A stretch of DNA of 49,488 bases, from contig CAMEEX010000004.1 in NCBI GenBank assembly GCA_945915235.1, forward strand, positions 1 through 49,488. The letters are read 5' to 3'. Both the position numbers and the translations under genes were made by a program. Shown here piece by piece: positions 1 through 49,488 of the stretch (its first letter is position 1; each line of letters begins with the position of its first letter). This DNA comes from an uncultured Clostridia bacterium (GTDB lineage Bacteria > Bacillota > Clostridia > Lachnospirales > Lachnospiraceae). The notes under the pieces were generated by a model. It was not told the origin of the DNA and searched no databases. It saw only the letters and a list, made by a program, of their open reading frames with translations.

Positions 1-25
1 CGGAATTTGTAGGAGGAAATTTTTA

Positions 26-562
26 ATGAATATTACAGTTTATCTTGGTGCAAATGAAGGAAACGACCCGTGTTTACGAAAAGCAGTTGATGAATTGGGG
101 ACATGGATTGGAAACAGTGGAAACGCACTTGTTTACGGTGGTTCTAAAAGTGGTTTAATGGGAGCATTGGCAGACAGTGTGTTGGAGGCAGGCGGTAATG
201 TTACGGGTGTTGAGCCGAATTTTTTTATTGAAAATGAGTTTCAACATGATGGACTGACAAAACTGATTGTGACTAAGGATATGTCTGAGAGAAAAAACAA
301 AATGATTGAGTTAGGAGAAGCCTTTATTGCCTTCCCCGGCGGCACGGGAACACTGGAGGAAATTGCAGAGGTAATGTCGAAGGTGTCTTTGAAACATCTG
401 GATGCACCTTGCATTCTCTACAACCTGAACGGTTACTACGATGATTTGAAAGCACTTCTAAATCATATGATTGAAAAAGGACTATCTTCCAACGAGCGAC
501 AGGAGGGAATCTATTTTGTTGAAAATCTGGATGATATAAAGCGAATCTTGAGACTGGCATAA
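26..562 (+). CDS. LOG-family protein (TIGR00730-like, putative cytokinin riboside 5'-monophosphate phosphoribohydrolase)
   Basis: ORF with PGGTGTLEE motif and GGSKSGLMG; upstream aggagg RBS. Confidence 0.9.
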   Translation: MNITVYLGANEGNDPCLRKAVDELGTWIGNSGNALVYGGSKSGLMGALADSVLEAGGNVTGVEPNFFIENEFQHDGLTKLIVTKDMSERKNKMIELGEAFIAFPGGTGTLEEIAEVMSKVSLKHLDAPCILYNLNGYYDDLKALLNHMIEKGLSSNERQEGIYFVENLDDIKRILRLA

Positions 563-788
563 CTTTATGTTTGCACAGTAAAATGGTGTTGCATTAGCGA
601 AGGACAGAGCACGACAAATTCAAGTTTGTAGAGGAGTAGAGCAGGCTTGACCATCCTAATTTAAGTAGGCTTTTGCTTGAAAATAGACAATATCGGTTCG
701 GTTGCAAGCAGAAAAACAACACCTGCCAAAAGAAGTCCAAAGAAGCGAGATAAATATTTTTATACTATTATTAAAAAGGGAAAGAAAC

Positions 789-1235
789 ATGTCAACAGGA
801 ATAATGATTATTGGTCCGTCCGGAAGCGGAAAGACAACGCTGGGGAAAGCTGTTGCTGCGAAATTGGGATATCCATATTTTGATGTGGACGATTACATAT
901 GGAAACAGAATACAGTTGAACCATATACACAAATGTATACAAGGGAAGAAAAGATAAGTAGATTAAGCCATGATATTGAACCTTATGAACATTTTGTAAT
1001 GGCAGGTTCAATGAGTTCTTTTCACTACGCATTTGATGACAAATAAAAAAGTGATTTAGATAATTCCTTGATTGGATTAATTCTGTGTAAAGATAAAAAT
1101 AAAATAGTGGCGGAATATGCACTTAAGGATATGACAAAGCCAATAGGTGTTTCAGAGTACAAATTGATGGATGTCTTACCGGAAGAACTACAAAAAATGT
1201 TACCATCAGTTGAGAATATTGAAACAAGGGTATAA
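789..1235 (+). pseudogene. Chimeric gene remnant: N-terminal P-loop kinase-like segment (789-1046), then in the same frame after TAA at 1044-1046 the C-terminal end of a DUF1016/YhcG-type nuclease (1056-1235)
   Basis: IMIIGPSGSGKTTLGKAVAAKLGYPYFDVDDYIW is Walker A; downstream in-frame LDNSLIGLILCKDKNKIVAEYALKDMTKPIGVSEYKLMDVLPEELQKMLPSVENIE resembles the DUF1016 C-terminus. Confidence 0.7.
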
Positions 1236-1330
1236 AAAAATATGATTGCGAATAGTTGTGCATGTGTGCATGCACAATTTGGAAGGTTAAATAAATTGAA
1301 TATTAAAATTCATTGCTGGAGGAAAAAACT

Positions 1331-1447
1331 ATGCATTTTACATATTGTCCGTATTGTGGAAGTAAACTCATCAGCAAAGAGATTGGCGATGAGGGGAATA
1401 TTCCGTTTTGCGATAGCTGTAATGTACCTTTATGTGATAGAAAATGA
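1331..1447 (+). pseudogene. Orphan N-terminal zinc ribbon of a Nudix hydrolase (38 aa, truncated)
   Basis: Direct translation MHFTYCPYCGSKLISKEIGDEGNIPFCDSCNVPLCDRK*; two CxxC pairs typical of Nudix N-terminal zinc ribbons; gaggaaaa upstream. Confidence 0.6.
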
Positions 1448-1503
1448 ATAGGTGCGGATTGTGAATTTATTGGCATTTGGCTGGATGTAGGGAGGAAAAT
1501 GTT

Positions 1504-2337
1504 ATGAAGCATGAAAACTTTAACATGAAGGAGCATGGCTTTGTGGGGCATTTAGCGGAGCCGGATGAGGAAAGTGAGAAGGCTGTTATTGTGATAATGG
1601 GCGGTGAACAGAGCCTGCTTCCCGGAATTAAATTCGCCGAGCGGTTTGCAGATTACGGAATCACAGGGCTGGCTGTTTCACTGTTCGGGGCGGAGGGACT
1701 GCCGGAGGGAATCAACGAAGTGCCGTTGGATATGTTCGTCCCTGCGGTTCTGGTGGCGCAGTATATCGGAGGAATGGAGAATCTCATTATGGTTTCGCCA
1801 ACACATGTGCCGTTCGAGGGGACTATGCCGGACAAAAAGACCATGACCGGCAAGAGCATTGTGACCTTTCATGGTGAGGAGATTCCGTTTGTACATACTG
1901 ATTTCGCAAGCGTAAAGCTGTCTAAATACTACAAGCACCCGGACGTCAGCCACCGCGTCACCGGAATGTGGATTGCCTATTACAATACCTATCAGGACAA
2001 GGCTGCCGAGAGGGCGGCGTGGCTTCATTTGGAAAAAAGCAATGCGCGGATTCTATTGATAGCAGGGGCTGCGGATGAGGCGTGGCCGGCAGAATACTCA
2101 GTCAATGCTTTAAAGAAATATCTGGATGACTTGTCCTACGAAAAAGATGTGAAGGTGATTGTCTACCCGCACGGAAGTCATCTTAATGGTCTTATGCCTA
2201 ACAGACAGAGGGAAAAGAGGCTGTACAGGATGCTTCTGTTGACCGGGCTTATGTATAAGACATTTGGAAAATGCCGGAAAGAAAAGTATTTTGATAACAC
2301 GGAGAGGGAAGTCATAGACTGGATAGTTAATAGCTGA
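1504..2337 (+). CDS. Alpha/beta hydrolase, acyl-CoA thioester hydrolase/BAAT C-terminal-like
   Basis: ORF 1477-2337; ATG at 1504 after aggga; GGEQSLLPGIKFAERFADYGITGLAVSLFG and IAGAADEAWPAEYS...YPHGSH typical of BAAT C-terminal hydrolases. Confidence 0.7.
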   Translation: MKHENFNMKEHGFVGHLAEPDEESEKAVIVIMGGEQSLLPGIKFAERFADYGITGLAVSLFGAEGLPEGINEVPLDMFVPAVLVAQYIGGMENLIMVSPTHVPFEGTMPDKKTMTGKSIVTFHGEEIPFVHTDFASVKLSKYYKHPDVSHRVTGMWIAYYNTYQDKAAERAAWLHLEKSNARILLIAGAADEAWPAEYSVNALKKYLDDLSYEKDVKVIVYPHGSHLNGLMPNRQREKRLYRMLLLTGLMYKTFGKCRKEKYFDNTEREVIDWIVNS

Positions 2338-2434
2338 ATAAAGAATAAAATAAATATGATGTTTTAGCAAATAAAAACTTTCATGTTGCACTATAAAAGA
2401 GTATAATAGCATTAAAAATACAGGAGGATTAGGT

Positions 2435-3370
2435 ATGATTTGTTTTGGAGTTGATATTGGTGGGACTACAGTCAAGCTAGGCATGTTTAATGAGGCGGGG
2501 GAGCTTCTTGAAAAGTGGGAGATTCCCACAAGAAAGGAGAATGCAGGCGCTAATATAGTATTTGATATCTGCACATCCATGGACAAGCACCTTGCCGATG
2601 CGGGATATAAGGTAGATGATGTCAAGGGCGTGGGAGTAGGCGTTCCGGGTCCTGTTATGAAGGACGGAACAGTTAACGGCTGTGTAAATCTTGGCTGGGG
2701 AGTGTTTAATATTGAAAGAGCATTTTCAGACAGCTTTCATGGCGTTCCTTGTAAGGCAGGAAATGACGCGAATGTCGCTGCGCTTGGCGAATATTTCAAG
2801 GGTGGCGGAAGAGGTTATTCCGACATGCTTATGGTTACACTTGGCACAGGCGTTGGCGGTGGTGTCATTCTTGACGGAAAGATTGTTGCCGGGGCAGCAG
2901 GCGGCGCAGGTGAGATTGGACACATGCCGGTAGCACCGGGAAATACAGAGGTCTGCAACTGCGGCAAGAATGATTGTCTTGAGCTTGTGGCAAGCGCGAC
3001 AGGAATTGTTCGTGAGGCTAAGAAGGCTATGAAGAATACGGACATTCCTACACCTCTTCGCGATATGACTGATATCACAGCAAAGGATGTAATTGACCTT
3101 GCAAAGACAGGTGATAAGCTTGCACTCTCAGTTATGGACATTATGGGTGACGCACTTGCAAGAGCAATCGCCAACGTAGCATGCACAATCAATATGGAAG
3201 CTGTTGTAATCGGCGGTGGGGTGAGCAAGGCGGGAGCGTTCCTTCTTGATTTCATTGAGGAGAAGTTTAAGAAGGTTGTGTTCAGACCATGCGGCAATGT
3301 GAAGTTCATCATGGCGGAGCTGGGAAATGATGGCGGAATATATGGTGCGGCGGCGCTTATTCTTGGGTAA
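2435..3370 (+). CDS. glcK: ROK-family glucokinase
   Basis: DIGGTTVKLGMF N-terminus, GHMPVAPGNTEVCNCGKNDCLELVAS zinc motif; aggagg RBS. Confidence 0.93.
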   Translation: MICFGVDIGGTTVKLGMFNEAGELLEKWEIPTRKENAGANIVFDICTSMDKHLADAGYKVDDVKGVGVGVPGPVMKDGTVNGCVNLGWGVFNIERAFSDSFHGVPCKAGNDANVAALGEYFKGGGRGYSDMLMVTLGTGVGGGVILDGKIVAGAAGGAGEIGHMPVAPGNTEVCNCGKNDCLELVASATGIVREAKKAMKNTDIPTPLRDMTDITAKDVIDLAKTGDKLALSVMDIMGDALARAIANVACTINMEAVVIGGGVSKAGAFLLDFIEEKFKKVVFRPCGNVKFIMAELGNDGGIYGAAALILG

Positions 3371-3491
3371 CAAAAAGAGGTATGATTATACATTAGGGTA
3401 CTTGGTGATGCAAGTACTCTTTTAAAGTTAGGACAAGTTGGAAATAAATAAATGAGCTAAAAATATGTTTTGGCAATGAGAGGATATTTTA

Positions 3492-3947
3492 ATGATATTA
3501 CTTCATATAAATGACAATATAAAAAGACAGCAGATATTAAGCCTATGTCACAGACTCAACCATCAGGTGAAATTATTTGATGAAAATGACGTGGAGGCAA
3601 CGGTGGGTGAACTTACCGGGATAAAGAAATCCAAAGACAAAGAGCAGGCGAATGACATAAATAGTGGTAGTTCAATTGACCGGCAAAACAAAGCGGACGT
3701 GAATAATCACGGCAGGGGAGGGACATTTCTCAGCCGTAGCAAGGAAGGACATTTGCCGGACTGTATCATTTTTTCGGATATATCCAATCTGGAGATGGAT
3801 ATATTTCTTGCAGAATATAAGAAGCGTGGAATTGAGCCAACTCCAATGAAGGCGACTGTCACAGTCTACAATATTGACTGGAGCATAGATAAGCTTATTG
3901 AAGAGCTTAAAAGGGAGCAGATAGCGATAATTATGCGCGGAAGGTGA
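3492..3947 (+). CDS. DUF3783-like protein
   Basis: ORF; C-terminal MKATVTVYNIDWSIDKLIEELKREQ resembles DUF3783. Confidence 0.55.
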   Translation: MILLHINDNIKRQQILSLCHRLNHQVKLFDENDVEATVGELTGIKKSKDKEQANDINSGSSIDRQNKADVNNHGRGGTFLSRSKEGHLPDCIIFSDISNLEMDIFLAEYKKRGIEPTPMKATVTVYNIDWSIDKLIEELKREQIAIIMRGR

Positions 3948-3960
3948 TAAGGCGGAGACA

Positions 3961-5091
3961 ATGCCGGCGGTATGTATGGATATCCAATATTATTTTATTA
4001 CAAGAAATTTATATAAAAGAATGCCATCAATAGTATTATTTATATTTTTTCTGCCCCTCATTTTAATGTGCAATGGCTGTTCTGCCGATAGTCAGGCATC
4101 GGTGAGTTTCTACGCCATGGACACGATTATGCAGATTACCTGCTATGGAAAGGACGCACAGGCGGCGGCAAGTGCGGCGCAGGCTGAGATAATGCGGCTT
4201 GATGAGCTTCTCTCCATAGGAAATGGAAACAGTGAGGTTAGCCTTATAAATAAAAACGGAGGCGGAATATTGAGCGCGGATGTGTCAGCGCTTGCGGAGT
4301 ACGCACTTTTGCTGTACCGCATGACAGATGGAGCTTATGATATGACCATTCTGCCTGTTATGGAGCTGTGGGGATTTACCTCCGGAGATTATTCGGTTCC
4401 GGATGATGAGTCATTGAAAAATACGCTGAGATTGTGTGACAGTGGTATGGTTACATATATGCGGGTATCAGATAATACAACTACAGATAAATATATGCTT
4501 GAACTTTCAGATGACCAGGGCATAGATTTTGGTGGACTTGCGAAGGGGTATGCTTCGGACAGGCTGGTTGATATTTTTGACGGATGCAATATAAAATCAG
4601 CATATTTTTCACTTGGCGGAAATGTGTACTGCTACCACAGGAAAACAGATGGAAGCGACTGGAATATAGCAATCGAAAACCCGTTGGGGACGGCAGATTA
4701 TCTTGGTGCAGTCCGCGTTCACGATAAGGCGGTTGTGACATCAGGCGGCTACGAGCGCTATTTTGAGCAGGACGGAAAAAGGTATCACCACATTATTGAC
4801 CCGGCTACAGGGTATCCGGCAGAGAGTGGTCTTATATCGGTAACGGTTGTGAGCGGGGATGGGATACTTGCGGATGGGTTATCGACAGCGTGCTTTGTCA
4901 TGGGACTTGATGAAAGCATAGGACTCTGGAGAGCCTATGGAGCCGGTGGAACATTCGAGGGAAGGATGATTGCACCGTTCGACCTGATTATGATGGCGGA
5001 TGATGGTGATGTCTATGTGACACAGGGGATTGTACAAAATTTCAGTTCGGGGTATGATGTTCATATAGTTGAGAAGGAGGATAAAAAATGA
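3961..5091 (+). CDS. apbE: FAD:protein FMN transferase, lipoprotein
   Basis: Signal sequence with MCNGCSAD lipobox; ApbE motifs FYAMDTIMQI, DFGGLAKGYASDR, HHIIDPATGYPA. Confidence 0.92.
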   Translation: MPAVCMDIQYYFITRNLYKRMPSIVLFIFFLPLILMCNGCSADSQASVSFYAMDTIMQITCYGKDAQAAASAAQAEIMRLDELLSIGNGNSEVSLINKNGGGILSADVSALAEYALLLYRMTDGAYDMTILPVMELWGFTSGDYSVPDDESLKNTLRLCDSGMVTYMRVSDNTTTDKYMLELSDDQGIDFGGLAKGYASDRLVDIFDGCNIKSAYFSLGGNVYCYHRKTDGSDWNIAIENPLGTADYLGAVRVHDKAVVTSGGYERYFEQDGKRYHHIIDPATGYPAESGLISVTVVSGDGILADGLSTACFVMGLDESIGLWRAYGAGGTFEGRMIAPFDLIMMADDGDVYVTQGIVQNFSSGYDVHIVEKEDKK

Positions 5092-5126
5092 GTTGTCTTG
5101 GGTATGATAACAAAAAGACTGAACAA

Positions 5127-6005
5127 TCAAGGCTGTCTCTGCCTGTACTCTCTGGGTGTCATCCTATATTTTTTCTTGAACATCCTGTTAAAATATGACA
5201 GATTTTCAAACCCACATTCTGCCGCAATGTCAAGCACAGCTTTGTGGGTTTCTATAAGCTCCTTTGAGGCGAGGGTCAGGCGGTAGTCGTTTAGGTATGC
5301 CGTGAAAGGCATTCCCATGGTCTGCTTAAAGAAGCGCATGAAATGTGATGATGAGAAACAGCACAGCGCGGCCATCTCATCAATGGTTATTGTGTCCGCG
5401 AAGTTCTTCTCCACATGGCGAAGAACCGCCTTCAATTTTTCGATATTGTCATTGGACTTAGCTGCGGCGGCGGGCTTGCAGTCTGAGAAGAGGGCTGAGA
5501 AAAAGCAGAAAAGGTAGCCCTTTACGGCAATCTCATATGCCGGCAGGCGGTCGCGGCAGCAGTCATCCGCCATGTCCAGAAAGTGCGCGGCATCGGCGTA
5601 TTTCTTGCAGGTGTCGGGCGAGATGAGGTCAGGAAAATCAAGTTCACCGTTGGAAAGCGGTGTAAAGTATTCGCTGTACATCCGCTCAGGAAGCCTTGAT
5701 GAGAGAAATTCCATGTCAAATATAATGTTCTCATATTCCATCCGCACATTTGGAAAGCTTCTGATAGAGTGAAGCCGCCCCGGCAGTATGAACACGATAT
5801 CTCCCGCGTTTACTGTTATGTCGTGCAGGTCGACGCTGACAATCCCGCGCCCTTTTTTAATATAGATGATTTCGGCGTCGTCGTGCCAGTGTACAGCCAC
5901 GCTCTCGAAATCCAGAGGAATTGTGCAGAGATAGGTGTTGTACGGAAAGCCCGCACTCGTGTGTGATTTATTCTCGTGGAAATTTTCATAATTACCGCCG
6001 TTCAT
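5127..6005 (-). CDS. AraC-family transcriptional regulator with N-terminal cupin sensor
   Basis: C-terminal double HTH (SSSHFMRFFKQTMGMPFTAYLNDYRL; IAAECGFENLSYFNRMFKKKYRMTPREYRQ); N-terminal HWHDDAEIIYIKKG cupin. Confidence 0.93.
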   Translation of the reverse strand: MNGGNYENFHENKSHTSAGFPYNTYLCTIPLDFESVAVHWHDDAEIIYIKKGRGIVSVDLHDITVNAGDIVFILPGRLHSIRSFPNVRMEYENIIFDMEFLSSRLPERMYSEYFTPLSNGELDFPDLISPDTCKKYADAAHFLDMADDCCRDRLPAYEIAVKGYLFCFFSALFSDCKPAAAAKSNDNIEKLKAVLRHVEKNFADTITIDEMAALCCFSSSHFMRFFKQTMGMPFTAYLNDYRLTLASKELIETHKAVLDIAAECGFENLSYFNRMFKKKYRMTPREYRQRQP

Positions 6006-6239
6006 GGAAGTCCTCCCCGTATTGAATGATAGAATTGTACCACTTTATGCCATTATAATGCAAGAATTATACATGAAAATAAGATTATAATGCAAGCATA
6101 ACATATAAAAAGAACATTTTAGGCATGACAATATAATAACGCTGAATTTACCGACATTTTCGTTAATAATGTTAATAATAGTGAGTGGTTTATCAGCATC
6201 ACAATTTTTGGGGCGGCAGCCCGGAAAGGTTTGGTTATC

Positions 6240-8492
6240 ATGGTTAAGGAAGCAGTTGAAAAGCAGTATGGAAAGACAATCGCGGAGTGCACGGACAGAG
6301 AGATTTATGAGGCGCTTCTCACAAGCGTGAACGAGCTTGCGGCGCAGAAGGAGAGCAACGAGGGAAAGAGAAAGCTCTACTATATCTCGGCGGAGTTCCT
6401 CATCGGTAAGCTTTTATCCAACAATCTTATAAATCTCGGAAAATATGATGAGGTTAAGGCAGAGCTTGAGGAGGCAGGAAGAAGCCTTGGCGAGATTGAG
6501 GAAATTGAGCCGGAGCCATCACTTGGAAACGGCGGACTCGGCAGACTGGCTGCATGTTTCCTTGACTCCATAGCAAGCCTTGGTCTTAACGGAGACGGAG
6601 TTGGTCTCAATTATCACTTCGGACTCTTTAAGCAGGAATTTAAGAATAATTTACAGTATGAGACAAAGAACCCTTGGATTGACAAGAAGAGCTGGTTGAA
6701 CAAGACAGATGTTTCCTACAAGGTTAAGTTCGGTGATATGGAAGTCACATCGAGAATGTACGATATCCTTGTGACGGGCTACAACAACCGCACCAACAAG
6801 CTTCATCTTTTTGATATCGAGACGATTGACGAGAGCATCGTAAAAGAGGGCATCGATTTTGACAAGGAGGAGATTAAGAAAAATCTCACACTGTTCCTTT
6901 ATCCTGATGACTCGGACGAGGCGGGCAGACTTCTTCGTGTATATCAGCAGTATTTCATGGTAAGCAACGCTGCACAGCTCATCTTGAAGGAAGCTAAGGA
7001 GAGGGGCTGCAAGCTCACCGATTTACATGAGTATGTGGCTGTTCAGATTAACGATACGCATCCATCAATGGTTATCCCAGAGCTCATAAGACTTCTCACG
7101 GCAGAGGGAATGACGATGGACGCTGCAATCGAGGAGGTAACCAAGACCTGCGCCTACACGAACCACACGATACTCGCCGAGGCACTTGAAAAGTGGCCTA
7201 TCGCATACCTTGAGAAGGCTGTTCCACAGCTTATGCCTATCATAAAGGAGTTAGACAAGAGGGTCCGCGCTAAGTTCGACGATGAGAGTGTTTACATCAT
7301 CGACAAGGACGACAGAGTGCACATGGCTCACATGGATATCCATTACGGCTACAGCGTAAACGGTGTCGCATATCTCCACACCGAGATTTTGAAGGATTCA
7401 GAGCTCAACAACTTCTACAAGATTTATCCTGAGAAGTTCAACAATAAGACAAACGGAATTACCTTCAGAAGATGGCTTTTACACTGCAATGCTCCGCTTG
7501 CCGATTTTATCACAAGCCTTATCGGTGACGGCTACAAGACGGACGCAACAGAGCTTAAAAAGCTTGAGAAGTTCGTCGATGATGAGAAGGTGTTAAACGA
7601 GCTCTTAGAGATTAAGAAGGACGCCAAGATTGAGCTCTCCAACTATCTGTCCGAGACACAGGGCATTGAGCTTGACGAGAACTCCATCTACGATATACAG
7701 ATAAAGAGACTTCACGAGTACAAGAGACAGCAGATGAATGTGCTCTATGTAATCCACAAGTACCTTGAGATAAAGGACGGCAAGAAGCCGGTAAGACCGA
7801 TCACTGTTATTTTCGGAGCGAAGGCTGCACCTGCCTATGTTATCGCAAAGGATATCATTCATCTTATCCTCTGCATGCAGGAGCTCATTAACAATGACCC
7901 GGAGGTAAGCCCATATCTCAAGGTGGTTATGGTAAAGAACTACAATGTCACAAAGGCTGAGAAGCTTATTCCGGCATGCGACATCTCCGAGCAGATTTCA
8001 CTTGCTTCCAAGGAGGCATCGGGCACGGGCAACATGAAGTTCATGTTAAACGGTGCGGTAACTCTCGGAACCTTGGACGGTGCAAACGTCGAGATAAGCC
8101 AGTTTGCAGGCGAGGAGAACGAGTACATCTTCGGAAAGACGGCAGATGTTGTCATCGAGCACTATGCGAAGGCAGACTATGTTTCAATGGATTATTACGA
8201 GAAGAGTGATATCATAAAAGATGCGGTTGACTTCATCGTGAGCGATGAGCTCCTTGCAATCGGAAACGAGGAAAATCTTGACCGTCTCTACAATGAGCTT
8301 CTCAACAAGGACTGGTTTATGACACTCTTGGACCTTGAGGAGTACATCAAGGTGAAGGATAAGGCTTTCGCAGATTACGAGGACAGAATGGGTTGGGCTA
8401 AGAAAATGCTCCACAACATCGCAAACGCGGGCTTCTTCTCATCGGACAGAACAATCGCCGAGTACAACAAGGACATCTGGAAGTTAAGTTAA
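6240..8492 (+). CDS. glgP: Glycogen/starch/alpha-glucan phosphorylase
   Basis: [60 protein letters not shown] can extend to TTG 6231. Confidence 0.96.
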
Positions 8493-8506
8493 TATTGAAC
8501 CAAGAT

Positions 8507-8536
8507 ATAAAAGCAAGCCATCAAGCTTGCTTTTAT
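8507..8536 (+). terminator. Rho-independent terminator of glgP
   Basis: ATAAAAGCAAGC-catcaa-GCTTGCTTTTAT perfect inverted repeat, T-rich 3' arm. Confidence 0.75.
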
Positions 8537-8601
8537 ACTTTGGCGATACTTTAAAATCAATGCAATTCCATGAAAAATACGGGACGAAACGGAGAGTAAA
8601 C

Positions 8602-9345
8602 ATGACAAAATGTGATATTAGGGACATCAAGGCTTCAGTGATAGACGAAGTTACACGGAGCCGCGCAGAACACGCTGTGTTTGATTTATACGGAACCTTG
8701 GTCGACATACATACGGACGAGGAGCAGAAGAATTTCTGGAAAAAGCTTGCCAAGTTTTTGAGAAAACATGGAATACACTATGAGTATAAGGAGTTAAAAA
8801 AGGAGTACGCGCGCCTGTGTGAAAAGTACAGCAGGCTGCTGCGGGAGAAATATCCCGATAACAATATTGAGATTGATATATCAGATGTGTTCTATGAACT
8901 GTGCTCGAGGAAAAACGGCAGCGTGACAAGGGAGTTTAGCGATGCCTTCGGATATATTTTCAGAACCGAGTCGAGAGAGTATGTGCGCGTGTACGAAGGT
9001 GTGTATGAGATGATGGATGAGCTTCATGCGATGGGAACCAAGGTGTGGCTTTTATCAAACGCCCAGTCGATATTTACAGTGCCGGAGCTTGAAAGTCTCG
9101 ACCTTGTGCGGTATTTTGACGGCATAGCCATATCATCGGACGCGGGCTTTAAGAAGCCTGATGCAGCCTTCGCAAACTACCTTTTTGAGAAATATCACGA
9201 TGCAGGAATTACACCAAGCGAGTGTCTCATGGTCGGAAACGAGTATCGCTCCGACGGCAGGGTTGCACAGAACGCGGGAATGAACTTCCTGTATGTAGTG
9301 AGCAACCTGACTCCCGCCGAAGAAAAAATAACCCCAACACTGTAA
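8602..9345 (+). CDS. HAD-family (subfamily IA) hydrolase
   Basis: FDLYGTLVD, LLSNAQ, KKPDAAF, VGNEYRSD motifs; ATG 8602 preferred over TTG 8527 of the ORF track. Confidence 0.85.
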   Translation: MTKCDIRDIKASVIDEVTRSRAEHAVFDLYGTLVDIHTDEEQKNFWKKLAKFLRKHGIHYEYKELKKEYARLCEKYSRLLREKYPDNNIEIDISDVFYELCSRKNGSVTREFSDAFGYIFRTESREYVRVYEGVYEMMDELHAMGTKVWLLSNAQSIFTVPELESLDLVRYFDGIAISSDAGFKKPDAAFANYLFEKYHDAGITPSECLMVGNEYRSDGRVAQNAGMNFLYVVSNLTPAEEKITPTL

Positions 9346-9377
9346 GCTCGTTTTGATGCGTCAAGCCCGTCGCAGGA

Positions 9378-9734
9378 TTATTTCTCCTCAATCTCCTGTG
9401 CATACTCGTCAAATATGAAGTCGAGCACAGGTGCCATTCCCACGAACTCGCAGCCGTAGAGATAGTGCGTTCCCTCGCCCTCCATGAGCTGGCTGCGTAC
9501 AATCTTCACGACGCAGTAGAGCTTGTCGGTCTGATGGCCGAGCTGGAGGTCGGCGTTGAAGTAATAGCCTATCGGAAGAAAATCGTCGGATATGAAGCCT
9601 ATGCCGCCCTTTGACACATCGGTGATGGTTATAGGGGAATTGATTTCGATGGAATCGTTGTCCTGCTTAAAAAGTGATGAGATGTGAAGCTCAAGCTTGG
9701 CATCCATTCTCGGAGCTCTTCTTTTTTCTAACAT
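9378..9734 (-). CDS. PilZ domain protein (putative c-di-GMP receptor)
   Basis: RRAPR N-terminal arginine motif and DVSKGGIGF (D/NxSxxG) motif. Confidence 0.85.
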   Translation of the reverse strand: MLEKRRAPRMDAKLELHISSLFKQDNDSIEINSPITITDVSKGGIGFISDDFLPIGYYFNADLQLGHQTDKLYCVVKIVRSQLMEGEGTHYLYGCEFVGMAPVLDFIFDEYAQEIEEK

Positions 9735-9767
9735 ATATACCCTCCATAGTTAATTTTCTAAAATTAT

Positions 9768-9814
9768 GAAGTTCAAAGCCCTGCCGTGCCGACACGGCGG
9801 GACTTTTGAACTTC
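9768..9814 (-). other. Long hairpin in the 5' UTR of the PilZ gene
   Basis: GAAGTTCAAAgcCCtGCCGTG-ccga-CACGGCgGGacTTTTGAACTTC near-perfect inverted repeat. Confidence 0.65.
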
Positions 9815-9868
9815 TGACCATGGCACCATTATAATGCAAATCCGATAAAAAATGAAGAAAAATCTAAG

Positions 9869-9897
9869 TTGATTTCTGAAAGTCTATGCTATATACT
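9869..9897 (+). promoter_or_regulatory. Putative sigma-A promoter of purC operon
   Basis: TTGATT-17 bp-TATACT. Confidence 0.6.
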
Positions 9898-10033
9898 AAA
9901 AAACGTATATCAGGCAGGTTCGTGAAAGCGGACTTAAAAGTCTGCACAAGTCAAGAGGATATTCGCAATCCGCTTTGCTTAAATAAGTTCCTGTCCACAC
10001 ATATTGCCTAAATGGGCGGAAAAGAGGATAAAG

Positions 10034-10909
10034 ATGGAAGAATTCAAGTTATTGTACGAAGGAAAAGTCAGAGAGGTATATGATATCGGCGAGAACCTTG
10101 TCATTGCGGCAACAGACAGAATTTCAGCTTTTGACCACATTTTAAAGAACAAGATCACTGCTAAGGGTGCCATCCTGACACAGATGTCCAAGTTCTGGTT
10201 TGACTACACAAAAGATGTTGTACCTAATCATATGATTTCGGTTGACACTGCTGACATGCCTGAGTTTTTCCATGATGAGCGTTTTAATAAGAGAGCGATG
10301 ATGTGCAAGAAGCTCACTATGCTCCCTATCGAGTGCATCGTGAGAGGCTATATAACCGGAAGCGGCTGGGAGAGCTACAAGAAGAACGGAACCGTATGCG
10401 GAATTAAGCTCCCTGAGGGACTTAAGGAGTCAGAAAAGCTCCCTGAGCCAATCTACACACCTAGCACCAAGGCAGAGATAGGCGACCATGATGAGAACAT
10501 CTCCTTCGAGAGAAGCATAGAGGTACTTGAGAAGAAGTTCCCGGGAAAGGGCCTTGAGTACGCAACCAAGATTAAGGACTGTACGATCGCTCTTTACAAG
10601 AAGTGTGCAGAGTATGCACTCAGCAAGGGAATTATCATTGCAGATACCAAGTTCGAGTTCGGTCTTGACGAGAACGGCAACGTGGTATTAGGTGATGAGA
10701 TGCTTACACCTGACAGCTCACGCTTCTGGCCGCTTGAGGGCTATGAGGCAGGCAAGGGACAGCCTTCATTCGACAAGCAGTATGTAAGAGACTGGTTAAA
10801 GGCAAATCCTGACAGTGATTACCTTCTTCCTGAGGAGGTAGTTACAAAGACTGTTGACAAGTATAAGGAGGCTTATTTACTTCTCACAGGCAAGGAATTT
10901 ACACTTTAA
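10034..10909 (+). CDS. purC: Phosphoribosylaminoimidazole-succinocarboxamide synthase
   Basis: LLYEGKVREVYDI, IECIVRGYITGSGWESY, LGDEMLTPDSSRFWP; start ATG 10034. Confidence 0.96.
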   Translation: MEEFKLLYEGKVREVYDIGENLVIAATDRISAFDHILKNKITAKGAILTQMSKFWFDYTKDVVPNHMISVDTADMPEFFHDERFNKRAMMCKKLTMLPIECIVRGYITGSGWESYKKNGTVCGIKLPEGLKESEKLPEPIYTPSTKAEIGDHDENISFERSIEVLEKKFPGKGLEYATKIKDCTIALYKKCAEYALSKGIIIADTKFEFGLDENGNVVLGDEMLTPDSSRFWPLEGYEAGKGQPSFDKQYVRDWLKANPDSDYLLPEEVVTKTVDKYKEAYLLLTGKEFTL

Positions 10910-10939
10910 TCTTTATTAACTTAATAATGCGGAGCGAAT

Positions 10940-12391
10940 ATGGGACAGAAAATGAATAATATTTCGGACAGCTATTATGATGAGGATGGGGTTCACGAGG
11001 AGTGCGGAGTCTTTGGAGTATATGATATAGATGGCGGGGATGTAGCATCGACCATATACTATGGACTGTTTGCACTTCAGCACAGAGGACAGGAGAGCTG
11101 CGGTATTGCGGTCAGCGACACCAACGGACCTAAGGGCAAGGTGCTCTCACACAAGGATATGGGACTTGTCAACGAGGTGTTCACACCTGAGGATTTGGAG
11201 AAGCTCAAGGGTAACATCGGAGTTGGACATGTGCGCTATTCCACGGCGGGCAGCTCGACAAGAGAGAATGCACAGCCGCTCGTGCTCAACTATGTAAAGG
11301 GAACACTTGCGATGGCGCACAACGGAAATCTTATCAATGCTGTTGACCTGAGGGAGGAGCTTTCCTACACGGGAGCAATTTTCCAGACAACGATTGACTC
11401 GGAGGTCATCGCTTATCATATTGCGAGGGAGCGTCTCAACACGACGAGTGTTGAGAAGGCTGTTGCGAGCGCCATGAAGAAGATAGTGGGAGCTTACTCT
11501 CTTATTGTTCTGAGTCCGCGAAAGATGATCGGAGCGAGAGATCCGTTCGGATTTAAGCCGCTGTGTATAGGAAAACGTGACAACACATATGTCATGTCGT
11601 CGGAGACCTGTGCACTTGACGCCGTAGGAGCGGAATTTGTCAGGGACGTCCTTCCGGGCGAGATAGTGACGATAACTGCTGACGGACGTATCGAGTCTGA
11701 CACATCGATGTGTCAGAAGGAACATAGGAAGTGTATTTTCGAGTACATATATTTTGCGAGACCGGACAGCCGTATTGACGGCGTTAGCGTATACATGTCG
11801 CGTATAATGGCAGGAAGGCTTCTGGCAAAGTCGCACCCGGTTGACGCAGACCTCGTCGTGGGCGTGCCTGAGTCGGGCAATGTTGCTGCGATGGGCTATG
11901 CGCTTGAGTCCGGAATACCTTATGGAATGGCATTTATCAAGAACAGCTATGTGGGACGTACCTTTATCAAACCTAAGCAGGCGCAGCGCGAGAGCAGCGT
12001 CAAGATAAAGCTCAATGTTCTTACAGAGGCAGTGAAGGGCAAGAGGGTTGTCATGATAGATGACTCCATCGTAAGAGGTACGACCAGCGCTAGAATAGTC
12101 AAGATGTTAAAGGACGCGGGAGCTAAGGAGGTTCACGTCAGAATATCGTCGCCGCCTTTTCTGTATCCATGTTATTTCGGGACGGATATACCGTCGAGCG
12201 ACCAGCTCATTGCGAGCACGCATACCGTTGAGCAGATATGTGAGTATATAGGAGCTGACTCGCTTGGCTACATAGATGTAGCTGATCTGAAGCATATGGC
12301 TGGAGAGAACTGCGATTTCTGCGATGCATGCTTTACCGGAAACTATCCGATTGCGCCGCCTGACAAGGATATCCGAGGGGAACATGAATAG
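10940..12391 (+). CDS. purF: Amidophosphoribosyltransferase
   Basis: ECGVFGVYD N-terminal Cys nucleophile region, ALQHRGQESCGIAV, VVMIDDSIVRGTTSARIV PRPP motif. Confidence 0.96.
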   Translation: MGQKMNNISDSYYDEDGVHEECGVFGVYDIDGGDVASTIYYGLFALQHRGQESCGIAVSDTNGPKGKVLSHKDMGLVNEVFTPEDLEKLKGNIGVGHVRYSTAGSSTRENAQPLVLNYVKGTLAMAHNGNLINAVDLREELSYTGAIFQTTIDSEVIAYHIARERLNTTSVEKAVASAMKKIVGAYSLIVLSPRKMIGARDPFGFKPLCIGKRDNTYVMSSETCALDAVGAEFVRDVLPGEIVTITADGRIESDTSMCQKEHRKCIFEYIYFARPDSRIDGVSVYMSRIMAGRLLAKSHPVDADLVVGVPESGNVAAMGYALESGIPYGMAFIKNSYVGRTFIKPKQAQRESSVKIKLNVLTEAVKGKRVVMIDDSIVRGTTSARIVKMLKDAGAKEVHVRISSPPFLYPCYFGTDIPSSDQLIASTHTVEQICEYIGADSLGYIDVADLKHMAGENCDFCDACFTGNYPIAPPDKDIRGEHE

Positions 12392-12472
12392 ACAAAATAT
12401 TAATTATAAAAATTGTAAAATGATAGAACGATTTTACAATGCCCGTAAAATAAACAGATAGGAGAAAACATA

Positions 12473-13906
12473 ATGAGTACAGACCGTTACCAGACTCCTC
12501 TCGCAGAGCGTTATGCGAGCAAGGAGATGCAGTACATTTTTTCACCTGACAAGAAGTTCCGCACATGGAGAAGACTCTGGATCGCACTTGCAGAGACAGA
12601 GAAGGAGCTCGGTCTTGACATCACTGATGAGCAGATAGAGGAGCTCAAGGCACATAAGGATGATATCAATTACGATGTGGCTAAGGAGAGAGAGAAGCTT
12701 GTAAGACATGATGTAATGTCGCATGTCTACGCTTACGGTGTGCAGTGCCCTAAGGCTAAGGGAATTATCCATCTCGGAGCTACAAGCTGTTACGTTGGAG
12801 ACAACACGGACCTTATCATTATGACTGAGGCGCTCAAGCTTGTGAGAAAGAAGCTTGTCAATGTCATGGCAGAGCTTGCAAAGTTCGCCGACAAGTACAA
12901 GGCGCTTCCTACACTTGCCTTCACGCATTTCCAGCCGGCACAGCCTACGACAGTCGGAAAGAGAGCCACACTCTGGCTTATGGAGTTAAAGCTTGATTTG
13001 GACGACCTTGATTACATGATTGGTTCAATGAGACTTCTCGGCTCTAAGGGAACGACGGGAACACAGGCAAGCTTCCTCGAACTTTTTGACGGGGATCACG
13101 ACAGAATACGCAGGCTTGACAAGATGATCGCAAACAAGATGGGCTTTGAGGATGTCTACCCTGTTTCAGGTCAGACCTACTCGAGAAAGGTTGACACGAG
13201 GGTTGTGAATGTTCTCGCAGGCATTGCGGCGAGTGCACATAAGTTCTCCAACGATATAAGACTTTTACAGCATTTAAAGGAGATTGAGGAGCCTTTCGAG
13301 AAAAATCAGATCGGTTCATCTGCCATGGCATACAAGAGAAATCCTATGAGAAGTGAGAGAATTGCCTCACTTGCCAACTTCGTTATGGCAGATGCGATGA
13401 ATCCGGCAATTACCTCGGCTACACAGTGGTTTGAGAGAACACTTGATGACTCGGCTAACAAGAGAATGTCAGTTCCTGAGGCATTCCTCGCGGTCGACGG
13501 TATATTGGACCTCTACATGAACGTCGTTGACGGACTCGTTGTCTACGAGAAGGTTATCGAGAAGCACATCATGGCAGAGCTTCCGTTCATGGCAACCGAG
13601 AATATTATGATGGACGCCGTGAAGGCAGGCGGAGACCGTCAGGAGCTTCACGAGAAAATCCGTACTCTTTCCATGGAGGCAGGGCGCAACGTGAAGGAGA
13701 AGGGGCTCGACAATAATCTGCTTGAGCTCATCGCCGCAGACCCGGCGTTCAACCTTTCACTTGACGACCTCAAAAAGTCCATGGATCCGTCCAAGTACAC
13801 CGGGCGCGCTAAGGAGCAGGTTGACGAGTTCCTCACAGAGGTTATCAACCCTATCCTTGAGGCGAGCAGGGACGAGCTTGGCATGACAGCCGAGATAAAT
13901 GTGTAA
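12473..13906 (+). CDS. purB: Adenylosuccinate lyase
   Basis: GSSAMAYKRNPMRSERI fumarase/lyase signature; THFQPAQPTTVGKR. Confidence 0.96.
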   Translation: MSTDRYQTPLAERYASKEMQYIFSPDKKFRTWRRLWIALAETEKELGLDITDEQIEELKAHKDDINYDVAKEREKLVRHDVMSHVYAYGVQCPKAKGIIHLGATSCYVGDNTDLIIMTEALKLVRKKLVNVMAELAKFADKYKALPTLAFTHFQPAQPTTVGKRATLWLMELKLDLDDLDYMIGSMRLLGSKGTTGTQASFLELFDGDHDRIRRLDKMIANKMGFEDVYPVSGQTYSRKVDTRVVNVLAGIAASAHKFSNDIRLLQHLKEIEEPFEKNQIGSSAMAYKRNPMRSERIASLANFVMADAMNPAITSATQWFERTLDDSANKRMSVPEAFLAVDGILDLYMNVVDGLVVYEKVIEKHIMAELPFMATENIMMDAVKAGGDRQELHEKIRTLSMEAGRNVKEKGLDNNLLELIAADPAFNLSLDDLKKSMDPSKYTGRAKEQVDEFLTEVINPILEASRDELGMTAEINV

Positions 13907-13952
13907 TAGCAAAAGAATATTGCCGGCAAAATAATAAGAATATTTCGGGGAC

Positions 13953-13988
13953 AAACGCCGTACCATTATATTGTGGTACGGCGTTTTT
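13953..13988 (+). terminator. Rho-independent terminator of purCFB
   Basis: AAACGCCGTACCA-ttatattg-TGGTACGGCGTTTTT. Confidence 0.85.
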
Positions 13989-14154
13989 ACTTTATAAGGG
14001 TGTTTATGTAACCTAATACTGCTTTACTAAAACGTATTAGACAAAATACACAAAAAATAAAGATAAAACAACATAAAACGAGATATAATCACTGTTGCAT
14101 TGATAAAATTTCGAAATTACATATACAAAATTACTAAAAAAATTAAAAAAAGTA

Positions 14155-14183
14155 TTGATTTTATGTCAATAATGATGTACTAT
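14155..14183 (+). promoter_or_regulatory. Putative promoter of lacI-type regulator/sugar ABC operon
   Basis: TTGATT-17 bp-TACTAT. Confidence 0.5.
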
Positions 14184-14190
14184 AAAAATG

Positions 14191-14226
14191 CGAAAACGAT
14201 TAAGTGACGCGAGCACCGAAAACGTT
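14191..14226 (+). promoter_or_regulatory. Putative LacI-family operators
   Basis: CGAAAACGAT (14191) and CGAAAACGTT (14217) direct repeats just downstream of the promoter; cre/LacI-operator-like cores. Confidence 0.5.
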
Positions 14227-14276
14227 ACAGGAGCGTAGTACAGCCCTGTATTACAATTCGAAAAGGCGGTGACGTG

Positions 14277-15302
14277 ATGATATCTGTGAAAGATATTGCG
14301 AATGCATGTAATGTATCTGTTGCGACGGTGAGCAAGGCTTTGAATGGCTACAGCGATATTAGTGAAGAGACTAAGGCTGTGGTAAAGGCTAAGGCTGCTG
14401 AGCTTGGATACATCCCTAATATGTCTGCGGTAGCGCTCAAGACGAACAGAACCTACAATATAGGAATTCTGTTTGTGGATGCGGCGAACACGGGACTTAC
14501 GCATGAATACTTTGCGAGAGTTCTCGAGGGAATAAGATCACAGGCAGAACTGTTAGGCTACAGCATCACGTTTATTACCAACAGAATTGGGGGAAGGAAG
14601 ATTACATATAGTGAGTATTGTAGGATACGTCAGTTTGACGGAGTTATAATAGCCTGCATTGATTACAGCGAACCGCAGGTTGTTGAGCTCGTAAACAGTG
14701 GCATACCTATAGTAACCATTGACCATATCTTCAATGATACCATATCGGTGATGTCAGACAATGTAAAAGGTGTGAAGGATCTTGTGGAGTATCTGTACGC
14801 GATGGGGCATAGAAGGATTGCCTTTATTCACGGAGATGACAGTTCTGTTACAAGGGACAGAATAACCAGTTTTTACAGGACGATGGAGCAGTTGGGAGTT
14901 GAGATTTGTCATGATTATGTATCAGAGTGCAGATATCATGATACCGCAGGTGCAGCCAAGTGCACTAAGAAACTTCTCCAACTGAAGGAGCGACCTACCT
15001 GCATCATGTATCCTGACGACATTACTGCAATAAGCGGTGCTAACGTTATAAAAAGCCACGGTCTTAATATACCCGATGATATATCCGTGACGGGATATGA
15101 TGGAATAAGGTATTCTGTCATATATGAGCCACAGATTACTACCCTACAGCAGGCCGGGGACGGGATGGGCAGAGAAGCAGCATCCTGCTTAATCGAACTT
15201 ATCAGGAAACCGAAAACCACACTTAAGAAAAGCTATGTGATTGAGGGAAAGGTTCTGACCGGAGGGTCAGTAAGTAACCTTAATGCAACTATTGTCAGGT
15301 AG
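14277..15302 (+). CDS. LacI-family transcriptional regulator
   Basis: VKDIANACNVSVATVSKALNGYSDISEETKAVV HTH; periplasmic-binding-like C-terminus. Confidence 0.94.
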   Translation: MISVKDIANACNVSVATVSKALNGYSDISEETKAVVKAKAAELGYIPNMSAVALKTNRTYNIGILFVDAANTGLTHEYFARVLEGIRSQAELLGYSITFITNRIGGRKITYSEYCRIRQFDGVIIACIDYSEPQVVELVNSGIPIVTIDHIFNDTISVMSDNVKGVKDLVEYLYAMGHRRIAFIHGDDSSVTRDRITSFYRTMEQLGVEICHDYVSECRYHDTAGAAKCTKKLLQLKERPTCIMYPDDITAISGANVIKSHGLNIPDDISVTGYDGIRYSVIYEPQITTLQQAGDGMGREAASCLIELIRKPKTTLKKSYVIEGKVLTGGSVSNLNATIVR

Positions 15303-15383
15303 AAAATTTAGAAGGGTTTTCTACCACATTTGCCAAGGGGTGGCAGGTCTGAAGATGCTCGGACCGGAGAATGGAGGAAGACT

Positions 15384-16736
15384 ATGAGAAAATTTAAAAG
15401 GTTTGCGGCAACGTTGTTAGTGGGTATGATGGCAACGACAGCTCTTGCAGGGTGTTCTAAGAGCAACAATGCATCGTCAGGAAATACCGATGGAAAGGAA
15501 GGTTCCGTACTTAATATTTATGTATGGAACGAGGAATTTAAGAGCAGGGTTACGGATCACTATCCCGGATATGTAAAGACAGATGATTCCACGGGAAAGA
15601 TTGGGGATGTAACAGTAAAGTGGCACACAACGCCGAATGAGAACAATGCATATCAGAATAATCTTGATGAGACACTTCTTAAGCAAAGTTCAGCAGCGGC
15701 TGATGATAAGATTGATATATTCCTTGTAGAGGCTGATTATGCACTCAAGTATGTGGATACGGATTACACGATGTCAGTTAAGGATCTTGGCATCACGGAC
15801 GCAGAGATTGCTAACCAGTATAAGTACACACAGGATATCGTAACTGATTCCAAGGGCGTTTTAAAGGGTCTTTCATGGCAGGGATGTCCGGGAGTACTTA
15901 TTTATAACAGGAATATAGCTAAGGAGGTTTTAGGAACGGATGATCCGGCAGAGGTTCAAAAGAGCGTATCTGACTGGTCAACATTCGAAGAGACCGCCAA
16001 GACAATGAAAGATAAGGGATATTTCATGGTATCCGGTTTCGATGATACATTCAGAGTATTCTCCAACAATGTATCAAGCCCATGGGTAGTTGATGATAAG
16101 GTAGTTATCGATGACAACATTATGAACTGGGTTGAACAGACAAAGGAATTTACGGATAATGGTTACAACAATCAGTCGTCACTCTGGGATGATAACTGGA
16201 AGAAGGGCTTTTATCCGGAAGGAAAGGTATTCTGCTATTTTGGACCTGCATGGTTTGTAGATTTCTCCATGAATGTGGACGATGCAGCAAGTATCGCAGC
16301 TAGTGGCGGCTGGGCTGCAACTGAGGGACCTCAGGGCTTCTTCTGGGGCGGTACATGGATCTGCGCTGCAACAGGAACAGATAACCCGACACTTGTAGCA
16401 GATATTATGAGACAGCTCACAACCAATAAGGATGTCATGACTGAGATTGTTAAGGCTGACAATGATTTCGTTAACAATAAGCCTGCAATGGAGGCAATGG
16501 CAGCAGATACATCATATCAGAGCAAGGTTCTCGGAGGACAGAATCCACTTGCAATGTTCTGTGCCGGAGCTGATAAGATTGATCTGAGCAACCTTTCATC
16601 TTATGACCAGGGATGTAACGAGGAGTTCCAGAAGGCCATGAAGGATTACTTTACAGGAAACGCAACACTTGATGAGGCACTTGCCACATTTAAGAAGAAT
16701 ATAGTTGTCAAGTATCCTAACCTTAAGGCTGAATAA
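15384..16736 (+). CDS. Carbohydrate ABC transporter substrate-binding lipoprotein
   Basis: Lipobox TALAGCSK; extracellular solute-binding family 1-like body; ATG 15384 after ggagga. Confidence 0.88.
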   Translation: MRKFKRFAATLLVGMMATTALAGCSKSNNASSGNTDGKEGSVLNIYVWNEEFKSRVTDHYPGYVKTDDSTGKIGDVTVKWHTTPNENNAYQNNLDETLLKQSSAAADDKIDIFLVEADYALKYVDTDYTMSVKDLGITDAEIANQYKYTQDIVTDSKGVLKGLSWQGCPGVLIYNRNIAKEVLGTDDPAEVQKSVSDWSTFEETAKTMKDKGYFMVSGFDDTFRVFSNNVSSPWVVDDKVVIDDNIMNWVEQTKEFTDNGYNNQSSLWDDNWKKGFYPEGKVFCYFGPAWFVDFSMNVDDAASIAASGGWAATEGPQGFFWGGTWICAATGTDNPTLVADIMRQLTTNKDVMTEIVKADNDFVNNKPAMEAMAADTSYQSKVLGGQNPLAMFCAGADKIDLSNLSSYDQGCNEEFQKAMKDYFTGNATLDEALATFKKNIVVKYPNLKAE

Positions 16737-16767
16737 CAGGCAAGCCGAAAAGTAGAAAATGTTTATG

Positions 16768-16806
16768 AAACATGCCTGCTCTATAAGGGGGCAGGCATGT
16801 TTTTTT
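16768..16806 (+). terminator. Intra-operon terminator/attenuator between substrate-binding protein and permeases
   Basis: AAACATGCCTGC...GCAGGCATGTTTTTTT. Confidence 0.8.
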
Positions 16807-16854
16807 AAACTCAGCACATTGTGGGATATGTTTTGTGAATGAGGAGTGATAGAT

Positions 16855-17775
16855 ATGAAGAAATCCGCCGGCCGGAGCAAAATAGTAAGATACAATAAAT
16901 GGGGATATATATTTCTTATTCCTTTTGTACTTGTGTATGTAATCTTTCAGCTTGTGCCATTGTGCAGCACAATTTATAACAGCTTTTTTGAAAATTACAG
17001 GGTAGGTCTTACGCAGGTTGGACCTAACTGGGTTGGGTTAAAGAACTATATTACAATTTTTTCGGATGCCAGTCTCCTAAAATATACAGCTAATACTCTG
17101 ATAATGTGGTTGATTGGTTTTATACCGCAGATAATAGTTTCACTGCTTTTGGGGCAGTGGTTTTCGGATATAAGACTTAAGCTTAAGGGAAGCAGATTCT
17201 TTAAGACCGTAATATATCTTCCGAATCTGATAATGGCTTCGGCTTTCTCCATGTTATTTTTTGCATTGTTCTCAGATGTGGGACCTATCAATGCAATATT
17301 GATTAAGCTTGGAGTTGTTACAGCCGATAATCCGGTAAGATTTTTTTCGAGCGTATGGGCAACCAGAGGGCTTGTCGGTTTCATGAATTTTCTGATGTGG
17401 TTTGGAAATACGACGATTATCCTCATGGCAGGAATAATGGGAATAGACCCTTCATTGTTTGAGGCTGCCGAGGTGGATGGAGCCAGCTCGTGGCAGAGAT
17501 TTTACAGAATAACGCTTCCGCTTCTGAAGCCTATTCTGATATATGTTATCATAACCTCCATGATCGGTGGTATACAGATGTTTGATGTACCTCAGATACT
17601 CACAAATGGTTCCGGTGCGCCGGCAGAGTCGACTAAGACACTCATAATGTATCTGAATCAGCACCTATATAGTAAGAACTATGGACTTGGCGGAGCACTT
17701 TCGGTATTCCTGTTTATTATAACAGCAATATTGAGCCTCGTGATTTATTCTGTCATGTATCGCAAGAAAGATTAG
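16855..17775 (+). CDS. Sugar ABC transporter permease (MalF/UgpA-like)
   Basis: Multiple TM segments; EAAEVDGASSWQRFYRITLPLLKP EAA loop. Confidence 0.9.
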   Translation: MKKSAGRSKIVRYNKWGYIFLIPFVLVYVIFQLVPLCSTIYNSFFENYRVGLTQVGPNWVGLKNYITIFSDASLLKYTANTLIMWLIGFIPQIIVSLLLGQWFSDIRLKLKGSRFFKTVIYLPNLIMASAFSMLFFALFSDVGPINAILIKLGVVTADNPVRFFSSVWATRGLVGFMNFLMWFGNTTIILMAGIMGIDPSLFEAAEVDGASSWQRFYRITLPLLKPILIYVIITSMIGGIQMFDVPQILTNGSGAPAESTKTLIMYLNQHLYSKNYGLGGALSVFLFIITAILSLVIYSVMYRKKD

Positions 17776-17786
17776 GATGGGGGTGT

Positions 17787-18656
17787 ATGATTATGAGTAA
17801 AGCAGATGGAAAGAAAGAAAAAAGAGATTCAATTCATATAAGAAGAGCGGTGGCATATGTTGTCCTCACACTGATATCTATTCTGTGTCTGTTCTGGTTT
17901 TATGTACTCTTTGTAAATGCGACGAAGTCGCATGCTGAGATACAGAGAGGATTTTCCATAATGCCGGGAAAAAGCCTGCTCGTAAATTGGAATCATGTAA
18001 TACATGGCACCCAGCCTATTGTATCAGGCATGATTAACAGCATAATCATTTCTTCGCTGAGTGCCGTGCTGTGTACATATTTTTCCGCAATGACGGCGTA
18101 TGCAATACATGTGTATGATTTCAAACTTAAAAAGTTTATATTCGCATTTATTCTTGCGGTTATGATGATACCGAGTCAGGTGACTGCGCTTGGATTTATC
18201 AAGTTTATGGATAAACTGCATCTTATTGATACATTTATTCCGCTTATAGTCCCTTCAATCGCAGCACCGGTAACCTTCTATTACATGAAACAGTATATGG
18301 AGAGTACGCTGCCTCTCGCAATTATAGAAGCGTCAAGAATAGACGGCTCCGGCGAATTTTATACGTTTAATCATATTGTGCTTCCTATAATGAAGCCTGC
18401 GATTGCCGTACAGGCAATATTCACTTTTGTTTCAAGTTGGAACAATTACTTTGTTCCTGCACTTGTGCTCAAGAAAGACAGCGTAAAAACACTTCCGATT
18501 CTTATAGCACAGCTAAGAAGTGCTGACTGGTTAAAGTTTGATATGGGTCAGGTTTATGTTACGATTGCTTTCTCGATTTTCCCTGTAATCGTTGTGTATA
18601 TTTTCCTGTCAAAATATATAGTGCAGGGTATTGCATTAGGTGCTGTCAAGGGTTAG
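17787..18656 (+). CDS. Carbohydrate ABC transporter permease (MalG/UgpE-like)
   Basis: EASRIDGSGEFYTFNHIVLPIMKPAIA EAA loop; multiple TM. Confidence 0.9.
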   Translation: MIMSKADGKKEKRDSIHIRRAVAYVVLTLISILCLFWFYVLFVNATKSHAEIQRGFSIMPGKSLLVNWNHVIHGTQPIVSGMINSIIISSLSAVLCTYFSAMTAYAIHVYDFKLKKFIFAFILAVMMIPSQVTALGFIKFMDKLHLIDTFIPLIVPSIAAPVTFYYMKQYMESTLPLAIIEASRIDGSGEFYTFNHIVLPIMKPAIAVQAIFTFVSSWNNYFVPALVLKKDSVKTLPILIAQLRSADWLKFDMGQVYVTIAFSIFPVIVVYIFLSKYIVQGIALGAVKG

Positions 18657-19900
18657 TCCTTAAAAAGGTCGTTCACATAATTATTGTGAAACATATCTAT
18701 CATAGCAAAATATCTCTCATGTTCACGCCAGCCTTGGTCGACAGAGCCCTCACCGTAGTACACGATGTAGGCATCAGGATAGGTTTCCTTCAGAAGCTCA
18801 TAGTCCTGCTCGGTCAGACTGGTGTGTTCAATGTAGAGGCGCTCCAGCTTCGTGAAATTGAGAAGGTGTGAGACATCGCTTATAGGGTTGTAGCTTATGT
18901 TTAGGTCAACCAGATTTGGCAGGTAGTCGAACACGCTTATATCCGTCACATCTCCCACAAAAAATTCAAGATACATAAGCTTTGGACAGTATTTGAGCAT
19001 CGACAGGTCGTAAAGGTACGGCGATTGTGTGTCGGTGAGCCAGTTGTCCACGAGTATCAATATTTTCAGCTCGGGCATGTACTCGAGAAAGGACAGGTCG
19101 GTGACTTTGTTGTGACCGAGGTCAAGTGCGACCATGTCGGTGCAGTATTTTAACACCTTGCAGTCGTCGTTGGTGAGGCGGTAAGTTATGGTTCCGTCCT
19201 TCAGCGTCGAGAATGCCACGGTGTCGGTTCTTATCGTCCACAGACCTAGTGTCACCTTCCAGACAAACTTAATCTGCGGAAATTCGTTTTGCAGTTCTTC
19301 CATCTGTTCGTTTGTGAGCCCGCAGTCGCACATATCCAGATAGGTAAGGCTGTCAAGAAGTCTGAGCCGCAGCTTTAAATCCTCAATATCCGTGATTTCA
19401 ATTCCGCTTATGTCAGCCTCTGTGTCGTCCGAGGAGAGCTCCGTCCCGTACAAATCCACATTCCATATAAATCTGACAGAAGGGTAGTTTTCCTTTAATG
19501 AGGTCATCTCGTCCAAGGTGAGAGCTGCGGCACGCACATCCATAAGCTCAAGCTCCGTAAAGGAATTGAGGGCATCGCAGATGCGCGAGTATACGGTTTC
19601 ATGCTCAAGTGAGACGATGTCACTTTCCGGGAGCGTAAGTTCAGTGATATCCTGTGCGTATTCTTTTCCCAAAAAACTTACCTGCGGTATCGTCGGCTCG
19701 GTTGTTGTCTCCGAGGTGGTGTCCGAAACACCGGTGGTATCGGGAGCAGCAGTCGAAGTGCTGTTTTGTTTTGGCGATTTGTTTGACAGGACTGATATCA
19801 GCACTGCGGTGAGAACTATGAGGCACAGCAGTACGAGAATGGGGAGCAGATATGATTTTTTGCGTTTTCTGCTCTTTCTTTGAGGAGTGTTTTTATCCAT
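18653..19900 (-). CDS. Membrane-anchored leucine-rich-repeat protein
   Basis: Basic N-terminus + TM (YLLPILVLLCLIVLTAVLISVL), Ser/Thr-rich linker, LRR-like units (LVDLNISYNPISDVSHLLNFTKLERLYIEHTSLTEQD). Confidence 0.75.
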   Translation of the reverse strand: MDKNTPQRKSRKRKKSYLLPILVLLCLIVLTAVLISVLSNKSPKQNSTSTAAPDTTGVSDTTSETTTEPTIPQVSFLGKEYAQDITELTLPESDIVSLEHETVYSRICDALNSFTELELMDVRAAALTLDEMTSLKENYPSVRFIWNVDLYGTELSSDDTEADISGIEITDIEDLKLRLRLLDSLTYLDMCDCGLTNEQMEELQNEFPQIKFVWKVTLGLWTIRTDTVAFSTLKDGTITYRLTNDDCKVLKYCTDMVALDLGHNKVTDLSFLEYMPELKILILVDNWLTDTQSPYLYDLSMLKYCPKLMYLEFFVGDVTDISVFDYLPNLVDLNISYNPISDVSHLLNFTKLERLYIEHTSLTEQDYELLKETYPDAYIVYYGEGSVDQGWREHERYFAMIDMFHNNYVNDLFKD

Positions 19901-20166
19901 TTTAAAAAATCCTTTCTTTTATATGATTTGCGGTATGTAATTGGAAATTTGCTGATGTAAAAATCAGCATGACATCAGGGCTTTATAATAATATACTTTC
20001 CTGACATAAGCAAGTGCAACTTGACACGGGTAAGTGCAGTAAACACAGCTTGCCAATGGGCAGGCTGGGTGATAATATTTAGATAACGATAACTTTTTGT
20101 AGCAGTTTTTTTATGGCTGCAAAAAGCGTATTGTGGCAGAAATTATGGCAGAAGCGAGGACATAGC

Positions 20167-21549
20167 ATGGATATATACGAGGTGAAAAAGGCGGTGCGCC
20201 CGATAGAGGCGTGTGTGACGGTGCCGGGTTCTAAGAGCGTGACCAACAGGGCACTTTTCATGGCGGCAATGGCGAAGGGACATTCAGTGCTTGAGGGAGC
20301 ATTATTTTCGGATGACTCCAGACATTTTATAGGAAGCCTGAGCTCGCTTGGATATAATATCGTTGTGGATGAGGCTGACAAGAGGGTTGAGCTTGACGGG
20401 CTGGGCGGGGACATTCCAAACAAGACCGGCTCGATAGATGTCGGAAGTGCGGGCACGGCGGCGCGCTTTCTCACTGCCATGCTTGCCTTGTCGGACGGCG
20501 AATACACCATAAACGCAACACCGCAGATGCAGGCAAGACCTATGGACGCGCTGTTTGATGCGCTCACGCAGATGGGGGCGCATTTTGAGTACATCGGAGA
20601 AAGGGGACATCTTCCGGTTAAGGTAAGAGGAAGAAGGTTCGGCATTTCTGGGGAAGAACAGGCAGCGGAGCAAGCCGCGGAGGCAACCACGAAGGAAAAG
20701 GGGCAGGAAAAGCCTGTGGTGAGAGCTGTTACGACTGTCGATATAAGCAGGAGCACGCAGTTTTTAAGTGCGCTTATGATGGCGGGAGTTCTCGTGCCGG
20801 AGGGGCTCGATATCAGAATAACAAGCCAAAAGACGGACGGGGCATATATAAGGATAACTGCAGCGATGATGAAGGACTTCGGCTGTGAGGTGGTCTATGA
20901 CGGGCACGACTATCATGTGGCGGCAGGGCAGAGTTATAATGCGGGGCGCTATCACATTGAGCCGGACATCTCAGCGGCCTGCTATTTCTGGGCAGCAGCG
21001 GCTGTGACAGGCGGAAAAGTGACTGTCGCGGGCAGCAGGCATGGAATGATGCAGGGCGACATGAAATTTCTCGAGGTGCTTGAAAAGATGGGCTGTAAGG
21101 TTTTACAGACCGATGCGGGAATAACGGTTGAAGCTCCGGAGGACGGGATACTAAGCGCTGTAGACGTGGATATGAATGATTTTTCCGACCAGACGATGAC
21201 GCTCGCGGCGATAGCGCCATTTGCACAGGGGACGACGAAGATACACAACATCGGGCACATAAGACTTCAGGAGTCCGACAGGATAGAGGCGGTACTCACA
21301 AACCTGCGCGCGATGGGTATAGAGTGCGGTGCGTTTGAGGAGGGCGGAAAAGAGGGCATCTATATCTGCCACGGAGAGCCGCAGCCGGCGCACATAAAGA
21401 CCTTCGACGACCACAGAATGGCGATGGCGTTCAGCGTGACGGGGCTTGCCGCGGAGGGGATAGTAATTGAAAATCCGATGTGCTGCAAAAAGACCTTCGA
21501 GAATTTTTTTGAGGTGCTCGAGAAATGTGAAAACAGCAAATTAGTTTAA
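20167..21549 (+). CDS. aroA: 3-phosphoshikimate 1-carboxyvinyltransferase (EPSP synthase)
   Basis: VPGSKSVTNRALFMAAMAKG, GSAGTAARFLTAM, RLQESDRIEAV, FDDHRMAMAFSV; likely start ATG 20167. Confidence 0.95.
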   Translation: MDIYEVKKAVRPIEACVTVPGSKSVTNRALFMAAMAKGHSVLEGALFSDDSRHFIGSLSSLGYNIVVDEADKRVELDGLGGDIPNKTGSIDVGSAGTAARFLTAMLALSDGEYTINATPQMQARPMDALFDALTQMGAHFEYIGERGHLPVKVRGRRFGISGEEQAAEQAAEATTKEKGQEKPVVRAVTTVDISRSTQFLSALMMAGVLVPEGLDIRITSQKTDGAYIRITAAMMKDFGCEVVYDGHDYHVAAGQSYNAGRYHIEPDISAACYFWAAAAVTGGKVTVAGSRHGMMQGDMKFLEVLEKMGCKVLQTDAGITVEAPEDGILSAVDVDMNDFSDQTMTLAAIAPFAQGTTKIHNIGHIRLQESDRIEAVLTNLRAMGIECGAFEEGGKEGIYICHGEPQPAHIKTFDDHRMAMAFSVTGLAAEGIVIENPMCCKKTFENFFEVLEKCENSKLV

Positions 21550-21612
21550 TGAACGATGATATCCGGCAAAAGGAGAGGTTTGTGCACAATTTTACTTTTT
21601 TACCATATCGCA

Positions 21613-21641
21613 TTTACATAAAAGGAATTTTATAGTATACT
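21613..21641 (+). promoter_or_regulatory. Putative promoter of purA
   Basis: TTTACA-17 bp-TATACT. Confidence 0.6.
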
Positions 21642-21740
21642 ATAAGAGTATGGGCTTTAGGACATGTGCCGGGGCTTATATTATTAAATTAAAAGTATGA
21701 TAAATTCATACACTATTATTGACTATTAGGAGGAATAACC

Positions 21741-23027
21741 ATGGTTAAGGCTATTGTCGGAGCAAACTGGGGAGACGAAGGCAAGGGTAAGATTACAGAT
21801 ATGCTTGCTGAGGAGTCGGATATTATTGTTCGTTTTCAGGGAGGAAGCAATGCAGGCCATACCATTATCAATGACTATGGCAAGTTCGCACTTCATCTTC
21901 TTCCATCGGGTGTATTCTACAATCACACCACAAGCGTTATAGGTAACGGAGTTGCGCTCAACATTCCATATCTCTTCAATGAGATTAAGAGCTTGGAGGA
22001 CAGAGGTGTGCCTACACCTAAGATTCTTGTCTCTGACAGAGCACAGATACTCATGCCGTACCATGTTGACTTTGATACATACGAGGAGGCAAGGCTTGCA
22101 GGTAAGTCCTTCGGCTCTACCAAGTCGGGTATTGCTCCTTTCTACTCAGATAAATACGCCAAGATCGGTTTCCAGGTGAGTGAGCTCTTCGATGAGGCTT
22201 CACTTAAGGAGAAGGTTGAGAGAGTTGTCGCATACAAGAACATTCTGCTCGAGCATCTCTATCACAAGCCTCTTCTCGATGCTGATGAGGTATTCAAGCT
22301 CATGCTTTCCTACAGGGATATGGTTGAGCCTTATGTTGCAGATGTATCACTCTTCCTGCACAATGCAATCAAGGAGGGCAAGAACATTCTCCTCGAGGGA
22401 CAGCTCGGAGCGCTCAAGGACCCTGACCACGGAATTTATCAGATGGTAACATCTTCCTCGACGCTTGCGGCTTACGGCGCTATCGGTGCAGGTATTCCTG
22501 CTTCCGAGATTAAGGATGTTGTCACGGTTGTAAAGGCATACTCCTCAGCGGTTGGTGCGGGCGCATTTGTCAGCGAGATATTCGGCGATGAGGCTGATGA
22601 GCTTAGAAGACGCGGCGGTGACGGCGGTGAGTTCGGAGCTACAACAGGCCGTCCGAGACGTATGGGCTGGTTCGATGCGGTTGCGACACGTTACGGTGTG
22701 CGTATGCAGGGAACAACTGAGGTTGCACTCACAGTGCTCGACGTATTAGGATACCTTGATGAGATTCCTATGTGTGTAGGCTACGAGATTGACGGCGAGG
22801 TTGTGAAAGACTTCCCTACAACCTACAAGCTTGAGAAGGCTAAGCCTGTTATCAAGAAGATGCCGGGCTGGAAGTGCGATATCAGGGGCATTAAGAATTA
22901 CGACGAGCTGCCACAGGCATGCAGAGATTACATCGATGCCATCGAGCAGGAAATTGAGGCACCTATCACTCTCGTATCGAACGGTCCTAAGAGACATGAT
23001 ATCATCAAGAGAACCAGCAGATTATAA
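21741..23027 (+). CDS. purA: Adenylosuccinate synthetase
   Basis: VGANWGDEGKGKITDMLA, FQGGSNAGHTI, GATTGRPRRMGWFD. Confidence 0.97.
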   Translation: MVKAIVGANWGDEGKGKITDMLAEESDIIVRFQGGSNAGHTIINDYGKFALHLLPSGVFYNHTTSVIGNGVALNIPYLFNEIKSLEDRGVPTPKILVSDRAQILMPYHVDFDTYEEARLAGKSFGSTKSGIAPFYSDKYAKIGFQVSELFDEASLKEKVERVVAYKNILLEHLYHKPLLDADEVFKLMLSYRDMVEPYVADVSLFLHNAIKEGKNILLEGQLGALKDPDHGIYQMVTSSSTLAAYGAIGAGIPASEIKDVVTVVKAYSSAVGAGAFVSEIFGDEADELRRRGGDGGEFGATTGRPRRMGWFDAVATRYGVRMQGTTEVALTVLDVLGYLDEIPMCVGYEIDGEVVKDFPTTYKLEKAKPVIKKMPGWKCDIRGIKNYDELPQACRDYIDAIEQEIEAPITLVSNGPKRHDIIKRTSRL

Positions 23028-23029
23028 TT

Positions 23030-24535
23030 ATGGTTAGAGAACTTTATGAAAATGCCAAAAGAGGCATAGATACAAGACAGAATTTGAGCGCACTCCGCAG
23101 TGCCGTCAAGGACGATGCACAGATGAACGATTTGTTTGAGCTTGTCGAGGACGATATCGAATCCATGAAGAGTTTCCTTGGCAGCGATGATGCGAAGGTG
23201 AGAAAGAATGCAGCTCTTCTCATGGGAGAGCTGGATATGTCCGATTTCACGCAGGCGCTTGTTGACGGCTACAAAAAGGAGAGCCAGCTCTTTGTGCGCT
23301 CGGCATATCTTGAGGCACTTAAGGGCTATGATATTGAGGAGTATCTTCCATATTTTAAGGAGCGCATAGATGAGCTGTCACACGCTGAGATAACGCCGGA
23401 GAACAGGAAACATGTTGACGAGGAGATGAAGGCTCTTACGGAGCTGGTCATTTCCTGCGAGGGCATAGTCAGACATAAGTTCAAGGGCTTCGGGCGCTTA
23501 GACGGCGAGGTCGAGGGAATACTCATCGCCAACAGGCTCAATATGGACGTGACTAAGAAGCAGCTTGAGGAGAACGGTGTGAAGGTACTGCCGTTCAAGG
23601 GCGGTGTTCGTTTTACAACGGATAATATTTCATTCCTCGGAAAAGTGAGAACCTACAGCGATGTGCTGTTTGTCATACCGGGAAGCTCTGCGTGTGAGTT
23701 CGAGCCGGAGACGGCGGCTAAGATGCTAGCGGAGTCGGGACTTGTAAAGCTCCTTAACAGGCTTCACAGAGGAGAGAAGAACCAGCCGTTCTATTTCAGA
23801 GTAGAGCTAAAGAGCACGCTCGATATGGAGAAGAAGGGAAAATTTGTCAGAAGATTTTCGGGTGAACTCGAGAGACAGAGCAGAAGAACACTCATTAATT
23901 CCGCTTCTGATTACGAGATTGAGCTGAGGCTTATCGAGAACAAGGAGCATAAGCTCAATATGCTGTTGAAGTTGTACACGATTGAGGACGAGCGCTTTTC
24001 CTACTTTAAGAAGCATATTGCGGCTTCGATTAAGCCTGTGAACGCGGCGCTTTTGGTTGAGCTTGCCAAGGAATACATGGTGCCGGACGCGCAGGTGCTA
24101 GATCCGTTCTGTGGTGTGGGAACGATGCTCATTGAGAGACAGAAGGTGGTCAAGGCGAACACTTCATACGGTCTCGACATAAGCGGTGAGGCAATCGCGG
24201 GTGCGAAAGTGAACACCGAGGCGGCGGAGCAGATTGTCCATTATGTGAACAGGGATTTCTTCACCTTCGAGCATGAATACCTTTTCGATGAGATATTCAC
24301 GGACATGCCGTTTGCCATGAACGACAAGGTGACACTTGAGCTTGACAATATCTATAAGAGATTTTTTATCTGTGCCAACAGACACCTGACTGCTGAGGGA
24401 AGAATAATAATGTATTCGAGAAATCCGCAGATGGCTGTGAGATATTCGAAGAACTCGGCTTACAGGGTGGTAAAGAGATTCGTCATATCAGAAAAGAATA
24501 ATGCGGAGCTTATAATATTTGAGCATGAGGCATAA
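23030..24535 (+). CDS. Class I SAM-dependent RNA methyltransferase-like protein (TRM11/RlmL-like fold) with HEAT-like N-terminal region
   Basis: LDPFCGVGTMLIE SAM motif; FTDMPFAMND in motif-IV position; N-terminal helical repeats; starts 2 nt after purA stop. Confidence 0.75.
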   Translation: MVRELYENAKRGIDTRQNLSALRSAVKDDAQMNDLFELVEDDIESMKSFLGSDDAKVRKNAALLMGELDMSDFTQALVDGYKKESQLFVRSAYLEALKGYDIEEYLPYFKERIDELSHAEITPENRKHVDEEMKALTELVISCEGIVRHKFKGFGRLDGEVEGILIANRLNMDVTKKQLEENGVKVLPFKGGVRFTTDNISFLGKVRTYSDVLFVIPGSSACEFEPETAAKMLAESGLVKLLNRLHRGEKNQPFYFRVELKSTLDMEKKGKFVRRFSGELERQSRRTLINSASDYEIELRLIENKEHKLNMLLKLYTIEDERFSYFKKHIAASIKPVNAALLVELAKEYMVPDAQVLDPFCGVGTMLIERQKVVKANTSYGLDISGEAIAGAKVNTEAAEQIVHYVNRDFFTFEHEYLFDEIFTDMPFAMNDKVTLELDNIYKRFFICANRHLTAEGRIIMYSRNPQMAVRYSKNSAYRVVKRFVISEKNNAELIIFEHEA

Positions 24536-24556
24536 GACCTCATGCTCATTTTTTAC
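24521..24556 (+). terminator. Terminator overlapping the methyltransferase 3' end
   Basis: GAGCATGAGG-cataaga-CCTCATGCTC-ATTTTTT. Confidence 0.85.
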
Positions 24557-24576
24557 ATAATAGCAAATTTCCTGTT

Positions 24577-24789
24577 TTATTTGTCCTCATCTTCTTCGTC
24601 GCTTCGGTGGTTGAGCTTGTAGAACATCATGCCGACATAGGCTGTGACCGGCACGAGCACAGTCATCACGAGTGTGAGCTGCAAAAGCTTAAAAGCAGCA
24701 TCGCTATGTATAAGCGCTAATACCAGACAAGCTACATACAGACCGACCAGAATGACAATGGCGGCGATTGCAAATATTCTTTTTTTCAT
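24577..24789 (-). CDS. Small two-TM membrane protein of unknown function
   Basis: MKKRIFAIAAIVILVGLYVACLVLALI...LVMTVLVPVTAYVGMMFYKLNHRSDEEDEDK; RBS aggaat. Confidence 0.65.
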   Translation of the reverse strand: MKKRIFAIAAIVILVGLYVACLVLALIHSDAAFKLLQLTLVMTVLVPVTAYVGMMFYKLNHRSDEEDEDK

Positions 24790-24808
24790 GTGCATATTCC
24801 TTTCTATG

Positions 24809-24850
24809 AAAAAAGGCACATGTCCGCAGATGTACTCTGCGCCATGTGCC
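24809..24850 (-). terminator. Terminator/attenuator between SEC-C gene and small membrane protein
   Basis: minus strand GGCACATGgCGCAGAgtacaTCTGCGgaCATGTGCC followed by TTTTTT. Confidence 0.75.
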
Positions 24851-24941
24851 GTAAAAAGGGGAGGATAATTTCCTGTCATCAAGACAGAAAATCGGTAAAT
24901 CTTCTTTTGTGATAATCAGAGTATTACCATAAAAAGAGGAT

Positions 24942-25448
24942 TTATGCGTTCGCTCCACAACATTTTTTATATTTCTTTCCTGAACCGCATGGACATGGAT
25001 CGTTGCGTCCAACCTTAGGCTGTGTGTGGACTACGGTTGTGGAAAGCTTCTGCTCCTTGTAGAGTGCCTTGCGGGTATCAGCGTCGAGGAGAGCGTCCCA
25101 CTGTGGAAGTGTGTATAACCACTCAGCCTTTGCAGCTACCATGTTCTTGTAAAGCAATTCCTTGTCGAAATCCATGGAAACGACTGTGTTCTCGTCCATA
25201 GTCTCGATAGGGTTAGGTGTCTTTAAGCTGTCGTTGATTCCGTCGAGCACACCAACCATTGTGAGAAGCTCAAGTCCGAAACGGTCAGCAAGCTCCTTGA
25301 CAGTACCGCTCACAGGCTCCTTAGAAGCAAGAATCTGCTCGTAAACACCTTTCTCAAAATTAAAATATGTTGCCCAGAACATCTGATATTTCTGGTCATC
25401 CATCTCCTGCTCGTAAGCAAGATTTCTCCATGTTTCAAGTAATGACAT
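24942..25448 (-). CDS. SEC-C metal-binding motif protein
   Basis: C-terminal [20 protein letters not shown]. Confidence 0.88.
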
Positions 25449-25540
25449 GATCGTACTTCCTTCTAAAATAATAATATTCTTCTGTCGGCTGCCATAAAAC
25501 AACCATAGTAAAATTATTTTATATCATAAGCATCATAACG

Positions 25541-26521
25541 TCAAGACTGAAATTTGCCCGCGCTGTAGCCGATGAGAATTTCGGGAAAGCGCGTCTGCAG
25601 AGCGTTTAAAACGAGTTCAACCGCATCCTTGGTCTTGTGGTGTACGATGTAGTGCTTTTTGTCGCAGGCTACAACGCTTAGGGAATAGCTTATGTCAAGG
25701 TGTAACATTCTTGTGTGCATGGTTCCGAACTTATACGCCCATACGATGGCATCAAGCGGTACAATGTGTATATTGTGCCTGTCATACGCTATGAAAAAAT
25801 TGTCTGTGAGGGTTATTCCCGGGGCGTAGGCGTGTGAGGTCTCGAACTCATCGCATGCCGACTGGTAGAGTTCAAGCTTGTTTCCGTAGCGGGCAAGCCG
25901 CATAACCGTGCGCGAGTAGAGTGGGTTTATCAGGGAAACGATGATTATGAACTCGTGTATTATCGCTAAAAGTGCGGTGAGACCTATGAATACGAGGAGA
26001 ATATACTCCCTGCCGAGGGACATGCGGTACTGGTTTATCAGCACCTTGCTGCTCATCATATTGAGTGCCTGGCTTGTCCAGTTGAGATTGGTGCTTACAA
26101 GGTTGTTCAGTGCCTCTATCTCTGAGATGTTCGAGTCGAGTTTCGCCTTGCAGGAAAACTCAAAGATAACCGCAGGAGGCGTTTTTGAGTAGTCGTCAAG
26201 CCCGAGCGTTGACGCGGATATGAGAATATAGTAGCAGTTGTTTTCATACAGACAGTAATAATAACAGCCTTTTATATTTCTTCCCCTGGTGTAATTGACT
26301 CCGGTGTAGTACAGGTTCGAGAGTTTAGCGTTGACGTAGGAGGTTCCCGTGTGATACTCAGAAGTCGCCTGTGCCGGATCAGTTACAACCGGGAGCGAGA
26401 ACAGATTGTAGAGCTTCGTCACATGGAGCATGACTATACAGAAAACGACAAATATACCCGGCATGATGAGCTTGCGTCTGTTGATTTTTTTGATGGTTGC
26501 CTGCAGATGGAAAGTATTCAT
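25541..26521 (-). CDS. Uncharacterised two-TM membrane protein (possibly DUF6709-like)
   Basis: ORF truncated to Met at 26521 (MNTFHLQATIKKINRRKLIMPGIFVVFCIVML); second TM REYILLVFIGLTALLAIIHEFIIIVSL. Confidence 0.6.
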   Translation of the reverse strand: MNTFHLQATIKKINRRKLIMPGIFVVFCIVMLHVTKLYNLFSLPVVTDPAQATSEYHTGTSYVNAKLSNLYYTGVNYTRGRNIKGCYYYCLYENNCYYILISASTLGLDDYSKTPPAVIFEFSCKAKLDSNISEIEALNNLVSTNLNWTSQALNMMSSKVLINQYRMSLGREYILLVFIGLTALLAIIHEFIIIVSLINPLYSRTVMRLARYGNKLELYQSACDEFETSHAYAPGITLTDNFFIAYDRHNIHIVPLDAIVWAYKFGTMHTRMLHLDISYSLSVVACDKKHYIVHHKTKDAVELVLNALQTRFPEILIGYSAGKFQS

Positions 26522-26660
26522 ATTGTGATATGTCCCTTCAAGGATAATACGATTAGTATACGGTGTTTTTTTGGAAAATTCAAGCGCGGCTTGCATTTTA
26601 CGGGAAAAATTGATACTATAGTGCGGTGAAACATTTGGGACAAAAAGAAATGAGGATAAC

Positions 26661-27410
26661 ATGGCGGCATATAAGAAATTTGCCCGGTGGTATGACCGTT
26701 TTATGGCGGATATACCGTATGGGGAATGGGCGGAGTATGTTATTGGACAGTTAAAAAGATATGGGATTGAGCCCGATGCGGCTGATAATGGCGCAGAGGA
26801 CTTAGGCGGTAATGTTGTATTGGAACTGGGCTGTGGCACGGGGAGCATGGCGCGGTATCTGTGCATGGAGGGCTACAGGGTGGTTGGAATTGATCTATCG
26901 CCTGACATGATAAAGGAGGCTGACAGGAAGCTTATTCCGGGATTTGAGGCGTATGTGGGTGATATGAGAGTGCCTTTTCTGGAAAATGAGAGCTGCGCCG
27001 GGATAATCAGTGTGTGCGACTCTATGAATTATCTCATCGCGAAGTCCGACGTGGAGCTGACACTTAAGGCGGCGGCGATGCAGCTAAGAAGAGGCGGAGT
27101 ATTCGTATTCGACATGAAAACGGACAGATTTTACCGTGAGGAGCTCGCGGACAATGTGTTTACCGACAGGGCGGGCAGTATATCCTATGTATGGGAAAAT
27201 CACTACGATGAGAGGACGCATGTCAACACCTACGACATCACATTTTACCGCAGATTAATCGGAGGACTGTGCCTTAGCTATAGGGAGAGGCACAGGCAGA
27301 GAGCCTATTCTAAGACATTTATTGAGAAAGCAGCGGAAAAATGCGGCTTCGAGCTCTGTGATTACAAGGTGAAGGGCGAGAGGGCTTACTATATCCTCAG
27401 AAAGTTTTAG
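26661..27410 (+). CDS. Class I SAM-dependent methyltransferase
   Basis: VLELGCGTGSMARYLCMEGYRVVGIDLSPDMIKEA motif I/II. Confidence 0.88.
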   Translation: MAAYKKFARWYDRFMADIPYGEWAEYVIGQLKRYGIEPDAADNGAEDLGGNVVLELGCGTGSMARYLCMEGYRVVGIDLSPDMIKEADRKLIPGFEAYVGDMRVPFLENESCAGIISVCDSMNYLIAKSDVELTLKAAAMQLRRGGVFVFDMKTDRFYREELADNVFTDRAGSISYVWENHYDERTHVNTYDITFYRRLIGGLCLSYRERHRQRAYSKTFIEKAAEKCGFELCDYKVKGERAYYILRKF

Positions 27411-27491
27411 AAAACAAAAAATGCCGTATCTGTGCGGCTTGTGGCGTTTCGCAAACGCCTATAGAAAAAATATTATTAAGGAGAAAACAAA

Positions 27492-28373
27492 ATGGAAGAT
27501 TATATTGTTCGCGCAACTGCGGCTGACAACCAGCTTCGTGCATTTGCAATCTATTCAAGAAATCTTGTCGAGGAGGCAAGACAGAGACATAACACATCAC
27601 CTGTGGCGACGGCGGCGCTTGGACGAATGTTGTCGGCAGCAGCCATGATGGGAGTTATGATGAAGGGAGATGACGATATTCTCACGATAAAGCTTGAGGG
27701 GGATGGACCGCTCGGTGGAGTTATGGTCACGGCTGACTCTAAGGCAGGTGTGAAGGGCTATGTCGGAAATCCGGACGTGATGCTGCCTCCAAACAGCAAG
27801 GGAAAGCTCGATGTGGGAGGTGCGGTCGGCAGGGGAATGTTAACTGTCATTAAGGATATAGGAATGAAGGAGCCTTACAGCGGAAGCTGTGAGATAGTGT
27901 CAGGCGAGATTGCTGAGGATCTGACCTACTATTTTGCATCGAGTGAGCAGGTTCCGTCGGCGGTTGCACTCGGAGTCCTTATGGAGCATGACAACACGGT
28001 AAAGCAGGCAGGCGGGCTCATTATACAGGTTATGCCTTTTGCCGAGGATTCGCTTATAGACAGGCTTGAAGAGAAGATTAACAATATGAGCTCAATTACC
28101 TCAATGCTTGAGAAGGGCATGACACCGGAGGACATATTGAATGAAGTGCTCGGAGAGTTTGGACTTGACATCAATGAAAAGACACCGGCGTCATTCAGAT
28201 GCAACTGTTCAAAGGAGCGTGTCGAGAAGGCTCTTATAAGCATCGGAAAGAAGGAACTTAAAGAAATGATAGATGAGGGAAAACCTATTGAACTCAAGTG
28301 TCACTTCTGCAATACAAGCTACGATTTTACCGTTGACGAGCTCAAAAAAATACTTAAATATGCAAAAGGATAA
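27492..28373 (+). CDS. hslO: Hsp33 redox-regulated chaperone
   Basis: RATAADNQLRAFAI N-terminus; FRCNCSKERVEKAL...LKCHFCNTSYDF zinc/redox cysteines. Confidence 0.95.
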   Translation: MEDYIVRATAADNQLRAFAIYSRNLVEEARQRHNTSPVATAALGRMLSAAAMMGVMMKGDDDILTIKLEGDGPLGGVMVTADSKAGVKGYVGNPDVMLPPNSKGKLDVGGAVGRGMLTVIKDIGMKEPYSGSCEIVSGEIAEDLTYYFASSEQVPSAVALGVLMEHDNTVKQAGGLIIQVMPFAEDSLIDRLEEKINNMSSITSMLEKGMTPEDILNEVLGEFGLDINEKTPASFRCNCSKERVEKALISIGKKELKEMIDEGKPIELKCHFCNTSYDFTVDELKKILKYAKG

Positions 28374-28376
28374 TTC

Positions 28377-28405
28377 TTGACACCCTTAGTTTTCTGTGAT
28401 ATTCT
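28377..28405 (+). promoter_or_regulatory. Strong sigma-A-like promoter of cold-shock gene
   Basis: TTGACA-17 bp-TATTCT. Confidence 0.7.
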
Positions 28406-28425
28406 AACCGTGTGCTGTAGTAAAG

Positions 28426-28503
28426 CATATGTGCCACGGTAGAGCATAAGGCTTATATCGGACATATGTATTGCGGTGATGTGCCGCGATATCAATTTTT
28501 TTT
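28426..28503 (+). promoter_or_regulatory. Structured cold-shock 5' leader ending in a terminator-like hairpin
   Basis: CATATGTgCC(28426)/GGACATATG(28460) stem, then TATTGCGG-tgatgtg-CCGCGATA and a run of eight T. Confidence 0.6.
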
Positions 28504-28524
28504 AAATATTTTGGAGGTATCACA

Positions 28525-28725
28525 ATGAGCAAGGGTACAGTTAAGTGGTTCAGCAATTCAAAGGGCTACGGTTTCATCTCTGATGAGAACGGCAAGGATG
28601 TATTCGTACATTACTCAGGTCTTAACATGGAAGGCTTCAAGTCTCTTGAAGAGGGCCAGGCAGTAGAGTTCGACGTAGTAGACGGCGCTAAGGGACCACA
28701 GGCTACAAACGTAACAAAATTATAA
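28525..28725 (+). CDS. Cold-shock domain protein (CspA family)
   Basis: [33 protein letters not shown] motifs. Confidence 0.97.
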
Positions 28726-28800
28726 TCAACGAAGTTTTACAGTGTGCCTTTTTAATATATATAAAAGAGCAGTATTTGTACTTAACGAGATTATGAAAAT

Positions 28801-28865
28801 AGGGATTGCCAATCGGCAATCCCTATTTACTTGCTTAACAGGGAATGTCAATCGGCAATCCCTGT
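28801..28865. repeat. Two tandem related hairpins downstream of the cold-shock gene
   Basis: AGGGATTGCCAATCGGCAATCCCT (28801-28824) and ACAGGGAATGTCAATCGGCAATCCCTGT (28838-28865) share CAATCGGCAATCCCT. Confidence 0.8.
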
Positions 28866-28890
28866 TATATTTTGTTTAGCTTATTCATTT

Positions 28891-29829
28891 TTACTTGTTG
28901 ATATTTTTGTTAAAGTCAGGCATTTTGCTGCCGGCTGAGCCGTTGATGTTCTTTTTGCTCTTTGTTCTGGATGCACCCACAGGCGGTGTAATGCCCTTAA
29001 AATAGGTGTTGTGTATTCGAAGGAACAGCAGCGTGCAGACTGCAAATATCAGAACCTCAGTCATAAAGCAGGTTATTCTGTTAAAGAGAAATCCTGATGA
29101 GTAGAGATTTCCCGGAAGGTAGATGAGGGTCTGTAAGCCTATTATGGACAGCAGATGTACCTTGCCGAGCTCTCCGTGAAACACTCCGTAGAACATTACC
29201 GAAATCATAGTGTTAAATATCATAAACATTATGCTCTCAACACCGGAAAATATATATGTATATGAAGGGTTGTCATAGAACACCAGCACTGCTTCAAGCT
29301 GTGTAACTGCCTCGTCCACGGAGTCGAAGCTGTTTACAAGGGACTCAAGCCCGGATGTGTTGAGGGTTCTGCACAGAGAGTAGTTGAGGAAGATGGTAAT
29401 TCCGGTTATTATAGCCTCGGTGAGAGACACGCCGACACCTATGCCGTAGGCATCGCAATATTCAGGATAATATTTGCGGATAAACCACATCGCAAAAAAA
29501 CGTCCGCCCACAATGAGAGCAGAGGTGATGACGAGGACAAGGAACCTTGTGAACACTATTGTTCCTGTTCCCGCGTCCGCAGGAACTGACATGGAAATCA
29601 GGCCTGAGATAAAGCTTCCTATCATAAAGTAGAACAGAAGATAGGCTGTGGCACCGTAGAGTACGGGAAAGAAGCGGAGTCCGACATAGCGCTTCGTCAT
29701 AAGAATGAGTCCTATTCCGAAGCACAGAAGTAGTATACCTGATGCTGCTATGAAGAAGATGGTAAGTGTGGGGATTGTCCTGCCAAGGTAATAAAGACCG
29801 CTAAGCTCGGATACGATATCAAGATTCAT
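28891..29829 (-). CDS. Polytopic membrane protein, possibly YhfC-family intramembrane protease-like
   Basis: Several TM segments; GIGVGVSLTEAIITG and GVESIMFMIFNTMISV resemble YhfC glutamate motifs. Confidence 0.5.
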   Translation of the reverse strand: MNLDIVSELSGLYYLGRTIPTLTIFFIAASGILLLCFGIGLILMTKRYVGLRFFPVLYGATAYLLFYFMIGSFISGLISMSVPADAGTGTIVFTRFLVLVITSALIVGGRFFAMWFIRKYYPEYCDAYGIGVGVSLTEAIITGITIFLNYSLCRTLNTSGLESLVNSFDSVDEAVTQLEAVLVFYDNPSYTYIFSGVESIMFMIFNTMISVMFYGVFHGELGKVHLLSIIGLQTLIYLPGNLYSSGFLFNRITCFMTEVLIFAVCTLLFLRIHNTYFKGITPPVGASRTKSKKNINGSAGSKMPDFNKNINK

Positions 29830-29999
29830 ACAAAAATCCTTTCATTAATTAAATATAAATATTGTCCATGCGGACTTATTCAATTATAGACTAATCATAT
29901 TAATCAATCAAATGAAATTTTACTAAAATATTGAAAAATGAAAAAGTTTCAGTATAATATCTATAGTGAATTTTTGTTATTATTTTTTGGAGGTAGTAA

Positions 30000-31250
30000 A
30001 TGGCGGTAATCAGTGGAAGTAATATGTACGATATTCTTCGTAAATCATTTTCAATATTGAACCCACAGCTTATGCACCATAGTGAAAGGACAGCGTATAT
30101 TCTTTATAAGATGCTGCTCGCAGAAGGACGAATGAGCAATCAGGAGATGGCGGACTATGTGATAATTGCCATGCTCCATGACATAGGAACCTGTAAGCTG
30201 GAGTATATTGACCACTGGGCAGACTTTGAGAAGGAGGATTTATGGCCACATTCGATATTCGGCTTCCTCTTCCTTAAATATTTATCGCCGCTTGACAATA
30301 AGGCGGAGATTGTGCTCTATCATCACCTTGACTATAATAAGCACCATATGATAAAGAGCCACTATATAAAGATAGCCGAATATCTGTTCATGGCGGACAA
30401 GATGGACGTGACCATGAGTATGCCGGGAACCTTAGAGCCCGATTATCTGCAAAAGTACCGCAACATCAAGTTCTCCGCGGAGGCTCTTAATCTGTTTCTC
30501 AAGGCAAATGCACAGTACAAGGTTCTTGACTGTCTTAAAACGGATGATTACCTCAAGGAGATTGATGAACTGATAGCGTCGGTGAACTTTTCGGAGGAGT
30601 ATAAAAGAAAGTTCCTTCAGATGCTTGTTTACATAATCGATTTCAGAAGCCAGTACACGGTAATACATACACTCGCGACGACCATATTTGCACAGGAGCT
30701 TGGAGAGATGATGCATCTTTCCGGTCAGGAAAAATATAATATGTACTATGGTGCGCTCTTGCATGACATTGGCAAGATAGCGATACCGCTGTCAATTCTT
30801 GAGTCCACGGGCAAACTCTCGCCTAAGGAGATGGACATTATGAAGAAGCATGTAGAGATTACCGATCACATACTCAAGGGCATAGTCGATGATGAGGTGC
30901 GCGAGATTGCCATAAGGCACCATGAGAAGATAGACGGCAGTGGCTATTCCAGAGGACTTAAGGGGGACGAGCTCACAAGACCCCAAAGGATTGTTGCAGT
31001 TGCCGATATAATAAGTGCCCTGTACGGAAAAAGAAGTTATAAAGAGGCATTCGGTGCTGACAAGATTAAGTCTATAATTCAGTCCGATGCCGACAACGGT
31101 AAGATATGTCCGCAGGTGGTGGGGGTTGCGGTAAGAAATATGGAACGCATTATTCAGAATTTTGAGAAGAAGAAGGATGCGGCACTTGGAACCTATATGC
31201 AGATAAAAAAACAGGAAAATGATATATATGAACAATTTAAAGGACTGTAG
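30000..31250 (+). CDS. Tandem HD-domain protein with C-terminal HD-GYP-like phosphodiesterase
   Basis: First HD: MLHDIGTCKLEY...YHHLDYN; second: LLHDIGKIAIP...HHEKIDGSGYSRGLKGDEL. Confidence 0.85.
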   Translation: MAVISGSNMYDILRKSFSILNPQLMHHSERTAYILYKMLLAEGRMSNQEMADYVIIAMLHDIGTCKLEYIDHWADFEKEDLWPHSIFGFLFLKYLSPLDNKAEIVLYHHLDYNKHHMIKSHYIKIAEYLFMADKMDVTMSMPGTLEPDYLQKYRNIKFSAEALNLFLKANAQYKVLDCLKTDDYLKEIDELIASVNFSEEYKRKFLQMLVYIIDFRSQYTVIHTLATTIFAQELGEMMHLSGQEKYNMYYGALLHDIGKIAIPLSILESTGKLSPKEMDIMKKHVEITDHILKGIVDDEVREIAIRHHEKIDGSGYSRGLKGDELTRPQRIVAVADIISALYGKRSYKEAFGADKIKSIIQSDADNGKICPQVVGVAVRNMERIIQNFEKKKDAALGTYMQIKKQENDIYEQFKGL

Positions 31251-31291
31251 AATCATAAAGCTATAAACTATAAATGACAAAACAGTAAATC

Positions 31292-31329
31292 AAAAACACC
31301 GGACTGCGTCGGCTGCAATCCGGTGTTTT
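31292..31329. terminator. Bidirectional terminator
   Basis: AAAACACCGGAcTGC...GCAaTCCGGTGTTTT with A-rich/T-rich flanks between convergent genes. Confidence 0.8.
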
Positions 31330-31369
31330 GACGTGTGGGTTCAAGGCAAAAAGCGCTCGTATAGGAGTG

Positions 31370-32374
31370 CTATTTCAGGGCATTGTTGGCAAATGTTGTG
31401 TCGACGAGTTTGGAATAAGGAGCGTATTCATTGATAACGTCTGCTTCATAGAGTATATCCTGAAGAAGTGTAAAGCTGTCTTCTGTGAACACGAGATCGT
31501 TTTTCCAGGTATCCTGTGATTTATAGCGCTCCACAATGATTGCGATGGTGTCAACGTCCGTGTCCGGAAACTGAGGGGCAATGACCTTGGCAATATCCTC
31601 GCTGGAATGTGTGCTTACATATTCCATGCCGCGCTGAAGAGCATTGGTGAAAGCCTGTATGATTTCAGGATTTTTGCCGATATAGCTCTTTTTGGCACTG
31701 TAGGCTGTGTATGGGACATAGCCGCTGTCGACGCCGAGACTGGCAACAACGTATCCGCTGCCTTCTTTTTCAAGGGCAGTGGCATGTGGCTCAAACTCCA
31801 CTGTGAAATCTCCCTGCCCGCCTGCAAAGGCTCCGCTTGTGAGACCGAAGTCGATATTCTGAACTATCTCGAGATCTGAGGTGATATCTATTCCGTTGTT
31901 TTTTAGAATGTATTCGAGTACCATTTCAGGCATTCCGCCTGCTCTTCCGCCAAGTACCGTGCTTCCTTTTAACATATCCCATGAGAAGTTTTTAACGGGC
32001 TGTCTGGATACCAGAAAGTTTCCGGCACGCTGAGTGAGCTGTGCAAAGTTGATGGCGTAGTCTGAGTTTCCCTCATTGTATGCATATATTGATGATTCGG
32101 AACCCATAAAGCCTATCTGCGCTTCGCCTGATATCAGGGCGGTCATAACCTTGTCTGCGCCGAAGCCTGTGACAAGGTTGAGATTTATCCCCTCGTCCTC
32201 AAAGTAACCGTTCTCTATGGCGACGTACTGCGGCGCGTAGAAGATGGAATGTGCCACTTCGTTGAGCGTGACATCTTTGAGCTTTCCGTCGTCCTTCTTA
32301 CAGCCGCAGAAGATGACGCAGACGGCGGCAAGAAGCAGGGCAAGCGGTAAAAATATTATTTTTTTAGTTTTCAA
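31370..32374 (-). CDS. ABC transporter substrate-binding lipoprotein (NitT/TauT/Thi5-like)
   Basis: Lipobox CVIFCGCKK; NEVAHSIFYAPQYVAIENGYFEDEGI; TTG start at 32374 preceded by GGAGG. Confidence 0.85.
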   Translation of the reverse strand: MKTKKIIFLPLALLLAAVCVIFCGCKKDDGKLKDVTLNEVAHSIFYAPQYVAIENGYFEDEGINLNLVTGFGADKVMTALISGEAQIGFMGSESSIYAYNEGNSDYAINFAQLTQRAGNFLVSRQPVKNFSWDMLKGSTVLGGRAGGMPEMVLEYILKNNGIDITSDLEIVQNIDFGLTSGAFAGGQGDFTVEFEPHATALEKEGSGYVVASLGVDSGYVPYTAYSAKKSYIGKNPEIIQAFTNALQRGMEYVSTHSSEDIAKVIAPQFPDTDVDTIAIIVERYKSQDTWKNDLVFTEDSFTLLQDILYEADVINEYAPYSKLVDTTFANNALK

Positions 32375-32546
32375 GGTAGCCTCCATTAATTTGCTGTATG
32401 CCTTAACCGGCATCTGATAATAGTATATGAGGCGGTTGGAAAATGGTTAAAATTACGTTTTTTAAAAATCATGCTTGCTAATGACACATTTATAGTGTAA
32501 TATGTTAAAGTTTGAAAATATTGAAGATAACCGGGCAGGAGGACTT

Positions 32547-33356
32547 ATGGCTTACAAGGTACTTGCATTAGATATAGACGGAACGCTTACAAATTCACAA
32601 AAGCAGATTACCGACAGGACGAAGAGGGCGGTGGCTGCCGCCGCTAAGAAAGGAGTTAAGATAGTCATTGCTTCGGGCAGACCGGTACAGGGGATAAGGG
32701 CATTTGCACGGGAGTTGGAGCTAGAGAAAAACGACGGCTACATTCTATCCTTCAATGGCGGGAGACTCATATCCTGCCGCACGGGCGAGATTATCCACGA
32801 TGTCAAGCTGCCGCTTGAATATCTTCCGGAGATATATGCGCTGTCAAAGAAATATAATGTAAATCTTATGTCCTACGAGGGCGACGACCTCATCACGGAG
32901 GAACCTGACGATGAATTCCTCGCGATAGAGGCAAAAATCAACGGTCTGGGAATAAGGAGGGTGGATAATCTGGTGGAATACATAGATTTTCCTATTAATA
33001 AATGTCTTATGCTGGGTGAGGGAAACTATCTTGCTGAAGTAGAGAAGAAAGTGCATGCGGCATTATCCGACAGGATGGATGTGTACCGCTCGGAACCGTA
33101 TTTTCTTGAAATTCTTCCTAAAGGAGTCGATAAGGCTAAATCGCTTGAAAGCTTCCTTGAACGGATCGGCTGTACGAGAAATGAACTTATGGCATGCGGT
33201 GATGGGTTCAACGACCTTACGATGATAAAGTATGCAGGGCTCGGCATCGCGATGGCTAATGCGAGGGAAGAGGTAAAGACATACGCCGACTATGTGACGG
33301 CATCCAATGATGAAGATGGTGTTGCTTTAGCGATTGAAAACTTTATTTTGCAATAA
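32547..33356 (+). CDS. Cof-type HAD phosphatase
   Basis: LALDIDGTLTNSQKQI; ACGDGFNDLTMIKYAGLGIAMANA; ATG 32547 after aggagga. Confidence 0.92.
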   Translation: MAYKVLALDIDGTLTNSQKQITDRTKRAVAAAAKKGVKIVIASGRPVQGIRAFARELELEKNDGYILSFNGGRLISCRTGEIIHDVKLPLEYLPEIYALSKKYNVNLMSYEGDDLITEEPDDEFLAIEAKINGLGIRRVDNLVEYIDFPINKCLMLGEGNYLAEVEKKVHAALSDRMDVYRSEPYFLEILPKGVDKAKSLESFLERIGCTRNELMACGDGFNDLTMIKYAGLGIAMANAREEVKTYADYVTASNDEDGVALAIENFILQ

Positions 33357-33559
33357 AATTTTGTTATTTTTTATACAAATTTTAGTGGACTTTACAACTT
33401 CATTGTGCTAAAATGCTATTGTGTTGTTGGAATAAACAGAGTCGTGAAACAAACCAACCGGAATATAAAGTGCCTGAGTTTACGGGTGCGATTGCAATTT
33501 ACAAAAGCTGTATTTATAACTATTTTTGCTGCCGGACGGCGGCGGAACGGAGATTTGTA

Positions 33560-33865
33560 ATGGGTAAGAATTTAAAATCAGAAGCAGTGGATCATCTTTT
33601 TGAGGCGATTATGACGTTAAAGAATCTTGATGAGTATTATGCATTCTTTGAGGACGTATGTACGGTTAATGAGTTGTTATCATTATCCCAGCGCTACGAG
33701 GTGGCTAGAATGTTAAGACAGAGAAAGACATATCTTGACATTGCCGAGAAGACCGGAGCATCGACAGCTACGATAAGCCGTGTCAACCGCTCCCTAAACT
33801 ATGGCAACGACGCCTACGACATGGTATTTGAAAGACTTAATATCAAGGATGACGAACAGCAGTAA
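33560..33865 (+). CDS. TrpR-like YerC/YecD-family protein
   Basis: LLSLSQRYEVARMLRQRKTYLDIAEKTGASTATISRVNRSLNYG. Confidence 0.9.
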   Translation: MGKNLKSEAVDHLFEAIMTLKNLDEYYAFFEDVCTVNELLSLSQRYEVARMLRQRKTYLDIAEKTGASTATISRVNRSLNYGNDAYDMVFERLNIKDDEQQ

Positions 33866-33871
33866 ACATAA

Positions 33872-33919
33872 ATATTCCCGGTATACAGGGCTGTATGCAT
33901 GTATGCCGGGGATATTTTT
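33872..33919. terminator. Bidirectional terminator between convergent genes
   Basis: ATATTCCCGGTATAC...GTATGCCGGGGATATTTTT. Confidence 0.75.
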
Positions 33920-34520
33920 ATTCGTCCTTTTTTGAATTGAATTCGTCGATGATGTTCTCGACCATCTCTTTTTTGATGTACATATCAAAGCAAAGATAGC
34001 AGATGAAGGAAAAGGTCTGAAGGTATTCTTTTTCGTCCTCGTTGTCCACATCGGAGAAACTGCTTTCAGCCTTCTTAAACATTGATATAATGTCCTTGCT
34101 TATCTGAGGGAGACGTTCACGCTCTCCCTGATATATTTCTTTATAGATGTGTTCTAACGAAATGCTTCCCTTGCCGCCGAAAAATCTTTCCGTCAGAGGC
34201 CCGAGTATGGACTGGATATCGCTTATCGACATAAGAGTCTTAAAATAGTAGATAAACATAAGCGTTATCATATGGTCATGTGAATACTTCTTCTTTACCG
34301 GCGGCGGAAGAAGGTTGTTCTTAGCGTAATTGTTAATCATGGTCTTGGTCAGTATCTTGTCCTCCTCGTTGCGCTTGGTGGCCTCAAGATGAGTGTCCAT
34401 GAAGGTCGTGACCTGATCCATGTATAAATCTATATTCGGTATCTCGCCGGGACGTATATAGTCAAGCTTAGCGAGCTTGTGAAGCATATCGGCAAGATAT
34501 TCTGAACGTTCAAGTGACAT
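33918..34520 (-). CDS. DUF1836 domain protein
   Basis: LTKTMINNYAKNNLLPPPVKKKYSHDHMITLMFIYYFKTLMSISDIQSIL. Confidence 0.85.
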   Translation of the reverse strand: MSLERSEYLADMLHKLAKLDYIRPGEIPNIDLYMDQVTTFMDTHLEATKRNEEDKILTKTMINNYAKNNLLPPPVKKKYSHDHMITLMFIYYFKTLMSISDIQSILGPLTERFFGGKGSISLEHIYKEIYQGERERLPQISKDIISMFKKAESSFSDVDNEDEKEYLQTFSFICYLCFDMYIKKEMVENIIDEFNSKKDE

Positions 34521-34692
34521 GTTGTAACCTCTTTTCTATGTGACGTAGTTTTAATGTCTAGTTCATTATAACCTAATTGTGAGTCAAACACAAGAAAAAC
34601 ATCATTATATTGAGCAAGAATTAACGTGACTTTTACAGGTTAATGTGGTATTATAGCTTTAAGGACTTTTATAAAAATCGGAGGATATAATA

Positions 34693-35370
34693 ATGGGTAT
34701 TATTTCTAGATTCAAGGACATAATGGCTGCTAATATTAACGCACTTCTCGATAAGGCGGAGGATCCTGAGAAGATGATAGATCAGTATCTTCGCAACCTT
34801 GAGAGTGATCTTGCCAAGGTTAAGCAGGAGACGGCTTCCGTGATGGCAGAGGAGGCTAAGGCCAAGAGACAGTTAGATGAGTGTACTGCTGAGATAGCTA
34901 AGATGCAGGGTTACGCAGAGAAGGCTGTTCTTGCGGGGAATGATGAGGATGCCAAGAAGTTCCTTATGAAGAAGAAGGAGCTTGTTGTGAAGCAGACCTC
35001 ACTTCAGGAGACATATACAATGGCTGCCGAGAATGCGGCTAAGATGCGCCAGATGCACCAGAAGCTGGTAAGTGATATCAGTCAGCTCAACTCCAGAAGA
35101 GATGCAATCAAGGCTAAGATTGCCGTTGCCAAGACACAGCAGACAATCAACAAGATTGGTGCAAGTGTTGAGGGTGCAGCGGAGAACCTCTCAGCTTTTG
35201 ACAAGATGGAGGCTAAGGCTAATAAGATGCTTGATGAGGCTAATGCCATGGCTGAGCTCAATAAGCAGAACGATTCACTTGACGACATTGCACGCAAGTA
35301 TGAGAGCATGTCAACTCCGGAGGTTGATGATGAGCTCGCGGCACTTAAGGCCAAGATGGGACAGAACTAA
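34693..35370 (+). CDS. PspA/IM30-family protein
   Basis: MGIISRFKDIMAANINALLDKAEDPEKMIDQYLRNLESDLAKVKQETASVMAEE; coiled coil. Confidence 0.93.
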   Translation: MGIISRFKDIMAANINALLDKAEDPEKMIDQYLRNLESDLAKVKQETASVMAEEAKAKRQLDECTAEIAKMQGYAEKAVLAGNDEDAKKFLMKKKELVVKQTSLQETYTMAAENAAKMRQMHQKLVSDISQLNSRRDAIKAKIAVAKTQQTINKIGASVEGAAENLSAFDKMEAKANKMLDEANAMAELNKQNDSLDDIARKYESMSTPEVDDELAALKAKMGQN

Positions 35371-35387
35371 ACAGGATATTGTTAACG

Positions 35388-35434
35388 AAAGCACCGCGTG
35401 TGACTGGTATGCCGGTTGACGGGGTGCTTTTTTT
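35388..35434 (+). terminator. Rho-independent terminator of pspA-like gene
   Basis: AAAGCACC...GGTGCTTTTTTT. Confidence 0.75.
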
Positions 35435-35452
35435 GTATGATAGGAGATTGAA

Positions 35453-37702
35453 ATGAGTATTTATGATACCTTGAATGAACAGCAGAGGCAGGGGGTATTC
35501 ACAACAGAAGGTCCTGTGCTGCTTCTTGCAGGAGCAGGTTCGGGAAAGACACGCGTGCTCACGCACAGGATTGCTTATCTGATAGAGGAGAAGGATGTGA
35601 ACCCTTATAACATTCTGGCGATAACCTTCACTAACAAGGCGGCCGCCGAGATGCGTGAAAGAGTGGACAAGCTTCTTGGCATGGATGCGGGCGGGGCATG
35701 GATAATGACCTTCCATGCAGCATGTGTCAGAATACTTAGAAGATACATTGAACGTATCGGTTATGCTAACAGTTTTACGATATATGACACGGACGACCAG
35801 AAAACGATTGTGAGACAGATTTTAAAGAAGATGGATTTAGACCCGAAGCAGTATAAGGACAGGGCTGTGCTGTCCGATATATCGAGGGCGAAGGACGAAC
35901 TTAAGAGCCCTGATGATATGGAACTTGAGTCGGGAGCTAACTATCATGCTAAGATGGTCGCACAGGTGTACCGCGAGTATCAGAGACAGATGAAGGCGAA
36001 TAATGCGCTCGATTTTGACGATATTATATGCAGGACGGTTGAACTCTTTCAGTCATGTCCGGATGTCCTCGATTATTATGGAGAGCGCTTCAGATATATC
36101 ATGGTCGACGAGTATCAGGACACCAATATGGCGCAGTTCAAGCTTGTGAGTCTTTTAGCATCACGCTTTAGAAATTTGTGCGTTGTCGGCGATGATGACC
36201 AGTCCATATACAAGTTCAGAGGGGCTAACGTGAGGAACATTCTTGATTTTGAGAGTGTGTTTCCTGAGGCGGTGGTCATAAAACTCGAGCAGAACTACCG
36301 CTCGACACAGAATATTCTCGATGCGGCTAATTCTGTAATAAAGAACAACAACAAGCGCAAGGATAAGAGCCTGTGGACGGACAAGGGCTCGGGAGAAAAA
36401 ATTGCATATAACATATACAATACGGCATATGAGGAAGCATATGGGATTGTATCCGATATAAAGAGGAGAGCTGCGGAAGGAAACGCATACAATGATTTCG
36501 CGGTTCTCTACAGAACCAACGCACAGTCGAGAGCTCTCGAGGAGAAGTTTGTGGAACTTGGCGTGCCTTACAGAATATACGGAGCTGTGAATTTCTATGC
36601 ACGAAAAGAGATTAAGGACGTGCTCGCATATCTCAAGACGATAGACAATGCCCGTGACGAGGTGGCTGTAAGAAGAATTATCAATGTTCCTAAGCGCGGA
36701 ATAGGTCAGACCACAATCGAGAAGGCAGCAGCATACGCGGACGAGAACGGCATGAGCTTCTATGCTGCAGTGGCAAACGGAAGAGACATACCGTCGCTTT
36801 CTAAGGCGACGGTCGGAAAACTCGATAGTTTCTGTACACTCATATCGGCATTTAGGGCAAAGGCGGGGCAGCTCTCGATAAAGGAGCTCATATCCGACAT
36901 TGTGGAGAGCATCAAGTACGAGGAGTACCTCGCCGAGGACGATGAGCCGGACGAGATTGCCGACCGTATGTCCAATATTAATGAGCTCATCTCAAAGGCA
37001 GCAGCTTACGAGGAGACGACGGACATGCCGACACTCTCGGGCTTTCTTGAGGAAGTAGCTCTTGTGGCTGATATCGACAATATGGATGAGAACAACAATG
37101 TTGTCTCACTTATGACACTCCACAGTGCCAAGGGACTTGAGTTCCCAATCGTGTATCTGGCAGGCATGGAGGACGGAAATTTCCCGAGCTACATGGCGAT
37201 TTCATCAGGAGACCAGAGCGACCTCGAGGAGGAGAGAAGGCTCTGCTATGTGGGTATAACAAGGGCGAGACAGAGACTTGTGCTGAGCATGGCGAAGCAG
37301 CGCATGGTGCGCGGTGAGATGATGTTATGCAAGCCGTCGCGGTTCATAAGGGAAATTCCTGCTGAGCTGCTTGCAGAGAGCGGACAGGGCATAAGAAAGC
37401 CGGCATCATTCTCAAACGATGCGAAGGTGAAGGCTGCCGAGAGCGCAATGCGCGCGGCACTTCCGTGGAACAGGCCTGCCTTTTCAATGCAGGACATGAA
37501 AAAGGGTGCGCCGCAGGTAGCAGCGAGCGCTGAAGAGCTTGGTTATACCGAGGGTGACAGGGTGAAACATGTAAAGTTCGGAAACGGAACGGTGCAGAAA
37601 ATCGTCTCGGGCGGCAGGGATTTCGAGGTCACGGTGAACTTCGACACGGCCGGAGTGAAAAAAATGTTTGCATCTTTTGCAAAACTGGTAAAAATTGACT
37701 AG
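35453..37702 (+). CDS. pcrA: UvrD/PcrA-type ATP-dependent DNA helicase
   Basis: LAGAGSGKTRVLTHRIAYLI, DEYQDTNMAQF, GDDDQSIYKFRGA, LMTLHSAKGLEFPIVYLAG. Confidence 0.95.
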   Translation: MSIYDTLNEQQRQGVFTTEGPVLLLAGAGSGKTRVLTHRIAYLIEEKDVNPYNILAITFTNKAAAEMRERVDKLLGMDAGGAWIMTFHAACVRILRRYIERIGYANSFTIYDTDDQKTIVRQILKKMDLDPKQYKDRAVLSDISRAKDELKSPDDMELESGANYHAKMVAQVYREYQRQMKANNALDFDDIICRTVELFQSCPDVLDYYGERFRYIMVDEYQDTNMAQFKLVSLLASRFRNLCVVGDDDQSIYKFRGANVRNILDFESVFPEAVVIKLEQNYRSTQNILDAANSVIKNNNKRKDKSLWTDKGSGEKIAYNIYNTAYEEAYGIVSDIKRRAAEGNAYNDFAVLYRTNAQSRALEEKFVELGVPYRIYGAVNFYARKEIKDVLAYLKTIDNARDEVAVRRIINVPKRGIGQTTIEKAAAYADENGMSFYAAVANGRDIPSLSKATVGKLDSFCTLISAFRAKAGQLSIKELISDIVESIKYEEYLAEDDEPDEIADRMSNINELISKAAAYEETTDMPTLSGFLEEVALVADIDNMDENNNVVSLMTLHSAKGLEFPIVYLAGMEDGNFPSYMAISSGDQSDLEEERRLCYVGITRARQRLVLSMAKQRMVRGEMMLCKPSRFIREIPAELLAESGQGIRKPASFSNDAKVKAAESAMRAALPWNRPAFSMQDMKKGAPQVAASAEELGYTEGDRVKHVKFGNGTVQKIVSGGRDFEVTVNFDTAGVKKMFASFAKLVKID

Positions 37703-37783
37703 ATATTTTTGTTATTATATGATAAAATTATTTCTAAGTTTATATATTGAAAATAATTTTTAAATAGAAAGGAAGAATGAGTT

Positions 37784-38107
37784 ATGAATAAGCTTGAAGA
37801 TTTACTTGCACAGATTAAGAGCAAGGATTTAAAGGACATTAAGGATTTGAAAGATCTCAAGGAGCTCCTCGGAAAGAAGCAGGTTGTTGTCGAGGAGAAG
37901 AAAAAGTGCAATCCTTTAGTATGGATTTTAGCTGTGGTAGGCTTCGTGGCTGCTGTTGCGGGCATCGCTTATGCCGTATACAGATATTTCACACCTGACT
38001 ACCTTGAAGATTTTGAGGATGAGGATTACGATGATGACTTCGAAGATGAGGACGACGAGTTCGAGGACGATTTCTTCGAGGAAGAGGATGAGAAGTCAGA
38101 TAAGTAA
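37784..38107 (+). CDS. Small single-TM protein with KDL-repeat N-terminus and polyacidic C-terminus
   Basis: IKSKDLKDIKDLKDLKELLGKK; TM PLVWILAVVGFVAAVAGIAYAVY; acidic tail. Confidence 0.75.
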   Translation: MNKLEDLLAQIKSKDLKDIKDLKDLKELLGKKQVVVEEKKKCNPLVWILAVVGFVAAVAGIAYAVYRYFTPDYLEDFEDEDYDDDFEDEDDEFEDDFFEEEDEKSDK

Positions 38108-38141
38108 TTTCTGATTGAATTTAATAGTGATGACCTGATTG

Positions 38142-38173
38142 CAATAGGAGGGAAAAAGCCCTCCTATTGTTTT
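38142..38173 (+). terminator. Rho-independent terminator
   Basis: CAATAGGAGGG-aaaaag-CCCTCCTATTG-TTTT. Confidence 0.85.
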
Positions 38174-38217
38174 AGTGTGAGATTATGCTGCGGACAAACG
38201 AAGAATAATAAATATAC

Positions 38218-38634
38218 ATGAAAAGGAGTGTATTAAAGGTGAAAAAAGAGCGCAATGAATTATTGGAGTTTTTAGGAGGTCTGGCAATGCTTGTTGTCGG
38301 ACTGTATCTTTTTACCAGTAAGGCGACGGTACAGACTTCATTCTTTTCGGGGACATTGAGCCTGCACGGATTTAGTATCAACTCGGGACTGGTTATAATT
38401 CCATTTATCATAGGCATTGTATGGCTTTTTGTAAAGCCAAGCTCATTTGGTGCTAAGATAGTTACGGGAGCGGGCGTTCTTATTATCATCGTATCGGTAA
38501 TCGCGTCGACCACCATAAGACTGCCGAAGATTACGCTGTATGAATGGATATTGTATCTTGTTCTTATATTCGGTGGCGCAGGGCTGCTTGCGAGGGCTCT
38601 GTTCGGCGGTGACAAAAAGGAAGGTAAGAAGTAA
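38218..38634 (+). CDS. Small polytopic membrane protein, translationally coupled to rlmD
   Basis: Hydrophobic segments LAMLVVGLYLF, GLVIIPFIIGIVWLFV, GAGVLIIIVSVIAS; stop overlaps next start. Confidence 0.75.
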   Translation: MKRSVLKVKKERNELLEFLGGLAMLVVGLYLFTSKATVQTSFFSGTLSLHGFSINSGLVIIPFIIGIVWLFVKPSSFGAKIVTGAGVLIIIVSVIASTTIRLPKITLYEWILYLVLIFGGAGLLARALFGGDKKEGKK

Positions 38635-40019
38635 TGAAAAAAGGAGAGCACATAGAAGGAAAAGTAATTTCGGTTGCTTTTCCTAATAAGGGGAAGGTTG
38701 TGTTTGAGGACGGCACGGTGACGGTTAAGAATGTCATACCCGGACAGACGCTCGATGTCAGGATAGATAAAGTTAGAAACGGACATGCCGAAGGGACGGC
38801 GTGCGCTGTGACAGAGGAGTCGGAGCTTGTCGACGAGAGCATAAGATGCGTGCATTTCGGAAAGTGCGGCGGCTGCGTATACCAGCCGGTGCGCTATGAG
38901 GAGCAGCTAAAACTTAAGAGCGCCCAGATTGAGAAACTTCTAGAGCCTGTCGGCGGCGATTATATTTATGAAGGGATAAAGGGAAGCCCTGCCGTGGAGG
39001 AGTATCGCAATAAGATGGAATTCTCCTTCGGCGATGAGGTAAAGGACGGTCCGTTAAGCCTTGGAATGCACAAGAGAGGCAGCTTCCACGACATAGTGAC
39101 GGTCGACGGCTGCCGCATAATGGACGGAGATTTCAGAAGAATATTGGTTGAGACACTCGGTTATTTCTCGGACAGAAATATACCATTCTATAAGAAGATG
39201 CAGCATATTGGATATCTCAGGCATCTCCTTGTAAGAAAGGCGAAAAAGACCGGAGAAATCATAGTGGATATCGTGACGACATCGCAGATGGACGCGGCAC
39301 AGGAAAAAGAGCTTCTTGAGGGCTATGCGGCTCTTATAACGGGACTTGAGAAGAAGGGTGAGCTTGAGGGAAGGCTTGTCGGTGTGCTTCATACCACGAA
39401 TGACAGCCTTGCCGATGTCGTTCAAAACGACAGAACCGAAGTGCTGTACGGTCAGGATTTCTTCTATGAGGAGCTTCTTGGACTTAAGTTCAAGATAACA
39501 CCTTTTTCATTCTTCCAGACTAACTCGCTCGGAGCGGAGGTTCTGTATGATACCGTAAGAAGCTATATAGGTGATACCAAGGACAAGGTTGTGTTCGACC
39601 TGTACAGCGGAACCGGAACGATAGCGCAGCTTGCAGCGGCGGTTGCAAAGCATGTTGTAGGTGTCGAGATAGTTGAGGAGGCGGTAGAGGCAGCGGGGGA
39701 GAATGCTGCTCTTAACGGTCTTGATAACTGCGAATTCTTAGCGGGTGATGTGCTCAAGGTGATTGATGATATAGAAGAAAAACCGGATATATTGATTCTT
39801 GACCCACCGTGTGACGGAATACATCCAAAGGCACTGCCTAAGCTCATATCATACGGTGTTGACAGGATAGTATATGTATCCTGTAAGCCAACAAGCCTTG
39901 CGCGTGACATGGCGGTGTTTAACGAAAATGGATATTATATGGAAAAAGCAGTTGCAGTCGATATGTTTCCGGGAACGGCAAACACCGAGGTTGTGGCGCT
40001 TATTGCCAGAAAAGGTTAA
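38634..40019 (+). CDS. rlmD: 23S rRNA (uracil-5-)-methyltransferase RlmD/RumA family
   Basis: CVHFGKCGGCVYQ Fe-S cysteines; TRAM-like N-terminus; FDLYSGTGTIAQLAA; LDPPCDG; YVSCKPTSLARD. Confidence 0.92.
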   Translation: MKKGEHIEGKVISVAFPNKGKVVFEDGTVTVKNVIPGQTLDVRIDKVRNGHAEGTACAVTEESELVDESIRCVHFGKCGGCVYQPVRYEEQLKLKSAQIEKLLEPVGGDYIYEGIKGSPAVEEYRNKMEFSFGDEVKDGPLSLGMHKRGSFHDIVTVDGCRIMDGDFRRILVETLGYFSDRNIPFYKKMQHIGYLRHLLVRKAKKTGEIIVDIVTTSQMDAAQEKELLEGYAALITGLEKKGELEGRLVGVLHTTNDSLADVVQNDRTEVLYGQDFFYEELLGLKFKITPFSFFQTNSLGAEVLYDTVRSYIGDTKDKVVFDLYSGTGTIAQLAAAVAKHVVGVEIVEEAVEAAGENAALNGLDNCEFLAGDVLKVIDDIEEKPDILILDPPCDGIHPKALPKLISYGVDRIVYVSCKPTSLARDMAVFNENGYYMEKAVAVDMFPGTANTEVVALIARKG

Positions 40020-40037
40020 GAAAATAATAAAAATTGC

Positions 40038-40066
40038 TTGACATTCTGAGCATTTGAATATATTCT
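40038..40066 (+). promoter_or_regulatory. Putative oppA promoter
   Basis: TTGACA-17 bp-TATTCT. Confidence 0.7.
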
Positions 40067-40071
40067 ATTTA

Positions 40072-40083
40072 CGTTAATTAACG
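40072..40083. promoter_or_regulatory. 12-bp perfect palindrome at the oppA transcription start region
   Basis: CGTTAATTAACG, 6 bp after the -10 element. Confidence 0.5.
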
Positions 40084-40222
40084 CGGAATATTTTAAATTT
40101 AATACTTACTGGTATATTGCACATAAAGGGGTGGGCTCGTCTCATTCCTTTTTCTTGAATACGGCGATAATTTAAACTGGTAAAGTACAAACGCGTTAAA
40201 ATATAACAAGGAGGAAAATTTT

Positions 40223-42769
40223 ATGAGAAAGTTTTCAAAGCGTGTTCTTGCTGTTACACTTTCAACTGCAATGGTATTTTCACTTGCAGCATGTAACAAG
40301 TCGAACAACAATCCTACTGATTCTACAACATCACAGGGTCAGACAGGTGAGTCCACTTCTGCTACAGATGGCAGCAGTGAGACAGGTAACGATGGAGTGC
40401 AGACCTATACATACAATTCCTATACGTCAGCACTTGCCAACAACTGGAATCCGCATACATGGGAGTCAAATGCGGATGATGAGGTTTTAAATAGTTATTT
40501 ATCTTCACCTTTCTGTACAATGCAGATTCTCGATTCTGAGAATGGTGTATATCAGTGGGTATATGAGATGGCAACATCCATCACTGATGTGACGAAGGAT
40601 CACAAGGATGACCTCACTAAGTACAATGTAACTCTTCCATCAGGCAAGACGGCAGATGAGACAGATGCCGGCTTCGTATTCGAAATCAAGTTAAATCCGG
40701 ATGCCAAGTGGCAGGACGGAACACCTATCACTGCTGATACATACGTTTACTCAATGCAGCAGTTACTTGATTCTTCCATGAAGAACTACAGAGCTAACCT
40801 CTACTACAGCGGTGAGTCCGCAGTTGCAGGTGGTCTTGCATACTATAATTCAGAGTCTCCGCTCTACACTGCAATGGTTCCGGCTTACGGCGATGGAGAG
40901 ACTCCTGATTACTCTTATGATTTAGACGCAGGTATCGATGCAGGATATGTATATATAAGCGACAGCGCTGATACAACCCTCGGCTATTCTGTGAGCGCTC
41001 TCTGGAATGACAATGGTTTAGGAACAGAGGACGGCTATGCAGCAATCACTGACGGTGCAGATGATTACGGCTATACTAAGATTACTGCTGATAACAAGGA
41101 TACAATCTTCGGATTCATTTCTGAGGCACTTGCAGGCGGCTTCGGTATCACAGATGAGGCTGATGTAGCTAACTACACTAAGGAAATGTTATTCGTAAAC
41201 GATGGTACATTAAGCGAGAAGGTTGACTGGGATACAGTAGGTCTTTATAAGGTTGATGATTACACAATTCGTTATGTAACTCAGACATATCAGGATCTCA
41301 ACTATTTCTTAACAAGCTGTACATCAACATGGTTAGTATATGAGCCATACTATGAGGCTGGTAAGGATACAACCGGTACATTAGTAACAACTGATTACAA
41401 CACTAAGGTTGAGAATACAATGTCCTATGGTCCATACAAGTTAGTTTCTTTACAGAATGACAAGCAGATGGTATTCGAGAAGAATGAGAACTGGTATGGT
41501 TACACAGAGGAGAACGGACGTCTTGTTTCAACAACACCTTACCTTGTAGATGGTGAGAATGTTCAGAGATATGTAACAGATAAGATCGTAATCAATGTTA
41601 TGGATGATAACTCTGCTAAGCAGGCATTCTTAAAGGGTGAGGTTGATGTATGGAGCCCAAGCTCAGACGATCTTTCAACATACTCAACATCAGAGCAGTT
41701 ATACAAGGTTGATGAGACATACACAATGTCCTTCTTCTTCAACACAAACCTTGAGAAGCTTCAGGAGATGGATCGTTCAAAGGGTAACACTAACTCAGTT
41801 GTTCTCTCTAACGTCAACTTCCGTAAGGCTATGTCATTAGGTATTGACCGTACAGAGTGGGTAACAGCTACACCTGGTTACAAGCCGGCTTATGCTATAC
41901 TTAACAACTTATATTTCTATGATGTATACAATGATCCAACATCTTCATACCGTAACTCCGATGAGGCTATGCAGGCAATCTGCAACCTTTACGAGGTATC
42001 TTATGGCGATGGAACACCTTATGCAACTTTACAGGATGCATATAAGTCAATCAACGGTTACAACTTAACAGAGGCTAAGGAGCTTATGAAGACAGCTTGT
42101 GATGAGCTTGTTGAAGCAGGTCTCTACACAGCAGGCGAGGATATCGTTATCCGTATCGGTTACAAGAAGGGTGCTCTTGACTCTGCTGATAACAAGCAGG
42201 TTGAGCTCTTCAACAAGTACATCAATGCCGCTGCTGAGGGTTCAGGATTTGGCAAGATCACATTAGTAGCAGTTGATAACATCAGCGATCGTTACGTCGA
42301 TACAGCTAAGGGTGAGTACGCTATCGGCTATGGTGCTTGGGGCGGTGCTGCATTCTATCCATTCAGAAACTTCCAGGTATACTGCGATCCTGATCAGTAT
42401 TCAGTTCAGGAGATCGGCTGCTGGGATCCTACTACAGAGGAGTTAACACTCGATGTAAATGGTGAGGAAGTTACAATGACATGGCAGGCATGGTCAGGTT
42501 CCATGATCGGTTCAGGCGTATACTCAGAGGCTGATTTCTCAACAAAGCTCAGCATCACAGCTCAGTTAGAGGAGAACTTCTTAAAGAAGTACTACAGAAT
42601 TCCTCTTGCAGGAACAACAGCTTGTACAATGCTCTCATATAAGTGCTCATACTACACAGAGGACTACAACATCATGTATGGCTTCGGTGGACTTGAGCTT
42701 ATGAAGTACAACTATTCTGATCAGGAGTGGGCTGATTATATAGCAAACAACACATTAAGCTACGAATAA
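40223..42769 (+). CDS. oppA: Oligopeptide ABC transporter substrate-binding lipoprotein (enlarged)
   Basis: Lipobox SLAACNK; family 5 solute-binding features (FEIKLNPDAKWQDGTPITADTYVYS; NVNFRKAMSLGIDR); 848 aa. Confidence 0.9.
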   Translation: MRKFSKRVLAVTLSTAMVFSLAACNKSNNNPTDSTTSQGQTGESTSATDGSSETGNDGVQTYTYNSYTSALANNWNPHTWESNADDEVLNSYLSSPFCTMQILDSENGVYQWVYEMATSITDVTKDHKDDLTKYNVTLPSGKTADETDAGFVFEIKLNPDAKWQDGTPITADTYVYSMQQLLDSSMKNYRANLYYSGESAVAGGLAYYNSESPLYTAMVPAYGDGETPDYSYDLDAGIDAGYVYISDSADTTLGYSVSALWNDNGLGTEDGYAAITDGADDYGYTKITADNKDTIFGFISEALAGGFGITDEADVANYTKEMLFVNDGTLSEKVDWDTVGLYKVDDYTIRYVTQTYQDLNYFLTSCTSTWLVYEPYYEAGKDTTGTLVTTDYNTKVENTMSYGPYKLVSLQNDKQMVFEKNENWYGYTEENGRLVSTTPYLVDGENVQRYVTDKIVINVMDDNSAKQAFLKGEVDVWSPSSDDLSTYSTSEQLYKVDETYTMSFFFNTNLEKLQEMDRSKGNTNSVVLSNVNFRKAMSLGIDRTEWVTATPGYKPAYAILNNLYFYDVYNDPTSSYRNSDEAMQAICNLYEVSYGDGTPYATLQDAYKSINGYNLTEAKELMKTACDELVEAGLYTAGEDIVIRIGYKKGALDSADNKQVELFNKYINAAAEGSGFGKITLVAVDNISDRYVDTAKGEYAIGYGAWGGAAFYPFRNFQVYCDPDQYSVQEIGCWDPTTEELTLDVNGEEVTMTWQAWSGSMIGSGVYSEADFSTKLSITAQLEENFLKKYYRIPLAGTTACTMLSYKCSYYTEDYNIMYGFGGLELMKYNYSDQEWADYIANNTLSYE

Positions 42770-42799
42770 GTCACTTTAACTAATACAGAACAAAACTCA

Positions 42800-42834
42800 G
42801 ACTGCGGAGAAGCAGAAGTTCTCCGCAGTTTTTG
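42800..42834 (+). terminator. oppA terminator
   Basis: ACTGCGGAGAA...TTCTCCGCAGTTTTTG. Confidence 0.85.
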
Positions 42835-42923
42835 TTCAGTAACTATGTTTTTCTTTGTTTTGGTTTGGTTACCGCTTAGTGGAAAATTACCAATGATTAC
42901 TTAGGATAATTGCAATATATTAG

Positions 42924-42952
42924 TTGCTTTGACAGTGAAAATATATTATAAT
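42924..42952 (+). promoter_or_regulatory. Putative oppBCDF promoter
   Basis: TTGCTT-17 bp-TATAAT. Confidence 0.6.
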
Positions 42953-43041
42953 TTCGTGTAGCTGAACCTAAACAAAGAAATACATTGTTTAGAACCAGTA
43001 TATAAGTTTAAGGATAAAGTAATAAAAAGGAGAAAGCTCTA

Positions 43042-44040
43042 ATGGGAAAGGCTAAAAAAACCGGCGGACGAAGAAGTGGAATGGGTAAATACGTTGTAAA
43101 ACGTATTGTATTGATGTTTTTTACATTTTTCATCATTTCCACGATTTGTTTTATGTTAGTACGATTACTTCCTAGAGAGCTGCCTACGGATAAGGTTCAG
43201 GCGGCTGCTATTCAGGAAAGATGGGAGGCACTTGGTTACAATAAACCATTGCTTGTCCAGTATGGTATATATCTGAAGAATATTTTTACCAAGTGGGACT
43301 TCGGTACGTCATGGTACATTCAGTTCAGACAGCCTGCATGGGACGTACTTACAAGCAGACTTTTACCTACCGTTCTGGTGAACCTGTATTCACTTTTACT
43401 TTCCATTCCTTTAGGAATAGGACTTGGTATATTTGCCGCTATCAAGAAGAATAAATGGCAGGATTCATTGATAAGTACACTTGTCATGGTATTTATCTCT
43501 GTACCTAGCTATGTATATGCATTTTTGGTTCAGTACTTATTTTATTTCAAGCTTGGCTGGCTTCCGCTTATGGTGTACTCCATCAACGACGCAGGCGGTT
43601 CATGGCTTACAGGCAAGATGTTCCACAGTATGATCGCACCTATTCTTGCACTTTCCTTCGGTGAGATTGCAGGCTTATGCCGATTTACAAGAGCAGAGCT
43701 TACCGAGACACTGACATCAGATTATATGCTTCTTGCGCGTACTAAGGGACTTACCCGTGGACAGGCAACTGTAAGACATGCGCTCAAGAATGCGATGGTA
43801 CCGATACTTCCTATGATTATCTCAAGCTTTATCGGAATCATGGGTGGTTCAATGATTATCGAGCAGATTTTCTCAATTCCGGGCGTTGGACAGTTGTATA
43901 TCAAGTCCATTACTCTGTTTGACTACGATGTATTTATGATGGATAGTATTTTCTATACATTTATAGGTCTTTTGGCAAACATCGTTGTAGATATAAGCTA
44001 CGGCTTTATTGATCCTAGAATAAGAATGGGGGAGAAATAG
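43042..44040 (+). CDS. oppB: Oligopeptide ABC transporter permease
   Basis: RIVLMFFTFFIISTICFMLVRLLP; EAA loop LLARTKGLTRGQATVRHALKNAMVPILP. Confidence 0.93.
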   Translation: MGKAKKTGGRRSGMGKYVVKRIVLMFFTFFIISTICFMLVRLLPRELPTDKVQAAAIQERWEALGYNKPLLVQYGIYLKNIFTKWDFGTSWYIQFRQPAWDVLTSRLLPTVLVNLYSLLLSIPLGIGLGIFAAIKKNKWQDSLISTLVMVFISVPSYVYAFLVQYLFYFKLGWLPLMVYSINDAGGSWLTGKMFHSMIAPILALSFGEIAGLCRFTRAELTETLTSDYMLLARTKGLTRGQATVRHALKNAMVPILPMIISSFIGIMGGSMIIEQIFSIPGVGQLYIKSITLFDYDVFMMDSIFYTFIGLLANIVVDISYGFIDPRIRMGEK

Positions 44041-44041
44041 T

Positions 44042-45628
44042 ATGCAGGACAACAAATTAAACTATGAAAACATCCCATTGGAGAAATTCGAATTTGTTCA
44101 TGATGGTGATAGGATTTCCGATAAGAAGTTTGAGGATAAGCCTATCAGCTACTTTAAGGACGCATGGATACGTTTCCGCAAGAACCGTGCCAGCGTTATT
44201 GCGACGGTTATAATTGCACTTATCGTACTTTTCGCATTTATAACACCTCTGTTTATCAGAAATTACGACTCGAGATTTATGGACGCATATTATGCAAAGA
44301 AGGGTCCAAGAAACGAGTTTTTGTCACAGTTTGGAATAGCAAATGGTTCCGTTGCGCGTAAGTTCTCGGATAAGGGTCTTATCAAGGCAGTCGCTATCGG
44401 TATGGGCGCTGAGGATCACGAGGGAAATGGCAATGTGACACTCGAGGAAGGACTCGCAAGCAAGTATCAGCCGATTATTGAAGGCTCAATAGGAGAACCT
44501 TCGATAACATACGATGCTGCAAAGAAGGAAAAGAAGGTATATGGTGCCAATATTGATACTTATCTTGAAGTCGGCTTCATGTACAGCAGTATTGAGCAGT
44601 CAGAGTACAATGATATTTTAAGATATCAGGAGGAGACGGGAATTCAGGTTTTATATCCTCTTGTTGCGGATAATGAATGGAATTTCGATGCGTTAGATGC
44701 CAACTACTGGTATAAGACGAAGAAGGGTACTCCTGTTTATATCGATAAGAATGGAAAAGCCAAGACTATCGAGTACGGAGAGGGAATGGTCTTAGAGGAC
44801 AATTATGTCCGCGATGCAGATGGCAATCCTGTTTACTTTGAGTATACCGGCGGTGGAAGCTTCGATACCGCACAGTACAAGGTAAGAGTTCTCTACTATA
44901 ATTACTATCAGTACAAGAATGGATTTACTCCGCAGTATATTCTCGGAACGGACAGCCAGGGATATGACCTCGCACTCAGACTTGCAGATGGTATCAAGCT
45001 GAGCTTGCTTGTGGCAGTATGTGTATCGGTTGTCAACTTCATAATCGGTGCCGCTTATGGTGCTATTGAGGGCTATTACGGCGGAACGGTTGATATCGTG
45101 TTAGAGCGAGTTACAGATGTATTGAGCGGTGTTCCGTTCATCATCGTTGCCACATTGTTCCAGTTACACCTTGCTTCAAAGCTCGGACCGGTTGCCTGCC
45201 TTATTTTTGCTTATGTACTCACAGGATGGATTGGTACAGCTTCAAGAGTTCGTACACAGTTCTACAGATTTAAGAATTCAGAGTATGTTATGGCGGCAAG
45301 AACACTTGGCGCGAAGGACAGAAGACTTATCTGGAAGCATATTTTCCCTAACTCATTGGGAACAATAGTTACCTCAGCGGCACTGTCAATTCCAAGTGTA
45401 ATCAATTCAGAGAGTATGTTAAGTTATTTGGGTATCGTTAAGCTCGGCACAGCTTCCACGACTTCACTCGGTAACCTTCTTGCTGAGGCACAGGGTATCT
45501 GGACTAACTACCCTCATCTTATGATATGCCCTGCTTTAGTGCTTTCGTTACTTATGATATGCTTTAACTTGTTCGGTAATGGATTAAGAGATGCATTCAA
45601 TCCATCGCTGCGTGGTGTGGAGGAATAA
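44042..45628 (+). CDS. oppC: Oligopeptide ABC transporter permease with large extracytoplasmic insertion
   Basis: TM1 VIATVIIALIVLFAFITPLF; ILGTDSQGYDLALRLADGIKLSLLV; EAA loop MAARTLGAKDRRLIWKHIFPNSLGTIV; 528 aa. Confidence 0.92.
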   Translation: MQDNKLNYENIPLEKFEFVHDGDRISDKKFEDKPISYFKDAWIRFRKNRASVIATVIIALIVLFAFITPLFIRNYDSRFMDAYYAKKGPRNEFLSQFGIANGSVARKFSDKGLIKAVAIGMGAEDHEGNGNVTLEEGLASKYQPIIEGSIGEPSITYDAAKKEKKVYGANIDTYLEVGFMYSSIEQSEYNDILRYQEETGIQVLYPLVADNEWNFDALDANYWYKTKKGTPVYIDKNGKAKTIEYGEGMVLEDNYVRDADGNPVYFEYTGGGSFDTAQYKVRVLYYNYYQYKNGFTPQYILGTDSQGYDLALRLADGIKLSLLVAVCVSVVNFIIGAAYGAIEGYYGGTVDIVLERVTDVLSGVPFIIVATLFQLHLASKLGPVACLIFAYVLTGWIGTASRVRTQFYRFKNSEYVMAARTLGAKDRRLIWKHIFPNSLGTIVTSAALSIPSVINSESMLSYLGIVKLGTASTTSLGNLLAEAQGIWTNYPHLMICPALVLSLLMICFNLFGNGLRDAFNPSLRGVEE

Positions 45629-45631
45629 TAT

Positions 45632-47800
45632 ATGGATAAGATATTAGAAGTTAAGAACCTGAAAGTTTCCTTCCGTACACAGGGAGGAACCGTTAAGGCT
45701 GTTAGAGATATTTCGTTTGACCTTGAAAGAGGTAAGACACTTGCAATCGTTGGAGAGTCCGGCTCAGGTAAGTCAGTTACATCCAAGGCAATCCTCGGTA
45801 TCCTTGCCGGTAACTCCATTATCGAGGGTGGAGAGATACTGTATGATGGAAAGGATTTATTATCCATTACTGAGGATGAGATGTACAAAATCAGAGGTGA
45901 TAAGATATCGATGATTTTCCAGGATCCATTGTCCTCCCTCAATCCTATTGTAAAAATCGGACGTCAGATTACAGAGGCGATGCTTCTCAAGAATAAGGCG
46001 AACAGAAAAGAAGCGAGAAATGAATTCAACTCCCTTCTCAAGATATTGAAGAGCAACATGATTGCGGCTCAGGGAAGTGGCTCAGAAGCAGAAATCACAG
46101 AAATGGTAAAGACTTTTGACGGTTTTGCAACTCTGTCGACAAAGCTTGAGATGCCGTACAATGATGCCATGGCAAATGCCGAGGAAATCAAGGCATCGGT
46201 TGAGGATCTTCTTTTCATGGTCGAGAAGAAGCAGAATCCTGATGTTAGAGAGAAGCTTACAGATTATGTCCTGATGCTTCAGAAGGTTCAGAACGAGTTT
46301 ATCGAGGATGAGCATGCTGCAAAGCTTACAGAGCTTCTTGATAAATGCAAGAAAGAGAAGGACAGCTATCCAAAGAAGGCACAGGAGAATGTCACGCTGT
46401 CTGCTTCACTTGAAAAGCTGTTAAATGATACAGTCAAGCTTATGGATGACATTATCAACCAGCCAAGACCTAATTTCTTCAGAATAGGTTACTATAAGCT
46501 TAAGGGAAAGGATTGCAGCATCAAGGGAAAGGGTGTTGAGAAACTCAATGAGGAGGCGCTTGCATTCCTCAACGATAACTTCATGAACCATTTCCTTGAA
46601 CTTGAGGATAACGGTATACGCTATTCATTTGAAAATGCACTTGAGAACAAGAAGAAGCTTCTTCCTAAGCTTGAGGGGGCTAAGAAGTACTACGAGGGCA
46701 GTTTCACAAAGGCTGAGGCTAAGAGCTATGCGAAGACTCTTGCTGATTTAGTTCCGGCGTCCATCGACCAGCTTGAAATCAACAAGGACAGTGTTGCATA
46801 TACATTCAGAACCAGTCTTAATAAGGCTATTGATAAGTATTTTTCTGCTCAGAAAACCAACCCGAAGGAGGAGGCAAGATTTGCAAAGCAGTCTGCCAAG
46901 AGAGAAAAGCTTATTGCAAAGGGCAAGAACGTAGACTGGAAGGTTGTTCCGAAGTCAGTTTACGACTTAGACGAATTGAAGAATAATATAATACATGTAG
47001 TCACACGTCTTGAGGACAAGTATAAGGCGGAGATAGCAGCTGCAGAGAACTTCGATGTTGAGGCAAGAGGAATAGAAATCGTCGATTTCTTCAAGGCTAA
47101 GGCTTCGCAGGTTGTATATAAGGTAACTAAGGCGATGGCGAAGGAGAAGGCAATCAAGCTTATGGAGGAAGTTGGTATCCATGAGCCTAGACGCAGATAC
47201 AATCAGTATCCGTTCGAGTTCTCAGGTGGTATGAGACAGCGTATTGTTATCGCGATTGCGCTCGCTGCAAACCCTGACATTCTTATCTGTGATGAGCCTA
47301 CAACGGCACTTGATGTTACCATTCAGGCACAGATACTTGAGCTTATCAACCAGTTGAAGGTTGAGCGTAACCTTTCCGTTATCTTCATCACACATGACCT
47401 TGGTGTAGTTGCAAACATGGCTGATGAGATTGCCGTTATGTATGCAGGTAAGATAGTTGAGTACGGAACAGCACAGGATATCTTCTATGACCCGAGACAT
47501 CCGTATACATGGGCTCTCCTTTCCTCAATGCCGGATCTTGATACGAGCGATAAGCTCGATGCTATTCCGGGTACACCGCCAAATATGATTTATCCACCTG
47601 TTGGTGATGCTTTTGCGGACAGAAATAAGTATGCCATGAAGATTGACTTCGAGAAGCAGCCGCCTATGTTCAAGATAAGTGATACACACATGGCAGCTAC
47701 ATGGTTACTTCATCCTAATGCACCGAAGGTCGAGATACCTAAGATTATTACGGATCGTATTGCAAGAATGAAACAGAAAAGCGCAGGAGGTGAAATCTAA
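45632..47800 (+). CDS. oppD: Oligopeptide ABC transporter ATPase with large internal insertion
   Basis: Walker A GESGSGKS, Q-loop MIFQDPLSSLNP, signature FSGGMRQRIVIA, Walker B ILICDEPTTALD; 722 aa. Confidence 0.92.
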   Translation: MDKILEVKNLKVSFRTQGGTVKAVRDISFDLERGKTLAIVGESGSGKSVTSKAILGILAGNSIIEGGEILYDGKDLLSITEDEMYKIRGDKISMIFQDPLSSLNPIVKIGRQITEAMLLKNKANRKEARNEFNSLLKILKSNMIAAQGSGSEAEITEMVKTFDGFATLSTKLEMPYNDAMANAEEIKASVEDLLFMVEKKQNPDVREKLTDYVLMLQKVQNEFIEDEHAAKLTELLDKCKKEKDSYPKKAQENVTLSASLEKLLNDTVKLMDDIINQPRPNFFRIGYYKLKGKDCSIKGKGVEKLNEEALAFLNDNFMNHFLELEDNGIRYSFENALENKKKLLPKLEGAKKYYEGSFTKAEAKSYAKTLADLVPASIDQLEINKDSVAYTFRTSLNKAIDKYFSAQKTNPKEEARFAKQSAKREKLIAKGKNVDWKVVPKSVYDLDELKNNIIHVVTRLEDKYKAEIAAAENFDVEARGIEIVDFFKAKASQVVYKVTKAMAKEKAIKLMEEVGIHEPRRRYNQYPFEFSGGMRQRIVIAIALAANPDILICDEPTTALDVTIQAQILELINQLKVERNLSVIFITHDLGVVANMADEIAVMYAGKIVEYGTAQDIFYDPRHPYTWALLSSMPDLDTSDKLDAIPGTPPNMIYPPVGDAFADRNKYAMKIDFEKQPPMFKISDTHMAATWLLHPNAPKVEIPKIITDRIARMKQKSAGGEI

Positions 47801-49053
47801 TGGAAGATAAGAATCAGGAGGTTTTACTTCGCGTCGAAAATCTTTGTCAGTATTTCGGCCCTACTAAGGCAGTGGATGGCGTAAGCTTCGACATTAAGAA
47901 GGGTGAGGTTTTCGGTCTTGTTGGTGAGTCCGGCTGTGGTAAGACTACAACAGGACGTTCCATTATCAAGATTTATGATATTACAAGCGGTAATATATAT
48001 TTCGAAAACCAGAGAATATGTGCCGGAACAGGAAGCTATAAGCTTGCGATTGAGAATGCGAAGGCAGAGGCTAAGAAGGCAGTAAAGGAGTTGGACGAGG
48101 ATTCTAAGAAAAATCCTTCCAATGCAGATGCCAACAATAAGAAAAAGGCTGAGATTAAGGCAAATCTTGACAAGACAATAGCTGAGAATAAGGCGCAGAT
48201 AAAGAGCGCCGTGTTCGACCATAAGAACTGCGACAAGGAATACTCAAAGAAGCTTGTAGCTGAGGTGAATGAAAGATATAAGAAGGCTATGGCTGAGGCT
48301 GGAAATGACAGCGCAAAGTTAGCTGAATTAAAGAAGAAATATAAGGATGAATTAAGAGTAGCAAAGAATACTCGTCTTATTACCAAGATACAGATGATTT
48401 TTCAGGACCCTATAGCATCACTCAATCCGCGTATGACAGTGCGCGAGATTATTGCTGAGGGACTTGTAATCAATGGAATAAGGGACAAAGAGTTCATTGA
48501 CGAGAAGGTGTATGAGATACTTGAGATGGTAGGACTTGTAAGAGAGCATGCGGGACGTTACCCACATGAGTTCTCAGGTGGTCAGCGTCAGCGTATCGGT
48601 ATCGCACGTTCTGTTATCATGAGACCGGATCTGCTCATTGCGGACGAGCCTATTTCAGCACTTGACGTATCCATTCAGGCGCAGGTTATTAATCTTTTGA
48701 ATGATCTGCGCGAGAAGCTCGGTCTTACTATCTTATTTATCGCACATGATTTGTCGGTTGTTAAGTATTTCTCCGACAGAATCGGTGTAATGTATTTTGG
48801 TAATATGGTAGAGCTGGCTTCCTCAGATGAGTTATTCGCTCATCCGCTGCATCCTTACACACGCTCGCTGCTTTCGGCTATTCCGCTTCCGGATCCGGAT
48901 GCCGAGAAGAACAGGGTTCGTATAACCTATAACCCTATTGCAGAGCATGACTATACAGTTGATAAGCCGTCGATGCGTGAGGTTGTTCCGGGACATTTTG
49001 TATATTGTAACGATGCAGAAGAGGCACGTTACCGTGAGGAACTTGGTAAGTGA
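47800..49053 (+). CDS. oppF: Oligopeptide ABC transporter ATPase with coiled-coil-like insertion
   Basis: Walker [11 protein letters not shown]-loop [16 protein letters not shown], signature [12 protein letters not shown], Walker [13 protein letters not shown]; 417 aa. Confidence 0.92.
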
Positions 49054-49472
49054 AAAAAATTACTAAAAATAAAATAATATCATATAGTGTCATTGCAGCG
49101 GTAGGTCTGCTGATGTCATATGTTTTTCTGAGGCTCAGGTCATTCGGAGCTTTGACATCACCTGCCGAGAGATACATGATGCTGGCTGATGGCTTTACTA
49201 TTCCGGGTATCTCGTTTCTGATGTTTGGAGCTTTGATATGGGTGGCAGGTCTTGGGGCACTGGACGGTCTCGCCTTCGTAATGAAGGGACTTGTGAGGAG
49301 ACTTATTCCGGGGTCGCGCCTTAACAGCGATGATAACGAGAGTTATTATGAGTATATCCAGAAGAGGCGCGCGAAAAAGACCAAAGCTCATATGCCGTTA
49401 GTTCTGGTCGGAGCCGCGTATACTGTGGTGGCGGTGATATTTATAATATTATTTTGTTGCCTTGGGTATTAA
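49050..49472 (+). CDS. DUF3899-like membrane protein
   Basis: GTG start overlapping oppF stop; TM segments; GALDGLAFVMKGLVRRL. Confidence 0.65.
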   Translation: MKKITKNKIISYSVIAAVGLLMSYVFLRLRSFGALTSPAERYMMLADGFTIPGISFLMFGALIWVAGLGALDGLAFVMKGLVRRLIPGSRLNSDDNESYYEYIQKRRAKKTKAHMPLVLVGAAYTVVAVIFIILFCCLGY

Positions 49473-49488
49473 AGCACATTTTTACGGA

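Follow-up and report, generated by a model that had tools for sequence, protein, structure and literature searches.

An OppC permease subunit with a large conserved ectodomain in gut Clostridia: a candidate docking platform for an enlarged OppA

The window, the whole stretch of 49,488 nucleotides analysed here, is from an uncultured Lachnospiraceae bacterium (Clostridia) and carries a complete oppABCDF cluster on the forward strand. The first gene, oppA (40223..42769), encodes an enlarged lipoprotein-type peptide-binding protein of 848 aa (SBP_bac_5) with a lipobox-like LAAC in its N-terminal sequence. It is followed by oppB (43042..44040; 332 aa), which is of ordinary size and has no large ectodomain, and by oppC (44042..45628), a single open frame of 528 aa encoding the permease subunit with the ectodomain. 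The two ATPase genes are oppD (45632..47800; 722 aa), with an insertion of more than 300 aa that is usual in the clade but not obligatory, and oppF (47800..49053; 417 aa), which carries roughly 100 aa of inserted sequence. The OppD insertion sits within the ATPase domain, and the best NCBIfam model for this protein is the Mollicutes OppD MMSYN1_0167 (464.9 bits, below the 740-bit cutoff); the OppF insertion lies between Walker A and the remainder of the ATPase domain, with MMSYN1_0168 as best model. A scan of positions 36000-49488 for RNA elements gave no Rfam match near the operon.

The oppC product is an OppC/DppC permease of a type I importer by its Pfam domains, its cluster order and its core match to solved OppCs. 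OppC_N (aa 36-82, 46.2 bits) and BPD_transp_1 (aa 340-524, 95.2 bits) both score above cutoff, and the core matches the OppC of Mycobacterium tuberculosis (8j5q; TMt 0.74, 225 columns) and of Escherichia coli (8z21; 0.71, 221 columns). TM1 (aa 49-71; 44186..44254, +) is seen as a helix in the AlphaFold2 model and in the hydropathy, and the ordinary core, comprising TM2-TM6 and the EAA loop, occupies aa 301-528 (44942..45625, +). The preliminary description had placed aa 75-298 (44264-44935) between TM1 and the conserved LGTD region, and this is confirmed by LGTD starting at aa 301 and by the aligned spacing, the soluble domain spanning aa 72-300. From TM1 to GTD there are 228 aligned residues, versus 21 in minimal relatives; OppC-type paralogs of the same genome have 21 (two proteins) or 45 (one protein). 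In sequence alignments the 8j5q and 8z21 OppCs lack the ectodomain and pass from TM1 to GTD within a few dozen residues, and in Foldseek they align with the full protein over about 220-225 columns, the core only.

Two halves can be distinguished in the ectodomain. The N-half (aa 75-180; 44264..44581, +) carries the pattern PPR..LGI.DG ... ID.Y..VGF. The C-half (aa 185-298; 44594..44935, +) is the more conserved, with a mean distance of 0.78 versus 1.26 for the N-half, and no relative of it was detected outside the clade. It contains the signature RVLYYNYYQY (aa 282-291; 44885..44914, +), which forms the last strand and helix before LGTD and in which R282, V283, L284, Y285, N287 and Y288 are invariant. 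In the alignment W223 and N254 are further invariant residues of the ectodomain.

The ectodomain is predicted to be a compact, extracytoplasmic unit. Modelled alone with AlphaFold2 from an alignment of 81 ectodomains, it has a mean pLDDT of 94.4 and a pTM of 0.90; the full-length OppC model (pLDDT 85.9, pTM 0.78) shows TM1 at aa 49-71, the same ectodomain elements (pLDDT about 83-97 per 10-residue block) and long membrane helices from aa 310 on. The EAA loop of type I importers is cytoplasmic. Here it lies around aa 411-430, three membrane crossings away from the ectodomain, and this, together with five K/R residues upstream of TM1, puts the segment outside. The soluble, extracytoplasmic character proposed in the preliminary description is therefore backed by the predicted model, the transmembrane topology and the EAA loop three helices downstream, and the topology check gave no cytoplasmic placement. 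Foldseek with the predicted domain, a check proposed there, gave no significant match, the lowest E being 1.3 in PDB and 0.22 in BFVD. Residues 75-298 match no Pfam or NCBIfam family, nor any PDB sequence at a meaningful E-value, whether as a single sequence or as an 81-member profile, and the 81 members gave scattered weak Pfam matches, each in a single member. A known domain was rejected on the strength of these searches, and the predicted ectodomain is without a known fold match in Pfam, NCBIfam, PDB and BFVD.

A single pattern scan across 85,462 species genomes turned up 189 relatives; the 80 best of these were retrieved and read. In all 80 the domain lies inside the OppC frame, so the architecture is neither a product of chance nor a fusion created by assembly. 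The oppABCDF order surrounds the ectodomain OppC in nearly all of these 80 loci where the contig allows it to be seen. By their titles they come from metagenome-derived assemblies, mostly of Clostridia from the gut of ruminants and other animals; a few are from Bacilli/Erysipelotrichaceae, and one bears the label Gammaproteobacteria. The segment was found in 14 of 392 genomes of the order by protein search and, by profile search, in 7 of the 392 genomes of a class sample; in a 300-genome phylum sample the profile matched the bacterium's own genome only. Most members of the ectodomain clade have an OppD of about 700-740 aa and an OppF of about 400 aa, with an OppB of about 320 aa. In four loci (L064, L084, L088, L091) OppD measures only 344-352 aa and the OppC ectodomain is kept; OppA is about 700 aa in the last three.

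Relatives with smaller loops, found by a core-only search in 295 genomes of the order, suggest where the domain came from. Aligned OppC loops measure 21, 56, 84-98, 206-285 or about 313-322 aa. A quick tree, in which some branches are long, was built from the OppC core with the loop left out. It gathers the large loops (35 rows of 206-248 aa, together with L023 and L110) into a single group with an SH-aLRT of 99, which sits within the rows that have 84-98-aa loops, and the five loop-size groups require 6 changes on this core tree versus 24.4 for shuffled labels. With hhalign, the N-half aligns from PPR..LGI.DG to ID.Y..VGF with a profile of eleven 56-98-aa loops taken from other OppCs in the order (Prob 95, P 3.5e-8), and the C-half (about 115 aa) gives no match to these loops (P 0.045). 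Internal duplication of one half into the other was not detected by hhalign (P 0.2). The preliminary description had taken the whole segment for an inserted domain; this stands for the C-half (about aa 185-298), which looks new, but not for the N-half, which shares homology with the TM1-TM2 subdomain that other OppCs have. Nor is the segment a standard DppC N-terminal domain, the reading that close homologs might have imposed, though its N-half is rooted in one type of OppC loop. Judged by sequence, about half of it is an elaborated loop subdomain that OppC already possessed and not a clean insertion. A separate OppC branch (L127-L130) has loops of about 320 aa, and OppD there measures 458-465 aa in L145-L147. 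A shared origin with these loops was rejected, since only PPR..LGI.DGT matches and the C-half finds no counterpart; they would have expanded separately, or have diverged too far for detection. The second OppC of L099 (456 aa, in another operon) has a 128-aa TM1-GTD loop and falls in a different part of the tree.

Among the nearest known systems are OppCs of the AmiD/Opp3C type, in which the same loop of the same subunit holds a small TM1-TM2 subdomain (NF045475; PMC11192437); the present domain is at the AmiD position and enlarged. Their loops of 56-98 aa contrast with 228 aa and a new C-half in this OppC. The NCBIfam Opp3C equivalog NF045475 matches the 56-98-aa-loop relatives end to end (388-433 bits), whereas on this protein it matches in two stretches only (best 286-524) with 270.3 bits, under the 450-bit cutoff, which leaves it outside that equivalog. 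In AF-Multimer models the TM1-TM2 coil of AmiD is placed on lobe 2 of the oligopeptide-binding protein (PMC11192437). Pneumococcal AmiC, the OppB-type subunit (498 aa) of the AmiCDEF importer, has two ectodomains, ECD1 and ECD2, that were modelled with AF-Multimer as a clamp on the binding protein (PMC11192437). In both AmiC and the present protein, TM1 of an oligopeptide permease is followed by a large extracellular region, but here it is on OppC and the 332-aa OppB is ordinary, so that the permease is not of the AmiC type, in which an OppB-type subunit bears the ectodomain. Compared with a single AmiC-like OppB from our set (L039), the ectodomain profile gave no match (P 0.36). That 499-aa protein (L039:867-2363) belongs to a second Opp cluster adjoining the ectodomain cluster. 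The ectodomain OppC may work like the AmiC arrangement without being a member of it.

Two further importers offer parallels. The P2 loop of MalF lies between TM3 and TM4. Like the present domain, it is a folded extracytoplasmic domain on a subunit of a type I importer, but it belongs to another permease family and another loop, and the full OppC matches MalF weakly in Foldseek. In simulations the P2 loop of E. coli MalF moves around MalE as a rigid body (PMC8134467). In E. coli DppB a periplasmic scoop motif after TM1 enters the DppA cleft (PMC12136057); it likewise follows TM1 of a peptide importer subunit and engages the binding protein, but consists of two short helices on DppB, and DppC has no large domain.

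Several features of OppA are consistent with a contact between the two proteins. Across 18 operons, near relatives included, OppA length correlates with OppC length (Spearman 0.80, p 7e-5, a p value that ignores shared ancestry). OppCs of 305-316 aa accompany OppAs of 547-584 aa, those of 337-345 aa OppAs of 546-549 aa, and those of 376-400 aa OppAs of 580-658 aa; OppCs of 513-565 and 614-619 aa are found with OppAs of 695-907 and 700-867 aa, respectively. Two OppA insertions, aa 585-603 (41975..42031, +) and aa 745-766 (42455..42520, +), are present in every sampled ectodomain operon and nearly absent elsewhere. They come after the NFRKA...DR stretch, which aligns to aa 280-329 of 5kzt, and from this alignment and the general domain layout of OppA we take them to belong to domain III (lobe 2). 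The most variable insertion (aa 211-332; 40853..41218, +) is in domain II and not in lobe 2, and some members lack it or have a short version of it. Distances were compared over 64 complete operons with the OppC core, OppB, OppD and OppF controlled and shared ancestry left in. In this comparison the C-half tracks OppA (partial r 0.39, p 0.001) and OppA lobe 2 (0.37), versus 0.17 for the N-half. OppB (0.28) and the OppC core (0.34) also track OppA; OppF, which makes no contact with OppA, does not (-0.05). The tracking of OppA by the C-half fits contact.

The explanation we favour, with moderate confidence, is that the small TM1-TM2 subdomain of OppC was enlarged, the C-terminal half of about 115 aa being newly added, and that the resulting ectodomain would provide the enlarged lipoprotein OppA with a docking platform or clamp. 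Docking would probably be through OppA lobe 2 (domain III), and OppA would be held over the OppB/OppC channel during peptide release. Docking, which the preliminary description had suggested alongside peptide sensing, is the best reading because OppA grows with the OppC loop, because the domain III insertions are shared and because C-half distances track OppA, and it is further favoured by the precedent of the AF-Multimer models of the Ami system (PMC11192437). The analysis shows the domain with its fold confidence, its family, its origin and the relation of its size to OppA; the outer side follows from topology, and contact with OppA and its effect on transport are inferred.

These observations have also to be weighed against extra sequence having accumulated in OppA, OppC, OppD and OppF as general subunit inflation in this lineage, with no joint function. 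OppD size follows the clade too, as the large OppD and OppF of most members illustrate, and inflation could therefore explain part of the OppA relation; however, OppB remains at about 320 aa, the four loci without the OppD insertion still have the ectodomain, and a confident, conserved fold is not what inflation would lead one to expect, which makes it quite improbable as a full account. The same compact, well-predicted fold, together with the conservation of the C-half and a set of invariant residues that are aromatic or polar (W223, N254, Y285, N287, Y288), would suit a sensor whose ligand is a peptide, a wall fragment or an ion and which uses the permease for gating or signalling. This is unlikely, given that OppA already binds peptide and that the ectodomain matches no ligand-binding fold in PDB. 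About as unlikely is a structural spacer or anchor that keeps the assembly stable or adapts it to the cell wall with no direct contact to OppA: the variable N-half and the spread of loop sizes in the clade (about 206-285 aa) would be expected of it, but the C-half is more conserved than the OppA domain II region and follows OppA beyond what the other subunits account for. A location at the entrance to a peptide importer also raises the idea of an extracellular enzyme, for example a peptidase feeding the importer, which is highly improbable since no enzyme family or fold was matched in Pfam or PDB and the invariant ectodomain residues lack His, Cys and Ser and form no obvious catalytic set.

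Beyond docking itself, we suggest tentatively that the new-fold OppC domain is a second, separately evolved way of clamping a binding protein, placed on the opposite subunit to that in AmiC and co-expanded with an unusually large OppA in gut Clostridia, perhaps for longer peptides. No account of this form of OppC came up in the searches made of the open-licence literature, and the importer type may have escaped study because the 80 loci read come from metagenome-derived assemblies. The work delineates a conserved ectodomain for which the libraries searched contain no fold match, and whose growth from an importer loop can be traced. The OppA-OppC pair described here provides a concrete case for testing the docking of binding proteins.
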